64,000 nucleotides of DNA, from NCBI GenBank assembly GCA_016218825.1, contig JACRCV010000064.1, positions 1 through 64,000 on the forward strand, in the 5' to 3' direction. Made by a program: the position numbers and the translations under genes. Positions within the stretch are counted from its first letter, which is position 1, and each line of letters begins with the position of its first letter. Positions 1 to 64,000 of the stretch are shown here, one piece after another. The DNA comes from Deltaproteobacteria bacterium (GTDB lineage: Bacteria > Myxococcota > XYA12-FULL-58-9). Below the pieces are notes generated by a model. The model searched no databases and was not told where the DNA came from. It saw only the letters and a program-made list of their open reading frames with translations.

Positions 1-1
1 G

Positions 2-124
2 GGCGCGGGTTTCGCCGATATCGACGAGCGCGGCGACGCCACCGGCATCACCTGGGGCGTGTGGGTCGTGAGCCCCGACGGCACGATCCAACGGAACGTC
101 GACTTGTTTCAGGTGCAGCCTTGA
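2..124 (+). CDS. C-terminal fragment of an unknown protein, cut by the window start
   Basis: An open frame enters from the left edge and stops at a TGA at 122-124. The 40 visible residues (GAGFADIDERGDATGITWGV, then VWVVSPDGTIQRNVDLFQVQP) have the codon bias of the rest of the window, with G or C at nearly every third position, so this is probably the real end of a gene. The text suggests a beta-rich extracellular or repeat protein, but there is not enough to assign a family. The start and most of the protein lie outside the window. Confidence 0.55.
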   Translation, partial: GAGFADIDERGDATGITWGVWVVSPDGTIQRNVDLFQVQP

Positions 125-128
125 GGCG

Positions 129-272
129 GTGAGGACGGCGTCGGTGTCTCCTCGGGAGACGGCCTCGAGCGCGAACAGCCAGGGAGTGGTGCGGGTCCTT
201 GGCGGGACCGCGGCCGAGATCTATGATTACGACCGCAGCCACGCCATGATGCGGGTCACGGTTCGGCCGTAG
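129..272 (+). CDS. Possible small ORF or displaced gene end
   Basis: Between the first gene fragment and the transporter a second frame reads GTG to TAG for 47 codons. It ends in a protein-like stretch, GGTAAEIYDYDRSHAMMRVT then VRP. Both this tail and the preceding fragment end in a short basic/Pro sequence, and the frames differ (+2 against +0). It could be a small gene, or the tail of a gene displaced by a frameshift. No convincing ribosome binding site precedes the GTG. I do not recognise the product. Confidence 0.2.
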   Translation: MRTASVSPRETASSANSQGVVRVLGGTAAEIYDYDRSHAMMRVTVRP

Positions 273-320
273 GCGCGGACAATCATCTTCGCAGCCATAG
301 GCGTAGATCAGGGGAGCCCC

Positions 321-1178
321 ATGCGCGTCATCGAGTTTCTCGCCAAGCACGTCTTGCCGACGGTGTTGCCGATCGCCGCCGGCTACCTCGTGGCGCGCTT
401 CGCCGGGGGCGCGGCGCAGGGGCTGCGGTCGGCGCTGCGCTTCGCCTTCCTGCCGGCGCTGTTGTTCACGGTCTTGAAGACCCCGACCCCCGACGAGGTG
501 GTCTTGAAGACCCTCGTGGTCGGCGCCGCCACCGTGCTCGTCGGGCATTGGCTCGCGGGCGCGGCCGGGCGGTGGTTGAAGACCGCCGTGCCGCACAACG
601 GCACCGTCCCCGACATCGTCGGCTTCACCTTGCCCTTCCTGGCGTTGAGCTGGGACATGAAGGCCCTGGGCATGCGGGCCGCCGCGCTCCTCGCGGTCGG
701 CGCGCTTCTGACCGCGTTCCTGCTCGACCCGCGCAAACGCAACGCCAAGGCGCTCTTCCGCGAGCCTTGGGTCTACGGCGTGCTCGCGGCGCTCCTGGTC
801 GCGCTCTTCGGGCAACCGCTCGGATTTCTCGCCAAGAGCGTCGCGCCCTTCGAGTCGGCGGCGGTCTACGCACTGTTCTTGTTCTATCTCGGCTCGCTGA
901 TGCACCCGGTGACTCGGGCGCAGCTCTTGGCCAAGCAGACCTGGGTGGTCGTCGGCCTGCGGCTCCTGGCCGGGGTCGCGGTCGGTCTCGCCGCGGTGTT
1001 CTTGTTCCATCCGCCGCGCGTGGTGCTCGAGGCCTACGTGGTGGCGATGCTGGCGCCGCCGGTCGGCGTGACCGCCGCGCTCGCCGGCAAGGAGGACGTC
1101 GATGATCGCGCGGCCCTGGTCGCGGGCACGCTGGTCTCTTTGTTGGGAATGATTCTCCTCTTGGTCCTCGACTGGTAG
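321..1178 (+). CDS. AEC-family (auxin efflux carrier-like) membrane transporter
   Basis: A 285-residue protein built almost entirely of hydrophobic helices, about ten by eye. It starts MRVIEFLAKHVLPTVLPIAA and has the two-halved layout of AEC permeases. The late segment AMLAPPVGVTAALAG matches the Pro-containing discontinuous helix of this family, and the last helix (LVSLLGMILLLVLDW) ends the protein as usual. The size is normal, since AEC proteins run from about 280 to 320 residues. GGGGAG lies just before the ATG. AEC proteins move organic anions across the inner membrane, but the substrate cannot be read from sequence. It stands alone; the next gene starts 35 bases downstream on the same strand. 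Confidence 0.7.
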   Translation: MRVIEFLAKHVLPTVLPIAAGYLVARFAGGAAQGLRSALRFAFLPALLFTVLKTPTPDEVVLKTLVVGAATVLVGHWLAGAAGRWLKTAVPHNGTVPDIVGFTLPFLALSWDMKALGMRAAALLAVGALLTAFLLDPRKRNAKALFREPWVYGVLAALLVALFGQPLGFLAKSVAPFESAAVYALFLFYLGSLMHPVTRAQLLAKQTWVVVGLRLLAGVAVGLAAVFLFHPPRVVLEAYVVAMLAPPVGVTAALAGKEDVDDRAALVAGTLVSLLGMILLLVLDW

Positions 1179-1213
1179 AGCGCACGCCGCCGCGCCGCGG
1201 CGCCGGAGGCCCG

Positions 1214-1876
1214 ATGGTCGCACGATCTCTGACTGCCTTGATGCTGGGGGCGGCGCTGGCGACGCTGCCGCCGGCCGCACACGCCAAGCCGCAAATGCCC
1301 GACGAGGAGCCGGCCGCGCCGCAAAAGGCCGCGACACCCAAGGCCAAGCCCGCGGCTCCGGACGGCGCCGCGAGGCGGACCAAGCCCAAGAGCAGCGAGC
1401 CGGCATCCCGCGCCCGACCGCAGACGGCGGCGGGCCCCGCGGGCGCCTCCGCCATCGGTCACACCGCGACCAAGGGGATCGGGCTGGCCCTCGGCGAGCC
1501 CACCGGCCTGTTGTTCAAGGTGTGGTTCGAGCCGATGCTCGCGATCCGCCTCCTCGCCGGCGCCTCGCTCATGTATCGCGGCTTCCTGGGGGAGGCCGAC
1601 CTGCTGTTCTATTTCCGCGACCTGGCGCCGACGGCGCGGCCCTTCGAGTTTGGCCTGCACCTCGGCGGCGGCGTGGGTGTCGGCGCCTGGGCCCACCGGG
1701 TGCGCCGTCAGCCGACCACCGACCTCGTGATGCTGACGCGCGTCATCTTCGGACCAAACTTGCTGTTTCGCGAGATCCCGCTCGAGGTCTTCGTCGATCT
1801 GAGCGGCGGCATCCGCTTGGTTCCGGACCCGACCCCGATCCCGGGTGTCAGTCTCGGCGCGCTGTACTGCTTCTAG
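1214..1876 (+). CDS. Secreted envelope protein, probable outer-membrane beta-barrel
   Basis: A 220-residue protein. Residues 1-24 form a signal peptide ending in AHA. A Pro/Ala/Lys-rich linker of about 50 residues follows, then alternating beta-strand sequence from about residue 76 that begins GIGLALGEPTGLLFKVWFEP. The protein ends VSLGALYCF, and a terminal aromatic residue is typical of barrels assembled by Bam. GGAGG precedes the ATG at proper spacing. The same general design, a small barrel with a Gly-rich first strand, is common in myxobacterial genomes. No specific function is supported. It may share a transcript with the upstream transporter. Confidence 0.6.
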   Translation: MVARSLTALMLGAALATLPPAAHAKPQMPDEEPAAPQKAATPKAKPAAPDGAARRTKPKSSEPASRARPQTAAGPAGASAIGHTATKGIGLALGEPTGLLFKVWFEPMLAIRLLAGASLMYRGFLGEADLLFYFRDLAPTARPFEFGLHLGGGVGVGAWAHRVRRQPTTDLVMLTRVIFGPNLLFREIPLEVFVDLSGGIRLVPDPTPIPGVSLGALYCF

Positions 1877-1897
1877 CTCGGGGCCGCTGGCGTTCGG

Positions 1898-2350
1898 CTA
1901 GCACCCGCTGTGACAAGCGTTGTCGGCGTCGGGACATACACAGGTGCCGGCGGCGAAGAACGCCGCGCCGCAGAAGCAGAGATAGACACAGCACTTGCCG
2001 TCGCGCTCGGGGAGCGTGGGGGTGGCGGCGCCTTCGGACAACACCACCCCGGCGGCGTCCTCGCCCCGGGCGCTGATCGCCAGCGTCCCGGTGCGCCGCA
2101 CCGCCTCGAACTCCAGGGTGCGGTCGCCGGGCACCGGCCAGGGCGTCGTCAAGGTCTCGGTGTTGTCGTTGTGCCGGACCGCGAGCTGCAGGCGCGCGAC
2201 CCCCGACCACGGGTCGTCGCTCGCCATGTCGGTCAGCTGGACCACCAAGCGTGCTTCGGAGCCGCAGCCGGCGCCCACGAGCGCCAGGACGCCGGCGCCC
2301 AGGAGGCTCCCGCGACGACGGGACGCGAAGCGGCGCGACTCACGGGTCAT
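1898..2350 (-). CDS. Small Cys-rich lipoprotein
   Basis: A 150-residue protein. I chose the ATG at 2350 because it gives a clean lipoprotein signal: a basic N-terminus, a hydrophobic core LLGAGVLALVGAG, then lipid-modified C29. A beta-rich middle part follows (VQLTDMASDDPWSGVARLQL, typical of Ig-like or Ca-binding surface domains). The tail is rich in cysteine (KCCVYLCFCGAAFFAAGTCV, ending CHSGC), probably disulphide-bonded. It is the last gene of a three-gene minus-strand run of lipoproteins, 85 bases after the VWA gene. An earlier in-frame start exists but would remove the signal from the N-terminus. Family unknown. Confidence 0.6.
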   Translation of the reverse strand: MTRESRRFASRRRGSLLGAGVLALVGAGCGSEARLVVQLTDMASDDPWSGVARLQLAVRHNDNTETLTTPWPVPGDRTLEFEAVRRTGTLAISARGEDAAGVVLSEGAATPTLPERDGKCCVYLCFCGAAFFAAGTCVCPDADNACHSGC

Positions 2351-2435
2351 GATCCCTCGGGCGCGACCTCGCGCCGACCCAGCAGCAGCCGCTGGATCGC
2401 TCGCCGGTGCCGGCATGTCAACCGCCCGGCGCGCC

Positions 2436-3992
2436 TCAATCACAGAAGCGCGAGCGGTCGAGCACGAGCTCGACACGGTTCGGGTCGCGCATGCCCTCGC
2501 GGTAGGTCATGCTGGTCGTCGCCCCGCAGGCCTGGTGGGTCGTCAGGCGCTTGGCGTTCGTCGGCTTGTCGGTGTACAGCACCTCGATCTCGTTCCTGCC
2601 GCCGCGGCTCTCGCTGCGGTCGGCGGCCGGGATGTCGGCCAGGCGCACGTTCTCGACCGCGAAGCTGTAGCACGACCGCCCTGCGGTCTGCTCGACGAGG
2701 GTCACGCCGCTGTAGCGATACGCGAAGTCGCGGCGCACGTCGTCGCCTTCGTCGACGAGCGGGTTGGTGTGCTGTTTGATCTCGTCGATGTTGGCGAGGT
2801 TGTCGTCATCGTAGTCGGCGCGGTCGTCCTGGCGCAACGGATCGGTGCCGTAGAGCACCTCGAGGCCGTCGGGGACGCCGTCCTCGTCGCTGTCGGCCTT
2901 GTCGACCCACAGGCCCAAGAGGCGCTCCTCGTAGCCGTTCAGGCCGTCTTGGTCTTCGTCGAGCGCGTCGTCGGCGCCGTGGCCGGCTTCGTCGGCCTCG
3001 ACCGTCAGCGGATCCCGACCCGCGAGCCGGCGCTCGGCCAGGTCGGAGGCGCCGTCGCCGTCGGTGTCGCGGTTGTGGCGGTCGGTGCCGAGCTCGTCTT
3101 CATGGACGTCGACCAGGCCGTCGCCGTCGCTGTCGATGTAGGCCTGAACCGCGGCGTCGACGCCGTCGACCACCGCGAGGCGGACGCTGCGGCTCTCGAT
3201 GAACAGCTCGCGGAACTCGAAGCTCTGCAGCCAGGTGTCGGTGCGCGCCAGGTCTTTCATGCTCTCGAGGATCTCGGTGTCGTCGTACACCTGCAAGAAG
3301 GCACCCTCGCCGAGCTCGGCCATCCGCGGCAGCAGGTCCAAGAAGATCTGCGGCACTTGAATGAAGGCCGCGAACAACAGCACGTCCACCCGGGTGCTGC
3401 CGGTGGTCTTGCGCACCCCGGCGTCGAGGATCTGGGTCACGGCGCCAAAGATCCGCGCCGGCAACCCCTCGGGGGCGAGGTCGTCGGCGGTCGGCATGCC
3501 GTCGGTCACGAACTCGATGAGGTAGTCGACCCGCTCCTCGTGGTTGTCGTCGGCGGCGATCAGATCGCGGGCCTTGTCGAGGGCGGCGACGTAGTTGGTG
3601 CCGTCGTCGGTGTACAACAGGTCGTCGCGGCAGTTGTTCAGGGCCGCGGCGAGCAGCACCGGCTCCTTGGTGAAGCCGGCGCTGGTCTCGAGCCGGGCCT
3701 TGTTGGCCCAGCAGATGACGGCGAACTCGACGTTGTTGACCGCGGCGAAGCTGTCGATGATCTGCTGGACGGCGTCGAAGCGCCGGCCGTTCGGATCCGA
3801 CAGCTCGCGCATGCTGTTGGAGTTGTCGATCACGAAGGCGATGCGGGTCGACACCGCCAACCGCTGCGGCGGCGGGGTGCAGAACTCGCCGGCGAGCTTC
3901 AGGTCGTTGCCGAGCGGCACCACCACCTGCAGCGACGCGTCGGTGCACCCCGAGATCGCCGACAGCATCATCGCCAGAGTCGTGCGTCGCAT
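2436..3992 (-). CDS. VWA-domain lipoprotein with thrombospondin type 3 Ca2+ repeats
   Basis: A 518-residue protein. The signal ends in SAISG before lipidated C16. A von Willebrand A domain spans about residues 48-270; its MIDAS motif DNSNS starts at D56 and a further metal-site stretch reads EFVTDGMPTADD. Residues 295-430 hold calcium-binding type 3 repeats (DSDGDGLVDVHEDELGTD, DTDGDGASDLAE, DEDQDGLNGYEE, DSDEDGVPDGLE). The C-terminal part is beta-rich with paired cysteines. Such proteins sit on the outer membrane and bind ligands or partner proteins through metal. It lies 22 bases after the beta-propeller lipoprotein and was probably co-transcribed with it. Confidence 0.85.
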   Translation of the reverse strand: MRRTTLAMMLSAISGCTDASLQVVVPLGNDLKLAGEFCTPPPQRLAVSTRIAFVIDNSNSMRELSDPNGRRFDAVQQIIDSFAAVNNVEFAVICWANKARLETSAGFTKEPVLLAAALNNCRDDLLYTDDGTNYVAALDKARDLIAADDNHEERVDYLIEFVTDGMPTADDLAPEGLPARIFGAVTQILDAGVRKTTGSTRVDVLLFAAFIQVPQIFLDLLPRMAELGEGAFLQVYDDTEILESMKDLARTDTWLQSFEFRELFIESRSVRLAVVDGVDAAVQAYIDSDGDGLVDVHEDELGTDRHNRDTDGDGASDLAERRLAGRDPLTVEADEAGHGADDALDEDQDGLNGYEERLLGLWVDKADSDEDGVPDGLEVLYGTDPLRQDDRADYDDDNLANIDEIKQHTNPLVDEGDDVRRDFAYRYSGVTLVEQTAGRSCYSFAVENVRLADIPAADRSESRGGRNEIEVLYTDKPTNAKRLTTHQACGATTSMTYREGMRDPNRVELVLDRSRFCD

Positions 3993-4014
3993 CGTTTGCT
4001 CCTCGAGGCGGCGA

Positions 4015-5733
4015 TCAGTTCGCGACGTAGGCCGACCAACGTACCGTCAGGTCTTGCAGCGACGGGCTGCCGGCGGTGCCCTTGGCGTTGAAGGTCACTC
4101 GCAGCTGCAAGTAGCGCTCGTGGTCGCAGGGCAGCGCGTCGGGGTTGTCGTCGACCGGCAACCACGGCAGGCTCGCGAGGCCGTCGCGCTCCGACGCGCA
4201 GCGGACGTTGACGCTGACGCTGGTGTCGGTCGGCTCCTTGGCCGCCCACTCGATGCTCTTCCAGGTCGGCGCCGACGAGCGCGAGTCGAGGATCGCGGTC
4301 CAGGTGGCCACCTTCTGCCGCGTGGTGACGGTGCGCAGGCTGGTCCCCAACATGTCGGAGTAGGTGTACATGCCGGAGGTCGCGTCGATGGCGCGCTTCT
4401 CCTCGGTGTTCTGCGGGTTGAACTGGATGATGTAGTTCGACGACGAGCCCATCGCCCAGACGTTGCCGTACATGTCGATGCCGACGCCGGTCGTGAAGTA
4501 GACCTTCTTGTCGCCGGACTCGAGGAGCACGGTCTGCAGACGGCGGCCGTTGGGGTCGAACTGGGTGACGCTGCCGACCTGCGGCAACGACCCCTGGTAG
4601 CCGTTGGTGTCCGCGACCCAGATGTTGCCGTCCCGGTCGACCGCGACGCCGCGGGTCAGCGACTGGCCGTTGCCCTGGGAGTTGCCGCCCGACTGGTAGC
4701 AGCCGACGAAGGTGCCGTCGTTCTTGAAGTGCTTGACGTCGTTGCAGGAGCTGCCGCCGGTCCAGATGTCGCCGCGCAGGTCGATCGTCATGCCGTACAT
4801 CGCGGTGCAGGCGCACTTGTCGGCCGGGACCGAGAACGAGCCGACGAGCTTGTGGTTGGCGTGGTCGGCGTCCGCGGTGCCGTCGCCGCTGTGGGTCGCG
4901 TCGATCCTATACAGCATGTGCACCAAGGCGCCGGCGGCGTTGCGGCCCGCGCCCTTGATCCACAAGTAGCCGAACTGGTCGACCATCGCGCCATATGGGA
5001 AGGTGCCGTCGTCGGCGCGATCGATCGGGTCGGCGCGGGTGACGCTGCCGCAGTGGCCGTCGGGGCGCAGGCAGATCGCCGGATGGCGACAGACCTGGTC
5101 GGCCGTGGTCTCGCCGCGCAGACAGTCGCCGGTCTGCGGATCGAACTCCCACACCGTGCCGTCAAACGACGCGCCCACCCACAGGTGCCCGAAGGCGTCG
5201 AGCGCCACCGCGCGCGCCGCCCAGCCGGCCTTGAACACCTGGTCGACGACGCCGTTCTTGTCGAGGTGGATGACCTTGCGGTCGGAGGCGCCCGCGCCCC
5301 CGCCCCGGCACCCCATCCACACGCCGTAGCCGATGTCGACCGTGGTGCGCGACGGGTTCTGACAGGTCTCGCCTTTGAAGGTCAGCGTCACCGGGTCCAT
5401 CATCTCGCCGGTCACGGTGTCGACCCGGACCACCTTGTTCACCTGGAACAACGGCGCCCAGAGGTAAGGCGTGTCGAGGACGAACATGTCCAGGTCGAGA
5501 CGGAGCTCGCCGGCGCGGTCGTGGTTGACGCCCAGCGCCGTGCCCTCGTCGAAGTCGACGTTTTCGGTGTAGACCCGCATGAAGTCTTTGTCGGCGCCGC
5601 CGGTGACCTCTGTGATCGGCGCGATGTCGTTCTCACTGCCGCAACCGGCGCCGAGCGCTGCCGATACAATCAACACCGCGATCGCACCTAACAACGTCAC
5701 GGGTGCCAACCAACTTGAAGCCTTGCGGTGCAT
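4015..5733 (-). CDS. Beta-propeller (NHL/SMP-30/Vgb-like) lipoprotein
   Basis: A 572-residue protein. The ATG at 5733 has a perfect AGGAGG seven bases upstream and is preferred to a start 17 codons earlier. The lipoprotein signal ends LGAGC at C31. From about residue 100 to 450, blades repeat the pattern '(A/V)xDxxGxxWxxG' (ALDAFGHLWVGA, MVDQFGYLWIKG, TIDLRGDIWTGG, AVDRDGNIWVAD, GIDMYGNVWAMG). This is the signature of the streptogramin-lyase/NHL propeller. A jelly-roll-like domain closes the protein. Several Cys pairs suggest export. First gene of the lipoprotein run; its promoter must lie in the 206-base divergent gap before prmC. Confidence 0.8.
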   Translation of the reverse strand: MHRKASSWLAPVTLLGAIAVLIVSAALGAGCGSENDIAPITEVTGGADKDFMRVYTENVDFDEGTALGVNHDRAGELRLDLDMFVLDTPYLWAPLFQVNKVVRVDTVTGEMMDPVTLTFKGETCQNPSRTTVDIGYGVWMGCRGGGAGASDRKVIHLDKNGVVDQVFKAGWAARAVALDAFGHLWVGASFDGTVWEFDPQTGDCLRGETTADQVCRHPAICLRPDGHCGSVTRADPIDRADDGTFPYGAMVDQFGYLWIKGAGRNAAGALVHMLYRIDATHSGDGTADADHANHKLVGSFSVPADKCACTAMYGMTIDLRGDIWTGGSSCNDVKHFKNDGTFVGCYQSGGNSQGNGQSLTRGVAVDRDGNIWVADTNGYQGSLPQVGSVTQFDPNGRRLQTVLLESGDKKVYFTTGVGIDMYGNVWAMGSSSNYIIQFNPQNTEEKRAIDATSGMYTYSDMLGTSLRTVTTRQKVATWTAILDSRSSAPTWKSIEWAAKEPTDTSVSVNVRCASERDGLASLPWLPVDDNPDALPCDHERYLQLRVTFNAKGTAGSPSLQDLTVRWSAYVAN

Positions 5734-5939
5734 CACGCCTCCTTGCGTCTTGGCCGAGGGGGAGCAGTGCAAGAGCGGGGCCACGTCCGGTCGTCATGCC
5801 TACATCCACTTACCCGGAAACATTGGGCAGTTAGATCGACGGATTTTGCGGCCGGGCGCTGCCGGTGCCGGCGCCGGTTGGACGTCGGGTGACCAGGCGC
5901 GGAGCTTTTCTGCTCCGGGGAACGCGCGGATTCTTGCCA

Positions 5940-6857
5940 GTGCCTGAAAAACCGGCGACAACCACGGCGGTGAGCGAGCAGGCGTCAGAGCTATGGACCA
6001 TCCAGCGGGTGTTGGTGTGGACCCAGGCTCACTTCCGCGACAAGGGCATCGAGTCGGCGCGTCTCGACGCCGAGTTGTTGTTGGCGTCGGTGCTCGGCAA
6101 AGATCGCGTCTACCTTTATACCCACAACGAGCAACCGCTCTCCGCCGTCGAGCGCGACGCCTATCGCACCCTGGTGAAGAGGCGGGCGCAGCGGGAGCCG
6201 GTCGCTTACATCCTCGGGCAGCGGGAGTTCTACGGCCGGACCTTCACGGTGTCGCCGGCGGTGCTCGTGCCCCGACCGGAGACCGAGCACCTGGTGGAGG
6301 AGGTCCTCGGCTGGGTGCGACGGCACGGGCTCGAGGCGCCCGAGATCTTGGACATCGGCACCGGCAGCGGCTGCATCGCGACGACGCTCCTGTGCGAGCT
6401 GCCCCAGGCGCGCCTGGTCGCGACCGACGTGTCGCCGGCGGCGCTGGTCGTGGCGCGGCGCAACGCCGAGCGCCATGACGTCGCGGCGCGGATCGAGCTC
6501 CTCGCGGGTGATCTGTTCGCGCCCCTGACCGGCCGCGTGTTCGACGTGATCGTCTCCAACCCGCCGTACGTCGACCCGGCGACCGAGTCGAGCCTGCCGC
6601 CCGACGTCAGGGCCTTCGAGCCGCACCTGGCGCTGTTCGCGGCCGACGCCGGGCTGGCGGTGCTTTCGCGTCTGTGTCGCGAGGCGCCGGCCCTGCTCGC
6701 GACCCCGGGGTTGTTGGCCTGTGAGATCGGCGCGGGCCAAAAGGACGCGGTCGCCGCGATGGCCGACGTCGCCGCGGGTTTCGCGACCACGAGCTTCGTG
6801 CCCGACCTGCAAAAGATCCCGCGGGTGCTCCTCGCGGAGAAAGGAGCGGCGTCGTGA
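5940..6857 (+). CDS. prmC: Release factor N5-glutamine methyltransferase PrmC (HemK)
   Basis: The enzyme methylates the Gln of the GGQ motif in peptide-chain release factors, using S-adenosylmethionine, in the cytoplasm. Visible family marks are the N-terminal helical domain (SARLDAELLLASVLGKDRVY), the PREPVAYILGQREFYG-like link, LVPRPETEHLVEEVL, SAM motif I (ILDIGTGSGCIATTL) and the catalytic NPPY at about 207-210. From the GTG at 5940 the length is 305 residues; most PrmC proteins are 270-300. GTG at 5970 is an equally plausible start, and a more distal ATG at 5865 would add a basic extension. The next gene starts inside the stop codon (GTGA overlap), so the two are translationally coupled. 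Confidence 0.92.
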   Translation: MPEKPATTTAVSEQASELWTIQRVLVWTQAHFRDKGIESARLDAELLLASVLGKDRVYLYTHNEQPLSAVERDAYRTLVKRRAQREPVAYILGQREFYGRTFTVSPAVLVPRPETEHLVEEVLGWVRRHGLEAPEILDIGTGSGCIATTLLCELPQARLVATDVSPAALVVARRNAERHDVAARIELLAGDLFAPLTGRVFDVIVSNPPYVDPATESSLPPDVRAFEPHLALFAADAGLAVLSRLCREAPALLATPGLLACEIGAGQKDAVAAMADVAAGFATTSFVPDLQKIPRVLLAEKGAAS

Positions 6858-7492
6858 CGGTGTCCTTCTTGACGCTGATGCTGTTCGCGCCTGCGCCCGT
6901 CCTCGTCGATGCCAAGGACCTCGACGTGCGGTTCGTGATCGACATCCGCTACGCCACCAGCGACAACTTCATGCACCAGAAGCTCTATCCGGTGGCGCGC
7001 TGCCTGTTGCGCCCCGAGGTCGGCGCCATGCTCGGCCGGGCCCAGCGCTACCTCGACCAGCATCACCACGGCTACGTGTTGATGCTCAAGGACTGCTACC
7101 GGCCGCACTCGGTGCAGCTGCAGATGTGGGCAGTGGTGAAGGGCACGCCGCAGCAGGCCTACGTCGCCGATCCGACGCCCGGCTCGGTGCACAACTTCGG
7201 CGCCGCGGTGGACCTGACGCTCGCCGACGCCGGCGGCCACGAGGTCGACATGGGCACGCCCTACGACTTCTTCGGCCCCCTCGCCGAGCCGCGGCACGAG
7301 GAGCGCTTGCTCAAAGAAGGCAAGCTGACGGCGGCCGAGGTCGCGGCGCGCAAGATGCTGCGCGACGCGATGGTCAAGGGCGGCGGCTTCAAGGCGATCC
7401 CCAACGAGTGGTGGCACTTCGACGCCTGGCAGGGCAAGGCGCTGCGCGCCAAGTACGAGATCTTGGACGTGCCGCTCGATGCGATTCGGTAG
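6854..7492 (+). CDS. D-alanyl-D-alanine dipeptidase (VanX/DdpX family, M15D)
   Basis: A zinc dipeptidase of 212 residues. All catalytic features of the family are present: the transition-state Arg in DCYRPHSVQ (R83), zinc ligands in SVHNFGAAVD (H113 and D120) and EWWHFD (catalytic E185, ligand H188). The N-terminus is short and weakly hydrophobic, so export is possible but not proven. A role in recycling or breaking down peptidoglycan-derived D-Ala-D-Ala is more likely than vancomycin resistance, because no vanH, vanA or vanRS genes are near. The GTG start overlaps the prmC stop by four bases. Confidence 0.88.
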   Translation: MTVSFLTLMLFAPAPVLVDAKDLDVRFVIDIRYATSDNFMHQKLYPVARCLLRPEVGAMLGRAQRYLDQHHHGYVLMLKDCYRPHSVQLQMWAVVKGTPQQAYVADPTPGSVHNFGAAVDLTLADAGGHEVDMGTPYDFFGPLAEPRHEERLLKEGKLTAAEVAARKMLRDAMVKGGGFKAIPNEWWHFDAWQGKALRAKYEILDVPLDAIR

Positions 7493-7614
7493 AGCCTCGC
7501 TGCCTGGACCCGATCACAAGGTCGCGCCCGCCGGTACCGCAGCGCGGAGGCGAAGCCGCGAGCGCGAGGAACGCAAGAAAGGGCGCGGAACGATCAGCCC
7601 ACGGTGAGATCGCT

Positions 7615-8154
7615 CTAGCGCATCACTTCTTTGCGCAGCCACTTGAGCTCGGCGATGGACTGTTGGATGTCGAAGAGGGCGGTGTGCTCGCCGCTCTCCG
7701 GCTTGGGGAAGGACTTGCTGTACCAGTTCTTGCTCAGCTCTTTGAGGGTCGAGACGTCGATCTGGCGATAGTGCAGGTACGACTCGAAGGTCGGCATGTA
7801 GCGCATCAAGAAGCGCCGGTCCTGCCACACCGAGTTGCCGCACAGCCGCCCGGCCCGATACGCGACGTGCTTGTTCAACAGCTCGAGCGCCTTGCGCTCG
7901 GCGTCGTCGACCGCGATCTGTGAGACGCGGATCTTGGGGAGCAGCCCTGACTTCTCGTGCATCGCGCGCACGAACGGCGACATCCGCTCCAGCACCGACT
8001 CCGGCTGCCACACCGTCAGCTCGACAGGCGGCGCCACTTCGTTCAGGTCGGTGTCGGTGATGATCATCGCCAGCTGCACGATGCCGCAGTCGTCCGGGTT
8101 CAGCCCGGTCATCTCGAGGTCCATCCACACCAGGGCGTTGTCACGCAGGGTCAC
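7615..8154 (-). CDS. orn: Oligoribonuclease (DEDDh 3'-5' exoribonuclease)
   Basis: The enzyme degrades RNA two to five nucleotides long, including pGpG from c-di-GMP turnover. This 179-residue protein has Exo I as WMDLEMTGLN (D12, E14), Exo II as GNSVWQDRRFLMRYMPTFE and Exo III with the HTALFDIQQSI stretch that contains the catalytic His and Asp. The characteristic Orn segment HYRQIDVSTLKEL is also present. It starts with GTG, preceded by a good GGAGGG. The link to c-di-GMP decay fits a genome with several PilZ proteins, though none adjoins it. It stands alone between a plus-strand gene end and a minus-strand porin gene. Confidence 0.93.
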   Translation of the reverse strand: MTLRDNALVWMDLEMTGLNPDDCGIVQLAMIITDTDLNEVAPPVELTVWQPESVLERMSPFVRAMHEKSGLLPKIRVSQIAVDDAERKALELLNKHVAYRAGRLCGNSVWQDRRFLMRYMPTFESYLHYRQIDVSTLKELSKNWYSKSFPKPESGEHTALFDIQQSIAELKWLRKEVMR

Positions 8155-8201
8155 GGCACCCTCCAGGGCAAGAGAGGCGCGAGCCTACACCACGGCTGCG
8201 G

Positions 8202-9557
8202 TCACTGCGAGTCTTCGGACACCGGCAAGAGATCGTTCAAGAGCTCCGGCGGCGGTGGCGGCGGCGGCGCGCCGAACATGCCCTCCAGGCCGACCGACAG
8301 GGTGTGCGCCATGCCACCGTAGTCGCCGTTCGCGGACGGCAGCCCGAGGCCGGATTCGGGGGGCGCCGACGGACGGTAGATCGAGGTGGTGACCGTGAAC
8401 GGCTGCAGGTAGATGAAGGAGTAGCTGAACGTCATGGCCAGCCGCGGCGACAGGCGCCAGAAGGCGCCGAGGCCGGCGTCGATCTGGGTGTAGTCGAGGT
8501 TCACCGGGTGCACGGTTTCGTCCGGGATGTAGCGCGGGTCGTAGTCGACGCGCGCCGCGAGCTCGAGGTCGTCGCGAACCTCGCGGCCGAGCCGCACCCC
8601 CACCAGCCAGTCGTCGTGCGCGCCCTTCACCGACAGCTGCCGCCCCTCGATGAACTTCGGGGTCGCCTCGGTGACGGTCGCGAAGATCGCCCGCTGCCGG
8701 CTCTTGCGGGTGTACTGGAACAGCACCGCGGCCTTGTAGAGCCCGAGCTGCACCTCGCCCTCGGCGCTCGCCTGCCACGGCATCGGGTAGCGGACCTCGA
8801 CCTTGCCCTCGGGCGCGAGGTTGAAGCCGGGCAGCGCCCGTTGCAGCGACTCCGAGGTGTCGACGGTCGCGGTGCCCCGCAAGTAGAAGCCGCGCGGCAA
8901 GAGCAACCCGAGGCCGAAGCGCGCCCAGGGGACCGGTCGCACCCAGGCGCCGAACCCGGTCATCAGCGACCAGGCGTCCGCCTTCACGTGCTCGTGGCTC
9001 TCGAGGAGCGGGTCTTCGAGCGGCAACAACGGCGAGCCCGCCGGCAGCTTGCCGTTGACGAAGGCGCCGAGGTCGAGCGCGGTGTTCAGGCGCAGGAAGC
9101 CGTACATCGGTCCGGCGACCATCGCGGCGCCGAAGGTGTCGCCCAGCTGCAGCACCGGGCCGAGGACGGCCGCGCCGGTGATGAACATCGACCGGGTGCC
9201 GAAGTAGCGCTGCGGGCCCTCCTCGGGCCAGTCGGTCGCGAGCGCGGTGGGGCAGAAGACGCCGCCCACGAAGCGGAGGTGGTCGAAGAGAACCGGCGAG
9301 GCGAGGGTGATCGCCAGGTCCGGCCCCGGGGTCCAAAAGCCCACCGACTCGAACGCCGCGCCGGTGTTGGGGTCGAGCCCGGCCCGCGCGTAGGTGAGGT
9401 GGGCCACCGACAGCGTGGCCTCGACGTGCGTTTGATAGCCCTCGGGGCTCGCCGCCACCGCCGCCGGATTCCAGTACAGGCTGAAACCACTGGCGCGCGT
9501 CGGCCCGGAGAACACCCCGCCCGGCGGCATCGCCGCGGCCACCCGTATCCAGGTCAT
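8202..9557 (-). CDS. FadL/OmpP1-like outer-membrane channel
   Basis: From ATG 9557 the protein has 451 residues. Near its N-terminus it carries the FadL-type plug sequence SGFSLYWNPAAVAASPEG. Amphipathic strands follow, with repeated gaps of about 25-40 residues as expected for a 14-strand barrel. The family moves hydrophobic compounds across the outer membrane. The N-terminus is odd: no signal peptide follows the ATG, but the codons directly upstream are open and read FVLASALVAMTWIRVAAA, a good signal core without an ATG, GTG or TTG ahead of it. The true start is therefore probably further upstream, perhaps at a non-standard codon. A Pro run precedes the C-terminus (GAPPPPPPPELL), so the last strand does not end the protein. 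Confidence 0.7.
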   Translation of the reverse strand: MTWIRVAAAMPPGGVFSGPTRASGFSLYWNPAAVAASPEGYQTHVEATLSVAHLTYARAGLDPNTGAAFESVGFWTPGPDLAITLASPVLFDHLRFVGGVFCPTALATDWPEEGPQRYFGTRSMFITGAAVLGPVLQLGDTFGAAMVAGPMYGFLRLNTALDLGAFVNGKLPAGSPLLPLEDPLLESHEHVKADAWSLMTGFGAWVRPVPWARFGLGLLLPRGFYLRGTATVDTSESLQRALPGFNLAPEGKVEVRYPMPWQASAEGEVQLGLYKAAVLFQYTRKSRQRAIFATVTEATPKFIEGRQLSVKGAHDDWLVGVRLGREVRDDLELAARVDYDPRYIPDETVHPVNLDYTQIDAGLGAFWRLSPRLAMTFSYSFIYLQPFTVTTSIYRPSAPPESGLGLPSANGDYGGMAHTLSVGLEGMFGAPPPPPPPELLNDLLPVSEDSQ

Positions 9558-9646
9558 CGCGACCAGCGCGCTCGCGAGGACGAAGCGCGTCGCTGCCGTC
9601 GGCCACGCCGGGTGCCGCGGTCCCGGGTTCTTTCCGGCGGGCTCGT

Positions 9647-11803
9647 TCAGGCGGGTCTCCGACCGGCCGCGCGTCGTGCCCGCGCCAGCGCCAAGAGGAA
9701 GGCGGCGAGGCCGAGGAACGCCGCCGGGGATCGGGCGGCGGCGCAGCTGAAGGTCGAGTGCCGGTCGACGCCGAAGGCCGCCACCGCCTCGCTTTCGTTG
9801 CCGGCGGCGTCGGCGGCGAAGATCGTGACTCGGATCACCTCGTCCTCGGGCAGGCTGGCGCTGGCGAGCGTCAGACTGCGGCTGCGGCCGAGGTCGCCGG
9901 CGAACAGCGGCAGATCGACGCCGCCGTTCTTCTGGATGACGCCGACGCTGAAGCGCGCCACCAGCAGAGCGGCGGGCGTCAGGTCATCGACGGCCGAGAA
10001 GGCGATGACGGTGTCGCCTTCGGAGAGGATGCCTTTCGGCGACTGCTCGATCTGCAGCACCGGCGGGGTGCCGTCGACCACCAGGTGGACCTTGATCGGC
10101 GACGGGTCGCGGTTGTCGTTGAGGTCGATCGCGGTCACCACCAGGAGGTGCGAGCCGGGGGCCACGCCGCTGACCACGATCAAGGTGCCGCCGGTGGGCG
10201 CCGCGGTCGTCGCGACCCCGTCGAGCAGGACCTCGTGGCGCATGAACGCCGGCGGCGTGCTCTCGTCGACCGACGCGACCTCGAAGCTGACCCGCGCCGG
10301 CGACGGCTGCCTGGGTGGTTTCGACACCAGGGTGTGAGGCGGGACGTGGTCGGTGCGGTCGATGGGCCAGAGGTCGAGGTTGGCCTGGACCGAGTCGGGT
10401 CGCACGGTGATCGCCGCCAGGCGCACCGCCGCCGCCGAGGTCACGAACAGGCCGCTGCTGATGGCCAGCGGGCCGATCTTCTCGGCGTAGGTCGGCAGCA
10501 CGAAGTTCTGCAGCACGCCTTGGAGCGTCGCCGGGGAGAAGATCAGCTCGGCGCCGGCCGCCGCCTGCACCCGCAACGCCGAGGTGTCGACCTCGGTCAT
10601 CTCCAGCGTCAACGCCTGGGTGCTCTGGTCCATCGACACCCGCCCGCCGAAGGTTGCCGCCATCTGGGCGTAGATGTGCGCCGCCGGCGCCCCCGGCGCG
10701 GTGAGCGTGACGTCGGCAAACAGCGCCTCTGCGCTCACCTTGACGTGGTTGTCGACCGAGCCCGACAGGTCGACCGCCGGCGGTTCGGCGACCACCAAGG
10801 TCGAGCTCAAGGTCGCCCCCGGCGCGAGGGGCGCGAGCGCTTCGCTGAGGTTCAGGTCGTAGTCGCGGGTGTCGAAGCACAGCCACCCCGACAGCCACGC
10901 GGCGCGCACCGTGCGCTCCGTGAACGGCTGCGACAGCGCGACCTGGAGCATGCTGCCGCCGCTCGGGACCGGCGCCGGCTGGTCGGTCGCTTCGTTGGGG
11001 ATCGCCGAATCCGGCGGCAGGCAGGGGGCGACGCCGGCGACCGGGGTGGCGTTGGCCGCGAAGCGGGCGACGATGGCGCTCGGGTCGATGCCGATGGCCT
11101 CGGGGGCGGTGTCGAAGCGGATCCCGTAGAGCTCGACGCCGTTCGCGACCACGCCCATCACCGTGGTCTCCATGAACAGCGGCAGCTCGGTGCGCAGCGC
11201 GTCCTCGATCTTCGTGGTCACCAGGTCGAGGATCAACGTGCGCAACCAGTCGTACACCACCTGGAACACCTCGTCGTACAGGCCGCACTGGTCGAGCTGC
11301 ACCGCGGTCGAATACGGGTCCACGATGACGTCGGCGACGGTCACCGGCAACGACGGCTGGCAGCTGCTGACCGACGGCTCGATGCGGCCGTGGAACTCGA
11401 TCCCATGCGCCGACAAGGTCGCGGGACAGGTCGCGTCCGGCATCGCGCACAGCTGCATCTGCAGCTCGGACACCATCTCGACGTCGCCGGTGCCGTCCAC
11501 CTCGACGGCGCCGCTCGTGAGCCGGACCGCGATCGACCGCAGCGTGACGTGGATGGTCCCCGACAACGGCGTGATGACGGTGTTGTCGAAGCCGCTGGGG
11601 CAGGTCATCACCGTGTACGGCATCTGCGGCACTGGGATCTCGCTCGGCAGCTGCGCCGCGAGCACCCCCTGCAACAGACCCATCGCGCCCCGGTCGATGC
11701 GCGCCGCGATCGCCCCGGGAATGGCGTCCTTCGGACACGCCGCCCGCCCGGTGACCGGACTCGCGAAGAGCCCCACGGCAATGATCAGCCCAGCCAAACG
11801 CAT
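9647..11803 (-). CDS. Secreted protein with MYXO-CTERM-like sorting tail
   Basis: A 718-residue protein from ATG 11803, which lies before a clear signal peptide (LAGLIIAVGLFASPVTGRAA). The body is beta-rich with paired cysteines; residues around 570-640 look like a bacterial Ig-like domain (PPVLQIEQSPKGI). The tail FSCAAARSPAAFLGLAAFLL followed by ALARARRAAGRR has the MYXO-CTERM layout: a Cys, a hydrophobic helix and an Arg-rich end. In Myxococcota such tails direct processing and surface anchoring; this one has one Cys rather than the more usual Cys pair. It is followed by the FadL-like gene 89 bases downstream. Function unknown. Confidence 0.7.
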   Translation of the reverse strand: MRLAGLIIAVGLFASPVTGRAACPKDAIPGAIAARIDRGAMGLLQGVLAAQLPSEIPVPQMPYTVMTCPSGFDNTVITPLSGTIHVTLRSIAVRLTSGAVEVDGTGDVEMVSELQMQLCAMPDATCPATLSAHGIEFHGRIEPSVSSCQPSLPVTVADVIVDPYSTAVQLDQCGLYDEVFQVVYDWLRTLILDLVTTKIEDALRTELPLFMETTVMGVVANGVELYGIRFDTAPEAIGIDPSAIVARFAANATPVAGVAPCLPPDSAIPNEATDQPAPVPSGGSMLQVALSQPFTERTVRAAWLSGWLCFDTRDYDLNLSEALAPLAPGATLSSTLVVAEPPAVDLSGSVDNHVKVSAEALFADVTLTAPGAPAAHIYAQMAATFGGRVSMDQSTQALTLEMTEVDTSALRVQAAAGAELIFSPATLQGVLQNFVLPTYAEKIGPLAISSGLFVTSAAAVRLAAITVRPDSVQANLDLWPIDRTDHVPPHTLVSKPPRQPSPARVSFEVASVDESTPPAFMRHEVLLDGVATTAAPTGGTLIVVSGVAPGSHLLVVTAIDLNDNRDPSPIKVHLVVDGTPPVLQIEQSPKGILSEGDTVIAFSAVDDLTPAALLVARFSVGVIQKNGGVDLPLFAGDLGRSRSLTLASASLPEDEVIRVTIFAADAAGNESEAVAAFGVDRHSTFSCAAARSPAAFLGLAAFLLALARARRAAGRRPA

Positions 11804-11920
11804 CGAGCTCACCCTCGAGGGTGCCCAAGAACGACACCCCAAGACCTGATGGTTATCGACCAGTTCTTGACGCAGTCGCCACAAATATTTTCGAGAAAAC
11901 AGACAGTTAGATGCAATGCG

Positions 11921-12739
11921 TCAAGCGTTGACGCGGGGTTTTGGGGCATCGAAGAGGGGGGCGAGCGCGGCGGGGTCGTTGCTCATGATGCCGTCGACGC
12001 CTTTCGCGAGCCAGGTCTTCGCGCTCTTGGGGTCGTCGAGGGTGAACAGGTGGACTTCGAGGCCGCTGGCGTGGGCTTTACGGATGACGGCGCGGGTGGT
12101 GATGGGCAGTAGGCCGAAGAGGACGGCGGGGTCGGAGGGTGGGATCTGCAGCGCCCGGCCGCGAAGCTCCTCGACCGAGCGGCGGAGGTACGTGGCCTTG
12201 ATGAACCTCGCGACCTGACCCACCGACAGCCCCAGCGCGCAGCCGGGCCTCGCAGCTTCGAGCTCGGTCATGATGGCGTCGTCGGAGGCGGCGAGCAGGA
12301 CGTTCGCCGGGTCGTGGCCCTCGAGGAGGTCGAGGACCGGGCGGATCATGGTCGGCTGTCGTTGTTTGATCTCGATGTTGAAGGCGGCGTCCGGAAACGC
12401 CGCCAGGACCTCGGAGAGCAGCGGCAGCCGGCAGCCCTGGTCGCGGAACGGGAACACCTGGTCGCCGCGGGTGAAGTGGTAGCCGGCGTCGAGGTCGGCG
12501 AGCTCGCTGTAGGTCTTGTCGCGCACCGGCCCGGTGCCGTTGGTGGTGCGGTCGACCGTGGCGTCGTGGATCACGACGACCTGGCCGTCCCGGCTCAGGT
12601 GGACGTCGAGCTCCAACACCGGGGCGCCGAGGCGATGGCCGAGCTCGAAGGCGTCCCAGGTGTTTTCCGGGGCGAAGGCCGAGGCGCCGCGATGCGCGAA
12701 CAGCAGCGGCCGTCGCAGCGCCGGGAAGATCTGGGCCAT
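11921..12739 (-). CDS. Glycerophosphodiester phosphodiesterase
   Basis: A 272-residue enzyme that cleaves deacylated phospholipids into glycerol-3-phosphate and an alcohol. GDPD motifs are complete: AHRGASAFAPENT with catalytic H16 and R17, ELDVHLSRDG with metal ligands E43 and D45, the second catalytic His in VVIHDATVDRTTNG (H58), and later EIKQ and the LFTLDDPKSAKTWLAKGVDG strand-helix pattern. No signal peptide is visible, so it is probably cytoplasmic. The ATG overlaps the preceding gene's stop (TGATG), an arrangement that couples its translation to the beta-helix lipoprotein. That partner does not suggest a metabolic link. Confidence 0.9.
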   Translation of the reverse strand: MAQIFPALRRPLLFAHRGASAFAPENTWDAFELGHRLGAPVLELDVHLSRDGQVVVIHDATVDRTTNGTGPVRDKTYSELADLDAGYHFTRGDQVFPFRDQGCRLPLLSEVLAAFPDAAFNIEIKQRQPTMIRPVLDLLEGHDPANVLLAASDDAIMTELEAARPGCALGLSVGQVARFIKATYLRRSVEELRGRALQIPPSDPAVLFGLLPITTRAVIRKAHASGLEVHLFTLDDPKSAKTWLAKGVDGIMSNDPAALAPLFDAPKPRVNA

Positions 12740-15700
12740 CAGAACGCCGGGACCGGGCAAGTCGTCGTCGTCACCTCGTCGGCGCCGATGTCGAGGGTGC
12801 CGTTTTGCCCGGGCCGCGGCTCGCCGTCGATGTCGGCCGCGGCGCTCTCCGCCGGGTCACCGGTTCCGATGAGGTCGGTGACCCCGGCTGAGGTCGGGTC
12901 GAGGTGCACGCCGTCGGCACACAGCGGCGCGGTGACCAAGGCAACGGGGCACCAGCCGGTGAGGATACACACGGTGTCCGTGACGCAATCGATGATCGAG
13001 CCCGAGCGCACGCCGTAGCCGCAGACGCTGCCGGCGCCGTTGGTGTCGAGCACGAAGGCGTTCGTCAGGCGGACGGCGACGCTCAGGACGGGCGGGTCGA
13101 CGCTCAGCACGGCGTTGTCGTCGACGAGGGCGTACTTCGTGGCTTCGCCTTCGCCCGTGAGGATGAGGTTGTTGGCGAGGAGGACCGCCGGAGTGGAGCT
13201 CGGATCGCGGACGATCGCGATGCCGGTGGTGTGGTTCGGCGGCACGCAGATGCTGTTGCCGAAATCGTTGGCGCAGCGCCCGCCGTGGATGGTGTTGTGC
13301 ACCAGGCTCACGGCGCCGTTCTCGAGCTTGACGCCGATGGAGGTCCAGGGGGGGGAGCCTCCCAACGCCGGCCCGGTGAGCACCGCGTTGTCGACGACGC
13401 GCACGATGTCGGCGGCGGCGGGGGCACTGAGCGGCGCATGGTCGAGGTGGATGCCGACCATCTCGGAGAACGTCGGCGAGCCGAACGCGTAGATGAGGTT
13501 GCCGCGGATCTCGAGATCTGCCGACGCCAACGCCAACGCCGGCGCCGCGATGTCCTTCGAGTACCGGCCGTCTCGGATCGCGGTGTTGCGCCCTTTGCTC
13601 AGCGACGTCGACGCGACGTGGGCGTTTGCCGGCGTCGGCCCGAAGAGGTTGTCGGCGATGCTCGTCGTCGCGGTGTCGAGCAGCCACACTTGATGCAGCT
13701 CGCTGAGGTCCGTCGCGCCGGCGAGGCTCAGCAGACAACCGTAGGTGTTCTCTGCGACCAGCGCACCGTTCGTCCCCAGCAACAACGTGCAGGCGGCGAG
13801 CGACGCCGCGCCCGCCGGTTGGGTGAAGGCCCCCTGCAGCTTGTTCGCCGTGACCTCGAGGGCGGCCGAGCCCCAGAACGGCGGGGCCGCGGCGTGTGGG
13901 TCGCCGTCGATGTAGTCCGCCATCGCCGTCGTCGCGCTGGCGCCGGTGCCGGTGAAGGCCGAGATCGAGTTGCCGCTGACGCCGAGCCCGGTGGTCGCGA
14001 GCGACCAGATCCCGGCCAGGGTGTCGGGGACGCCGCTCGCGCCCGCGTAGCCGGTGTTCAGCACGATCTGATTGCCGTCGACTTGGGCTTGCTCTGCGCC
14101 CACCACCAACACCCCGACCAGAGCTCCCGGGGCGACCGGCGAGGCGTTGGCCTGAACCGAGACGTTGGTCCCGCGGATCACCAGGGTGTAGGTCGGGACG
14201 TCGACCACCGGCGTCGGCGGTGACACGCTCTCATCCTGGAGGCCGACCATGATGCCGACGGCGTTGGCCGCGGCGAAAAGCGTCGAGCCTTGGTAGGCGC
14301 TGATGGTGATGCCGCGGTCGACGCCGCTCACGATCTGGGTGCCGTCGCTCTTCGCCGTCCACACGCCGGTGCTGCGGCGGGTGCCGCTCGCGCCGATGGT
14401 GACCGGCTGACCGCCGGCGACGCTCGTGACGCGGGAGTCGGAAGAATCGAAGAAGGCGATGCCCACCGCGGTGTCGACGAAGTTGCCGACGATCACCCGG
14501 GTGCCGCCGACGCTGACGCGCGTCGAGCCGTCGCAGACGCTGCCCTGCAAACAGCTGTCGATGGTGAGGTCGAGGCAGTTGCCGTCGAGGATGCCGAACA
14601 CCTCGCTCTTGGATGGGGCGTTGTCCGCGGCCTCCACGGTGATGGAGCTCGGCCCCCGCGGACCGGCGCCGAGGATGACGTCCCGCGACCAGCGCAGCCG
14701 GAGCCCGACCGCGACGCTGGCGTCGACCGCGAGGCCGGTGATCGTGATCCCGGAGAGCGTCGACGAGGCGCCCCGCAGCCCTTCGAGAGCGACGCCGACC
14801 GCGGCCCGCGCGACACCGGGGAGGAAGATCTCGCTGTTCGTCAGCGTCAAGGTCGAGAGCGCGCCTCGTGCCCCCAGCGTCCAGGCCTTGAGCCCCGGGG
14901 CCGACGTGAGCTTCGCCCCTTGGCCGTCGGCGCCCAAGCGGCTGGCGTCGATGGTGAACGACGCGTCGTCACCGAGGACCAGCGAGCAGTCGCTCGTGCA
15001 AGCGTTGCCGCGGTAGACCACGACGCGCCGCAACACCGCGCCGTTCCCCGGCAGAAACACGATCCCGTGGACGCTCTGGCTCTCGATGGCGCTCCTCGCG
15101 TCCGCGGCCTCGGTCCAGTTTTCGGCGCCGGTGTCCGCCAGGCCGCCGACGACCTCGATCCCGGCGCCGATTTGCAGCTGGTCCTCGACGTACGCGGTCC
15201 CGGGGGCCGTTTGGTAGACGCTCACCCGGGTCAGGCCGAAGTCTCGGGCCGCCGACAAGCCGTCGGCGATCGTGCACCAGGGCGTGTCCTTGAGGCCGTT
15301 GCCGCCCGCCGTCGCCAGCTCCGGTGTGAGGCTCAGGCAGCTCACGCCGCTTGCCGCCTGGCGGACATGCGCGCCCACCGAGATGATGCCGATGCTCGCG
15401 GTCACGGTGTCGGTCCCGTGGCCGTCCGAGACCGTGAGGCTCACGGAGCAGCTGGTCGCCGGCCCGGCGGTGGTCAAGGCGAGCTGCGCCGCGTCGGTCA
15501 CCGCCGGCGGCGTCGCGACGCAATCGCCGCTGAGCGTCCAGGCATAGGTGAGCGGGTCGCCGTCGAGGTCGTCGGAGTCGCCGCCGTCGATGAGCACCGC
15601 GTTGTCGGCGGCGAGGAGGAGGTCGGGCGCACCCGAGATCGCGGCGGTGGGCGGGGCGTTGCAGATCTGGTCGGCGAGACAGGTCCTCGGGGTCTCGCAC

Positions 15701-15900
15701 GCCGGACCGCCGAAGGTCCGCGTCTCGCCGCACTTGCACATCGCCTGCTCGGGGGCGAGAAAGCAGGTCTCGCCGACGCCGCAGGGCCCGAGGCCGTCGT
15801 TCGCGTCACAGGCCGGGCTCATCGCCAGGGCGTACGGCTGATAGCGGCAACCCCCGCCAAGCAGCGTCAAACACAGCGCGACGCGGACGTGACTTCGCAC
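12739..15900 (-). CDS. Large lipoprotein with PKD-like domain and right-handed beta-helix
   Basis: A 1,053-residue protein. The GTG at 15900 follows GGAGG by seven bases and opens a lipoprotein signal, VRVALCLTLLGGGC, with lipidated C18. Order of parts: a Cys-rich EGF-like segment at about 25-75, a PKD/Ig-like domain at about 78-160 (DLDGDPLTYAWTLSGDC), then a long stretch of short beta-helix rungs with many 'xNxI' and 'VxNNxL' turns (VRGNLIYAFGS, LLANNLILTGEG). It ends with LDIGADEV, the usual terminator of this class of beta-helix surface proteins. Such proteins bind or cut polysaccharide, or act as adhesins; no catalytic residues can be assigned here. Confidence 0.75.
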   Translation of the reverse strand: MRSHVRVALCLTLLGGGCRYQPYALAMSPACDANDGLGPCGVGETCFLAPEQAMCKCGETRTFGGPACETPRTCLADQICNAPPTAAISGAPDLLLAADNAVLIDGGDSDDLDGDPLTYAWTLSGDCVATPPAVTDAAQLALTTAGPATSCSVSLTVSDGHGTDTVTASIGIISVGAHVRQAASGVSCLSLTPELATAGGNGLKDTPWCTIADGLSAARDFGLTRVSVYQTAPGTAYVEDQLQIGAGIEVVGGLADTGAENWTEAADARSAIESQSVHGIVFLPGNGAVLRRVVVYRGNACTSDCSLVLGDDASFTIDASRLGADGQGAKLTSAPGLKAWTLGARGALSTLTLTNSEIFLPGVARAAVGVALEGLRGASSTLSGITITGLAVDASVAVGLRLRWSRDVILGAGPRGPSSITVEAADNAPSKSEVFGILDGNCLDLTIDSCLQGSVCDGSTRVSVGGTRVIVGNFVDTAVGIAFFDSSDSRVTSVAGGQPVTIGASGTRRSTGVWTAKSDGTQIVSGVDRGITISAYQGSTLFAAANAVGIMVGLQDESVSPPTPVVDVPTYTLVIRGTNVSVQANASPVAPGALVGVLVVGAEQAQVDGNQIVLNTGYAGASGVPDTLAGIWSLATTGLGVSGNSISAFTGTGASATTAMADYIDGDPHAAAPPFWGSAALEVTANKLQGAFTQPAGAASLAACTLLLGTNGALVAENTYGCLLSLAGATDLSELHQVWLLDTATTSIADNLFGPTPANAHVASTSLSKGRNTAIRDGRYSKDIAAPALALASADLEIRGNLIYAFGSPTFSEMVGIHLDHAPLSAPAAADIVRVVDNAVLTGPALGGSPPWTSIGVKLENGAVSLVHNTIHGGRCANDFGNSICVPPNHTTGIAIVRDPSSTPAVLLANNLILTGEGEATKYALVDDNAVLSVDPPVLSVAVRLTNAFVLDTNGAGSVCGYGVRSGSIIDCVTDTVCILTGWCPVALVTAPLCADGVHLDPTSAGVTDLIGTGDPAESAAADIDGEPRPGQNGTLDIGADEVTTTTCPVPAF

Positions 15901-15992
15901 GGCGGACCTCCACCCATGTCCCCGGACTGCAATCCCTGCTCCCGATGCCACCGCAGGAAGCTTAGCCTGCGCGGTGCGCGGATGCACGTCGC

Positions 15993-17597
15993 TCAGCGGG
16001 TGGCGACGACCAGCGGCGCCGCGTGGGGGCTGGTGGCGGGGTTGGCGTCGGCGTTCGCGATCAGGTCGGCGGCGGCGTCGCGGGCGGCGGCGACGGTGCA
16101 GCGGTCGTGGCGGCCGGCCTCGCGCAAGAGCACGCCGGCGGCGTCGAGCCGGGCGAGCTTGCGCAAGCCCTCGATCGCGGCGCGGCGCGTGGAGCACAGG
16201 CCTTCGGCCAGCTGGGCGGTGTAGATCGCAGCCCAATCGAGGGGCTCCGACGTCGGGGTCTTCTCGAGCCGCGCCACGATCCACATCCGCGCGGTGTCGG
16301 GGCTCGCCGGCGAGATCGCGCGCTTCGCGAGCGCCGCGGCCGCCTTGTCGCGCAGGTAATCGACCACCAACGAGTCGGCGACCGGGCGGGTCTTCGGGAA
16401 GGCGTAGGCGTCGGCGACGACCTCGGCGATGAACGCCAGGTGCTCGTCGGGGGCGCTGCCCTTCTGCAGGAAGTCCTCGTAGCGCTTCAGCTCCTCCTTG
16501 AGGTCCAACACCGCCCGCGCCCGCAGGGCCGCGGCCGCTCCCAGATGAATCGCGTCGAGCTGCGCGAGCCGTGCTTCAGGGGAGTCGGGCGCGAAGGCCA
16601 CCGCTTGCAGGCACTCTCTGGCCTGGGCGAGCTCGCCGGCGCGGGTCAGCGCCAACGCTTGATAGAGACGCTCGCGGCCGTTGGCCTCGCGCAACGCCGG
16701 GTCGGCGCGCAAGAGCTCGGCGAACAGCGCCAGCGCCCGGCACGACAGGTCGGTCCCGGCGATCGCGTGGCTCTCGCGCAGCACCAACTCGAGCTCGCCG
16801 GAGACCTCGACGCCGTGGGCGACGAGGGTCTTGAGCGCGGTCGCGGCGCGGCGGAAGTCGTGGCTCGCGAGCGCGGCGCGCGCTGCGTTCTTCTCGTGGC
16901 TCTGCCACAGGTGCTTGATGCCGGCGTAGGCGCCGCCGCCGACCGCGAGGGCCGCGAGCGCCACGGCGCACACCAGCTGCCGCACGTGCTGCCGGCGCAA
17001 GGTCGCGAGCTGCGCGAGCTTCTGGCCGCGGTACGGCAGCGTCACCGCGTCTTTGGTGGTGATGACGGTCTCGCCGTCTTGGGTGGCGAAGCGCGGCAGC
17101 GAGAAGATCGTGACCGGCTCGCTGACGCCCTTCAAGGAGCGCTGGCCCAGGAACTCGAGCGGGATGTTGTTGCGGTTCATCGTCAGGTAGGTGCTGCCGG
17201 AGATGTAGATCTCGTCGCGCGGCGTCTCCGCCTCGATGCGCGCCGCGACGTTGACGCCCTCGCCGAACACGTCGCCACGGGTGATGCGCACCTCGCCGAC
17301 GTTCACCGCGATGCGCAGGTGCAGCTGCTCGTCGCTCGGCCGGCCCTGGTTCAGCTCCGCCAACCGATCTTGCACCGCCATCGCCGCTTCCACCGCGCGG
17401 GTCGGCGACGAGAAGGTCGCGAGCACCGCGTCGCCGATCTCCTTCACCACCGTGCCGCTGAAACGCTTCAAGATCGGATGCACGATCTCGGCGTGACGCT
17501 CGAGGAGCGCCGCGTTCTCTTCATAGGTCTGGCGGCTCGTCCGCTGGGTGTAACCCACGATGTCGGTGAACATCACTGCCAAGATCTTGGTCTTCAT
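15993..17597 (-). CDS. Membrane-anchored class III adenylate cyclase
   Basis: A 534-residue protein. Residues 5-175 are a class III cyclase domain with everything needed for activity: metal ligands D12 (FTDIVGYT) and D56 (KEIGDAVLATF), adenine-selecting K52 and D109, and transition-state N116 and R120 in GEGVNVAARIEAET. This points to cAMP rather than cGMP. One transmembrane helix lies at about 205-228. The C-terminal 300 residues are Ala/Leu-rich helical hairpins, probably TPR-like, and would face the periplasm if the cyclase is cytoplasmic. Catalytic-domain-first order is the reverse of the usual sensor-then-cyclase layout. About 270 bases separate it from lipA, so it probably has its own promoter. 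Confidence 0.88.
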   Translation of the reverse strand: MKTKILAVMFTDIVGYTQRTSRQTYEENAALLERHAEIVHPILKRFSGTVVKEIGDAVLATFSSPTRAVEAAMAVQDRLAELNQGRPSDEQLHLRIAVNVGEVRITRGDVFGEGVNVAARIEAETPRDEIYISGSTYLTMNRNNIPLEFLGQRSLKGVSEPVTIFSLPRFATQDGETVITTKDAVTLPYRGQKLAQLATLRRQHVRQLVCAVALAALAVGGGAYAGIKHLWQSHEKNAARAALASHDFRRAATALKTLVAHGVEVSGELELVLRESHAIAGTDLSCRALALFAELLRADPALREANGRERLYQALALTRAGELAQARECLQAVAFAPDSPEARLAQLDAIHLGAAAALRARAVLDLKEELKRYEDFLQKGSAPDEHLAFIAEVVADAYAFPKTRPVADSLVVDYLRDKAAAALAKRAISPASPDTARMWIVARLEKTPTSEPLDWAAIYTAQLAEGLCSTRRAAIEGLRKLARLDAAGVLLREAGRHDRCTVAAARDAAADLIANADANPATSPHAAPLVVATR

Positions 17598-17868
17598 CGC
17601 ACCCTCCGAAGGCGCGCGCGCACGCGCCTACAGGGCCGAACCTATGCCCACCTCCGATCCCCACCAAATTTTCTGCAAGTAGTTCCATAACAAATACATG
17701 CGCTTACACTGTGGGCGCGGGTGGGATATCGATCCGAACGGCGCAAAACAACGACCGAATTTGGCCGGTCAGGGGGCGCCGGTGGCGACGTGGGACCTGG
17801 TCGCGGGTGAGGGTGGGTGTCGGGGGTGCGGCTGCGCTCGACCGCGCCTGGGCGACGCGGTTGGCGCG

Positions 17869-18783
17869 TCAGGCGGTCGCGGTCGGCACGTGGCTCGCGG
17901 CGTGGTACGAGCTGCGCACCAGCGGGCCCGCCTCGACGTGCGCGAAGCCGCGCTCCTGACCCGCGGCGCGCAAGGTCGCGAACTCTTCGAGGGTGTAGAA
18001 GCGGTCGATCGGGGTGTGGTCGGTGGTCGGGTTCAGGTATTGCCCGAGCGTCAGCACGTCGCAGCGCACCCGCCGCAGCGCGTCCATCACCGCGAGCAGC
18101 TCGTCGATCGTCTCGCCCAGGCCCAGCATGATGCCGCTCTTCGTCACCATCGGGACGCCGTGCTCGCGGCGGAAGGCGTCGGCACGGGCGAGCAGCGTGA
18201 GCGAGCGCTCGAAGTCTCCTTTGGCGCGCAGCTTGGGGAACAGGCGCGGCACGGTCTCGACGTTGTGATTCAGCACCTCGGGGCGGGCGTCGAGGATGGT
18301 CTGGAGGGCGGCGGCGTCGCCTTTGAGGTCGGGGATCAAGACCTCGACCCGGGTGGTGGGGCTGAGGGTGCGGATCGCGCGGATGGTCGCCGCGAACTGC
18401 CCGGCGCCGAAGTCCGCGAGGTCGTCGCGGTCGACGCTCGTCACCACCGCGTGGGCGAGCTTCAGCTGCCACACCGCCTTCGCGACCTGAGCGGGCTCGT
18501 CGGTGGCGAGCGGCTCGGGGCGCCCTTTGGTGACCGCGCAGTAGCGGCAGTTGCGGGTGCAGACGTCGCCGGCGATCATGAAGGTGGCGGTCTTGTGGCT
18601 CCCCCAGCACTCCCAGATGTTCGGACAGCGCGCCGACTCGCAGACGGTGTGCAGCTTCAAACCGCCGAGGAGCTGACCCACCTCGCGGTAGGTGGTGCTG
18701 CCTTGGATTTTCACCCGGAGGTACTCCGGCCGCCGCGCGCCGGTTCCCCGCTTCGGCACGCCGTTTTGAATCAGGTCACTCAC
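17869..18783 (-). CDS. lipA: Lipoyl synthase (radical SAM)
   Basis: The enzyme inserts two sulphurs into protein-bound octanoyl chains. In these 304 residues the auxiliary-cluster cysteines are C48, C53 and C59 (CESARCPNIWEC) and the radical-SAM cysteines are C75, C79 and C82 (CTRNCRYC). The serine ligand occurs in the C-terminal RSSYHA. Other family marks are TFMIAGDVCTRNC, HNVETVPRL, KSGIMLGLGE and LTLGQYLNPT. Start ATG at 18783 overlaps the lipB stop by four bases (ATGA). Third gene of the E2-lipB-lipA run. Confidence 0.96.
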   Translation of the reverse strand: MSDLIQNGVPKRGTGARRPEYLRVKIQGSTTYREVGQLLGGLKLHTVCESARCPNIWECWGSHKTATFMIAGDVCTRNCRYCAVTKGRPEPLATDEPAQVAKAVWQLKLAHAVVTSVDRDDLADFGAGQFAATIRAIRTLSPTTRVEVLIPDLKGDAAALQTILDARPEVLNHNVETVPRLFPKLRAKGDFERSLTLLARADAFRREHGVPMVTKSGIMLGLGETIDELLAVMDALRRVRCDVLTLGQYLNPTTDHTPIDRFYTLEEFATLRAAGQERGFAHVEAGPLVRSSYHAASHVPTATA

Positions 18784-19511
18784 GCGCTCACCTCGGGCGG
18801 CTTGGCCGCGGCAACAGACAGCGGCGAGCTTGGCAAGGTTGTCGGGGTGCAGTCAACGCCGCGCCGCGTGAGCACCGACGCAGCGTGTCGAGCGAGGTGA
18901 TCCATCACCTCGGCGATCGGCGGCTCGAAACCCGCCTCGCGGCCGATGGACGTGACCCCGCGGCCGTGCAAGCCGCACGGGACGATGAGCTCGAAGCCCG
19001 GGACTTCGCGGGCGACGTTCAGCGCGAAGCCGTGCAGCGTGACCCATTTTGCGACGCGCACGCCCACCGCCCCGATCTTGTTCTGCCCCACAAAGATGCC
19101 GCGCAGGCCGTCGACCCGCGTCGCGGTGACGCCGTACTCGGCGGCGGTGGCGATCATGATCTCCTCGAGGTGGGTCACGTAGCGCTTGACGTCCTGCTCG
19201 CCGTCGCCGAGGCGAATCACCGGATAGCCCACCACCTGCCCGGGCCCGTGAAAGGTCACGTCGCCGCCGCGACTGGCGACGAAGAGCTCGACGCCGCGCG
19301 CTGCCAACGCTTCGCGCGACACCAGCAGATGATCGGCGCCGCTGTTCTTCCCCAAGGTCACCACCGGCTGGTGCTCGAGGAGAAACAAGGTGTCGGCGGC
19401 CGCGCCGTTGACGATCTCGGCGTGCCGCGCTTCCTGCAACGCGAGCATCGGGCCGTAGGGGACGCGGCCCAGGCGCTCGACCTGCAACGGGCGGTGCGGC
19501 TCGGGGGGCAC
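18780..19511 (-). CDS. lipB: Octanoyl-[ACP]:protein octanoyltransferase
   Basis: The enzyme moves octanoate from acyl carrier protein to lipoyl-domain lysines, the first step of lipoate assembly. Of 243 residues, the nucleophile is C179 in LIVPCGLHGRGVTSI and the partner is K145 in VGQNKIGAVGVRV. The conserved RGGDVTFHGPGQVVGYP and LEHQPVVTLGKN are present. The C-terminal 25 residues are a divergent tail. It starts with GTG one base after the stop of the E2 gene, so the two are certainly co-transcribed. Confidence 0.95.
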   Translation of the reverse strand: MPPEPHRPLQVERLGRVPYGPMLALQEARHAEIVNGAAADTLFLLEHQPVVTLGKNSGADHLLVSREALAARGVELFVASRGGDVTFHGPGQVVGYPVIRLGDGEQDVKRYVTHLEEIMIATAAEYGVTATRVDGLRGIFVGQNKIGAVGVRVAKWVTLHGFALNVAREVPGFELIVPCGLHGRGVTSIGREAGFEPPIAEVMDHLARHAASVLTRRGVDCTPTTLPSSPLSVAAAKPPEVSA

Positions 19512-19512
19512 G

Positions 19513-20847
19513 CTACATGTCCGCTTCGGCGAACTCTTCGAGGGTCTTCTTGATCTTGGCCATGAACTGGTCGGCGACCGCGCCGTCCACCAGGCGGTGG
19601 TCGAAGGACAGCGACAGATAGCCGCGCGGGCGGATGGCGATCATGTCGTTGATGACGACGGCGCGCTTCTCGACCGCGCCGACGCCCATGATCGCGACCT
19701 GGGGCTGGTTGATGATCGGGAAGCCGATCACCGAGCCGAACACCCCGGGGTTGCTGATCGTGAAGGTGCCGGCCTGGACCTCTTCGGGCTTGAGCTTCTT
19801 GGTGCGGGCGCGCTCCGCGAGGTCGGCGGCGTGGCGCGCGAGCCCGAGCAAGTTCAGCTCGCCGGCGTTCGCGACCACCGGCACGATGAGGCCCCAGTCG
19901 AGGGCCACCGCGACACCGAGGTTGATGTCGCGGTGATAGATGGCCTTGCTGCCGTCCAACGACGCGTTGACGACCGGGAACGCCTCGAGCGCCACCACCG
20001 CGGCCTTCATCAAGAACGCGGTGTAGGTGAGGGGCACGCCGTGTTGCTCGGCCCAGGCGGCTTTGTGCTTGGCGCGCAGCGCCGCGATGTTGCTGTAGTC
20101 GATCTCCCACAAGGTCTGCACGTGCGCCGAGATGTGGCGCGACGCGGTCATGTGCTCCGCGATCTTGGCCCGCATCGTCGACAGCTCTTCGACCCGATCG
20201 CCGTCCTGCACCCGCGGTCGATACGCGGCCGGTACGACCGTCGGTGTGGCCGCCACCGTCGCGCCGGGTGGCGGCGCGGCGCTGGTTCGCGCCGCGGTGA
20301 CGGCGCCGCCGCCTTGTTCGACCACCGCGAGGATGTCCTCTTTGGTCACTCGGCCGTTTTGGCCGGTGCCCGAGATCTGACCGATGTCGATGTTGTGACT
20401 CGCGGCGATGTTGCGAACCAGCGGCGACGACTTCTTGGTCGTGCGCAGCGCGGCCGCGGCCGCGGGTGCCGCTGGCGACGGGGACAGCGTGCTCTTGGCA
20501 GTGGACGGCGTGGCGGGTGCGGCCGGGGCTGGGGCCAGGGTGGATGCTCTCGTGGGCGCCGGCGCGGCAGCGGGCGTCGGGGTGGTGGGCGTCGGGGCGG
20601 TGCTCTCGCCGGCCTCGCCGATGATGGCGACGACGGTGTTGATTGGCACAGTTTTCCCAGGAGTTACCAGGATCTCCAGGAGAACTCCCGACACCGGGGA
20701 AGGGATCTCGGCATCGACCTTGTCGGTGGAGATTTCAAAGAGGGGCTCATCGCGATTGACCTTGTCGCCGACCTTCTTGAGCCAGGTGGTGACTGTGCCT
20801 TCGGCAATTGATTCGCCCATCTGTGGCAGCTTCACCTCGGTTGCCAT
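19513..20847 (-). CDS. 2-oxo acid dehydrogenase E2 component (dihydrolipoyl acyltransferase)
   Basis: A 444-residue protein from ATG 20847, preceded by AAGGAG. Domains: a lipoyl domain at 1-77 with lipoylated K43 (EISTDKVDAEIPS); an Ala/Pro/Thr linker; a peripheral-subunit-binding domain beginning SPLVRNIAASHNIDIGQISG; an acyltransferase domain from about 215 with catalytic H417 and D421 in FDHRLVDGAVADQF. It forms the core of a pyruvate, 2-oxoglutarate or branched-chain dehydrogenase. No E1 or E3 gene is in the window, so the substrate cannot be fixed; the lipoyl and catalytic sequences lean toward the 2-oxoglutarate/branched-chain group. Its lipoyl-attachment genes follow directly. Confidence 0.92.
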   Translation of the reverse strand: MATEVKLPQMGESIAEGTVTTWLKKVGDKVNRDEPLFEISTDKVDAEIPSPVSGVLLEILVTPGKTVPINTVVAIIGEAGESTAPTPTTPTPAAAPAPTRASTLAPAPAAPATPSTAKSTLSPSPAAPAAAAALRTTKKSSPLVRNIAASHNIDIGQISGTGQNGRVTKEDILAVVEQGGGAVTAARTSAAPPPGATVAATPTVVPAAYRPRVQDGDRVEELSTMRAKIAEHMTASRHISAHVQTLWEIDYSNIAALRAKHKAAWAEQHGVPLTYTAFLMKAAVVALEAFPVVNASLDGSKAIYHRDINLGVAVALDWGLIVPVVANAGELNLLGLARHAADLAERARTKKLKPEEVQAGTFTISNPGVFGSVIGFPIINQPQVAIMGVGAVEKRAVVINDMIAIRPRGYLSLSFDHRLVDGAVADQFMAKIKKTLEEFAEADM

Positions 20848-20994
20848 TCGATTTCTCCTTGCCGGTCTGTTGGCAAGTAGTGCGTGCTCTGCCTCCGGAA
20901 CGCAAGGCCTGCCAGCGTCTTTGCTACGTTCAGGGTTGGCACCGGCCCCCCTGCGTGTGGCAGAATGCGCAGAGGGAGCAGGTTTGTCGATAGA

Positions 20995-23900
20995 ATGAAG
21001 GGTTCCTCCAAGGTTTCGGGCGCTCGCGGTGGGCCGCCGGTCGAGCCACCTGCGGGTGCCGCCGACGGGGATTGGTACCGCATCGAGTCGGGCGACACGT
21101 TGTGGCGCCTGTCGCGCCGCTTTCAGGTGCCGTTCTCGAGTCTTCTCGGCGCGAATCCGCAGATAGTAAACCCCGATCGCATCTACGCCGGACGCTATCT
21201 CTGGATCCCGGCCCCGCACGTCGCCGCAGAGCTCGAGGCCGGAATCAGCACGGCCTCGGCCGGCGCGGCTGCAGATCGGGCCGAGCGCGCCGACCTGCGG
21301 CCGGCGAAGACCACCGGCACGCGGCCGAGCGACCAAGGCACGCAAACCCCGCTCGCCAAAGGCCTCTCGTCCCCCGGGGCGACCGCCGGCAGCGCCACAC
21401 CGAAAACGCAGGCGGTCAAGGCCGCGACCGAGACCGCGGCCGGCAAGACGGCGCCGGCGGCCGGCGACGCTGCCGCGACCACGAGTGCCGCGGCTGCGGA
21501 CGTCGAGGCCGAAAGCGAGGTCGACGGCGAAGCGGAGACCGAGGAGGTCGCGGACGACGACGGGGACGAAGAAGCGAGCGACGACCAGACGATCGTGACC
21601 AACGGCGCCGGGACCACGGCCAGGTTCTTCTCCAGCGGTTGGCAGGTGCTGCGCTACATCTTCGGCGGCGCCGGTGCCTTCGAGCTCATTCACCGCCCGT
21701 TCACGCTCCTGCCGGGTCAGGCCGCCGACGGCGCCGGCAAGCCACCGCTCGCGGTCGGTGGTGACGCGCGCCTGACCGCGATGATTCACCTTCCGGAGGA
21801 TGATCTGGTCCGCCTCGACGAGCACCGCCGGCAGACGACCGCCAAGCTCCAGAAAGACAAGTCACTGGTCTTTTGGGCCGAGACCACCGGCGGCATCGGC
21901 ATCAAGTCGACGCTGGGCGGCGTCTGGTCGTCGATGACCGGCGGCACCGAGATGGCGCTGCCCGGGCACTTCGACCTGCAGTACAGCCTGTTGGTGCCGT
22001 ACAAGGCCTCGGGGAGCGAGGCGGGTCTGTTCGCGCCCCAGGTCATCGCCCGCCACACCCTCGACCTGCCGGTGACCGCGGAGAAGGCCAAGAGGCTGTT
22101 GCCGGGCGCGCGCTTCGTGATCTCCCGCGACCTCGGCCTCGGCGGCACCGCGAAGCAGAAGCTCGGGACGCTCGGCGCCGAGCTCAAGAGCGAAGGCAGC
22201 GTCATCGTCGACCGTCTCGGCAAAGAGCGGGTCCGGGTGGCGTTTACCAGCGAGGTCGAAGATCTGGTGGAAGCGGATGCGAGCGGCGGCGCGGCGGCGA
22301 CCAGCACCGACCCCGACGGCAGCGCGCCGGCGGTCGCCTCGGGGTCGAAGGGCGGTCTGAGGTTTCGCCCGACGCTGAAGAAGAGCGGCACGCGCAGCCG
22401 CACCGAGTCCTACGTCCTCGACCTGTCGAAGCCCGGGGCGCGAGCCGCGTACGATCAGATCATCGGCGGCAACGCCGACAAGGCGCGCGATCTCGCCGAC
22501 GCGGCCGGCTCCGGCGTCAAGCGCGACGCCGACGAGACCGCGGCGCGCGGCAACGAGTCGAGCCTCGGCCTCGATTTCGACACCGGCAACGTCACCGCCG
22601 GTCTGAGCTTCGACCGCGGGCGCAACTTCGAGACCACGATCCGCAGCCTCGACGACGACCGGGTCGAGGTGCGCGTCAGCCGCGGCGCGACGCTCGCCGC
22701 CGGCCCGCACTACGCCGACACCCCGGAGCCCGGCAGCACGCGCAAGGCCTTGATGGCCGACCTCGGCGTCACTCGGGACGACTCGGTCGTCGAGGTCTAC
22801 GTCCTGGACCTGAGCAAGCCCGGGACCCGGGAGGCGTTGCGCGCGGTGCGCAACGGCGACCTCGCCGCGCTCCGGGCGCTGGTGCTGCAGGACGCCGACG
22901 GCGTCGAGTTCACTCCGGAGAGCCGCCACAAGGCGCGCGAGCTCGCGGCCGGCGCCGCGCTCGGCGGCTCGGCGGTGTCGCTGAAGATCACGAACCGCGA
23001 CGACGAGACCGCGAGCTTCTCGAGGGAGGCCGAGGATCAGGTCGCGATCACGCTGGGCGCGATCGCCGAGCGCGGCCTGGCGCCGGAGGCCGCGCTCGAG
23101 CTCAACAGCGAGCAGAGCGTCAGCGCCGGCGGCACGCGGCAAGAGACCCACGGCCGCGAGGAGCTCTACAAGCTCGATCTGAAGGAGCCCGCCGCCGCCG
23201 AGGCCTACCGCGCCGCCCGCCGCGGTGACTTCTCGCGGTTGCGGCGCGCCAAGGACGCCGAGGTCAAAGGGATCGTCTACGCGTGGCAGCGCCTCCAGAG
23301 CCGGCGCCAGGACAACCTCAACGCCGGCGTCGCCCAAAAGACCAGCAAGCGCGGCGAGAGCGTCAAGACCAGCACCCAGAGCGGTTACGACATCGAGGCG
23401 GTGCCGCTCATCGACGGCAAGTATCAGGTCACGGTGCGCAAGAATCGCGCGACCGAGCTCGGGGTCGCGGCCGACAAGTACGTCAAGGGCGAGCGGCCCG
23501 ATCCGAACGCCGCCGTCGTGCCCGGCACCGTGACGCCGCCGAAGAGCACCGCGGTCTCGGTCGGCCTGGGCGACGTGGTGAAGCGGGGTCAAGACCGCTC
23601 GCTGGTCTACGTGTTCGATCCGAACGACAAGGCGGCGCGGCGCGCATTCGACGCGCTCTTGGCCGGTGACGCGACGAAGGCGGAGGCGCTCGCGAAGCGC
23701 GCCGGCAGCGGCGTGACCCTGCGGGAGTCGACGGTCGAGGATTGGTGGGGGAATCGTCTGACCGGCAACCTCGGCATCGCGATGACGAACGGCGTCACCG
23801 CCGGCCTCGAGATGTACACCGAGCGGTTGGCGGACAACGACGCCCGCTTGACCGGCAGCGACGTGCGCCAGGAAGTGACGAAGCAGGCGGCGGACGCCGG

Positions 23901-26673
23901 CAGGCCGGTGGCGTGGTTCGGGACCGGCGGCGTGCTCAAGGCCGGCTTCGACACCCCGGTGAAGGTCGGGCCGGCGAGCCCCGGCTTCGGCGCCGACGCC
24001 GAGCTCGAGTACCACTGTCTGGTGCCGTCGACCGCGGTCGAGGCGCCGGTCGCGTCGCCGCGGCTCTTGCCCTCCAACTGGCAGAAGGCGCTCGCCTATC
24101 CGCCCGGCAGTGAGGTCACGATCCGCGGCAAGGGCACGCTGCGCACCTCGCTGTCGCACACCAAAGGCGCCGAAGCCAAGGTAGGGTCGGTAGAGCTCGC
24201 GGCGTCGGCCGGGGTGGTGTCGACGGCGAGCACCGCCAAAGACCTGGCGCTGGTGTTCCACCGCTTGGGCGGCTCGACCGTCCGCTTGATCGTCGCCGAC
24301 GGCGCCGAGTTGACCGGCAAGGTCTCGCTCGAGGCCCAGGTCAAGGCGACCTTGGCCGCGGACGCCGGCGACTCCGACCGCGAGCTCGCGGGCGGCATCG
24401 TCGGCAAGCAATACCGTCGTTTGCAGCGCAACTTCCTCGAGAAGCTCACCGCGCTCTTGCAGGCGCGGGCGGCGGCGTCCGAGAGCGTCAGCGACGCGAC
24501 GCAGAAGGCGATCGCCTTCGACTTCGACCTGTCGACCGCGAGCGGGCGCGCGGCTTACGAGCGCTTGGTCGGCCTCGACGTCGCGGCGGTCGAGGCGGCG
24601 GTGGCCAAGAACGAGCCCGGGATCGCCGCGGTCGGCAAGTACCGCGACTTCGACGCGGTGACCCAGCAGAACCTGACCGTCAACCTCTTCGGGCTCGACC
24701 TGGTCAACGACAACCGCGAGCGTCGCGACCGGGTCGCGAGCCTGTTGAATTCCGAGGGGCGCAAGGACTTCGTGGTCCAGGACTTCACCGCCACCAAGAG
24801 CGGCATCCTCAAGACCGGCTCGGTCCGCTTCGCGACCGTCGCGGTGCGCGATCGCAGCGAGAACCGCGACGAGCGCTTCTTGCACCTGAAGCTCGACAAC
24901 CTTCGTGACAAGTGGACGAGCCGCGGCGAGGTCGACCGCTTCCGGCGCTTCATCTCGATGCTGGGCGCCAAAGAGCGCACCAGCATCGTCGCCAAGACCG
25001 ACTTCGACTTCTGGGACAAGCTCAACCCCGCGGTGCACGGCGACACCACCGCGCGGGCCGACGTCTATTTCACCGAGGGCGCGATCGGCCAGATCGGTCA
25101 CGCCGAGCGCGAGGCCGCCATCACCGCCTACGCCAAGGCGCTGGCGGCGCTCGACGGCGAGGACCAGCTGCCGGCGTGGGCGAGCGACGACCCGGAGAAG
25201 CGGCGCGGCGCCCGCGCCCTGCTCGAGGAGTACGATCGCAGCGTCCAGGGCCTGGGCGGCGAGGGCAACGACGACTACTGGCGCTTCAGCGCCAATCAAA
25301 TCGGCTGGGACGCGATGGAATACCGCATGGCGAAGGAGTTCGCCGAGTTCGTCCTTGCCCTCGGCAGCGGCGGTGCGCGCGACGTGGTGTTCACCGACGC
25401 GCTCGACGCCAAGACCGAGGGCGCCCGCGAGCAGGTGGAGAGCGCCAGGCGCTTCTTGCGCGCCTTCGCCGAGCTCGGCCGGCAGCACGGCTTCGATTTC
25501 TATGCCGCGATCGCGGCGATGAACGGGCTCGCCACCAAGGACGTGGTGCTCCTGCAACAGCTCGAGATCCGCGGCGACCAGAAGCAGGTGGTGATCGACA
25601 TCGAGCCGGCCAAGGGGCTCGCCGAGCCCTACGTCTACGTCCGTCAGACCTTCACGCCGACCGCGATCTCCTCGACCGGCCCGGTCACGACCGCGAAGCC
25701 GGTGTTCTCGTTGGGGCCTTCGCGCTGGCAGATCCCAGGCTCGCTGTCGGCGGTCGGCAGCGTGCCGCCGTCGGTGGTGTCGTCGACCAACGAGAGCCCG
25801 CTCGAGAGCGCGTCGCGCTTGTTCGACGTGTCGCGCTACGGCCAGGCGCTCGAGGTCTTGCGGCGGCCGGGGATCGACTCCAGCGACGTGCGGGTGATCA
25901 AGCTCACCGCCAAGTGCAATCATATGAAGGGCAACTACAACGAGACGGTCAGGGCGCTCGAGCGCCTGGTGCGTTCCGGCAAGGCCGACACCGAGGCGAT
26001 GCTCTGGCTCGCCGACGGCTACGCTCGGCTCGCGGAGCGCGCTGGCGCCGGTCCCACCGACGGCGCCGCGGCGGCCTTGACCCGCAAGGCGATCGAGTAC
26101 GCGCAGCGGGCGCGGCAGGCCGAGCCCGGCGCCTTGGAGCCGGCGGCCCTGCTCTTCGAGCTCTACCTCGCGACGCCGCTCGCGGTCGGCGGCGGCATCG
26201 ACAAGGCGCGCGAGCTCGTGAGCGCGATCCGCAGCCGCTTCCCGGTCGACTCGCACCTGATGCTGGCGCGCTACTACGAGAAGCGTGCCGAGGCCGCGAC
26301 CGACGCCGAGCAGCGGCGCAGCCACCTGAGCGCCGCGGAGGCGGAGATCAAGCAGGTCGTGGTCCCCGACGCCGCCGACATCGGTCCGGAGCTGGAGCTG
26401 GCGCGCTTCTTCGCGCGGCGCGGCCGGACCGCCGAGGCCGGCGAGCTCTTGTCCCGCCTGCGGGCGCGCACCCAGAACGTCACCCGGCTGCTGTTCGAGT
26501 CGGCCGTGGTCCTCGAGGCCGGGGATCAGAACCTCGACCAGGTCGAGGCGTTGCTGGTCGAATACCTGCGGCACGAGCTGTCGCCCGCCGATCCGCCGGC
26601 CACGGTCGCCAAGGAGATCTTGGCGCGGGTGCGCGACAAGCTCGGCAAGACCCCGCCACCACCGCCCACCTGA
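20995..26673 (+). CDS. Giant LysM-TPR protein with a repeated module of unknown family
   Basis: A 1,892-residue protein from ATG 20995; ATGs at 20884 and 20965 are alternatives. There is no signal peptide. A LysM domain lies at about 27-72 (YRIESGDTLWRLSRRFQVPF). An Ala-rich linker turning acidic follows (80-220). The middle, about 230-1250, is built of beta-rich segments, interrupted by a motif of about 37 residues seen five times (starting near 473, 602, 725, 872 and 1175), with consensus 'YxLDLsxPxaRxAYxxxxxGDxxxaxxLaxxxxxGV'. Two larger beta segments (about 320-430 and 1000-1100) also look alike. TPR-type helices fill 1600-1892. LysM without export suggests an assembly adaptor, but no injection-system genes are near. 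Function unknown. Confidence 0.75.
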   Translation: MKGSSKVSGARGGPPVEPPAGAADGDWYRIESGDTLWRLSRRFQVPFSSLLGANPQIVNPDRIYAGRYLWIPAPHVAAELEAGISTASAGAAADRAERADLRPAKTTGTRPSDQGTQTPLAKGLSSPGATAGSATPKTQAVKAATETAAGKTAPAAGDAAATTSAAAADVEAESEVDGEAETEEVADDDGDEEASDDQTIVTNGAGTTARFFSSGWQVLRYIFGGAGAFELIHRPFTLLPGQAADGAGKPPLAVGGDARLTAMIHLPEDDLVRLDEHRRQTTAKLQKDKSLVFWAETTGGIGIKSTLGGVWSSMTGGTEMALPGHFDLQYSLLVPYKASGSEAGLFAPQVIARHTLDLPVTAEKAKRLLPGARFVISRDLGLGGTAKQKLGTLGAELKSEGSVIVDRLGKERVRVAFTSEVEDLVEADASGGAAATSTDPDGSAPAVASGSKGGLRFRPTLKKSGTRSRTESYVLDLSKPGARAAYDQIIGGNADKARDLADAAGSGVKRDADETAARGNESSLGLDFDTGNVTAGLSFDRGRNFETTIRSLDDDRVEVRVSRGATLAAGPHYADTPEPGSTRKALMADLGVTRDDSVVEVYVLDLSKPGTREALRAVRNGDLAALRALVLQDADGVEFTPESRHKARELAAGAALGGSAVSLKITNRDDETASFSREAEDQVAITLGAIAERGLAPEAALELNSEQSVSAGGTRQETHGREELYKLDLKEPAAAEAYRAARRGDFSRLRRAKDAEVKGIVYAWQRLQSRRQDNLNAGVAQKTSKRGESVKTSTQSGYDIEAVPLIDGKYQVTVRKNRATELGVAADKYVKGERPDPNAAVVPGTVTPPKSTAVSVGLGDVVKRGQDRSLVYVFDPNDKAARRAFDALLAGDATKAEALAKRAGSGVTLRESTVEDWWGNRLTGNLGIAMTNGVTAGLEMYTERLADNDARLTGSDVRQEVTKQAADAGRPVAWFGTGGVLKAGFDTPVKVGPASPGFGADAELEYHCLVPSTAVEAPVASPRLLPSNWQKALAYPPGSEVTIRGKGTLRTSLSHTKGAEAKVGSVELAASAGVVSTASTAKDLALVFHRLGGSTVRLIVADGAELTGKVSLEAQVKATLAADAGDSDRELAGGIVGKQYRRLQRNFLEKLTALLQARAAASESVSDATQKAIAFDFDLSTASGRAAYERLVGLDVAAVEAAVAKNEPGIAAVGKYRDFDAVTQQNLTVNLFGLDLVNDNRERRDRVASLLNSEGRKDFVVQDFTATKSGILKTGSVRFATVAVRDRSENRDERFLHLKLDNLRDKWTSRGEVDRFRRFISMLGAKERTSIVAKTDFDFWDKLNPAVHGDTTARADVYFTEGAIGQIGHAEREAAITAYAKALAALDGEDQLPAWASDDPEKRRGARALLEEYDRSVQGLGGEGNDDYWRFSANQIGWDAMEYRMAKEFAEFVLALGSGGARDVVFTDALDAKTEGAREQVESARRFLRAFAELGRQHGFDFYAAIAAMNGLATKDVVLLQQLEIRGDQKQVVIDIEPAKGLAEPYVYVRQTFTPTAISSTGPVTTAKPVFSLGPSRWQIPGSLSAVGSVPPSVVSSTNESPLESASRLFDVSRYGQALEVLRRPGIDSSDVRVIKLTAKCNHMKGNYNETVRALERLVRSGKADTEAMLWLADGYARLAERAGAGPTDGAAAALTRKAIEYAQRARQAEPGALEPAALLFELYLATPLAVGGGIDKARELVSAIRSRFPVDSHLMLARYYEKRAEAATDAEQRRSHLSAAEAEIKQVVVPDAADIGPELELARFFARRGRTAEAGELLSRLRARTQNVTRLLFESAVVLEAGDQNLDQVEALLVEYLRHELSPADPPATVAKEILARVRDKLGKTPPPPPT

Positions 26674-26775
26674 GTCGGACCGCCGCCGCCGGAATTTTGA
26701 CGAGATCGCCCGTGACCCGCATGCTCTGTGGGCGCCACCGGCCCGCGAGGGCGGTGATCTCAAACGGAGGAGCTC

Positions 26776-27303
26776 ATGACCGCACACGATGCTCTGGACT
26801 TCGACATCGACGTCGACCTGTCACCGGTCTACGACCGCCTCGCGGAGCCGCTGCTCATCGACGCGCGCTGGTACGACCTGGTGATGCCGCGCGCCGGGCG
26901 GGCCCCGGAGCTGCAAGCCAAGCTCGATCAGATGTTCGAGAACGTCATGCTGCGCGCCCAGTGGCGCGCCACCCAGCGCCGGGCGTTGGATCGCCGTCGC
27001 GCGGTGCGGGTGCCGTTGTTGTCGCGCCTGCTGGTGACCGGCGGCAAGCACCTGGTGGCCTGTGACATCTCGATGTCCGGGCTGCGCGCCTCCGGGGAGC
27101 CGAACGCGCCGTTGATGGATGTCGAGTTCAAGCTCCCGGGGCTGTCGTTTCCGGTCGAGGCGCGGGTCGAGGTCGTGAGCTACAAGCCGGCGAACGTCAT
27201 CCCGCTCGTCGGCCTGCGCTTCGCGTGGATCGACAAGCCGTACGTCGAGCACATCGCGCGCTACATCGGCCGGCGGCGGTCGCAGTCGGTGCGGACGGCG
27301 TGA
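26776..27303 (+). CDS. PilZ-domain protein
   Basis: A 175-residue protein. The N-terminal 75 residues are helical and unassigned. A PilZ domain covers about 75-170, with the two c-di-GMP-contact motifs: an Arg-rich RRALDRRRAVRVP and DISMSGLRASG (the D/NxSxxG motif). It is likely to bind c-di-GMP and pass the signal on by contact; no output domain is attached. GGAGGAG precedes the ATG at ideal spacing. It follows the LysM giant by about 100 bases in the same direction, so a functional link is possible but unproven. Confidence 0.85.
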   Translation: MTAHDALDFDIDVDLSPVYDRLAEPLLIDARWYDLVMPRAGRAPELQAKLDQMFENVMLRAQWRATQRRALDRRRAVRVPLLSRLLVTGGKHLVACDISMSGLRASGEPNAPLMDVEFKLPGLSFPVEARVEVVSYKPANVIPLVGLRFAWIDKPYVEHIARYIGRRRSQSVRTA

Positions 27304-27392
27304 GGCCGGCGGCGCCAGTGCCGCCGGGGAGGTTCTGATGCTAGGGTGCGGTGGGCACGGTGCCCGGCCGGCGTTCACAGGAGATTGGGCCG

Positions 27393-27944
27393 ATGACTCG
27401 TAGCAGTCGCAGTCTCATTGTTGCCGCGCTCTGTGCGACCACGTTCGTAGCGCCGCAGCCGGCGGCGGCGGCGGTGTCGTGGATCATCACCGACACCAAC
27501 AAGGCCGATCGGCCGACGAGCGTCGACTTCACCGGCCAGGCGTGGTTCCTGGGGAGCGTGACCTTCTTCGGCGGCGCCGGCTGGTTCTGCCACCCCATCA
27601 GGCCCGAGGGTTTTCTGCCGACGGTGAACGACTCGTTCTATATCGAAGGCGGGGCGTGGATCTTCTATTACCAGGTGCAAGTCGCCAACCACGCCGACTA
27701 CTCCTACGTCGGCATCATCCCGGCCGGCGGCGTGCGCTGGGACTTTCACCTGACGCGCGACTGGACGGTGTTCGCGACCGCGAAGCTCGGCTTCCGCGTC
27801 GCCACCGGAGCGAGCGCGCCGTCGTCGCGCCTCGACGGCGGCGGCAGCGTCGGTGCTTATTGGAAATTCTCCCGCAGCATCTTCTTGCGCTTGGAGACCG
27901 GGAACCAAGGTCTGGTGCAAGCCGGCGTCGCCATTGTCATGTAG
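27393..27944 (+). CDS. Small exported barrel-like protein
   Basis: A 183-residue protein from the ATG at 27393, which has AGGAG upstream and opens a signal peptide ending APQPAAAA. An upstream ATG at 27351 would put 14 polar residues ahead of the signal, so it is rejected. The mature part shows eight or so alternating strands with aromatic girdles (GAWIFYYQVQVANHADYSYV, GVRWDFHLTRDWTVFATAKL) and resembles the small eight-strand outer-membrane barrels. It ends VQAGVAIVM. It is unlikely to be an enzyme. No family name can be given. Confidence 0.6.
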   Translation: MTRSSRSLIVAALCATTFVAPQPAAAAVSWIITDTNKADRPTSVDFTGQAWFLGSVTFFGGAGWFCHPIRPEGFLPTVNDSFYIEGGAWIFYYQVQVANHADYSYVGIIPAGGVRWDFHLTRDWTVFATAKLGFRVATGASAPSSRLDGGGSVGAYWKFSRSIFLRLETGNQGLVQAGVAIVM

Positions 27945-28029
27945 AGCCGCGCCCCGCGCCGCTCGCGGCGGTGCCCTACATTGTCCTACCGCCGCCCACA
28001 CAACTACTTGAAAGATTGGAAAAAACAAC

Positions 28030-28057
28030 TTGACCGGGTTGGCTGGCGTCATACCAT
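28030..28057 (+). promoter_or_regulatory. Candidate promoter for a possibly leaderless transcript
   Basis: TTGACC at 28030-28035 is followed, after 16 bases, by TACCAT at 28052-28057, a fair match to a housekeeping -35/-10 pair in an otherwise GC-rich sequence. A transcript starting about seven bases later would begin at or next to the GTG start codon at 28064. No separate ribosome binding site is visible before that GTG, so this gene may be translated from a leaderless mRNA. Predicted by eye only. Confidence 0.35.
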
Positions 28058-28063
28058 GAAGGT

Positions 28064-28594
28064 GTGAGGGCTCTGCGCATACGGTGGTTGTTGGTGTTGC
28101 CCGGGGCGGTTTTGGCGGGCGGTTGTGGTGGCGCCGGCGATGGTGATTTGCAGACGGCGTATCAGGACGAGTCGCGTTGTTTGAGCTGTGGGGCGCTGCC
28201 GACAGATCCGCAGCAAGACCCCTCCGATCCCGCGCCGAAAGTGACCGCGGCGCCGCTCGAGGTGATGTTCTATCCGACGACGCTCGACAGTCCCGAGTTC
28301 GGGCCGAAGCAGGTGACCATCAGCAACCTCACGGCCGGCACGGTCGCGGTGACGCGCGTCCTGCTCCTCGATGACCCGAAACAGAGCGCCGGCGGCAACC
28401 AGTTCTTCGCGCTCGACGACTGGAGCGGCAAGGTCATCCTGGCGACCGGCGAACAGACCACGGTCGGCGTGCGCTTCCTGGGCTCGGCCGAGCAGCAGAG
28501 CGCGGTCCTGGTCGTCAGCACCACCGACCCCGTCTACTACACCCTCGACGTCTTTCTGACCGGCAAGTACTTCGTCGACGTCCCGGGGATCTAG
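28064..28594 (+). CDS. Ig-like lipoprotein (choice-of-anchor/ASPM-SPD-2-Hydin-type fold)
   Basis: A 176-residue protein from GTG. The lipoprotein signal is RIRWLLVLPGAVLAGG before C21. A short Cys pair (RCLSCG) follows, then one beta-sandwich domain at about 60-170. That domain carries the pattern of ASH/ASPM-type Ig-like domains: EVMFYPTTLDSPEFGPKQVT, ISNLTAGTVAVTRVLL and GVRFLGSAEQQSAVLVVSTT. Such domains usually act as spacers or partner-binding parts in surface proteins; here it stands alone on a lipid anchor. Function unknown. Confidence 0.65.
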   Translation: MRALRIRWLLVLPGAVLAGGCGGAGDGDLQTAYQDESRCLSCGALPTDPQQDPSDPAPKVTAAPLEVMFYPTTLDSPEFGPKQVTISNLTAGTVAVTRVLLLDDPKQSAGGNQFFALDDWSGKVILATGEQTTVGVRFLGSAEQQSAVLVVSTTDPVYYTLDVFLTGKYFVDVPGI

Positions 28595-28607
28595 CGCCAC
28601 CGGCGCG

Positions 28608-29021
28608 CTACGGTCGCGCGAAAGCCCTGAGCTCGGCGCAGTCGTCGACGATGCGGCGGATCCAAGCGACGACTCGCGCCGCGGCGGAGTCGTCGGCGGG
28701 GGCCTCGAGCGGCCGGTGGTCGATGAAGCGATGGATCGCGGCCTTGGCGTCGGGGTGGAGCCGGACGAAGCGCAGCGCCAGGCCGATGCCGCGGGGCACG
28801 TCGGCGAGCCCCATCACTTGGCAGGTGGCGCGGATCGCGCGCCGTTCGCCGGGCAGGCGGAAGCGGACCCGGAGCAGCTGCCCCGGCCAGCGGGCGTCTT
28901 TGGTGGTGACCAACATGCCACCCAGGCCGAGGTCTTGCGCGATCATCAGGCCGCCGCCGTCTTGGGGCTCGATCTTCAGAGCGATCTCCCGGCGTGGCAT
29001 CTCGCGGCGGTCACGTGTCAT
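28608..29021 (-). CDS. PilZ-domain protein with helical tail
   Basis: A 137-residue protein on the minus strand. Its N-terminus RDRREMPRREIALKIE holds the first c-di-GMP-binding Arg motif, and IAQDLGLGGMLVT is the second motif, with the usual Ser replaced by Gly. The barrel runs to about residue 95 (GIGLALRFVRL). The last 35 residues are helical. It converges with the preceding plus-strand lipoprotein gene (13 bases between stops). Together with the PilZ protein at 26.8-27.3 kb and oligoribonuclease it suggests active c-di-GMP signalling, though no cyclase or phosphodiesterase is in the window. Confidence 0.75.
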   Translation of the reverse strand: MTRDRREMPRREIALKIEPQDGGGLMIAQDLGLGGMLVTTKDARWPGQLLRVRFRLPGERRAIRATCQVMGLADVPRGIGLALRFVRLHPDAKAAIHRFIDHRPLEAPADDSAAARVVAWIRRIVDDCAELRAFARP

Positions 29022-29281
29022 CGGTTCACCTCGGTGCGATTGTGCGGCGGCGCACGCGATGCGGCAAGAAAGCGGCCGCGGCCGCGACCCAAGGAGACAG
29101 ACTCTTGCCTAGATTTTAGCCTTGAGATACAAAAGTCGCGCCGCAGGGCTTGGTCGTGCGGGAGTTTTTTTGCATTGTTTTCCGCGGCGCTTCGCGACCG
29201 CGCGGGAGTTGTCGGGCGTCCGTTTTGGTGCGCCGTTATCGATGTTTCACCGGGCCGTATCCCAAAGGAGGTCGTGAGGCT

Positions 29282-29941
29282 ATGGGTAAGCTGGCAGAGT
29301 TCTATTCGCAGGGCGGCATCTGGATGCACCCGATCTCGGCCGTGTCGATCGCGGCGTTCTCGATCGCCATCGAGCGCATCATCGCGTTGTACTTCCGCTA
29401 CAACATCAACTCGACGTCGTTCATGGCCCAGATTCAGAAGCTGGTCATGGCGAACAACATCGACCGCGCCATCAAGCTGTGCAACGTCACGCCGACCGCG
29501 GTGTTGCCGCGCGTCTTGAAGGCGGCGTTGACCCGCGCCAACAAGGGCGAGGTGGAGATCTCGAACGCTCTCGAGATCGCGCAGACCGAGGCGCTGCGCG
29601 ACTTGACCAAGCGCACCGCGATCCTGCCGACGATGGCCAACCTGGCGACGTTGTGCGGACTGCTCGGCACCATCGTCGCGCTCATCGAGGCGTTCACCGC
29701 GGTCGCCGCGGCGCCGCCCGACATGAAGAGCCAGCTCTTGACCGAGGCGCTCGCCATCGGCTTGAACGCCACGGCGTTCGGTTTGTTGGTGGCCATCCCG
29801 ACGCTCGCGATGTACATCTTCTTGAACGCGACGACCAAGAAGCTCATCGACGACATGGACGTCTACGCGCTCAAGATCCATCACCTGCTCGTGGCCCGCG
29901 GCAAGACCCAGGGTCAGGGCATGGCCGGCGTGGTCGACTAG
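29282..29941 (+). CDS. MotA/TolQ/ExbB-family proton channel protein
   Basis: A 219-residue inner-membrane protein. A canonical AAGGAGG lies nine bases before the ATG. Three transmembrane helices are visible: about 13-35 (HPISAVSIAAFSIAIERIIA), about 115-140 (TMANLATLCGLLGTIVALIE) and about 155-178 (ALAIGLNATAFGLLVAIPTL). The last two carry the GLLGT and the 'TAFGLxVAIP' motif of ExbB/TolQ. It forms the stator ring around ExbD/TolR dimers and uses the proton gradient to energise envelope work. It heads a run with two ExbD-like genes and an unknown membrane protein. In myxobacteria similar sets power gliding motility (AglRQS) or Tol-Pal-type functions; I cannot separate these here. Confidence 0.88.
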   Translation: MGKLAEFYSQGGIWMHPISAVSIAAFSIAIERIIALYFRYNINSTSFMAQIQKLVMANNIDRAIKLCNVTPTAVLPRVLKAALTRANKGEVEISNALEIAQTEALRDLTKRTAILPTMANLATLCGLLGTIVALIEAFTAVAAAPPDMKSQLLTEALAIGLNATAFGLLVAIPTLAMYIFLNATTKKLIDDMDVYALKIHHLLVARGKTQGQGMAGVVD

Positions 29942-30000
29942 GCAGGCCGCAGCGCGGCAGGCGCTCACGCCGCCCGCCGGTGCGCCGCTCAGGGTGAACG

Positions 30001-30612
30001 ATGGGTTTCAGCCCGACCAGCAAACGCCACTACGAGGTTGACGAGCCCGAGCTCAACCTCAACCCGATGATGGATCTCTTCGGCGTCCTCATCCCGGCGC
30101 TGCTGATGATGTCGGCGGCCGTCGAGGTGTCGGTCATCAACGTCGCGGCGCCGTCGATCGGGCCGAGCACGAACGCCGACCAAAAGCCGCCGGAGCATCC
30201 GCCGCTGAACCTGACGGTGGTGATCAGCGAGACCGGCTATTCGCTCAGCTTGATGGGGCAGATGGCGGCCGACTTCCCGGTCGCGGAGCGCCCGATCCTG
30301 TGCTCGCGCTATCGCGGCACGCGTCCGACGCCGCGGGCCCGGAACCTCGACCGCCCGATCTGCCAGAAGAGCGAAGGGCGGATGAAGAAGCAGTTCCTGA
30401 CGTACGACAACAAGGGGCTCACCAACAAGCTCGTCGAGGTCAAGGATGAATTCCCCGACGAGCGGCGGATCATCATCCAGCCGGGCCCCGAGGTCGAATA
30501 CGAGACCATCGTGGACGTGATGGACGCGGCGCGCGACGTCAAGACGGCGAAGGGTGAGATCCGCTCCTTGTTTGACGAGGTGGTGATGAGTCCGGGGCCG
30601 CCCGGCGGCTGA
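30001..30612 (+). CDS. ExbD/TolR-family protein, first copy
   Basis: A 203-residue protein with a short cytoplasmic start, one transmembrane helix at about 20-45 (LNPMMDLFGVLIPALLMMSA) that keeps the proton-relay Asp (D25), and a periplasmic domain. Unusually, the periplasmic part holds an insert with two Cys (ILCSRYRGTRPTPRARN, then ICQKSEG), which could form a disulphide. The conserved end of ExbD domains is seen as IIIQPGPEVEYETIVDVMDA. The gene starts 59 bases after the ExbB-like gene and is followed, within a few bases, by the second ExbD-like gene. Confidence 0.82.
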   Translation: MGFSPTSKRHYEVDEPELNLNPMMDLFGVLIPALLMMSAAVEVSVINVAAPSIGPSTNADQKPPEHPPLNLTVVISETGYSLSLMGQMAADFPVAERPILCSRYRGTRPTPRARNLDRPICQKSEGRMKKQFLTYDNKGLTNKLVEVKDEFPDERRIIIQPGPEVEYETIVDVMDAARDVKTAKGEIRSLFDEVVMSPGPPGG

Positions 30613-30622
30613 GGAGAGGGTG

Positions 30623-31219
30623 ATGGCCGACGACGTTCTCGACACACCGACGCAGCCGGAGCCCGGGGCCAACAACTTCCCCGACCCGGCGTTGTTCGCG
30701 CCCAAGCCCGGCGCCAAGAAGCGCCACAAGCGGGCGCCGCACGCGCCCAAGGCCGACATCAGCATCAACTCTTTGTTGGACATCCTCAGCGTCATCCTGA
30801 TGTTCCTCTTGAAGAGCTACACCTCGTCGTCGGTGGTGCTCAAACAATCGAAAGATCTGGTGCCGCCGTTCTCGGCTTCGACGATCGCCGCCGAGGACTC
30901 GACCGCGGTGACCATCACGATGAAGGACATCCTGCTGCAGGACAAACCGATCGTGCAGCTCGAGAACGGCAAGGTCACGGACCGCGACACCTCGCACGCC
31001 GGCATGCTCATCGAGCCGTTGTTCTCGGCCTTGCAGGACGAGGTGCAGCACCAGCGCAAGATCGAGGCCCGCAACCCCAAGTCGCCGTTCAAGGGCATCG
31101 TCACGATCATCGCCGACCGCAACGTCCCGTCGCCGGCGATCGTGAAGGTCATGTACACCGCGGGGCTCGCCGAGTACGGCAAGTTCAAGTTTCTGCTGGT
31201 CAAGCTCGAGCGCGGTTGA
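30623..31219 (+). CDS. ExbD/TolR-family protein, second copy
   Basis: A 198-residue protein. The ATG at 30623 is preferred to a GTG three bases earlier because GAGGAG is better placed. The N-terminal 40 residues are Pro/Lys-rich and cytoplasmic. The single helix at about 45-65 (ISINSLLDILSVILMFLLKS) holds the ion-binding Asp, and the periplasmic domain ends with VTIIADRNVPSPAIVKVMYT. It differs strongly from the first copy in length and insert, so the pair probably forms a hetero-dimer, as AglQ and AglS are proposed to do. The spacing to the first copy is 10 bases. Confidence 0.84.
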   Translation: MADDVLDTPTQPEPGANNFPDPALFAPKPGAKKRHKRAPHAPKADISINSLLDILSVILMFLLKSYTSSSVVLKQSKDLVPPFSASTIAAEDSTAVTITMKDILLQDKPIVQLENGKVTDRDTSHAGMLIEPLFSALQDEVQHQRKIEARNPKSPFKGIVTIIADRNVPSPAIVKVMYTAGLAEYGKFKFLLVKLERG

Positions 31220-31276
31220 TCTCGGCTCCGAGGGTCCGCGCCGCGGTGGCAGCGGCGGTGACGGAGGTAGCTGACC

Positions 31277-32032
31277 GTGACGGATCCCGGCCACCCGAAG
31301 TCCCTGAAAGACTTCAACTACTTCGACGAGCACCAGCACCCGCCCCGGACCTCTGAGGAGAGCTCGGAGCTGCCGCTCACCCCGGCGGTCGAGGAGCGAC
31401 TGCAGCAGTACCGCAAACGCGGCCGGCGCTTGACCATCGAGCTCGCCTTGGCCGTGACCGCGGTCCTCGCCGTTGGCTGGTTCTCGTGGGGCTACCGCTA
31501 TTCCATCGCCTACGCGCTGTCGTCGCAGAGCGCGCCGCTGCGGCTCGGTGACGTCACGACGATGACGCCGGCGGACATCCCCCACAACGCCTGGGTGGCG
31601 ATCGAGGGCATCACCGAGCACCGCGGTCTGGTGCAAACCGAGGTCCGGGGGTTGTCGCTTGGCCGCGAGGAGTATTGGTACTTCCGCCTCCTCGGCTCGC
31701 GCGGCGTGTTCATCGCGGCGTTGAACGACAACGAGCGTTTTGGGATCGCGAGCGAGGTGGCGGTGAACGGCCGCGCCGTCGACCCGGCGCGCGATCATTG
31801 CTGTGACAAGGTCTTGGACAGCTACCGCGAGCGCTTTCATCCCCGCGAGGCGGGGCCGCTCAGGATCATTCAGGTGGACCTGCGCCCCGGCGAAGGCTTT
31901 TGGCCGTACTTGCTGCTGCTCTTGGTGCAGGCGGTCGTCGTCGCCTCGGCGGCGTGGACGGTCACCAAGGTGCGGCGGCACGCGCGCGCCCGTCGCTTCG
32001 CGAGCTTGCCGGTCGGGTTGCCGGAGCGCTGA
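31277..32032 (+). CDS. Two-helix membrane protein of unknown family, linked to ExbBD
   Basis: A 251-residue protein from GTG 31277 with GGAGG nine bases upstream. Residues 1-50 are polar. A transmembrane helix lies at about 53-75 (IELALAVTAVLAVGWFSWGY), a periplasmic region of about 130 residues follows (AWVAIEGITEHRGLVQTEVR, with a CC pair at DHCCDKV), then a second helix at about 212-232 (FWPYLLLLLVQAVVVASAAW) and a basic cytoplasmic tail. It is 57 bases after the second ExbD and probably part of the same unit. The periplasmic part has the feel of an OB-like beta domain but no family can be named. Confidence 0.6.
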   Translation: MTDPGHPKSLKDFNYFDEHQHPPRTSEESSELPLTPAVEERLQQYRKRGRRLTIELALAVTAVLAVGWFSWGYRYSIAYALSSQSAPLRLGDVTTMTPADIPHNAWVAIEGITEHRGLVQTEVRGLSLGREEYWYFRLLGSRGVFIAALNDNERFGIASEVAVNGRAVDPARDHCCDKVLDSYRERFHPREAGPLRIIQVDLRPGEGFWPYLLLLLVQAVVVASAAWTVTKVRRHARARRFASLPVGLPER

Positions 32033-32083
32033 GCGGCGGGTCGTCATGGTAAGCCGCGCCCGCGTTTGATATAAGCCGCTTCC

Positions 32084-34819
32084 ATGTCCGACGCGATCCC
32101 CCCCACCGACGACCAGAACGGCGGCACCCCGCCGCCCGCCACGCCGCCGCCGCCGCCGACCGACCGCCGCCAGGCCATCAACATCGAAGACGAGATGCGC
32201 GCCTCGTATCTCGACTACGCGATGAGCGTCATCATCGGCCGGGCGCTCCCCGACGTGCGCGACGGCCTGAAGCCGGTGCACCGCCGCGTGCTCTTCGCCC
32301 AGCACGAGCTCGGCAATACATTCAATAGAGCCTACAAGAAGTCGGCGCGCATCGTCGGCGACGTCATCGGCAAGTATCACCCGCATGGCGACCAGGCGGT
32401 CTACGACACCCTGGTGCGCATGGCGCAGGACTTCTCGATGCGCCACGTGCTGATCGACGGTCAGGGGAACTTCGGCAGCATCGACGGCGATCCGCCGGCG
32501 GCGATGCGCTACACCGAGGTGCGGATGGCGCGCCTCGCCAACGAGATGTTGGCCGACATCGAGAGGGCCACCGTCGACTTCGGCCCGAACTACGACGAGT
32601 CGCTCACCGAGCCGCTGGTGTTGCCGGCGCGCTTCCCGAACCTGCTGATCAACGGCTCGTCAGGCATCGCGGTCGGCATGGCCACCAACATCCCGCCGCA
32701 CAACTTCAACGAGGTCATCGACGCCACGACCCACCTGGCGCACAACCCGACGGCGACGGTGCCGGAGCTGATGCGCTTCATGCCGGCGCCCGACTTCCCC
32801 ACCGGCGGCATCATCTACGGCGCCGAGGGGATGCGCGCCGCTTACGAGACCGGGCGCGGCATCATCAAGCTGCGCGGTCGGGCCGCGGTCGAAGAGGGCA
32901 AGAAGCACGACTCGATCGTGATCACCGAGATCCCCTACCAGGTGAACAAGACCACCCTGGTGGAGAAGATCGCGGAGATGGTGCGCGACAAGCGCCTCGA
33001 GGGCATCGGCGACATCCGCGACGAGTCCGACCGCGACGGCATGCGGGTGGTCATCGAGCTCAAGAAGGACGCCGCCGCCGACGTCATCCTCAACCAGCTC
33101 TACGCCAACACCGCGCTGCAGACCTCGTTCGGCATCAACATGCTGGCGATCGTCCACGGCCAGCCGCGGACCTTGTCGTTGAAAGAGCTGTTGCAGCACT
33201 TCATCGACCACCGCCGCGAGGTCGTGACCCGCCGCAGCCGCTTCGACCTCAACGAGGCCAACAAGCGCTTCAACATCGTCTTCGGTCTGCTCGCCGCCAT
33301 CGACTCCATCGACCGGGTCATCGAGATCATCCGCAAGGCCAAGGACGCCGCGATCGCGAAGCAGCACCTGATGGACGAGAAGCTGCCGATGAGCCCGGCG
33401 TTCAAACAGCTGTGCGAGAAGCTCTTGACCTTCGAGTACCAGCCCGGGACCACGGCCATCGTCGCCGGCTACGTGACGCTCAACGACCTGCAGGCGCAAG
33501 CGATCCTCGACATGCGACTGTCGCGCTTGACCGGGCTGGAGCGCGACAAGCTCGCCGCCGAGGCGACCGAGCTGCAGCAAGCGATCGAGCACCTGACCGC
33601 GATCCTCGCGTCCGACAAGCTGTTGCTCGAGGTCATCGTCAAGGAGCTCGCCGAGGTCAAAGCGCTCTACGGTGACAAGCGCCGCACCGAGATCGTCGGC
33701 CAGGCGGTGCACCTCTCGGTCGAGGATCTGATCGCGGTCGAGAGCATGGTCGTGACCGTCAGCCACGCGGGCTACGTCAAGCGCAGCTCGGTCGACCTGT
33801 ACCGGGCGCAGAAGCGCGGCGGCAAGGGCAAGACCGCGGCGACCACCAAGGACGAAGACTTCATGGAGCGGGTGTTCGTGGCCTCGACCCACGACTACCT
33901 GATGGTGTTCTCCGACCGCGGCAAGGTCTACTGGCTCAAGGTGCACGAGATCCCGGAGGCGGGGCGGGCGTCGCGCGGCAAGCCGATCGTCAATCTGATC
34001 CGCATCGCCAAAGACGAGAAGATCGCCGCCATCCTGCCGGTGTCGGAGTTCAAAGAGGGCCAGTACGTGGTGATGACCACGGCGAAGGGCACGATCAAGA
34101 AGACCGACCTGATGGCGTTCTCGAACCCGCGGCCCTCGGGCCTGATCGCGCTGTCGATCGACGAGGGCGACCGATTGATCGCGGTCGATCTCACCGACGG
34201 CAACCGCGAGATCCTCATCGCGACGCGCTCCGGGCTCGCGATCCGCTTCGCCGAGGGACAGGTGCGGCCGATGGGCCGGACGGCGCGCGGCGTGACCGCG
34301 ATCCGCCTGAAGCGCCAGGGGGACGCGGTGGTCGGCATGGTGGTGATCGCGGAGGCGACGCCGCAGATCCTCACGGTGTGCGACAAGGGCTTCGGCAAGC
34401 GCACCGAGGTCAGCGAGTACCGCCTCCAAGGTCGCGGCGGCTCGGGGATCATCAACTGCAAGGTCACCGAGAGAAACGGTCAAGTCGCGAGCGTTGTCGC
34501 GGTCGAGCCCGACGACCAGGTCATGGTCGTGACCGATCACGGCACCCTGATTCGGATCCGCGTCAAGCAGGTGTCGCTGCTCTCCCGCGCCACCCAGGGC
34601 GTGCGCCTGATCACCGTCGACGACGGCGAGACGGTGGCGAGCGTCGCGCGCTTGGCGGAGGCCGAAGAGGACGACGACGGCGCGCAGAGCGACCGCGTGG
34701 TCGCGCGGCCCGACGACACCCCCGAGGACGCCAACGAACCCGCAGAGGACGAGGCGGACGCGGGCGACGAGACGGCACCCGACGACGGCGTCGAGGACCC
34801 GCCGAACAAGGACAACTGA
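32084..34819 (+). CDS. gyrA: DNA gyrase subunit A
   Basis: A 911-residue protein. Catalytic Tyr143 sits in [11 protein letters not shown] (E. coli Y122). The GyrA box QKRGGKG near residue 585 separates gyrase from ParC. C-terminal beta-pinwheel blades run to about 845, followed by an acidic tail of about 65 residues ([12 protein letters not shown] onward). A Pro-rich extension of 25 residues precedes the normal start. In the quinolone-determining region the sequence is [16 protein letters not shown]: position 104 is Gln where E. coli has Ser83, while D108 (Asp87) is kept. No gyrB is in the window. The only promoter-like sequence is TTTGATATAAG at 32065-32075, and no ribosome binding site is clear. 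Confidence 0.97.
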
Positions 34820-34829
34820 GGCCCGGACA

Positions 34830-35927
34830 ATGACGCGAGCACGGCGGCTGCTCTCTCTGTTGATCGTGGTGCTGTTCGCCACCGCGTGTCGCACCGACAT
34901 CCAGTCGGGGATCGATGAGGCCAACGACCTCCTGTATCGCAAGCAGTACGTGGCGAGCGAGCGCCTGTATCGTAAGCTACTGAAACGCCTGGAGAATCAA
35001 GGCGATCTCGACGATGAAGAAGACGCGCAGCGGCTGTTGACCCTGGACCGTTTGGGGAAGATCAACGCGTTGTATCTGCACGACTTCAACCAGGCGATCA
35101 CCGACTATCAGGCGTTGATCCGTTTCTACCCCAAGACCGACCAGGCGTTCGCGGCGCGGGCGACGATGGCCGACATCTATCACCACAAGCTCGGCGACCT
35201 GCAGGCGGCGGTCGACTCCTACCAACGGTTGGTGGCGGATTTTCCCGAGCGCGCTGAGATCCACCGCGCCCAGCTCGAGATCGCCAACGCCTACTTCCAG
35301 CTGAAGAACTACGAGCAGGCGCGCACCGAGTCCGAGAACCTGATCAACCGTTGGCCGCAGAGCCCCGAGGCGTTGCAGGCGCGCTTCCAAATCGCCAACA
35401 GCTACTACGTCCAGGCGCGCTACGCCGAGGCGATCGCGGTCTACGAGCGCCTCCTCGAGAGCAAGCCCGACAAGGCGCTGTCGGCGCTGGTGCTCTTCGA
35501 GCTCGGCAACTGCTTCCAGGAGCTGGAGCAGTCCGATCGGGCGCTGGCCTACTACTACGCCTGCCTCGCCGATCATCCGGACCCGATGCTGGTGCAGCGC
35601 AAGATCCGGCGGGTGCGCACCCGCACCCAGAAGGCCAGGCCCGTGCTCGAATTGCAGCTGCCCGACTACCTCAAAGAACGCCTGGCCGCCGCGAAGCGCG
35701 CCGCCGGTGAGAGCACCGGCCGGATGCCGGGGGTGATGGAAGCCGTCGCGCCCAAGGTCAATCGCACCGAGCCTGTCCCCGAGGTCCCCGACGACGGTCA
35801 GACGTTGCGCGTCAAGCCCAAGAAGAAGGCGAAAGGCAGTGAGCCCGGCCGTGTCGAGGACGCTGCAATCGCCGCGCCTCCCGAGCCCGCTCAAGAGGCA
35901 GCGCCGGAGCCTGAGCCGACCCCCTAG
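34830..35927 (+). CDS. TPR lipoprotein (BamD/YbgF-like)
   Basis: A 365-residue protein. The lipoprotein signal is LLSLLIVVLFATAC with lipidated C20. Six or so tetratricopeptide repeats run from about 25 to 250, with regular 'A...Y...P' spacing (AITDYQALIRFYPKTDQAFA, AVDSYQRLVADFPERAEIHR, AIAVYERLLESKPDKALSAL). A Pro/Glu/Lys-rich low-complexity tail follows. It sits at the inner face of the outer membrane or faces the periplasm and holds proteins together, as BamD, YbgF and the myxobacterial gliding TPR proteins do. It is 10 bases after gyrA and so on the same transcript, downstream of the proton-channel genes. Confidence 0.78.
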   Translation: MTRARRLLSLLIVVLFATACRTDIQSGIDEANDLLYRKQYVASERLYRKLLKRLENQGDLDDEEDAQRLLTLDRLGKINALYLHDFNQAITDYQALIRFYPKTDQAFAARATMADIYHHKLGDLQAAVDSYQRLVADFPERAEIHRAQLEIANAYFQLKNYEQARTESENLINRWPQSPEALQARFQIANSYYVQARYAEAIAVYERLLESKPDKALSALVLFELGNCFQELEQSDRALAYYYACLADHPDPMLVQRKIRRVRTRTQKARPVLELQLPDYLKERLAAAKRAAGESTGRMPGVMEAVAPKVNRTEPVPEVPDDGQTLRVKPKKKAKGSEPGRVEDAAIAAPPEPAQEAAPEPEPTP

Positions 35928-35974
35928 ATGTCGGGGGAGTCGAGGCTCGCGACGCTCCAGCGCCCCGGAATCGA

Positions 35975-36793
35975 CTAGTACCGCTCGGGCACGAAGGTCT
36001 GGTCGGAGAGCGGCGGCCGCACGTAGCCGTCGTCTTTCTGCCGTGGCGGCAGCTTGATCGCCGCCGGGGTCAGGTCTTTGTAGGGGATGAGATCGAGCAG
36101 ATGCCGGATGACGTTGAGGCGGGCGCGCTTCTTGTCGTCGGCGTTCACCACGTACCACGGCGCCTGCTTGATGTCGGTGGTCCCGAACATCTCGTCCTTG
36201 GCCTTGGAGTACTCGACCCACCTGGCGCGCGCCTGCAGGTCCATCGGCGACAGCTTCCAGCGCTTCGTCGGGTCCTTGAGCCGCGCCTGGAATCGGCGCT
36301 CCTGCTCCTCATCTGACACCGAGAACCAATACTTGATGAGGCGGATGCCCGAGCGCACCAACATCCGCTCGAGCTCCGGGGTCGAGCGCATGAACTCGCG
36401 GTACTCGTCCTCGGTGCAGAAGCCCATCACGCGCTCGACGCCGGCGCGGTTGTACCAGGAGCGATCAAACAGGACCATCTCGCCCGCCGCCGGCAGGTGC
36501 GCGACGTAGCGTTGGAAGTACCACTGGGTCTTCTCTTTCTCGGTCGGCGCCGCGAGCGCCACGACCCGCGCGTACCTCGGGTTCAGGCTCTCGGTGATCC
36601 GCTTGATCGTGCCGCCCTTGCCGGCCGCGTCGCGCCCTTCGAAGACGATGACGACCTTCAGACCCTTGGCCCGGATCCACTCCTGCATCTTCACCAGCTC
36701 GACCTCGAGCCTCGTGAGCTCCGCCTCGTAGAGATTGTTCTTGAGCTTCTTCTTGTTGTTCTTCGCCGGCAGGACGGCTTCGTGCTTGGCCAT
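35975..36793 (-). CDS. ppk2: Polyphosphate kinase 2
   Basis: A 272-residue enzyme that moves phosphate between polyphosphate and nucleotides. Walker A is FEGRDAAGKGGTIKRI (G53 to G60) and Walker B is LFDRSWYNRAGVERVMGF (D110). The lid carries the family marks RRFQARLKDPTKRWKLSPMD and KAPWYVVNADDKKRAR-like text (here QAPWYVVNADDKKRAR). Length fits a single-domain class I PPK2, which prefers GDP or ADP as acceptor. The N-terminus is Lys-rich. The gene converges with the TPR lipoprotein gene and diverges from the kinase gene upstream. Confidence 0.93.
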   Translation of the reverse strand: MAKHEAVLPAKNNKKKLKNNLYEAELTRLEVELVKMQEWIRAKGLKVVIVFEGRDAAGKGGTIKRITESLNPRYARVVALAAPTEKEKTQWYFQRYVAHLPAAGEMVLFDRSWYNRAGVERVMGFCTEDEYREFMRSTPELERMLVRSGIRLIKYWFSVSDEEQERRFQARLKDPTKRWKLSPMDLQARARWVEYSKAKDEMFGTTDIKQAPWYVVNADDKKRARLNVIRHLLDLIPYKDLTPAAIKLPPRQKDDGYVRPPLSDQTFVPERY

Positions 36794-36908
36794 GGGCGGC
36801 GTTCTACACCGGATCGCTTTCGAAACCCAGCGGCGCTCGAAGTTGACTCGACGGCGCAGCTGCCGTCATGCTGCGGCGCGAGCCCTGAGAGGATGCCGGT
36901 CGTCACGG

Positions 36909-38327
36909 ATGAAGCTCACCATACGCGTCAAGCTGTTCCTGGCGTTTGCCCTCCTGGCGGCCGTCGGCGCGTCCGGCGGGGTGTTGAGTCTGCTCAACCT
37001 CGAGGCGTTGGCCAGAACCTACCAGACCGAGCAGCGCCACGTCGCGACGCACGAAGCTCTCCATGACGACCGCGTCGCGTTGCTGTCGCTCCCGAACCTC
37101 GCGGCGGTCTACGACCGCGGCCGGGACACCGAGGTGCTCCATCTCATCGAACAGCGCCTCCGGCAGCTAGACTCTTCCACGCAGGCCTGCATTGGTTGCC
37201 ACACGGACTCACCGACCCATGTCGAGTTCGCCAGAAGACTGAAGGAGCTGCGGGAGCTGCTCTTGGCCGCGCCCGGCGAGGCGCTCGCCGGCCCGCCGCT
37301 TCGAGCGCCGAGCGCCCAGGGCGCGCTAGAGACGCTCGTCGGCGCCCTCGATGCAAGTCTCGGCCGAATGGAAGAGCGTTACCACCAGGTGCTGGGTGAG
37401 CATCGGGAAGCCAGCGAGACCATCCTCGAGCCGAGCCTCTGGCAGCAACTGGCGCTCGTGGCGGGCGGCCTGGTGGTCGCGTTGCTCCTGGCTTGGCTCA
37501 TGTCACGTGCTCTCAGCCGCCCGATCCTGCCCTTGATCGCGGCCGCCCGGCGGATTGGCGCGGGCGGCGTCGGCCGCGCTGCGAACCGTACGGGTGATCC
37601 CGACCTCGCTCAGGTCGAGGTCGCGCTCAGCGAGCTGACCACGCTCGTGGCGAGGCGAGCGCACGAGGACGCGCAGCGGTCTCTGCTCGACCGCGTCATC
37701 TCGTCGCAGGAGGACGAACGCAAGCGACTGGCGCGGGAGCTGCATGATGAGCTCGGCCAGTCGCTCTCGGCGTTGCTGATGAAGATCCGCTCGCCACCGA
37801 CCCGCGGCGCAGGGACTGCCGTCGATGTGATGGACTTGGAAACGCGCGTCTCCCGCCTCCTCGATGAGGTCCGGCGAATGGCTTGGGACTTGCGGCCGTC
37901 GCTCCTCGACGACCTCGGCATCCACCTGGCGCTCAGTCGACTTGCCGAGGAGGTGCACGAGCGTTACAGCCTGGCGATCGACTTTCAGGCGGTCGGCTTC
38001 GATCAGGGACACGACCGGCTTCCGGGCCGCACCGAGACGGTGCTCTACCGGGTCGCTCAAGAGGCGCTGAACAACGTCGCGCGCCACGCGCACGCGCGTC
38101 ACGTCAGCGTCGTCCTGGTCCGGCAGGGCCAGGAGGTCGCCTTGGTGGTGGAGGACGACGGCGCCGGGTTCGACGTCGGCGCCGTCCGACGTGGCCGCTC
38201 GTCTTTGGGCGTCCTGGGGATGGAGGAGCGCCTGGCCCTCGTCGGTGGCTCCTTCGTGCTCGAATCGACGCCTGGTCAGGGGACCACGGTGCAGGCGAGG
38301 ATCCCGCTCGGTGGGGTGCCGTCATGA
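36909..38327 (+). CDS. NarX/LiaS-type sensor histidine kinase with periplasmic heme-binding motif
   Basis: A 472-residue protein from ATG 36909. Transmembrane helices lie at about 7-29 and 178-202. Between them is a periplasmic sensor of about 150 residues containing CIGCH (C94, C97, H98), the covalent c-type heme attachment motif. The cytoplasmic part has a HisKA_3 dimerisation domain with phospho-acceptor H279 (RLARELHDELGQSLSALL) and a HATPase with the N box EALNNVARHA and a glycine loop DDGAGF, SLGVLGMEERL. The stop overlaps the next gene's start (ATGA). The two downstream genes are an octaheme lipoprotein and a ferredoxin-like membrane protein, so the sensed signal is probably redox or a heme-ligand gas. 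Confidence 0.88.
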   Translation: MKLTIRVKLFLAFALLAAVGASGGVLSLLNLEALARTYQTEQRHVATHEALHDDRVALLSLPNLAAVYDRGRDTEVLHLIEQRLRQLDSSTQACIGCHTDSPTHVEFARRLKELRELLLAAPGEALAGPPLRAPSAQGALETLVGALDASLGRMEERYHQVLGEHREASETILEPSLWQQLALVAGGLVVALLLAWLMSRALSRPILPLIAAARRIGAGGVGRAANRTGDPDLAQVEVALSELTTLVARRAHEDAQRSLLDRVISSQEDERKRLARELHDELGQSLSALLMKIRSPPTRGAGTAVDVMDLETRVSRLLDEVRRMAWDLRPSLLDDLGIHLALSRLAEEVHERYSLAIDFQAVGFDQGHDRLPGRTETVLYRVAQEALNNVARHAHARHVSVVLVRQGQEVALVVEDDGAGFDVGAVRRGRSSLGVLGMEERLALVGGSFVLESTPGQGTTVQARIPLGGVPS

Positions 38328-38971
38328 CCATCCGGACCCTCATCGCCGACGACCATTTGGTGTTTCGCAGCGGCCTCCGGGCGCTGTTGCAGCGTGAGGC
38401 CGACATCGAGATCGTCGGCGACGCCGGCAGCGCCGACGAGGTGTTGGCGCAGCTCGAACGGACGCCGGCCGACGTGCTGGTCCTCGATCTCTCGATGCCC
38501 GGCGGGCTCTCCGGCTCCCAGCTCGCCGAGTCGGTGTTGCGGCGCCACCCGCGCACGCGCATCGTCGTGCTCACGATGCACGAAGATCCCTACTACTTGA
38601 AGGAGATGTTCCGGGTGGGGGTCCATGGCTACGTTCTCAAGAGATCGGGCGCCGAGGACGTGGTGCGCGCGATCCGCGCCGCGTCCAAGAGCGAGTTTCA
38701 CGTGGACGCATCCCTCGGCGGCTCGGCGATGTCGGCGATGGTCGCGCCGGCCGCGCGACCGTCGCAAGGACGCCTCGGGCTGTTGACGCCCAGAGAGCGC
38801 GAGGTGTGCCGCCTGCTCGCGTTGGGCTTCACGAACGCCGACGCCGGCAAGAAGCTCTTCATCTCCGAGCGCACCATCGAGAGCCACCGCACCAGCATCA
38901 TGGCCAAGCTCAACCTCAAGAACCGTGCCGAGCTGGTCCGATTCGCGCTCGACAACGACCTGGTCCGATAG
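38324..38971 (+). CDS. NarL/LuxR-family response regulator
   Basis: A 215-residue protein. The receiver domain (1-120) has the acidic pocket D9/D10, phospho-acceptor D55 in LVLDLSMPGG, the T/S switch in IVVLTMHED and Lys in GYVLKRSG. A short linker leads to a LuxR-type helix-turn-helix at about 152-210 (LTPREREVCRLLALGFTNAD, then KKLFISERTIESHRTSIMAK). It should be phosphorylated by the overlapping histidine kinase and bind DNA as a dimer. The repeated 11-mer about 30 bases downstream of its stop is a candidate target. Confidence 0.94.
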   Translation: MTIRTLIADDHLVFRSGLRALLQREADIEIVGDAGSADEVLAQLERTPADVLVLDLSMPGGLSGSQLAESVLRRHPRTRIVVLTMHEDPYYLKEMFRVGVHGYVLKRSGAEDVVRAIRAASKSEFHVDASLGGSAMSAMVAPAARPSQGRLGLLTPREREVCRLLALGFTNADAGKKLFISERTIESHRTSIMAKLNLKNRAELVRFALDNDLVR

Positions 38972-39000
38972 CGCGCTCGATCGACCGCCCGGTCTCCGTA

Positions 39001-39043
39001 CTTTCCCCGGACATCTTCGCCGCAAAACCAACCTTTCCCCGGA
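39001..39043 (+). promoter_or_regulatory. Direct repeat, candidate response-regulator operator
   Basis: The 11-mer CTTTCCCCGGA occurs at 39001-39011 and again at 39033-39043, 32 bases apart, which is three helical turns, so both copies lie on the same face of the DNA. The repeat sits between the response-regulator gene and the octaheme lipoprotein gene, about 125 bases before the latter's ATG. Position and spacing fit an activator-binding site. No such 11-mer was noticed before the kinase gene. Confidence 0.4.
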
Positions 39044-39167
39044 TGCGGGTGACATCGGGCTTCCCTAGAATGGCGGCCATCAGCCCAGCCACGCCGATGG
39101 GGTGCTGGATGGTCGCAGCTTGAGTGGTCGCTCACGGTGCCTGGACACCGACAACGGAGAAGTCACG

Positions 39168-41681
39168 ATGAGAAGTCTGTGCTGGATGTCGTTCGTTGGC
39201 CTGCTGTCATTGCTCGATCTCGTTGCCTGCACGGGGGACGCTGGCGTCGCCGGGCCCGACGGGGCGCCGGGCAAGGACGGCGCGGATTGCACCCTCAGCA
39301 CCGTCGGCGGGGTCAAGACCATCACCTGCCCGGATGGGTCGACTTTCACGGTCACCGACGGTCAGCCATGCTGGGACTTGAACGGCAACGGCGCGGTCGA
39401 CGTGACCAGCGAAGACAAGAACGGCGACGGTGCGGTCGACGTTGAGGACTGCGAGGGCACCCCCGGCACCACTCCGGCGACCACGGGCACCATCAGCGGC
39501 GTCGTGCGGAACGCCGCGGGCACGCTCCTCGAGGGCGTCGGCATCGAGACGAGCCCCGCCTCGACGACCACGACGAGCGACGCGAGCGGCGCCTTCAGCC
39601 TCGCCGGCGTCGCCATGGGCTCCTACGCCGTTATCGGCAAGCGCTCCGGCTACGCCGACTACAACTTGCCGAACGTGGGCGTCGCTGCCGGCGCCACCAC
39701 CAACGTGCAGCTCGCGCTGACCCCCGGGGGCCCCGGCGCCATCAGCGGCGTGATCCTCAACGCCAACGGCGAGCCGGTCTCGGGCGCCACGGTGTCCGTC
39801 CAGGGTCAGGCCGGGGTGACTCCGGCCGTCACGACCGCAACGGGCGCGTACGCTCTCTCCGGCGTCGCCGCCGGCAGCGTCTTTCTTTCCGTCGCGCCGC
39901 CTGCGGGCAACGCCTACCTCCCCGGCGAGAACCACGACGGCATCTTCCTTGCCGCCGGCGCCACCCTCACCGGCGTCGACATGACCATCGCCTCGCGGCC
40001 GAGCAACGCGGCGACCTACTCGGGCACGGCGGTGTGCGTTTCGTGCCACGCAAGCCTCCCGGCGACGGCGGCGCTCGCCGCGGACTACGCGATGGCGGCA
40101 CACGGACGCTCGATCTCGGGCGAGACCTCCGGTCTGCCGGCCCCGGGCACGGGGCGCGTGCTGGACTCCGCCAAGGCCCTGTTCCCGGCCGTGGACGGCA
40201 CCACCAGCGTGTCTTTCCAGGCTCTCGATCCGACCGACGGCGTCGGCCTGTTGCCGGTGTTCCTCTGCAACAACACCACGGACGGCAACTACTCGATGAA
40301 GTTCGACGGCACGAGCTGCACCGACGGGGTGGGGACCATCATTCCAATCTCGGGCACCTACGGCGGCGAAGGTGACGGCGGCGTCGACCTCCAGCCCAAC
40401 CTGGGCAAGTTCAAGCAGCGCTTCCTGGCCAAGCTGGCCGATGTCCCGGTGGCCGCCGGCTGGACCTACACCGCCGGCAAGGCCAGAGACTACCTGATCC
40501 TACCCGTGCAGGTCACCCAGTCAGGCGACGGCGCGCCTTTGCTCGCTCCTTACAAGGAGACCAGCTGGTGTGGCCGCGACCGGACCTTCTCGCGCGCTTG
40601 CGCCGGCTGTCACGTGGTCGGGCTCAAGGTGGTGGTCGACAGCAACTTCTTCGTCACGAGCTACGAGTGGGCCAACAACAGCGAGCCCAAGAGCCAAAAC
40701 GTCGGTTGCGAGTCGTGTCACGGCCCCGGCTCGGAGCACGTCGCCGGGTCCGGCGACAAGCTGAAGGTCATCAATCCCAAATACCTGACCGCCGAGGGCG
40801 AGCGACAAGTCTGCGCCCAATGTCATGCGGCCGACGCCGGCAAGAGCAAGGATCCGGACGGCAAGTTCGGCTATGCCTGGAACCAGAGCCACCTCGGAGA
40901 TCTCGGCAACGGTGCCTTCGTGGCGGGTGTCTACAACGTCGCCGACTACATCAAAGGGTTCGGCGTCCCCATGGCCCAGGGTGGCGGCTTCGACGCCTGG
41001 CCGGACGGCAAGCACGGCAAGGCGCACCGCCAGCAGTACGCGATGCTGGCGTTTTCGGCACACACGAACAACCCCTACGAGAAGCTGACCTGCTCGAGCT
41101 GCCACAACGTCCACTCGACGGTCCAGGGGCCGGCCGCGGCGGTGCGCCAGGCAGGGGCCGACACGTTCACCTTCCACGACCTCACCTTCGACAACAACAC
41201 GCTGTGTCTGAGCTGCCACGCCGGCTACGGGCCGTTCGCGGCGCTGACGAAGGAAGACGTCGCCAAGCTGCACGTCTCCGACACCGGCACCGTCGACAAG
41301 AACGCGACCTTGAACGTGACTTACACCGCCGCCGAGATCACGCCGGCCATGGCGTTCATCGCCGCCGCTGTCAGCGAGCACATGCAAGACCAGGCCGGCA
41401 TGGGCCTGGCGGCATACGATCCCAAAGACGACGTGATGCCGGTGGGGCGCTGCACGTCGTGCCACATGCCCCGGACCGGCAAGTCCGGAGGCTTCACGAC
41501 CGGCCTCGACGGCGACGGCCTGAGCGCCCTCGCCGCGGGTGACGAGGGCTCCCATGCCTTCGACATCATCTGGCCCGGTCAGAGCGCGGTGCTCAAGAAG
41601 GCCACCGGTGGCGTCGACACCGACATCATGCCGAACTCGTGCGGCGGCTGCCATGCCGCAGCCCGCCTCAGCGGCAACTAG
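39168..41681 (+). CDS. Octaheme c-type cytochrome lipoprotein
   Basis: An 837-residue protein from ATG 39168 after GGAG. The signal ends LLDLVAC with lipidated C21. Parts in order: a short collagen-like Gly-X-Y run (GVAGPDGAPGKDGADC); an acidic Ca-binding-like segment (DLNGNGAVDVTSEDKNGDGA); two carboxypeptidase-regulatory-like beta domains at about 120-280; and a cytochrome part from about 285 with eight CxxCH motifs (CVSCH, CAGCH, CESCH, CAQCH, CSSCH, CLSCH, CTSCH, CGGCH). The order and the CESCHGPGSEH motif recall cytochrome c554/multiheme reductases. It probably moves electrons at the outer membrane, to or from an acceptor I cannot identify. Controlled, presumably, by the two-component pair just upstream. 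Confidence 0.88.
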   Translation: MRSLCWMSFVGLLSLLDLVACTGDAGVAGPDGAPGKDGADCTLSTVGGVKTITCPDGSTFTVTDGQPCWDLNGNGAVDVTSEDKNGDGAVDVEDCEGTPGTTPATTGTISGVVRNAAGTLLEGVGIETSPASTTTTSDASGAFSLAGVAMGSYAVIGKRSGYADYNLPNVGVAAGATTNVQLALTPGGPGAISGVILNANGEPVSGATVSVQGQAGVTPAVTTATGAYALSGVAAGSVFLSVAPPAGNAYLPGENHDGIFLAAGATLTGVDMTIASRPSNAATYSGTAVCVSCHASLPATAALAADYAMAAHGRSISGETSGLPAPGTGRVLDSAKALFPAVDGTTSVSFQALDPTDGVGLLPVFLCNNTTDGNYSMKFDGTSCTDGVGTIIPISGTYGGEGDGGVDLQPNLGKFKQRFLAKLADVPVAAGWTYTAGKARDYLILPVQVTQSGDGAPLLAPYKETSWCGRDRTFSRACAGCHVVGLKVVVDSNFFVTSYEWANNSEPKSQNVGCESCHGPGSEHVAGSGDKLKVINPKYLTAEGERQVCAQCHAADAGKSKDPDGKFGYAWNQSHLGDLGNGAFVAGVYNVADYIKGFGVPMAQGGGFDAWPDGKHGKAHRQQYAMLAFSAHTNNPYEKLTCSSCHNVHSTVQGPAAAVRQAGADTFTFHDLTFDNNTLCLSCHAGYGPFAALTKEDVAKLHVSDTGTVDKNATLNVTYTAAEITPAMAFIAAAVSEHMQDQAGMGLAAYDPKDDVMPVGRCTSCHMPRTGKSGGFTTGLDGDGLSALAAGDEGSHAFDIIWPGQSAVLKKATGGVDTDIMPNSCGGCHAAARLSGN

Positions 41682-41842
41682 ACCCTGCTTCGAGCCGCCG
41701 GTGGCGCCGAGCGTCACGCCGGTGCCCCGTAGGCGGACTCTCCTCTTCTTCCGGCGGAGCGGGAGCCTTCGAGATATCCCGCTCCGCACTGGCTCCGGGC
41801 TGCGCACCATCGTTCCGGGTCGACGCTGGTGCCGCGGCGGGC

Positions 41843-43051
41843 ATGGGGGCTCGCATGGTGCAGAGCCGACTGCGTTGGGATCTCCTGTCGTCGACCTTTG
41901 CCCGCGGATCCCGGTGGCGGGCGCGCTCCCCGCTCTTGTTTCAGGCGCTGGCGCTGGCGGCTGCCATCGCCCTCGCCGTCAACGGCTGGTCCATCGGCAC
42001 CGAGGAGACCGCCGCGGCCCGATTGGTGCTGCGCAAGACCAACTTGACGACCCTGGCGGTGTGGGGACTGTGGTGGCCGTTGATGATCCTCCTCGCGATC
42101 ACCCTCGGCCGTGTCTGGTGCACCGCCTGTCCGTTGGAGCTCGCATGCCGCGCGGGCGGCGCCGCCGCGCGTCACGTCGGCTGGCGCCGGCTCGTGCTGC
42201 CGCGCTTCATGCGCTCCGGCTGGGCCGTCTTTCTAGCCTACCTCGTGCTGCAGGTGCTCGTAGCGGCAGCATCCATTCACCGCGTCCCGCATTTCACGAG
42301 CATCTTCCTCGCCCTGCTCGGGGGCCTCGCGCTGGTCTCGGGCTTGATCTTCGCCGCGCCGCACGCGTTCTGCCGCGGGCTCTGCCCGGCCCGAGCGCTG
42401 CTGTCGGTCTACGGTCGCTGCACCCCGCGAGCCGGTGTGCGACGGAATCGTGAGCTCCGGCCCTTCGAGGCGGCTTTCGTGGTCGCGGCTGCCGGCTTCG
42501 TGACCCATGAGCTGGTCGGCGAGGTCGCATGGTTGGAGAACCTCTTCCACGTCGTGCCCGAGGCAGTGCACAGGCAGTGGCCGGCGCTGGCCGCCGAGTG
42601 GCTGGAGGTGATCTGGTTCCTCGCCGTCTTCCCGACCGCGCTGTGGGCGCTCGTGGCCGCAGTCGCCCGGACGTTTGGCAATCGCGGCGGCCTGAAAGCT
42701 ACGTTGCTCTCGACCGCGACCGGTGCCGCCCCGGTCATCGCCCTCGGCCACGCCGCCAAGGCGATGAGCAAGCTCGGCGCCTGGGCAGGCTACCTGCCGT
42801 TGGCGCTCCAGGACCCGAATGGAATCGAGACCCTCCACAAGATCTCGTCCGGCGCGCTCTCGGCGCCGGTGCCTCTCGTCGGCCTGTCGATGCCGGGCCT
42901 TCTCACGGCAGCGGCGGTGGTCCTGGTCGGTTGGCGGAGCTGGCGTTGGGCGCGTGCCACGGTGCCGGGCCAGCTCCCGGCGCTGCGCGCCGGATTTCTG
43001 GTGGCCGCGGTGTTCTACACGTCGATCATGGTCGTGTGGATGGAGGCGTGA
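41843..43051 (+). CDS. NosR/NapH/FixG-like membrane protein with CxxxCP motifs
   Basis: A 402-residue polytopic protein; the start is ATG 41843 or 41855. About eight helices are visible. Loops after two helices carry GRVWCTACPLELAC and FCRGLCPARALLSVYGRC, the degenerate CxxxCP motifs of the NosR/NapH polyferredoxin group, in which Cys bind or border iron-sulphur or quinol-linked electron sites. The soluble [4Fe-4S] ferredoxin part found in NapH and NosR is missing. It probably passes electrons from the quinone pool to the octaheme lipoprotein encoded 160 bases upstream. The gene ends 10 bases from the stop of a minus-strand gene. Confidence 0.7.
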   Translation: MGARMVQSRLRWDLLSSTFARGSRWRARSPLLFQALALAAAIALAVNGWSIGTEETAAARLVLRKTNLTTLAVWGLWWPLMILLAITLGRVWCTACPLELACRAGGAAARHVGWRRLVLPRFMRSGWAVFLAYLVLQVLVAAASIHRVPHFTSIFLALLGGLALVSGLIFAAPHAFCRGLCPARALLSVYGRCTPRAGVRRNRELRPFEAAFVVAAAGFVTHELVGEVAWLENLFHVVPEAVHRQWPALAAEWLEVIWFLAVFPTALWALVAAVARTFGNRGGLKATLLSTATGAAPVIALGHAAKAMSKLGAWAGYLPLALQDPNGIETLHKISSGALSAPVPLVGLSMPGLLTAAAVVLVGWRSWRWARATVPGQLPALRAGFLVAAVFYTSIMVVWMEA

Positions 43052-43061
43052 GTCGCAGCGT

Positions 43062-43769
43062 CTAGAGCTCCCCGCTGACTTCTTTGCGGGCGCAGCCGAG
43101 GGCGCCGGCGGTCTCGATCCACAGCTCGATCTTCGAGTCGCGCACCTGGCCGCGCACCACGAAGCTGACGCCGTCTTGAGAGCGGAAGCTGACCTTGCCG
43201 TCGGCGTCGATCGGGATCTGGAGCTCCCGGCAGCTCATCGTCAACCCGGGCGGCAAGATCACCGCCCGCCCACCGCGCGGTTGCAGGACGATCGTGACCT
43301 CGAGGCGCAGCGGTGTCTGCCGCGGGCCGTCGTTGAAGAAGTAGTACGCCGTGCCTTTGACGATCACCGACCGGCGCTGACGCTTCGCGCCGGGGGTCGT
43401 CGGATCCAGGTCGGCCTCGGCGCGCCACACCTTGCGGCTGCCGTCGTCGAGGCTCTCGACCGCGTTGAGCTCCAAGACGCTGTTGTGGAGCGACAACGTG
43501 CCGCACAACCGGTAGGCGCGCGCCCGGCCCCGAGGCGACGGGTGCGTGCCGCGGAGCTCGAAGCGACCGGTCTGCTCGACGCCGGCAGAGCGGCCGCGGA
43601 ACAGCAGCGCCACCGTCGCGCCGCGCCGCTCCACCTGCATCGACTCCCTCTCCCCCAAGCACGTGGCGGCGAACGCGAAACGCCCCGGCGGCAAGGCTTC
43701 GAGGCCCGCGATCGAGCGCACCGGCGTCGATAGGTTCCCGGCGACGTTCTTGACGGCTAGTTGGCTCAT
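43062..43769 (-). CDS. Protein of unknown function, beta-rich
   Basis: A 235-residue protein from ATG 43769. It has no signal peptide or membrane helix. The sequence is mostly short beta strands (VALLFRGRSAGVEQTGRFEL, YRLCGTLSLHNSVLEL, AEADLDPTTPGAKRQRRSVI), with a cluster of Arg/Lys between residues 60 and 140 and four scattered Cys. I do not recognise a family. It lies alone between the redox locus and the polyamine gene run, with a 185-base upstream gap that holds a 12-bp palindrome. Confidence 0.5.
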   Translation of the reverse strand: MSQLAVKNVAGNLSTPVRSIAGLEALPPGRFAFAATCLGERESMQVERRGATVALLFRGRSAGVEQTGRFELRGTHPSPRGRARAYRLCGTLSLHNSVLELNAVESLDDGSRKVWRAEADLDPTTPGAKRQRRSVIVKGTAYYFFNDGPRQTPLRLEVTIVLQPRGGRAVILPPGLTMSCRELQIPIDADGKVSFRSQDGVSFVVRGQVRDSKIELWIETAGALGCARKEVSGEL

Positions 43770-43864
43770 GGTGGTCCTCGGTCTCGCCCCGGTGGAGGGT
43801 GCGAGCGCGGCTCTACGACCTTCATGATTGTCGGCAGGCTATCGGAGTTGTGCACAGAGAGTCA

Positions 43865-43876
43865 GGACATATGTCC
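43865..43876. repeat. 12-bp perfect palindrome upstream of the 43.1-43.8 kb gene
   Basis: GGACATATGTCC at 43865-43876 is a perfect inverted repeat, 96 bases before the start of the minus-strand gene of unknown function. It could be an operator half-site pair for a dimeric repressor. Twelve-base palindromes do occur by chance in 64 kb, so this is only a candidate. Confidence 0.25.
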
Positions 43877-43893
43877 CGTTGCGCGCGCTTTTG

Positions 43894-43914
43894 TTGGCGC
43901 GGCTCGGGCGCCAA
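43894..43914 (-). terminator. Stem-loop after the polyamine gene run
   Basis: TTGGCGC (43894-43900) pairs with GCGCCAA (43908-43914) around a seven-base loop, 41 bases past the stop of the bpsA-like gene on the minus strand. It is the only clear hairpin there. No U-tract follows it on either strand, so it would be a weak or Rho-assisted terminator, or an mRNA 3' end stabiliser. Confidence 0.3.
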
Positions 43915-43954
43915 AGATCGAAGGAATCCACGCGGCTTGGCCGCGCGGTGTGCG

Positions 43955-45283
43955 TCAACGTATGCGCAGATCCCACACGTCGCGCGACGAGCTCATCTTG
44001 GCCTGGGTGGCTTTCGGTTTGTACCCGGACATGAACGCGTGCCGCAGGACGTCTTCGCTCTCGGCGCGCATCGGGAACAGGGTCATCGTCAGCTGGCGGC
44101 GGGCGCGGTCGACGTGCACGGTGAGGTGGCCGTCGTCGGTGCTGCCGTGGATCACGGTCCACTCTTGGCCGAGGATGGTGTGCCTGGCGGTGAGCTTCAG
44201 CGGTGAGTTGCCCTCGGCGATGTCGAGGATCATGTCGAGGTAGAGCGGGGTCGCGAAGCGGGGCTCTTCAATCTCGTCGTAGAACCCGAAGAAGATCGGG
44301 TGGCGCTGGTAGAACTGCTCGGCGTAGAGGTTCAGCGGCACGCAGAACTCGTTTGCGGCGTGCTTGACGACGGTGCCGGCGTCGCGCCGGATCTCGACCC
44401 AGTCGCTCTCGTAGGTGTGGATCTTCATGTACTGCGAGTAGTAGCGGTTGTGACGCCGATGCCAGGCGACGATCGGGAACTTCATCTCGGCGGCGACCTC
44501 GCGGAACAGGCGCTCGGTGGGGCCGTACACCGCGACGTAGCCTCTGGCCCCGGGCTTCACCAGCGAGAAGGCGCGCGACAAGAAGATCTCGAAGCAGTCG
44601 CGGTTCGACATCGGATCGGTGAGGAAGAGATCGAAGTGGTCGCGCTCGGCGTCGTCGAGCGGGTCGCGCAAGTCCTTCTCGACCGCCTGCAGCGTCAGGC
44701 CCAACGCCGCCGCGGTGTCGCGCAGGAAGGTCAGCAGGAAGTCGTCGATGTCGAAGACCGTGACGTCGTGACCGAGCGCCGCGAGCGGCACCGAGACCAG
44801 GTCGTCGTCGCCGACGCACAAGATCTTCTTGGCGCCCACCTCCGCCGCGTCGCCCACGAGCAGGGCGCGGCGCAGCGTCGTCTCCGGCAAGGTCGGACAC
44901 TGACCGACCCGGGTGAAGAAGCGCTTGCGCCGGCCGTGAGCCTCGAGGGTCAGCTCGTAGGCGCGCCGCGCCCGGGGGCTGAGCGCGGCCTCGTAGGCCG
45001 TGAGGTAGAGGCGGTCGAGCGCCGCGAGCTTGGTCTTGAGCACCGGGTCGGTGGTCGCCGGGCCGTGGACGATCACGCCCTCCTGGAGCAGGCGGGGCAA
45101 GAACGACTCGTAGCCTTCGCCGCTCCAGCCGAGCGACACCTTTTCGAGCGGCTCGATGAAGCGGAAGTCGATGCGGATCTCGCCGTCGGTCTTCAGATCA
45201 ATGAGCTGCGTGTCGCGGCTGCCGATGCCGAGCACGATGCCGTCGCCGAGGTGATACAGCGGCTTCTGAGCGCTCTCAGGCAA
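43955..45283 (-). CDS. BpsA-like branched-chain polyamine aminopropyltransferase
   Basis: A 442-residue protein. It starts at TTG 45283, with AAGGAG seven bases upstream, and overlaps the previous gene by eight bases. The Rossmann-type domain carries the BpsA motif VGDDDLVSVPLAALG (G158-D161), the acidic DIDDFLL (178-184) and FLTDPMSN (D223-P224). In archaeal and thermophile BpsA these positions hold the amine acceptor and the decarboxylated S-adenosylmethionine. Upstream of it is the winged-helix-like TLPETTLRRALLV typical of the family. BpsA adds two aminopropyl groups to the same spermidine nitrogen. The extra C-terminal 120 residues (AWHRRHNRYYSQYMK onward) are not familiar. AdoMet decarboxylase is two genes upstream. 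Confidence 0.72.
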   Translation of the reverse strand: MPESAQKPLYHLGDGIVLGIGSRDTQLIDLKTDGEIRIDFRFIEPLEKVSLGWSGEGYESFLPRLLQEGVIVHGPATTDPVLKTKLAALDRLYLTAYEAALSPRARRAYELTLEAHGRRKRFFTRVGQCPTLPETTLRRALLVGDAAEVGAKKILCVGDDDLVSVPLAALGHDVTVFDIDDFLLTFLRDTAAALGLTLQAVEKDLRDPLDDAERDHFDLFLTDPMSNRDCFEIFLSRAFSLVKPGARGYVAVYGPTERLFREVAAEMKFPIVAWHRRHNRYYSQYMKIHTYESDWVEIRRDAGTVVKHAANEFCVPLNLYAEQFYQRHPIFFGFYDEIEEPRFATPLYLDMILDIAEGNSPLKLTARHTILGQEWTVIHGSTDDGHLTVHVDRARRQLTMTLFPMRAESEDVLRHAFMSGYKPKATQAKMSSSRDVWDLRIR

Positions 45284-46511
45284 AGAAGTACTCCTTGTCG
45301 GCGCGTCGGGTCCGCAAGGGCCGCACCCGCGAGGCGTCGTCGCACAACACCGCGTGCGCCGCCCACAGCGCCAGGTATTCGAGGTCGGCGTCGAAGGGCA
45401 CGATCGAGATCAACAGGTGCTCTTCGGCGCGCCGCAGCTCCGCGGTCAACCCGTGACCGCGACTGTCGTACCAACAGAGCACGTCGTGGTCGTGCGCCCC
45501 GTGCAACGAGCGCCCCTCTTCCGCCGCCGGCGCCGCCGCCGCGAGCAGCGTCGCAAAGCGCGTGAGCGCCGTCTTGTCCAGCGTGGCGCGCGGCACGCTG
45601 TCGATGTCCAACACCCCGTGCGGCGTGGCGCGCACCGTCGCCGCGACCCCCGCCTCGATCGCCGGCAGCGCCGCACCTTCCGGGCGCCGATAGACCACCA
45701 GGTCCTGACCACCGTCGATGACCGCAAGCCCCGGGACCAGCCAATGGTCGATCTCCCGCTCGTAGCGCTCCACCACCAACCCCGCCTGCGCCGCGAGCGA
45801 CAACATCACCTCTTCCCAGGGCAACCGCATCCCGACGACGATGTGACCCCCCGGCCGCGTGCACCGGATCGCCAATCCCAACTCCGCCGCGCTCGCCGCC
45901 GGCGGCCCACAGAAGATCACAGAAACATCAAACAATCCGTCGATGTCTGAGTTTGTTGTAAGATGCAACTTATTATTCTCCCGGGCGGCTTCGGTCGCGA
46001 GCCAATGGTGGCGGACGGGGTCGGGCTCGGTGACGGTGACGTCGGCGTTGGTGGCGAGGAGGACGCCGAGGCCGTCGGGGTCGTCGGTGAGGAGGATCTT
46101 CTTGCCGCAAAGCGCGGCGATGATCTCCGCGCGGCGCAACGTGGACGACGGCAAGGTCGGGCGGGCGAGGCGCGGCAGGGTCCAGGCCTTACGGCGGCTG
46201 TGCATTGCGCGTACTCGGCGAAGCTCGGGGTCGCGGGATCGGGTGAACCCGGGCAGCCAGCCGACGTAGCGTTCGTCGAGGAGGGCGAGGCGTTGTTCGA
46301 CGCGGTTCAGATCTGAAGGCGCGTCGTCCAAGAGCGGCGCGAGCGCGCTCTGGACTTGCGCCGGAACCTCATGGGTGCGGCCGGCGCACCAGTCGACGAG
46401 CGGGGCGCGGCAGCCGGCGGGGAGCACCACGGGCTCGCGCGCGTCGGGGAGAAGGACGGCGGTGCGCGGCCAGAGGGCGAGGGGGGTGCCGGCGGCGAGG
46501 GGTGGCATCAT
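45276..46511 (-). CDS. Divergent BpsA-like paralogue
   Basis: A 411-residue protein from ATG 46511. It aligns by eye with its downstream neighbour over the core: RRKAWTLPRLARPTLPSSTL against RRKRFFTRVGQCPTLPETTL, then KKILLTDDPDGLGVLLATNA against KKILCVGDDDLVSVPLAALG. Its key motifs have decayed: GDDD is TDDPD (142-146), and the D-P pair is CGPPAAS (201-207). It may be a catalytically weak partner subunit, or act on a different acceptor. Codons for residues 178-200 (ENNKLHLTTNSDIDGLFDVS) are strikingly AT-rich against their surroundings. Same transcript as speD upstream (39 bases) and the second copy downstream (overlap). Confidence 0.6.
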   Translation of the reverse strand: MMPPLAAGTPLALWPRTAVLLPDAREPVVLPAGCRAPLVDWCAGRTHEVPAQVQSALAPLLDDAPSDLNRVEQRLALLDERYVGWLPGFTRSRDPELRRVRAMHSRRKAWTLPRLARPTLPSSTLRRAEIIAALCGKKILLTDDPDGLGVLLATNADVTVTEPDPVRHHWLATEAARENNKLHLTTNSDIDGLFDVSVIFCGPPAASAAELGLAIRCTRPGGHIVVGMRLPWEEVMLSLAAQAGLVVERYEREIDHWLVPGLAVIDGGQDLVVYRRPEGAALPAIEAGVAATVRATPHGVLDIDSVPRATLDKTALTRFATLLAAAAPAAEEGRSLHGAHDHDVLCWYDSRGHGLTAELRRAEEHLLISIVPFDADLEYLALWAAHAVLCDDASRVRPLRTRRADKEYFFA

Positions 46512-46550
46512 GCGAGAGCCTACCGGAGCATTCTCAAGGGGTCCAGGTGG

Positions 46551-47021
46551 TCAGCGGCAGAGGGCGCGCCGTTTGTTCTCGCGGCGGTGTTGCGGCGCGG
46601 CTTCGTGGACCCGGCGCCACGGGGCGCAGGTCGGTTTGTCGATGGGGGCGACGTGGGTGAGCGCGGCTTGGTCGCGGCCCGTTCGACCCCGGTAGCCGAC
46701 GTCGTGGCGGCGCACGGTGGTGTGGGGGATCAAGGCGCAGATGCGCGCGAACGCGGCGTTGGTGGCGGCGGCGCCGGAGCAGGTGGCGAGGTCGACGAAG
46801 AGCACGCCGGTCTCGGGCCACGAGTGCAGCGCGATGTGCGACTCGGAGAGGACCGCGGCGCCGGTGACGCCCTGGGGCTCGAACTCGTGCACGTGTTTGT
46901 TGAGCAGCGTGAAGCCGCCGGCTTGGACGGCCTCGGTGAGGGCGCGGTCGATGAGCGCCGGGTCGTCGATGGCGTCGAACGGGCAACCTTCGAGCGTGGC
47001 AACGATGATCGACAACTGCAT
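46551..47021 (-). CDS. speD: S-adenosylmethionine decarboxylase proenzyme
   Basis: A 156-residue bacterial-type (class 1B) enzyme that makes decarboxylated S-adenosylmethionine, the aminopropyl donor for polyamines. The self-processing motif VLSESHIALHSWPETGVLF gives the pyruvoyl Ser61, with H66 and C81 matching S63, H68 and C83 of the Thermotoga enzyme. Bacterial SpeD is normally 120-130 residues; this has a basic C-terminal tail of about 40 residues (ALTHVAPIDKPTCAPWRRVH and onward) of unknown use. It directly precedes the two aminopropyltransferase homologues, which gives a plain biochemical reason for the operon. Confidence 0.93.
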   Translation of the reverse strand: MQLSIIVATLEGCPFDAIDDPALIDRALTEAVQAGGFTLLNKHVHEFEPQGVTGAAVLSESHIALHSWPETGVLFVDLATCSGAAATNAAFARICALIPHTTVRRHDVGYRGRTGRDQAALTHVAPIDKPTCAPWRRVHEAAPQHRRENKRRALCR

Positions 47022-47096
47022 GCCGGTATCTACACGGATACCGGCTCGGGCGGCTCAGTAGCTTCGTTAGCTTACCAAGGAGGTCCGGCGCCCGCG

Positions 47097-47390
47097 CTAC
47101 CTCTTGGGATCGCGGCTCTTGTCGCTCGCAGACCGGCGCAGGTTGAGGTGCAGGGGATCTGAATTCTCGGCCGGCGATTGTCGGCCGCCGCTCTTCTTGC
47201 GCGCGCCGGAGAACTTTTGACCGGCGGTCGACGGCAGCTCGGGGAGGGCGACCCTGGGCGACGCCCGCTTGGCAGGCGACGCCGGCTCATCGTCGCGGAG
47301 GATCTCTTCGAACAGCTCCGCGATGACCCGATCGGCCTCGGCCTCCTCGTCCGGAGTCAGCCGCTTGCCTGCCCGTTCTTTCTTCGCCAC
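47097..47390 (-). CDS. Small basic protein of unknown function
   Basis: A 97-residue protein. Residues 1-35 form an acidic amphipathic helix (LTPDEEAEADRVIAELFEEI), and the rest is Ser/Pro/Arg/Lys-rich and probably unstructured (SPRVALPELPSTAGQKFSGA). No membrane segment or signal. It lies 21 bases after the next small gene and 75 bases before speD on the same strand. No family recognised. It may be an RNA- or partner-binding accessory of the gene run, or unrelated. Confidence 0.45.
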   Translation of the reverse strand: MAKKERAGKRLTPDEEAEADRVIAELFEEILRDDEPASPAKRASPRVALPELPSTAGQKFSGARKKSGGRQSPAENSDPLHLNLRRSASDKSRDPKR

Positions 47391-47411
47391 GGCAGCAGCC
47401 GATGCTTCAGG

Positions 47412-47753
47412 CTACTTCGGGATCGCGCTGGTCGGCGGCAGCATCGCGAGCTCCGCCGGCGTCAGCTTGGTCCGCAAGATCTTGCAGGCTCCGAGGAACA
47501 CGCCCTCGAAGTCGCCGTAGCTCATCGGCGTCATCTTGTCGATGTTCAGCCGCTTCTCGTCGACCAGGTCTTCGAGGCGCAGCACCACGAGGGTGGCCAT
47601 GCGCGGATCTTTCTTGGCGAGGTCCTCGAGCTTCTTCGCCAACTTGTCGCACTGCGGCTTCGTCAAAGTCAGGTTGCCGGCGCCGAGCTTGTTGAGCTTG
47701 GCCGCGAGCGAGTAGGCGTAGTTGGCCTTGAGCGCCTTGACATCCATCGACAT
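47412..47753 (-). CDS. Small helical protein of unknown function
   Basis: A 113-residue protein. ATG 47753 is chosen because GGAGGA lies at ideal spacing; the frame stays open upstream, but that is a shadow of asnB. The sequence is mostly helical and charged (LAAKLNKLGAGNLTLTKPQC, KLAKKLEDLAKKDPRMATLV, VLRLEDLVDEKRLNIDKMTP). It is soluble with no signal. The repeated Lys/Leu heptads could form a small bundle. Position, 57 bases after asnB and upstream of speD, suggests co-transcription with both. Confidence 0.55.
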   Translation of the reverse strand: MSMDVKALKANYAYSLAAKLNKLGAGNLTLTKPQCDKLAKKLEDLAKKDPRMATLVVLRLEDLVDEKRLNIDKMTPMSYGDFEGVFLGACKILRTKLTPAELAMLPPTSAIPK

Positions 47754-47809
47754 GATATTCCTCCGGTAGGTTAGCGGATGACTTGTTATCCCAGCCCCAA
47801 CGAAAACCG

Positions 47810-49717
47810 TCAAGTGCGACCCCAGGAGGTCGCCTGGGGGCCCTCCTGCAGCACGCGCAGGGTCGTCTCCAGGAGCACGGCGCGCCACAGCACCTTCAAA
47901 TGGACCGGGTCCGCCGGCGCCCGCCGCCCGCGGCTCCAGGCCGACAGCGCCGCGGAGTCGACGGCCAACCCCGGGTCGCGCCCGAGCGCGCCGGCCATCG
48001 CGACGATGGTCTTCTGCGGCGGCAACGGCGCGGCGGTGAAGCCGCGCTTCTCGGGGGCGCAAAGCCGCGCCGGCAGCAGACGCTTCGCGAGCGCGCGCAA
48101 CAGGGGCTTGTCGATGCCGGGCCGCTCGAGGAGGTCCGGCGGCGTCCGCAGCGCCAGCGCCACGAGCTCCAGGTCAAGGAAGGGCATCCGAGCCTCGACC
48201 CCGTGCGCCATCAGCAGCCGGTCGGCGTGGAGCACCGGCAGCGTGAGCATGTCGTGCGTCAAGCCGGAGAGCTGACGGCCGCGCGCGCCGCTCGAGCCGC
48301 GGCCGGCGGCGTCGGCACCGATAGCGGCGTCCGCGGCGGGTTTGCGGCTGAGCGCGTCGCCCACCTGTTTGCGAACGCGGCGGGTGAGGAGCTGCAGCCC
48401 CGTCTGCTCGACGCGGTCGCGCACCTCGCCGTCGACCGCCGCCAGCCAACAGTCGCGCGGTCGCGAGGCGGCGCCGCTGGCGCGAAGCAGGAGCCTCGTG
48501 ATCCCCATCAGACGGGGCGCGTGCTCGCCGAGGATGCGCCGCGCCTCGCTGCCCGCGGACAGCCGCCAGCCGTGCTCGAGGGCCGCCGCCGCCGCGTCCC
48601 AGGCGTAGCCCAGATAGACCTCGTCGGCGCCCTCGCCGGAGAGCGCCACCCTATAACCCGCGGCGTGCATCGCCGCGGCGAGCGCCGCGAACGCCGTCGC
48701 CATTCCGTACGCCGACCAGGCGTCAGGGATCTCGAGGTGCCAGAGCGCCTTCGCCAGCCGCGCCGGCGTGGGGGGCGGAGGACGAACACAGTGCCAGCGC
48801 AGACCGAGCGTCCGGGCGACTTGCGCGGCGCTCTCGGACTCGTCGGCGTTCGGCACCGCGAGGGTGAAGGCGTCACCGAGCAGCCCTCTCGTCGCAGCGC
48901 CGACGACGGAGGAGTCCAAGCCCCCCGAGAGCAGCAGCGCCGCGGGCACGTCGGCGCGGGCGCGGAGCTCTACCGCTTCCACGAGGAGCGCCGCAGTGCG
49001 CTCGACGATCCCCTCGGCAGGCGCCTGCCGCCGCCGGGCCAGAGCCTCGAGTCGGGAGCCGGTTTGGCGGACGACGCCGGCGGGCGTCACGCACAGATGT
49101 CCTCCCGGCGGCAACACCTCGACGCCCTCGAGGAGGGGCTCGTCCTCGTCGAGGACGCCGCGCCACAAGAAGCGCGCCGCCGAGCTCGGCCGCACCCTGG
49201 CCCGCACCGCGCCGGCGGCGATCAACGCCTTGACCTCCGAGGCGAAGAACAGGCGATCGCGACCGCGGGCGTAGTAGAGCGGCTTCTCGCCCAACGGGCT
49301 GCGGTACAGGTGCAAGGCCCGGTCCCGGAGGTCGACGAGCGCGATCGCGAAGGGGCCGCGCAGGTGGTCGGTGAACTGCTCGCCGAAGCGGGCGTAGAGC
49401 GCCGGCAAGAGCGCGCTGTCGGTCGCCGAGGACGGCGCGAGCTCCTGCTTGCCAACCAGCCGCCGCAGCGACCGGTGGTTGTAGAGCTCGCCGTTTTGCA
49501 CCGCGAAATAGCGATTGCCGGCGGTGTAGATCTGCGGCGCTTCGTCAGGCGCGACGATCCCGAGCCGGGTCATGCCGATCGCGGCCCAGCCAAACGAGCA
49601 GAGCGCCGCGCCGTCGGGACCCCGGTGCGCCAAGGCCCGGGACATCGGCGCGATGTCGCGGCACTGGACCTGGCCTGCTCCCGGCAGCACCGCGATCGCG
49701 CCAAAGATGCCACACAC
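47810..49717 (-). CDS. asnB: Glutamine-hydrolysing asparagine synthetase-like amidotransferase
   Basis: A 635-residue protein. The Ntn glutaminase half starts with nucleophile C2 (MCGIFGAI) and has ALAHRGPDGAAL and the Asn of VQNGELYNH. The synthetase half has the PP-loop LLSGGLDSSVVGAA near 265-275 and the later SGEGADEVYLGYAW and EARMPFLDLELV motifs. This is a whole AsnB, not a lasso-peptide cyclase, which would lack a working glutaminase. It could feed Asp/Asn metabolism or amidate another product; homologues in exopolysaccharide and exosortase loci do the latter. The nearest genes are a PP-loop protein and two cyanophycin synthetases on the other side of a 120-base divergent gap. Confidence 0.88.
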   Translation of the reverse strand: MCGIFGAIAVLPGAGQVQCRDIAPMSRALAHRGPDGAALCSFGWAAIGMTRLGIVAPDEAPQIYTAGNRYFAVQNGELYNHRSLRRLVGKQELAPSSATDSALLPALYARFGEQFTDHLRGPFAIALVDLRDRALHLYRSPLGEKPLYYARGRDRLFFASEVKALIAAGAVRARVRPSSAARFLWRGVLDEDEPLLEGVEVLPPGGHLCVTPAGVVRQTGSRLEALARRRQAPAEGIVERTAALLVEAVELRARADVPAALLLSGGLDSSVVGAATRGLLGDAFTLAVPNADESESAAQVARTLGLRWHCVRPPPPTPARLAKALWHLEIPDAWSAYGMATAFAALAAAMHAAGYRVALSGEGADEVYLGYAWDAAAAALEHGWRLSAGSEARRILGEHAPRLMGITRLLLRASGAASRPRDCWLAAVDGEVRDRVEQTGLQLLTRRVRKQVGDALSRKPAADAAIGADAAGRGSSGARGRQLSGLTHDMLTLPVLHADRLLMAHGVEARMPFLDLELVALALRTPPDLLERPGIDKPLLRALAKRLLPARLCAPEKRGFTAAPLPPQKTIVAMAGALGRDPGLAVDSAALSAWSRGRRAPADPVHLKVLWRAVLLETTLRVLQEGPQATSWGRT

Positions 49718-49837
49718 GACTCACTCCCTGTCGGGCGCCCCGGACCGCCACCGCGAGAAACCGCCGCGCGAGCCATCGACCGGAGGACGCGTGACCAGGC
49801 TCGACAGCTTCCACCGGCGTGTCATAGGGTTTTCGCG

Positions 49838-50725
49838 ATGTCGCGTCCCGAGAACGGTCGTCGCTGCAAGTCCTGTCTGTTGTATGACGGCATGCGCTTC
49901 TACCTCATCCGCGACGTTCTTCCCACCGATCTCCTGGAGGGCTTCCACATCGCCGCCGACGGCGTGTGCTCGATCTGCCATGCCTACCGCGACGCCTACG
50001 ATCGCGGCGGCATCGAGCGCGACCTCGAGCTCTTCCGTCGGAGCACCGCCGGCGTCCACCGACCCGCGGCGCTCCTGGCGCTCTCGGGCGGCAAGGACAG
50101 CATGTCGGCGCTCTACCTGGCGCGGCGAGTCCTGAGGTTGGACCTCGTGGCGCTGCTGTTCGACAACGGCTTCGTGCCCCGCGAGGTCGTGGCGCGCGCC
50201 CGCCGGGCGTGTGCGTCGCTGCAGGTGGAGCTCGAGGTCGTGCGGGCGCCGGCGCGCTGGCGACAGAGCTTCGGTGACGCGGTCGACGCCGCCGGCCTGA
50301 GCTCGCCGCCGCCGTGCAACGTGTGTGGCGCCGAGATCATCGAAGCGCTCGCCGACCGCGCCGCCGCGCTCGGCACTCCATGGGTGATCTGGGGCACCAA
50401 CTACTTCGCGGCGTGGACCGACCGGCCTTCTGCCGTCGGTCGCCGGCTGTTGTCGGCGGGCCGACAGCTCGCCGAGATCAACCTGCCCTACGCGATGCAG
50501 ATCAAAGCGGCTGCAGCCCGAGCCAACGCCAAGCGGCTGGGCGCGACGCCGGTCGCGATCCCCGGGGTGTCGACCAACTGCCTGGTGCCGCACCAGGTCG
50601 CGCGCGCGCTGCTGCCGACCCTCGGGCACGTGCCCGAGCTCGAAGTGCTGGCGCTCGAGGTCATCGTCGGCCACTGCAGTCGGCGGGCGGCCCTCCGGAC
50701 CCTTCGGGAGCGGACGACCCCCTGA
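49838..50725 (+). CDS. Zn-ribbon PP-loop ATPase (N-acetyl sugar amidotransferase-like)
   Basis: A 295-residue protein from ATG 49838. The N-terminal CxxC...CxxC (C10, C13, C44, C47) forms a zinc ribbon. The PP-loop is LSGGKDSMSALYLARRVLRL (S83-S88 core), which activates a carbonyl or thiol acceptor as an adenylate. A further PPPCNVCGAE near 150 completes the set. The layout is that of the WbpG/PseA-like group, which converts a sugar carboxyl to an amidine or amide, and of TtcA-type thiolases. No sugar-biosynthesis genes are near. With asnB on the other strand and cphA downstream, it may act on a peptide or polyamine rather than a sugar; this is open. Confidence 0.7.
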   Translation: MSRPENGRRCKSCLLYDGMRFYLIRDVLPTDLLEGFHIAADGVCSICHAYRDAYDRGGIERDLELFRRSTAGVHRPAALLALSGGKDSMSALYLARRVLRLDLVALLFDNGFVPREVVARARRACASLQVELEVVRAPARWRQSFGDAVDAAGLSSPPPCNVCGAEIIEALADRAAALGTPWVIWGTNYFAAWTDRPSAVGRRLLSAGRQLAEINLPYAMQIKAAAARANAKRLGATPVAIPGVSTNCLVPHQVARALLPTLGHVPELEVLALEVIVGHCSRRAALRTLRERTTP

Positions 50726-50787
50726 GCCCCGCCCCCGTCGCACCTTCCCTTGCAAAACGCAAAAGCGCGCCCCGGCGACCGCCGGAT

Positions 50788-50835
50788 GTTCGTATATAAG
50801 TCGTTATAAATCCATACGTTACTATCGTAGGCCGC
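50788..50835 (+). promoter_or_regulatory. AT-rich promoter region for the cphA pair
   Basis: Between the PP-loop gene and the first cphA the sequence changes abruptly to AT-rich, with TATATAAG and TTATAAATC in a run that also holds the near-palindrome CGTATATAA...ATACG. Start of translation is about 80 bases downstream (50913), which gives a normal leader. I can point to two TATAAT-like -10 elements but no unambiguous -35. An internal promoter here would let cphA be expressed separately from the PP-loop gene. Confidence 0.4.
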
Positions 50836-50912
50836 TGGAATGCTCTTTGCAGCCCATCCGCTTCGCAACCGGACGGACGTGAGGCAGGGGCATTGCGGGA
50901 ACAGCGTGTGAC

Positions 50913-53531
50913 ATGGATTTTCTGAACATCTTGGCCTTGCGCGGGCCCAATTTCTGGTCGCGGCGGACGGTATTGGAGGCGTGGGTTGACCTTGGGGAGC
51001 TGAGGGAGTCGCCGTCGAACGGCATTCCCGGCCTTTATGACCGCTTGGTCGCGTGGTTGCCGGGGCTGATCGAGCATCGGTGCGGGTTGGGGGTGCGCGG
51101 CGGTTTCTTGGAGCGGCTGAAGGACGGCACCTACCCGGCGCACATCCTCGAGCACGTAACGTTGGAGCTGCAGACCTTGGCCGGCACCCCGGTGGGTTTC
51201 GGCAAGGCGCGCGAGACCTCGACGCCGGGGGTCTACAAGGTCGCGGTGCGTTATCGCGAGGAGGCGGTGGGGCGGGCGTGTTTGGCGGCGGCGCGGGAGT
51301 TGTTGCTCGCGGCGATCTACAATCGCCCCTTCGACCTCGCCGCCGAGGTCAAGCGCCTGACCGCCGTCGCCGAAGAGGTGTGTCTGGGGCCGAGCACGAT
51401 GGCGATCGTGACCGCGGCCGAGGCGCGCGGCATCCCCTACCGCCGCCTGACCGAGGGCAGCCTGGTGCAGCTCGGCGTCGGCGCCAAGCAGCGACGCATC
51501 TGGACCGCGGAGACCGACACCACGAGCGCGATCGCCGAGTCCATCGCCCAAGACAAAGACCTGACCCGAAACCTCTTGGCGTCGTGCGGCGTCCCGGTCC
51601 CCGAGGGGCGCGCGGTCGACAGCCCGGCGGACGCCTGGGCGGCGGCGTGCGAGGTCGGGCTGCCGGTGGTGGTGAAGCCCCGCGACGGCAACCACGGCCG
51701 GGCGGTGTTCACCGAGCTCGAGAGCCAGGAGCAGATCGTGGCCGCCTACGCCACCGCGCTCGGCCAGGGCAGCGGCGTCATCGTCGAGCAGTTCATCCGC
51801 GGCAACGAGCACCGCTTGCTGGTGGTGGGCGACCGAATGGTGGCGGCGGCGCGCGGCGAGACCGCCTGGGTGACGGGCGACGGCGAACAGAGCGTGCAGC
51901 AGCTCATCGAATCGCAGCTGAACGCCGACCCGCGCCGCGGCCTCGGCGACGACTGTCCGCTGAACCCGGTGGAGATCGACGAGGTCACGATCTTGGAGCT
52001 CGCGCGCCAGGGCCACACCACCCTGTCGGTGCCGAAGGCGGACGAGCGCATCTTGATCCAAAGGAACGGCAACGTCGCCTTCGACGTCACCGACAGCGTC
52101 CACCCCTCGGTCGCCGAGCAGGTGGTCACCGCGGCGAAGGTCATCGGCCTCGACATCGCCGGCATCGACCTGGTCGCCGAAGACGTGTCGCGGCCGCTCG
52201 CCCTGCAGCGCGGCGCAGTGATCGAGGTCAACTCCAGCCCCGGCCTGCACGTGCACCTGAAACCGGCGTCCGGCAAGCCGCGGCCGGTCGGCGAGGCGAT
52301 CGTCGACCGACTGTTCGCCGCCGGCGACAACGGCCGCATCCCGATCGTCTGTGTCACCGGCACCAACGGCAAGACCTCGGTGACCCGGCTGGTGGCGCAC
52401 ATCCTGCGCTCCACCGGCCTGACGGTCGGCATGGCCTGCAGCGACGGTCTGTTCCTCGGCCGGCGCCTGATCGACCCGGGCGACTGCGCCGGCCCGAAGA
52501 GCGCCAAGAACATCCTGCTGAACCCGGCGGTGGAGGCGGCGGTGCTCGAGGCCGGCCGCGGCGGCATCTTACGCGAGGGCCTGGGCTTCGATCGCTGCCA
52601 GGTGGCGGTGGTCACCAACATCGGCGACGCCGACCACCTCGGCCGCAGCTTCATCGACACCCCCGAGGAGATGTTCACCGTGAAGCGCTGCCCGGTCGAC
52701 GTCGTCCTCGACACCGGCGCCGCGGTGCTGAACGCCGCTGACCCCCTCGTCGCCGAGATGGCGTCGTTGTGCGCCGGCAGCGTCATCTTCTTCGCGCCGC
52801 GCCGAGCGCACCCGGTGATCGAGAGCCACCTAGAAGCGGGGAAGCGCGCGGTGTTCGTGAACGACGGCCAGGTCACGGTGGCGGACGGCGAGCGCCAGAC
52901 GCCGGTCATCGGCCTCGACGCGGTGCCGCTGTGTCATGGTGGTCGGGTCGGCTTCCAGGTCGAGAACGTGCTCGCCGGCACCGCCGCGGCCTGGGCGCTG
53001 GGGGTCGAGCTCAAGCAGATCCAGGCGGCGCTGGCCTCATTCGCCCGAGGTCCGGAGGACGCCCCCGGGCGCTTCGGGGTGTTCGAGCACGACGGCAAGA
53101 CGGTGGTGATCGACGACTGCCACAACACCTCGGCGGTGCGGGCGTTGGTCGCGGCGCTCGGCGAGTTTCCGGCCGACAAGCGCTCGATCGCCTTCTCCGC
53201 CGGCGCTCGGAGGCGCGACGCCGACATCATCCGCCAGGGGGAAGCGCTCGGTGCCGCCTTCGACCGCGTGATCTTGTACGACGACGCTTCGGCCTTTGAC
53301 CGCAAGGCCGGCGAGATCCCGGCGCTGGTCCGCCGCGGCCTGGCGAAGAGCGCCCGACCGCTCGAGATCATCGAGCGCCGCGCGCACGCCGAGGCCGTTC
53401 ACGACGCGCTGCAGCTGACGAAGCCGGGGGATCTGGTGGTCCTGCAGACCGAAGATTCGCACCCCCTGCCGACCCTCGAGCTCTTCCGCCAGTGGACGCG
53501 ACCCCAACCGGTCGCGGCAACAAAGGAGTAG
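50913..53531 (+). CDS. cphA: Cyanophycin synthetase, first paralogue (diverged Mur-ligase motif)
   Basis: An 872-residue protein. Parts are the N domain (1-160), an ATP-grasp domain at about 200-480 beginning SAIAESIAQDKDLTRNLLAS, and a Mur-ligase-like domain with the P-loop CVTGTNGKTSVTRLVAHILR near 480. Cyanophycin synthetase builds the Asp backbone with Arg side chains, one ATP-grasp and one Mur step each. The late Mur motif is DDCHNTSAV (about 734) where its neighbour keeps DYGHNPDAI. The protein may still use ATP in the first Mur step but have altered acceptor handling. It ends in an unrelated tail (FRQWTRPQPVAATKE). The SD of the next gene overlaps its stop. Confidence 0.88.
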   Translation: MDFLNILALRGPNFWSRRTVLEAWVDLGELRESPSNGIPGLYDRLVAWLPGLIEHRCGLGVRGGFLERLKDGTYPAHILEHVTLELQTLAGTPVGFGKARETSTPGVYKVAVRYREEAVGRACLAAARELLLAAIYNRPFDLAAEVKRLTAVAEEVCLGPSTMAIVTAAEARGIPYRRLTEGSLVQLGVGAKQRRIWTAETDTTSAIAESIAQDKDLTRNLLASCGVPVPEGRAVDSPADAWAAACEVGLPVVVKPRDGNHGRAVFTELESQEQIVAAYATALGQGSGVIVEQFIRGNEHRLLVVGDRMVAAARGETAWVTGDGEQSVQQLIESQLNADPRRGLGDDCPLNPVEIDEVTILELARQGHTTLSVPKADERILIQRNGNVAFDVTDSVHPSVAEQVVTAAKVIGLDIAGIDLVAEDVSRPLALQRGAVIEVNSSPGLHVHLKPASGKPRPVGEAIVDRLFAAGDNGRIPIVCVTGTNGKTSVTRLVAHILRSTGLTVGMACSDGLFLGRRLIDPGDCAGPKSAKNILLNPAVEAAVLEAGRGGILREGLGFDRCQVAVVTNIGDADHLGRSFIDTPEEMFTVKRCPVDVVLDTGAAVLNAADPLVAEMASLCAGSVIFFAPRRAHPVIESHLEAGKRAVFVNDGQVTVADGERQTPVIGLDAVPLCHGGRVGFQVENVLAGTAAAWALGVELKQIQAALASFARGPEDAPGRFGVFEHDGKTVVIDDCHNTSAVRALVAALGEFPADKRSIAFSAGARRRDADIIRQGEALGAAFDRVILYDDASAFDRKAGEIPALVRRGLAKSARPLEIIERRAHAEAVHDALQLTKPGDLVVLQTEDSHPLPTLELFRQWTRPQPVAATKE

Positions 53532-53534
53532 ACC

Positions 53535-56117
53535 ATGGAGCTGCAACGAGCTCGCGCGCTTCGCGGCCCGAACATCTGGACTCGCAAGACGGCGCTCGAA
53601 GTCACGCTCGCGGTGCACGACGCCGAGCTCCCGGCGGCGCAGTTTGCGGTCTTCGAGGAGCGGCTGTGCGCGATCTTCCCGGCGCTGGCGCCGTTCCACA
53701 TGGGCGCCTACGAAGGCGCCGGGACCTTGGCGCGCGCCGTCGAGCGCGCGGCGTTGGCGTTGCAGATGGAGGCGGGCTGCGCGGTGTCGTTCAGCCGCAC
53801 CGCGCTCGGCGGTGAGCCGGGGACCTTCAAGGTCGTGGTCGAGTACGGCGAGGAGGAGGTCGGTCGCCAGGCGCTCGACGCCGCCTTCGCGCTCGTGGCC
53901 GCGGCCCTCGGCGGCCTGCCCTTCGACATGTTGGCGGCCCGGACCCGGCTGCGGATGTTGGACGAGCAGATCCGCCTCGGCCCGAGCACCGGCTCGATCG
54001 TGAACGCCGCCAAAGAGGCGGGGATCCCGACCCGGCGCCTGAACGACGGCAGCCTGGTGCAGCTCGGTTGGGGCGCGCGCCAGCGGCGCATCCTCGCCGC
54101 CGAGACCGACGGCACCTCGGCGATCGCCGAGTCGATCGCCCAAGACAAGGAGCTGACGAAGAGCCTGATGCGCTCGGTCGGGGTGCCGGTGCCGAAGGGC
54201 CGCGCGGTCACCGACGCCGAGGACGCCTGGGCGGCGGCCGAAGACATCGGCGTGCCGGTGGTCGTGAAGCCGCGCTACGGCAACCAGGGGCGCGGCGTCG
54301 CGGTCAACCTCCACACCCGCGAGCAGGTGATGAACGCCTTCGCCGCGGCGAAGGAGGAGGGCTCGTCGATCATCGTCGAGCGCTTCGCCCCCGGCGGTGA
54401 CCACCGGCTGTTGGTGATCGGCGGCCGGCTGGTGGCCGCGGCGCGCCGCGAGGCCCCGAAGGTCGTCGGCGACGGCGACCGCACCATCGAGGCGCTGGTG
54501 GCGCGCGAGAACGCCAACCCCGAGCGTGGTGAAGATCACGCGACCTCGTTGTCCAAGATCCGTCTGGACGCGATCGCCTTGGCGGTGCTCAAGGAGCAGG
54601 GCCTCACCCCGGCGAGCGTGCCGGCGAAGGGCGCGGTGGTGGCGCTGCGCCGCAACGCCAACCTCAGCACCGGCGGCTCGGCCACCGACGTGACCTCCGA
54701 GGTGCACCCCGAGGTCGCGGAGCGCGCCATCGACGCGGCCCGGGTGGTCGGTCTCGACATCTGCGGCGTCGACGTGGTCTGCAGCGACATCTCCCGGCCG
54801 CTCGAGGAGCAGCGCGGCTGCCTGGTCGAGGTCAACGCCGCCCCCGGGCTGCGGATGCACCTCGAGCCCTCCCGCGGCCGCGGCCGACCGGTGGGCGAGG
54901 CCATCGTCCGCGCGATGTTCCCGGCGCTCGACAACGGCCGAGTGCCGCTCGTCGCGGTGGGCGGCACGAACGGCAAGACCACGACCGTCCGCCTGGTGGC
55001 GCACCTGCTGCGCACCCACGGGCACACGGTCGGCATGAGCTGCACCGACGGCCTCTATGTCGACGACCGCCGCATCGACACCGGCGACTGCAGTGGTCCG
55101 AAGAGCGCTCGCGCCTTGCTGGTCAATCCGCAGGTCGAGGCCGCGGTGCTCGAGACCGCGCGCGGCGGCATCTTGCGCGAGGGGTTGGGCTTCGATCGCT
55201 GCGACGTCGCGATCATCACCAACGTCGGCAGCGGCGATCACCTGGGGATGAACGGCATCAGCACCGCCGAGCAGCTCGCCGCGGTCAAGCGGGTGATCGT
55301 CGAGAACGTCGCCGCCACCGGCTACGGGGTGTTGAACGCCGCCGATCCGCTGACCGCGGACATGGCCGACCGCTGCCCGGGCTCGGTGATCTTCTTCGCC
55401 CGTGACAAGGAACAGCCGGTCCTCGCGGCGCACCGCGCTCGGGGCGGCCGGGTGGTCTTCGTCGACGGCGACAGCCTGGTCGCGGCGGCCGGCAGCCGCG
55501 AACAGCGGGTGGTGAAGACCGCCGCGGTGCCGCTCACCTGCGGCGGCCGCATTCCGTTCCAGGTCGAGAACGCGATGGCGGCGCTCGCCGCGGGCTGGGG
55601 TCTGGGGCTGTCGTGGGAGACGATCGGGCGCGGCTTGATGACCTTCGTCAACGACCTGCACCGCGTGCCGGGGCGCTTCAACGTCATCGACTACGGCGGC
55701 GCCACCGTGGTGGTCGACTACGGCCACAACCCCGACGCGATCCAGGCGCTGGTCCAGGCGATCGAGCATCTGCCGGCGAAGCGGCGCGTGGTCATGATCT
55801 CCGCGGCCGGCGACCGGCGCGACGTCGACATCTCGAAGCAGACCGAGATCCTCGGGACCGCCTTCGACGAGGTGGTGCTCTACGAGGACAAGTGCAACCG
55901 CGGTCGGGAAGACGGCGCGGTGCTCGGGCTGTTGCGCCGTGGCCTCGAGGGCGCGCGGCGGACCACGAAGATCACCGAGCTGCGCGGTGAGTTCCTGGCG
56001 ATCGAGACCTGCTTGAGCAAGGTCCGGCCCGGTGACCTGGCGCTGCTGCTCATCGACCAGATCGATCTGTCGGTGGCGATGATCGATCGGATCGTGTCCC
56101 GGGGCGAAGCGGCCTGA
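53535..56117 (+). CDS. cphA: Cyanophycin synthetase, second paralogue (canonical motifs)
   Basis: An 860-residue protein, start ATG 53535, three bases after the stop of the first copy, whose last codons contain the AAGGAG that serves this ATG. The same three domains occur: N domain, ATP-grasp (SAIAESIAQDKELTKSLMRS near 195) and Mur-ligase domain with GGTNGKTTTVRLVAHLLR (near 478), followed by the regular DYGHNPDAIQALVQAIEH (near 728) and ISAAGDRRD. All motifs for both ligation steps are in place, so this copy can probably make multi-L-arginyl-poly-L-aspartate alone. Cyanophycinase (cphB) is not in the window. Confidence 0.93.
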   Translation: MELQRARALRGPNIWTRKTALEVTLAVHDAELPAAQFAVFEERLCAIFPALAPFHMGAYEGAGTLARAVERAALALQMEAGCAVSFSRTALGGEPGTFKVVVEYGEEEVGRQALDAAFALVAAALGGLPFDMLAARTRLRMLDEQIRLGPSTGSIVNAAKEAGIPTRRLNDGSLVQLGWGARQRRILAAETDGTSAIAESIAQDKELTKSLMRSVGVPVPKGRAVTDAEDAWAAAEDIGVPVVVKPRYGNQGRGVAVNLHTREQVMNAFAAAKEEGSSIIVERFAPGGDHRLLVIGGRLVAAARREAPKVVGDGDRTIEALVARENANPERGEDHATSLSKIRLDAIALAVLKEQGLTPASVPAKGAVVALRRNANLSTGGSATDVTSEVHPEVAERAIDAARVVGLDICGVDVVCSDISRPLEEQRGCLVEVNAAPGLRMHLEPSRGRGRPVGEAIVRAMFPALDNGRVPLVAVGGTNGKTTTVRLVAHLLRTHGHTVGMSCTDGLYVDDRRIDTGDCSGPKSARALLVNPQVEAAVLETARGGILREGLGFDRCDVAIITNVGSGDHLGMNGISTAEQLAAVKRVIVENVAATGYGVLNAADPLTADMADRCPGSVIFFARDKEQPVLAAHRARGGRVVFVDGDSLVAAAGSREQRVVKTAAVPLTCGGRIPFQVENAMAALAAGWGLGLSWETIGRGLMTFVNDLHRVPGRFNVIDYGGATVVVDYGHNPDAIQALVQAIEHLPAKRRVVMISAAGDRRDVDISKQTEILGTAFDEVVLYEDKCNRGREDGAVLGLLRRGLEGARRTTKITELRGEFLAIETCLSKVRPGDLALLLIDQIDLSVAMIDRIVSRGEAA

Positions 56118-56299
56118 GCGAGGCCGCGATCCCCACATGCGAACCGCGCGCCACCGTCGGCTTCGCGGCCCCCCGCGGTACTGCTCGCGCGGCCGCGATC
56201 GGGCTGGCCGCACTGCGCTGCTCGGGGGGCACCCCTCGCCTCCGTGGGCGCCTTCGAGTCGGCCGTGCATCGATTGGTCACCGGGCCGTACACGGCGAG

Positions 56300-57880
56300 T
56301 CAGCCGCCGAGTATGACGGCGAGCGGCTCGCCGTCCATCATGATGGCGCCGGCGCTCGGCGTCACGGTGCGCGGCGCGCCGCTCGTGCTGGTGACGAGGC
56401 TCGTCACCGAGGTCACCTCGGCTTCGATGAGGCCGAGGTCAGACAGGGCGAGGCTGCGCTGCTCGGTGAACGCCGCGCCGTCGGCGAAGGTATCCCACCA
56501 GACGATGACCACGTCGGCGGCTGCCGCGCGCGTGAACCGATAGGCGCGTAGGTGGAGGGCGCTCGTCGTCGGCAAGACGCGTCTGGCGGTGCTCGCGCCA
56601 GCGAGCATTGCCGAGAGGGACGCGAACGAGAAGTAGGTGAGCTTGCGGGCGTTCGCGCCGCGATCGTGCTCGCCGCCGCAGACGTCGGTGCCGTCAAAGA
56701 TGAGGCCGACGAGATCGAAGTAAGGGTTGAAGCCGCCGCTGTGCTCGCACAAGCGGAACCAGTAGAGCTCTGCGGCGCCGCTCGCGATGGCGACGGTGTA
56801 GCGTTTGACGAGGTCGGCCGCCTCCTGGACTTCGCTCTGATACGGCGGGCAGGTCGGGCCGCTGCCGCCCCCGGAGCTCGTGCCGACCTCGGTGAAGATG
56901 ACACGCACATCGGCGTACTGCGGGTAGGGCGCGAGCAGCGAGCGGAAGGACGAGACGCCGCCCTCGACGAGCTCGTAGTCGCCGCTCGCGTCACCGTAGA
57001 CGTGCACGTCTACGTAGTCGAAGAAGCGCCGGTCCGGGGCTGAGGCCGCGAGCGCGGCGAGCGCGTTCGTGTAGTACTGCTGCCACGTCAAGCCGCCTTG
57101 GCCGGTGCCTTGGTCCGCGCCGAAAGTGCCGCCGAGGGCGAGCTTGGCGGTCGGGTCCGCGGCGAGGACGGCGTCGGCCGTGACGAGCACTTGCTTCGCG
57201 AACTCCGTCGGCAGGAACACCGAGGGGCCGCCGCCGGCGTTCGGCTCGTTGCCGATCTGCCAGACCGCGATCTTCGGGCTGCCGGCGAGGTCGCCCGTGC
57301 CATCGCCGTCGTAACGCTCGACCATGCTCTGGACGAACTGCACGTAAGCGGCGCGCGTCGCGGTGCCCTCGCCGGGGAACAAGCCGCCGGGCAGCGCGTT
57401 GAGCGCGATGATCATGGTGATCGGCTTGCCGTGGCTCGCCGTGTCGCGCACCGCGCCGTCGACCCGGGCGAGCCCGATGGCATCGGCGACGCCGTCCTTA
57501 TCGGTGTCGACGGCGTCCCAGTAGACCGCGTCGGGGCCGGCGAGCCGGATGTGCTGGACGCCGAGCGTTGCGAGGTGGGTCGCAACGACGTTCGTGTCGA
57601 GCAGGCAGGTGCGGTAGTCGCTCAGGCCGAACGGCGTCGGCGCGACGATGACGGGCGAGTGGGCGTCGCCGTCGGCGCCGGTCGCGTCGGTGTCGCGCAC
57701 GTCGGGATCTCCGGCGCGTCCGCCATTGCCTGCCGGCGAGCTGCAGGCGGTCAGTCCGCCGCACGCGAGCGCAACGATCACGAGCCCCCATGTGTGTCGC
57801 CTCGCGCCATCCCCGCGGCCGGCGTTCGTGCCGGTGCCTTGATTCACCCTGCGAGCGGATTCATCTGAATAGCGACACAT
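56300..57880 (-). CDS. Clan GH-A-like glycoside hydrolase lipoprotein
   Basis: A 526-residue protein. Start is uncertain: ATG 57880 or GTG 57847. Either gives a lipoprotein signal, WGLVIVALACGGLTAC, with lipidated C46 from the ATG. A Gly/Asp-rich linker follows, then a TIM-barrel-like region from about 80 with the pair expected of clan A: acid/base Glu in VWQIGNEPNAGGG and nucleophile Glu in VIFTEVGTSSGG, each at the end of a predicted strand. Barrel strands can be followed (IRLAGPDAVYWDAV, PITMIIALNALPGG, DYVDVHVYGD). It ends with a small beta-sandwich. Endo-acting on an external polysaccharide is likely; the substrate is unknown. Confidence 0.65.
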   Translation of the reverse strand: MCRYSDESARRVNQGTGTNAGRGDGARRHTWGLVIVALACGGLTACSSPAGNGGRAGDPDVRDTDATGADGDAHSPVIVAPTPFGLSDYRTCLLDTNVVATHLATLGVQHIRLAGPDAVYWDAVDTDKDGVADAIGLARVDGAVRDTASHGKPITMIIALNALPGGLFPGEGTATRAAYVQFVQSMVERYDGDGTGDLAGSPKIAVWQIGNEPNAGGGPSVFLPTEFAKQVLVTADAVLAADPTAKLALGGTFGADQGTGQGGLTWQQYYTNALAALAASAPDRRFFDYVDVHVYGDASGDYELVEGGVSSFRSLLAPYPQYADVRVIFTEVGTSSGGGSGPTCPPYQSEVQEAADLVKRYTVAIASGAAELYWFRLCEHSGGFNPYFDLVGLIFDGTDVCGGEHDRGANARKLTYFSFASLSAMLAGASTARRVLPTTSALHLRAYRFTRAAAADVVIVWWDTFADGAAFTEQRSLALSDLGLIEAEVTSVTSLVTSTSGAPRTVTPSAGAIMMDGEPLAVILGG

Positions 57881-58020
57881 GGGCAAGTTGAACGTGCCCC
57901 CGACGGTACGCCGACGCATGAACCAGGGCAAGCGTGACGATGAGCGGCGCCAATAGCCATCCTTCCACAGCATCGTCGCCGACGGCGCCCGGGGCTAGCC
58001 GTCGAGCACCGGACACCCCC

Positions 58021-58131
58021 TCACCCACCCGACGGCGGCACGCACGCCTTCTGCGTCCCCGCGTCGACCCGGGTGATGCTCAAGCTGCAGTTCGCCTCGT
58101 TCTCGGCGGTGCAGCCGGATAGGCCGCAATA
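58021..58131 (-). pseudogene. Possible 3' remnant of a secreted Cys-rich protein gene
   Basis: In the otherwise empty 376 bases between the glycosidase and the HTH gene (57881-58256), one minus-strand frame reads convincingly as a protein end: YCGLSGCTAENEANCSLSIT, then RVDAGTQKACVPPSGG and stop at 58021-58023. It has four cysteines and normal codon bias, but the frame degrades within a few codons upstream and no start or signal peptide can be found. It may be the leftover of a gene whose body was lost. The flanking parts of this gap (57881-58020 and 58140-58256) show nothing I can support. Confidence 0.3.
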
Positions 58132-58256
58132 GCCCCCTTGAAGCCGGTGAGACAGCCTCCCTCGCCTCGATCGCCCTGGCACCTCTTCCTGGGCACCTCT
58201 TCCCGGGTGGCGACAGCCGTTGAGGCTTGGCGTCCGTTGGCCTACTCTGCCTCCCG

Positions 58257-58511
58257 ATGCCGCCTTTTCCGCACACGCTGAAGGAGCGGGTCACCGGCGT
58301 GCTGACGCTGCATGAGCTGGCCGCGTATCTCAGAGTCGCGGACAAGACCATCTACGGTCTCGCACAGCGAGGCCTCATGCCCGAGTTCAAGGTCGGCGGC
58401 CAGTGGCGATTCCGGCGTTCGGACGTCGAGGCGTGGGTCGAGGCGCAGACGACCCGCACGCCGCGAACAAGCCGAGCGCGCACGTCTACGAGGAGAAGGG
58501 GGGAGCCGTGA
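58257..58511 (+). CDS. Excisionase/MerR-like helix-turn-helix protein
   Basis: An 84-residue protein from ATG 58257. Residues 8-60 form a winged HTH_17 domain: VTGVLTLHELAAYLRVADKT, IYGLAQRGLMPEFKVGGQWR, FRRSDVEAWVEAQ. This is the fold of phage excisionases and of many stand-alone regulators. The tail is Arg/Thr-rich and basic. No recombinase gene or attachment site adjoins, so a DNA-binding regulator is more likely than a true excisionase. Its stop overlaps the GTG of the hybrid histidine kinase (GTGA), so the two are made together. Confidence 0.8.
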   Translation: MPPFPHTLKERVTGVLTLHELAAYLRVADKTIYGLAQRGLMPEFKVGGQWRFRRSDVEAWVEAQTTRTPRTSRARTSTRRRGEP

Positions 58512-61500
58512 GCCAACCTGACGGCGCGACAATGGAGCACCGAGCCCGTGACGTCCTCGACAACCTGCTCGAGGGCTGCCAGGTGATCGGCCCAGACTAC
58601 ACCTATCGGTATGTCAACGAGGCTGTGGCCAAGCACGGGCGGACGACGAGGGAGCGACTTCTTGGCCGCACGATGATGGAGGCGTACCCGGGGATCGAGA
58701 ACACGGAGATGTTCGACCTCCTGCGTCGGTGCCTGCAGGACCGCTCGGCGCGGCACATGGAGAACGAGTTCACGTTTCCCGACGGCTCCAAGAGCTGGTT
58801 CGAGCTCAGGTTTGAGCCTGTGCCCGAGGGAGTGGCCATCCTCTCGATCGACATCACCGAGCGGAGGCGCGCCCAGGAGACGCAGCGCCGTCTCACCCGC
58901 GCCCTCACGGTGCTCAGTGACTGCAACCAGACCCTGGTGCGCGCAGAGGACGAACAGCAGTTCATGCGCGACGTCTGTCGCATTGCCGTCGAGCGAGGTG
59001 GGTATCGCTTGGCTTGGATCGGCATGAAGGACTCGGACGCCGGGCACAGCGTCCAGCCGGTAGCACGCGCCGGCCATGACGAAGGCTACGTGGACCGGGT
59101 GGGGGCGACCTGGGACGATTCGGAACGCGGGCAGGGACCAACTGGCCGGGCCATCCGGTCCGGCCGTCCCGTGGTCGCCCGCATCATTCATTCCGACGCA
59201 GACTTCGCGCCGTGGAGGAAGGACGCCATCGAGCGCGGCTTCGCATCGTCCATCGCCTTGCCGATCATGGGCGGGGACGAGTGCGTCGGCGCGCTCATGA
59301 TGTACACAGCGGAGCCGGACGCCTTCGACGACCAGGAACGGAAGCTCCTCGAGGAGATGGCGTTGGACCTCGGCTATGGACTCACGACCCTGCGCACTCG
59401 ATCTGCGCGCCTGCGGGCAGAGGCACGAGTCACGCACCTGAACGCCGTTCTGTGCGGCATCCGCAACGTCAATCAGCTCATCACGCGCGAGCAGGATCCA
59501 CAGGCGCTCATCACCAAGACCTGCGAGTTGCTGGTGGAATCCCGGGGCTTCCACACAGCCTGGCTTGTCCTGCGTGACGGCGACCGCACGGTGGCCTCTG
59601 CCGATGCCGGCGTGGAGTCCAAGCTGCGAGCGATCCGCAGGATGGTTTCGGCCGGTGAGTTGCCTATGTGCGTGAGCCGCGCTCTGGAGCAGGCCGACGT
59701 AGTCGTGCGTCAGAACCCAGCAGCAACGTGTGAGAGCTGCCCTGTCACCACGACCTACTCGGGGGAGCGGGACGTGGCGACGGTCCGGCTCGAGAGCGAG
59801 GGAAGGACGTTCGGGGCGTTGCTCGTCTCCTTGCCCCCGAGCATGGCCGCGGACCCAGAGGAGCTCGATCTGCTGCGTGAGGTCGCGGGTGACGTGGCGT
59901 TCGCGCTAAGAGCGATCGAGGTCCGATCGGAACAACAGAAGGCCGAGCAGGCCGCGCGAGAGAGCGAGCACAGATATCGAGCCCTGTTCGAGAACGCGAA
60001 CATGGGTATCGCACACTGCCGGATGGTCTACGAAGGTGATCGACCGGTCGACTTCGTCTACCTGGAGGTCAACGCGGCGCTCGAGCGGCTGACTGGCCTG
60101 AAGAACACCGCGGGGAGAAGGGTTTCGGAGGTTGTGCCGGGCATCCACGAGTCGGACCCGGCGATGTTGCAGAGATACGACAGAGTTGTTCGCACCGGGA
60201 GGCCGGAACGGTTCGAGGTGTACCGCAAGGCCCTTGGGCAGTGGCTCGACATTTCCGTCTACAGTCCAACGCCCGAGCACTTTGTCGCGGTGTTCGACAA
60301 CATCACGAGCCGAAAGCAGACCGAGGGGAACCTGGTCAAGTTCACCGAACGCCTGGAACGTATGACAGGTGTCGTTCAGTCTCTCTCGCAGGCTCAAACA
60401 AGCGAGGCGGTCGCGGAGATCGTCCGGCACGCTGCGCGTGAGCTGGTCGGCTCCGACGGCGCGACCTTCGTCCTGCGAGACGGTGATCTATGCCACTACG
60501 TCGATGAAGACGCCATCGCTCCCCTATGGAAGGGCAAGCGGTTCCCTCTGACGGCCTGCATCAGCGGCTGGGCCATGCGCAACCAGAAGCCGGCCGTGGT
60601 CGAAGACATCTACGCCGACGATCGGATTCCACACGACGCCTACCGCTCCACCTTCGTGAAGAGCCTGGTGATGGTGCCCATCCGTCGCCAGAGCCCGATC
60701 GGCGCCATCGGTTCCTACTGGGCCGACCAGCGCCTCGCCAGCCCTGAGGACGTACGCATCCTCCAGGCCCTCGCCGACTCCACCTCGGTCGCGATGGAGA
60801 ACGTCCGCGTCTTGAGAGAGCTGGAGGAGGGCAAGGCCAGGACACGCGCGATCTACGACCACCTGCCGAACGCGGCGTTCGTCTGGCGGCGCAGTGACGA
60901 CGGATTCGTGCTGGTGGACTTCAACGAGGCGGCCAACGCTATGTCCAACGGTCAGCTTGCCGGTTTGATCGGCAAGTCGCCTGCCGAGATTTGTGGTGGT
61001 TTCCCACACGCCGAGGAGGACCTCGCGCGCTGCTTCGAGCAGCGCACCGTGATCCGGCGCGAGGTCGACCGCAACAACCCTGGCGCGAGAGAGCCCAGGC
61101 TCCTCGTGTTGACGTACGGGTTCATCCCATCGGACATGGTGATTCTCCATGCAGAGGACGTGACCGAGCAGCGCCAGACGGAGGAGCAGCTCAAGCTGGC
61201 GCAGCGCCTCGAGGCGGTAGGGCGGCTCGCGGGCGGAGTGGCGCACGACTTCAACAACCTGCTCTCGGTGATCATCAGCTACGCGGGGTTCGCCGCGAGT
61301 GAGCTCCGGGAGTCCGACCCGATACGTGCGGACATCGTCGAGATCGAGAGCGCGGGTAAGCGCGCCGCCTCCCTGACGCGGCAACTCCTTGCTTTCAGCC
61401 GCAAGCAGCTCCTCGAGCCGGAGGTGCTCAGTCTCAACAAGGTGGTCGGGGGCATCGAGAGCATGCTCCGCCGACTCCTCGGGGAGGACATCGACATCGA

Positions 61501-62326
61501 GGTGCATCTCGCGGAGGATCTCGGCAGCATCATGGCGGACCCGGGGCAGATCGAGCAGGTGATCATGAACCTCGCCGTCAACGCCCGCGACGCGATGCCT
61601 CGGGGTGGGAAGCTCACGGTCGAGACGGCGAACGTGGTGCTCGATGAGGAGTACGCGAATCAGCACATCGCGGTGAAGCCCGGGCGATATGTGATGCTCT
61701 CGGTGACAGACACCGGCACGGGCATGGACCCCGCCGTCAAGGAGCACCTCTTCGAGCCGTTCTTCACCACCAAGGAGAAAGGTAAGGGGACCGGCCTCGG
61801 GCTCTCGACGGTCTATGGCATCGTCAAGCAGAGCGGCGGCAACGTCTGGGTGTACAGCGAGGTGGGACAGGGAACGACCTTCAAGGTGTACCTTCCGCGC
61901 GTGGACGCTCCCGCTGTCGAGACCACGCGACGCTCCATGCCGGCCATCGCAAGAGGGAGCGAGACGGTGTTGGTGGTCGAGGATGAGGACGCGGTGCGCA
62001 GGCTCGCCGAGCGTATCCTGCGGAGCGCAGGCTACAAGGTGCTGGCGGCAGCAAGCGGTGGCGATGCTCTGCTGCTCTGGGAGAAGCATCGCGGTGAAAT
62101 CGATCTCCTGCTCACCGACGTTGTCATGCCGCAGATGAGCGGCAGGGAACTGGCGGAGCGGTTGGGCAAGCCCTGTCCGACGCTCAAGGTGCTCTACATG
62201 TCCGGCTATACGGACAACGCGATCGTCCATCACGGCGTGCTCGACCCGGGCACGCGATTCATAGGCAAGCCGTTCTCGACGACTGAGCTGACCCGCAAGG
62301 TGCGCGAGGCACTCGACGAGCGGTAG
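58508..62326 (+). CDS. Hybrid sensor histidine kinase with PAS and GAF domains
   Basis: A 1,272-residue soluble kinase; GTG 58508 follows GGGGGAG. Order by eye: PAS 1-120, GAF 135-295, GAF 305-475, PAS 485-605, GAF 610-775, PAS 778-890, HisKA with phospho-acceptor H913 (RLAGGVAHDFNNLLSVIISY), HATPase 1008-1130 (GKGTGLGLSTVYGIVKQSGG) and a C-terminal receiver 1155-1270 with D1204 (LLLTDVVMPQMSGRELAERL). No transmembrane helix, so it reads a cytoplasmic signal, perhaps ligands of the GAF domains. It may pass phosphate through its own receiver. The HTH protein just upstream is its natural partner or output. Confidence 0.93.
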   Translation: MSQPDGATMEHRARDVLDNLLEGCQVIGPDYTYRYVNEAVAKHGRTTRERLLGRTMMEAYPGIENTEMFDLLRRCLQDRSARHMENEFTFPDGSKSWFELRFEPVPEGVAILSIDITERRRAQETQRRLTRALTVLSDCNQTLVRAEDEQQFMRDVCRIAVERGGYRLAWIGMKDSDAGHSVQPVARAGHDEGYVDRVGATWDDSERGQGPTGRAIRSGRPVVARIIHSDADFAPWRKDAIERGFASSIALPIMGGDECVGALMMYTAEPDAFDDQERKLLEEMALDLGYGLTTLRTRSARLRAEARVTHLNAVLCGIRNVNQLITREQDPQALITKTCELLVESRGFHTAWLVLRDGDRTVASADAGVESKLRAIRRMVSAGELPMCVSRALEQADVVVRQNPAATCESCPVTTTYSGERDVATVRLESEGRTFGALLVSLPPSMAADPEELDLLREVAGDVAFALRAIEVRSEQQKAEQAARESEHRYRALFENANMGIAHCRMVYEGDRPVDFVYLEVNAALERLTGLKNTAGRRVSEVVPGIHESDPAMLQRYDRVVRTGRPERFEVYRKALGQWLDISVYSPTPEHFVAVFDNITSRKQTEGNLVKFTERLERMTGVVQSLSQAQTSEAVAEIVRHAARELVGSDGATFVLRDGDLCHYVDEDAIAPLWKGKRFPLTACISGWAMRNQKPAVVEDIYADDRIPHDAYRSTFVKSLVMVPIRRQSPIGAIGSYWADQRLASPEDVRILQALADSTSVAMENVRVLRELEEGKARTRAIYDHLPNAAFVWRRSDDGFVLVDFNEAANAMSNGQLAGLIGKSPAEICGGFPHAEEDLARCFEQRTVIRREVDRNNPGAREPRLLVLTYGFIPSDMVILHAEDVTEQRQTEEQLKLAQRLEAVGRLAGGVAHDFNNLLSVIISYAGFAASELRESDPIRADIVEIESAGKRAASLTRQLLAFSRKQLLEPEVLSLNKVVGGIESMLRRLLGEDIDIEVHLAEDLGSIMADPGQIEQVIMNLAVNARDAMPRGGKLTVETANVVLDEEYANQHIAVKPGRYVMLSVTDTGTGMDPAVKEHLFEPFFTTKEKGKGTGLGLSTVYGIVKQSGGNVWVYSEVGQGTTFKVYLPRVDAPAVETTRRSMPAIARGSETVLVVEDEDAVRRLAERILRSAGYKVLAAASGGDALLLWEKHRGEIDLLLTDVVMPQMSGRELAERLGKPCPTLKVLYMSGYTDNAIVHHGVLDPGTRFIGKPFSTTELTRKVREALDER

Positions 62327-62376
62327 GGCGGAGGACTGGCGATGAACACTGCGCGGCCGGGCGTCGCTCACGTCGA

Positions 62377-62420
62377 TTCGCGCCGCCTCTGGTTATGCCG
62401 AGCTCGGCATAAGGCGCGAA
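62377..62420. repeat. Long inverted repeat (nested palindrome)
   Basis: A perfect 20-bp palindrome, TTATGCCGAG followed by CTCGGCATAA, fills 62393-62412. It is nested in a second stem: TTCGCGCC at 62377-62384 pairs with GGCGCGAA at 62413-62420, leaving 8 unpaired bases on the left only. The site lies between the hybrid kinase stop and the next gene's start (62460). Candidates are a dimeric repressor operator, a recombination site, or a bidirectional terminator. No U-tract follows. Confidence 0.55.
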
Positions 62421-62459
62421 ATCCGGAGTCTGATGGACTACCAAGACAAGGAGAACCTC

Positions 62460-62882
62460 ATGTTCGCTACGATCCTGTTGTGGGGCGCCGTTGCTGGGGT
62501 CGTGCACTTCGTTCTAATCGGGATGTTGTACGGAAATCCCGTGGTCGGCCGAATGTACGGGGCGGCGGCCACGGAGAGCCCGGCCATGAAACACTGGACT
62601 TCGAAACCCAAGTACATGGTGACGCAGTTCCTGGGCACGCAGGTCGAAGTCTACCTCCTGACCATCGCGTTCCTCTGGCTGCGCCCACTCGTTGCGGTGC
62701 CTGCGTATTCTGGCGCACTGCTCATCGGAGCACTGCTGGCTGCCATCCGTGTCTACCCGCGATATTGGAACATGTGGATTCAGACCACCTACCCCAACAG
62801 GTTGCTGGCGACCGAGGCGATCAATGGTTCAATCGGCACCCTTGCTATTGCGCTGTTCCTCCAGGCGGTGACCCAGCCGTGA
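62460..62882 (+). CDS. Small four-helix membrane protein of unknown family
   Basis: A 140-residue protein from ATG 62460, with AAGGAG eight bases upstream, preferred to an ATG at 62433. Four hydrophobic helices are visible: 1-22 (MFATILLWGAVAGVVHFVLI), about 60-78, about 80-100 (LVAVPAYSGALLIGALLAAI) and about 120-138. A Tyr/Trp-rich link, YPRYWNMWIQTTYPNRLLAT, lies between the third and fourth. Overall pattern is like DUF1761-type small membrane proteins, but I am not sure. Flanked upstream by the inverted repeat. Confidence 0.6.
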   Translation: MFATILLWGAVAGVVHFVLIGMLYGNPVVGRMYGAAATESPAMKHWTSKPKYMVTQFLGTQVEVYLLTIAFLWLRPLVAVPAYSGALLIGALLAAIRVYPRYWNMWIQTTYPNRLLATEAINGSIGTLAIALFLQAVTQP

Positions 62883-63055
62883 CCGAGGAGGGACTTCCGG
62901 ACTCCGCTTTCCTTGTGCTGGCACTGCTGTGCTGGTGGCCTGAGACACGTGTCCCATTCGAAGTTGATGAGCCCGCAATGGTCGACGGGTGACGGCGATA
63001 ACCTCGGAAGGAAGCCGGAAGTCCGTACCAACGAGACAACACAAGGAGCGCTGCC

Positions 63056-63424
63056 ATGGAGATCACCGTTCGGTCAACCTCATCCGTTTCCGCGCCCACC
63101 CCTCGCAACCTCTGCGCGGCACCGGGGCCGAGCTACAAGAGCGCCCGCGCCGAAGGCGTGCTCGACGCCGCCTTTGTTCGAATGGTGGACGGAATGGCCT
63201 TTCCGGCGGTGATGAGTATTCCGAGCCCCGTCGACAAGTTCTTCCGCAAGCAGTCCGTCAAGGTCCTCAAGGGCGTCGGGGTCGCTCTCGAGGCCCAGCT
63301 GGCGAAGAAGGGCATCAAGACTGTCGCCGATCTGGCCTGGACCAAGGTCGACCTGCGCGCCGAGCTCCCCAGATACGGCGCGAAGCTCGACGAGCTGAGC
63401 GTGCTGTTGCGCGGTTCCTACTGA
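63056..63424 (+). CDS. Small protein with a helix-hairpin-helix-like segment
   Basis: A 122-residue protein with AAGGAG before the ATG. Residues 1-60 are Ser/Ala/Pro-rich without a signal. About residues 66-95 read VKVLKGVGVALEAQLAKKGI, then KTVADLAW. The pattern 'LKGVGxxxxxxLxxxGIxTVxDLA' is that of the helix-hairpin-helix modules of DUF4332-type and RadA-like proteins, which touch DNA or protein. The N-terminal half is not recognised. It stands alone, with 173 bases free upstream and a converging toxin gene downstream. Confidence 0.55.
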   Translation: MEITVRSTSSVSAPTPRNLCAAPGPSYKSARAEGVLDAAFVRMVDGMAFPAVMSIPSPVDKFFRKQSVKVLKGVGVALEAQLAKKGIKTVADLAWTKVDLRAELPRYGAKLDELSVLLRGSY

Positions 63425-63509
63425 CCGGCGACCGCAGCAACGCGGGCTGGATTCCGGTGGATCTCGTGCCCGTTGGATGAAGCCCAGGTCGGACTTGGTC
63501 ATGCGAGCG

Positions 63510-63941
63510 TCACTCCGCGGGTGTGACAGCTAGGCCGACACCGATGGCGTTCTGGCGGAGAGCGTTGTCGGCGGACAAGACCGAAGGCGGTGCGATCTCC
63601 GCCGCGTACAACGCCGCGGTCGCGATGTGGATCGCGTCGAGCGTGCGCACGGGCTCAGCAGGGAAAGGATCGAGGGTCCGAGAGAGAACCGCATCGGTTA
63701 CTCCGTACACGTTCCAGTGCGCCAAGGCGGACGTGTATCGGACCCAGATCTTGTCGCGGGCCTCGGGAGAGAGCTGGCGGGTTCCAACGAGTCGCCGGAG
63801 AGCGCGGCCGACCTCCGCGGAGGTGATGGCCGAGGTTACGACACGCTCGGCTTTCGCCAGGACGCCGGCGATGGCGTCGGCGTCAGGCGCTCCCAGGAGC
63901 CATCGCCGTTTGATGAAGGGTCGGCTGGCGGAGCTCAGCAA
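63510..63941 (-). CDS. PIN-domain toxin (VapC-like), N-terminus doubtful
   Basis: A protein of up to 143 residues from TTG 63941. PIN features include VVTSAITSAEVGRALRRLVG, with the second acidic site (E), PVRTLDAIHIATAALYA and VLSADNALRQNAIGVG with the third and fourth acidic sites. VapC toxins cleave RNA, usually tRNA or rRNA. The first catalytic Asp, normally in an N-terminal 'LDTSA' or similar, is not seen: the start reads MLSSASRPFIKRRWLLGAPD. Either the start lies upstream within the antitoxin gene, or the N-terminus has decayed and the toxin is dead. The antitoxin frame overlaps it, as usual for such pairs. Confidence 0.55.
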   Translation of the reverse strand: MLSSASRPFIKRRWLLGAPDADAIAGVLAKAERVVTSAITSAEVGRALRRLVGTRQLSPEARDKIWVRYTSALAHWNVYGVTDAVLSRTLDPFPAEPVRTLDAIHIATAALYAAEIAPPSVLSADNALRQNAIGVGLAVTPAE

Positions 63942-64000
63942 CGACGGTGCCCCTGTCCGAGACGAGGACGACGTCCCCCCGCTCCACGAGCCGGAGATAC
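63883..64000 (-). CDS. VapB/Phd-type antitoxin, C-terminal part, cut by the window end
   Basis: Reading leftward from the right edge, a frame spells LRLVERGDVVLVSDRGTVVA, then ELRQPTLHQTAMAPGSA and a stop at 63883-63885. This is the DNA-binding hairpin sequence of prevent-host-death/AbrB-like antitoxins ('ExGDxVxVxxxGxxVAxL'). It overlaps the PIN-domain gene by about 60 bases in another frame, the usual toxin-antitoxin arrangement. The N-terminus lies beyond the window. Confidence 0.55.
   Translation of the reverse strand, partial: YLRLVERGDVVLVSDRGTVVAELRQPTLHQTAMAPGSA

Follow-up and report, generated by a model that had tools for sequence, protein, structure and literature searches.

A histidine kinase with a putative heme-attachment motif and its probable link to an octaheme lipoprotein gene

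The window analyzed here is a stretch of 64,000 nucleotides from a Deltaproteobacteria bacterium of the phylum Myxococcota (contig JACRCV010000064.1, assembly GCA_016218825.1). On its forward strand, a gene for a sensor histidine kinase (36909..38327; ATG at 36909, stop at 38327; 472 aa) is followed by genes for a NarL/LuxR-type response regulator (38324..38971; 215 aa), an octaheme c-type cytochrome lipoprotein (39168..41681; 837 aa) and a NapH/NosR-like membrane protein (41855..43051; 398 aa, with an alternative start at 41843). Translation, Pfam matches and hydropathy give the kinase a first TM helix, a helical periplasmic domain with the motif CIGCH, a second TM helix, a HAMP-like linker, a HisKA_3 domain and a HATPase_c domain. 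The TM helices span residues 11-29 and 181-199 by hydropathy. The HisKA_3 (E 2.2e-12) and HATPase_c (E 9.6e-13) matches are both above the Pfam cut-offs, and the HAMP match is weak (E 0.16). The catalytic motifs are ELHD at residues 277-280, containing His279, NNVARH from residue 388 and DDGAGFD from residue 416. The kinase belongs to the NarL-family (HisKA_3) histidine kinases.

Two TM helices, a helical periplasmic domain, a HisKA_3 kinase and a NarL/LuxR regulator are also the features of NarX/NarQ-NarL. An earlier sequence-only reading called the kinase NarX-type, and this description fits its catalytic core and helical sensor. It does not extend to the curated models, on which the kinase scores 64.8 bits for NarX against a cut-off of 578 and 53.8 bits for NarQ against 553; by these scores it is not a nitrate sensor of the NarX/NarQ kind. 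The sensor of NarX is not known to have a CxxCH.

CIGCH (37188..37202, residues 94-98) is a putative heme-c attachment motif. It lies between the two TM helices and so in the periplasmic part, where it had first been read. CxxCH arises in 0.08% of residue shuffles of the inter-TM segment. The cytochrome c maturation systems (Ccm/Ccs) recognize CxxCH in exported proteins and normally need nothing more to attach heme, and any organism producing an octaheme protein has to possess a system of this type. The membrane sensor is likely to have a heme of its own, covalently attached. A structure model built from the single sequence, of moderate confidence (pLDDT 71, pTM 0.53), is all-helical without strands and places CIGCH between helices 2 and 3. 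Foldseek returned no match to this model at E <= 0.001. Profile searches of the sensor domain against the PDB, and with Tll0287 and cytochrome profiles, also gave no match.

A single CxxCH in the periplasmic sensor of a membrane signaling protein is likewise found in the sCache_heme sensors (Tll0287/DUF3365, PF11845). These include GSU0582 and GSU0935, and sensing of NO or redox state has been proposed for them (PMC12889525, PMC3460858). The extracytoplasmic CxxCH that characterizes this group is present in the kinase and, as CDACH, in its homologue. However, assignment of the sensor to sCache_heme was rejected, since PF11845 is unmatched at E <= 1 and the predicted fold of the domain is helical throughout, the motif lying between its second and third helices, instead of the alpha/beta fold of Cache. 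PF11845 occurs three times elsewhere in the same genome but is absent from the kinase. According to the passages that deal with it in PMC3460858 and PMC8396549, DcrA of Desulfovibrio vulgaris was the first c-type heme sensor described, and the latter places it among the PAS-type c-heme sensors. DcrA senses oxygen or redox state. It shares with the kinase a periplasmic c-type heme, putative in our case, in a membrane-spanning signaling protein. Unlike the kinase, DcrA is a chemoreceptor, and the two are likened by description, not by sequence. The sequence-only reading had called a periplasmic CxxCH rare. Uncommon is the better word: several other HisKA_3 kinases with a periplasmic CxxCH were encountered, mostly in Cache-type sensors, and c-heme sensors are established (PMC12889525, PMC8396549). 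A literature phrase search for helical c-heme kinases returned nothing.

A full-length homologue of the kinase, 49% identical, was found in one other genome, G016, from a different family of the same phylum. Identity in the sensor domain is 35-38%. The CxxCH is kept as CDACH in the same alignment columns, and the surrounding residues have diverged. Retention of the motif among close homologues, on which the idea of a heme sensor had been staked beforehand, was thus observed (n = 1), and the conservation of the sensor is that of two sequences, from the window and G016. In their alignment, His48, Glu49 and His52 of HEALH (37050..37064, residues 48-52) are invariant, and there is no invariant Cys beyond the CxxCH pair. 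These residues, together with His159 and His165, are candidate distal heme ligands. Among 195 genomes of the phylum, the sensor domain was found in only 2; a search of the phylum of G212, which is that of the window itself, gave the G016 locus again. In 327 Acidobacteriota-side genomes, a search run without a positive control found no sensor homologues. Matches in Desulfobacterota were two-TM proteins of another kind without CxxCH, and those in 39 genomes of other groups spanned almost always the TM2/HAMP region only. Both sets were discarded.

The start of the regulator gene overlaps the end of the kinase gene by ATGA, read directly at 38324, in agreement with the sequence-only reading. The regulator has Response_reg and GerE domains (Pfam), with Asp55 as the phospho-acceptor, and scores 109.2 on the curated NarL model against a cut-off of 250. 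It is 66% identical to the G016 regulator, and the recognition helices are near-identical (SERTIESHRTSIMAKL and SERTVESHRTHIMHKL). G016 retains the order kinase, ATGA overlap, regulator and octaheme lipoprotein, with a cytochrome that shares only about 31% identity with that of the window.

Between the regulator and cytochrome genes lies a conserved element with two repeats. A 19-bp site, CCGTACTTTCCCCGGACAT (38996..39014, forward strand), includes repeat 1, CTTTCCCCGGA, at 39001-39011. With zero mismatches this site occurs once in the window's own genome (G000) and once in G016, both times upstream of the octaheme gene; the next best matches have 3 mismatches, the same as controls. Repeat 2 (39033..39048, forward strand) has CTTTCCCCGGA at 39033-39043, extended to TTTCCCCGGATGCGG, where G016 has TTTCCCCGGATTCGG. 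The core copies are spaced 32-34 bp apart in both genomes, and the paired pattern is unique within the window's own genome. A candidate -10-like box, TAGAAT (39066..39071, forward strand), follows at 32 bp, counted from where repeat 2 starts; at this distance G016 has TAGGGT. The ungapped similarity of the element between the window and G016 is 18, compared with a maximum of 16 in 1000 dinucleotide-preserving shuffle pairs; the gapped values are 20 and 17. Inspected by eye, none of the other six octaheme genes has the element upstream. A sigma-70 consensus scan found no promoter in the region, and promoter and intrinsic terminator matches were no more than expected by chance. The putative operator core, TTTCCCCGGA, is unlike the NarL heptamer. 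As this arrangement between regulator and cytochrome is common to both genomes, the cytochrome is probably transcribed from a promoter of its own that the adjacent regulator switches. Independent expression of the cytochrome had been named as evidence against control by the kinase. A separate promoter is indeed probable, yet it bears an apparent site for the regulator.

The cytochrome is, as first described, an eight-CxxCH lipoprotein with extra beta domains. Its lipobox, LVAC with Cys21, precedes a short collagen-like Gly-X-X run, and Pfam recognizes two carboxypeptidase-regulatory-like domains (CarboxypepD_reg). The lack of Asp at position +2 of the lipobox, together with the Gly-X-X spacer, suggests an outer-membrane location. 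With a profile of 8 sequences, the nearest solved relative is 6i5b (E 3.4e-23), followed by 6qvm (E 2.2e-8). 6i5b is OcwA, a cell-surface terminal reductase of Thermincola potens (PMC12203936), and 6QVM is OmhA, a surface multiheme reductase of Carboxydothermus ferrireducens (PMC7829351). The Mtrc-MtrF_II-IV profile matches the G016 octaheme member over its cut-off (E 8.2e-11). Judged by these profiles, the cytochrome is homologous to OcwA/MtrC-like multiheme cytochromes over the heme core. It resembles OcwA and OmhA in matching across the heme region, in its multiple hemes and in a proposed role at the cell surface. Unlike these proteins, which have 9 or 11 hemes, it has eight, a lipid anchor, a Gram-negative context, and collagen-like and carboxypeptidase-regulatory domains. 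A structure model of the heme part was uninformative (pLDDT 32). The octaheme lipoprotein occurs in eight genomes, the window's and seven others, and in six of the eight it has no such kinase-regulator pair next to it, so the cytochrome may also be under other controls.

The NapH-like protein has CTACP and CRGLCP (CX2CP and CX3CP) but neither a ferredoxin motif nor a Pfam match, and scores 10.8 bits on the curated NapH model against a cut-off of 213. Paired CX2-3CP motifs in a multi-helix membrane module are shared with NapH/NosR and RdhC/PceC. Like RdhC (PMC5928378), the window protein lacks 4Fe-4S clusters. Unlike RdhC, it has no FMN domain, because nothing N-terminal precedes the first helix. 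The absence of the ferredoxin part had been noted correctly: two 4Fe-4S motifs are gone by a clean in-frame deletion. Since all five relatives, from within the phylum, retain them, the absence is, by this comparison, a derived local loss, and the window copy could be decaying or repurposed. A 173-nt gap containing a perfect 11-bp inverted repeat (41754..41787, forward strand; 12-nt loop, no T tract) separates the gene from the cytochrome gene; the whole spacer folds no better than shuffles (z -1.2). Any part for this neighboring gene in the heme-kinase system is hypothetical.

We favor, at a probability of about two in three, a two-component switch that reads a heme and serves a single cytochrome, with the NapH-like gene set apart. 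What was observed directly is the anatomy of the genes, the presence of the heme motif in both homologues, the gene order shared by two families and the conserved single-copy element. After export of the kinase across the inner membrane, the standard c-heme maturation machinery would place one heme on CIGCH in a helical, non-Cache periplasmic bundle. A change at the heme, either in redox state or through a small ligand such as NO, may move the bundle together with TM2 and the HAMP-like linker and alter phosphorylation of His279, from which Asp55 of the LuxR-type regulator would receive the phosphate. This protein may then bind the tandem sites at 38996-39014 and 39033-39048, just upstream of the -10-like box, and would activate rather than repress transcription of the octaheme lipoprotein gene. 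The product would be an OcwA/MtrC-like electron-transfer protein, lipid-tethered to the outer membrane.

The CxxCH might instead carry no heme and serve as a redox-active Cys pair or metal site in a helical ligand sensor, with regulation of the cytochrome unchanged. Helical sensors such as NarX and Tar do bind small ligands without heme, and neither a recognized heme domain nor a PDB profile match was seen in the sensor. We consider this unlikely: the full C-x-x-C-H, including its His, is present in both homologues where other invariant Cys are absent, an exported CxxCH is a signal for cytochrome c maturation, and the target gene itself encodes a cytochrome c. Quite improbable is a regulator that represses or only autoregulates, with the element being the site of another regulator or a feature in the leader RNA of the cytochrome. 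A conserved DNA element by itself leaves its binder unnamed, and the octaheme gene does occur without the pair in six genomes. However, an octaheme gene preceded by the element was encountered only where the pair is also present, in two genomes, and the position of the element upstream of the -10-like box puts it outside a leader.

The sequence-only reading had joined all of these genes in a quinone-to-surface electron path, in which the NapH-like protein would oxidize quinol for the octaheme lipoprotein and the heme kinase would control the whole set. The two genes adjoin on the same strand, and the NapH-like protein retains its helices and CX2CP/CX3CP motifs. RdhC, a NosR/NapH-type module without ferredoxin clusters, may still handle quinol (PMC5928378). 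Nevertheless, such an operon is improbable. None of the seven other octaheme genomes has the NapH-like gene beside the cytochrome, and the five relatives of this gene, with ferredoxin retained, sit elsewhere with different neighbors. G019 has both genes, but on different contigs and without adjacency in the examined flanks. The inverted-repeat gap parts the two genes in the window, no gene for a periplasmic shuttle or porin lies between them, nor was a porin partner noticed in passing, and the window copy, with its derived ferredoxin loss, could be decaying or repurposed. A neighborhood search for the proposed trio recovered the linkage of kinase, regulator and octaheme gene in G016, but never the NapH-like gene alongside. 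Control of the cytochrome by the kinase keeps the support of this linkage and of the tandem element in two genomes; the electron path is unsupported.

CxxCH heme sensors are already known, and what would be new is a helical sensor with an operator of its own. At even odds, the dedicated switch represents a new family of covalent-heme sensors, a four-helix bundle whose conserved HExxH and two other His may supply the distal ligand, and which through its own single-copy operator would let the octaheme surface cytochrome, an electron outlet, be made only at the right redox or NO state. How bacteria control the building of multiheme electron outlets is little understood. Here the putative heme sensor, regulator, putative operator and single cytochrome target all lie within 5 kb, which turns the question into a small, testable promoter-reporter problem. 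A helical c-heme sensor, if real, would mean that signaling has taken up covalent heme in at least two folds, and would widen the Cache-only view (PMC12889525).

The window is part of contig C40, from a draft genome of 6.54 Mb. The sensor kinase gene runs from 36909 (ATG) to 38327 (stop) on the plus strand, and its product has two hydrophobic segments (residues 11-29 and 181-199, by hydropathy) with CIGCH (residues 94-98) between them. When the residue composition of the periplasmic segment was shuffled, CxxCH arose by chance in 0.08% of trials. The catalytic half contains HisKA_3 and HATPase_c domains (Pfam) with intact ELHD, N and G boxes. The regulator gene (38324-38971, plus strand), encoding receiver and LuxR-type DNA-binding domains, starts inside the kinase stop codon, forming an ATGA overlap. 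Direct reading and domain searches confirmed what the sequence-only reading had described, namely this gene set with a periplasmic CIGCH, the ATGA overlap, an eight-CxxCH lipoprotein, and a membrane protein.

The sole other full-length kinase homologue found is in G016, a genome of a different family in the same phylum. It is 49% identical overall and 35-38% identical in the sensor. CDACH occupies the alignment columns of CIGCH, so the heme motif is kept in the one close homologue of the sensor (n=1); coming from two sequences, this conservation is indicative only. The positions common to both sensor domains in the two-sequence alignment include His48, Glu49, His52, His159, and His165, with His48 to His52 forming an H-E-x-x-H stretch in the first helix. 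The conserved histidines are candidate distal heme ligands.

The sensor domain gave no Pfam match over the cut-off and no PDB profile match. Its single-sequence AlphaFold model (pLDDT 71, pTM 0.53) shows helices and no strands, with CIGCH placed where helix 2 ends, and Foldseek gave nothing beyond weak hits to various helical bundles, including NarQ and Tar fragments. For these reasons, we call it a helical heme-c sensor, with predicted heme attachment. Membership in the Tll0287/sCache_heme family is ruled out because that family has a Cache fold (PMC12889525), whereas the window sensor is modelled as all-helical. The helical sensor was found in 2/195 genomes of the window's phylum; the 297 genomes searched from the Desulfobulbaceae phylum gave no example.

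Other heme-type sensors were also met. The window's own genome encodes three PF11845 (Tll0287/sCache_heme) proteins elsewhere (loci L001, L002, and L003 on contigs C5, C70, and C101); therefore, the host also employs the established type of heme sensor. A recurring group of HisKA_3 kinases has a large periplasmic sensor with CxxCH close to its end (L044:4281-6647, L057:168-2501, L059:145-2049, L070:8669-10939, L007:304-2232, L008:1489-3651, and L010:1-2226). Four were scanned, with a dCache_1 match in three and a Tll0287 match in none. They possibly represent a second Cache-based c-heme sensor type across Chloroflexi and the window's phylum. A kinase of G019, from the same phylum (L117:1-1979), has two CxxCH motifs (CRICH and CHGCH) in a Cache-like sensor and is followed by a NarL-type regulator with an ATG overlap; another kinase-regulator pair lies downstream.

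The octaheme lipoprotein (39168-41681, plus strand) has a lipobox followed by a short Gly-X-X run, as well as eight CxxCH and two carboxypeptidase-regulatory-like domains. Among solved structures, it is closest to 6i5b (profile E 3.4e-23) and 6qvm (2.2e-8), listed in PMC12203936 as the surface multiheme terminal reductases OcwA and OmhA. The lipobox and spacer suggest surface exposure of the window cytochrome as well. All eight CxxCH and six further histidines (312, 524, 620, 649, 738, and 796) are invariant in 8/8 family members. With six candidates for eight distal positions, one or two hemes might lack a His ligand, which we regard as a lead.

Downstream, 173 nt containing a perfect 11-bp inverted repeat separate the cytochrome gene from that of the NapH-like membrane protein (plus strand; start most likely 41855, end 43051). 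Two 4Fe-4S motifs (CxxC...KDC and CVLCLQCAKVCP) are present in 5/5 relatives of the phylum. The window copy is collinear with them except at the 4Fe-4S site, where about 69 residues are absent in frame and both motifs are gone. It may be a cluster-free quinol module likened to RdhC (PMC5928378); alternatively, the gene may be decaying or the loss may stem from an assembly error. None of the five relatives adjoins an octaheme gene. With this and the missing motifs, the quinone-to-surface electron path proposed earlier found no support, and the protein is not counted as part of the switch. Further on, a branched-chain polyamine synthase (BpsA_C) domain protein (43955-45283, minus strand; E 3.3e-25) is encoded by a gene overlapping an unassigned one at 45276-46511; the BpsA_C family is known mainly from thermophiles.

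The octaheme family occurs in 8/195 genomes of the phylum, and in six of these eight the kinase-regulator pair is absent beside the octaheme gene. In G171 (L144:2729-9845), the octaheme gene is followed by genes for a PhnD-like lipoprotein and a HisKA kinase, with an NtrC-type regulator on the other strand; the cytochrome family is the same and the two-component pair differs. In G070, a four-helix-bundle/HAMP protein precedes the octaheme gene. The G016 order is kinase, regulator (ATGA overlap), octaheme lipoprotein bearing a long collagen-like stretch, cytochrome c'-like monoheme lipoprotein (L116:2438-2866, minus strand; PF01322, E 1.9e-5, 0.5 bit under the cut-off), and ChrA-like transporter. 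Cytochrome c' proteins bind NO, so this neighbour is a weak hint that NO may be the kinase's signal.

The regulators of the window and G016 are 66% identical, with nearly identical recognition helices, but the cytochromes only about 31%. The regulator-cytochrome spacer measures 196 nt in the window and 158 nt in G016. The window spacer holds two identical direct copies of the 11-nt CTTTCCCCGGA, at 39001 and 39033; in G016, CTCCGTACTTTTCCCGGATAT is followed 34 bp further by TTTCCCCGGATTCGG. Local similarity between the two spacers exceeds that of all 1000 shuffled pairs (ungapped 18 vs 16, gapped 20 vs 17). The paired repeat pattern is unique within the window's genome. The 19-bp site CCGTACTTTYCCCGGAYAT has one zero-mismatch occurrence in each genome, both upstream of the octaheme gene, and the next-best sites have three mismatches, equal to reversed-pattern controls. 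A -10-like hexamer (TAGAAT in the window, TAGGGT in G016) lies 32 bp from the second-repeat start in both. The simplest reading is a putative promoter dedicated to the cytochrome, with predicted binding of the regulator. The G016 synteny and the common single-copy element strengthen the earlier proposal that the heme kinase and its regulator control the octaheme gene. The c-heme sensors, NarL-type regulators, and OcwA-like cytochromes are known kinds; the combination of a helical heme sensor with a single-copy operator is, to our knowledge, new.
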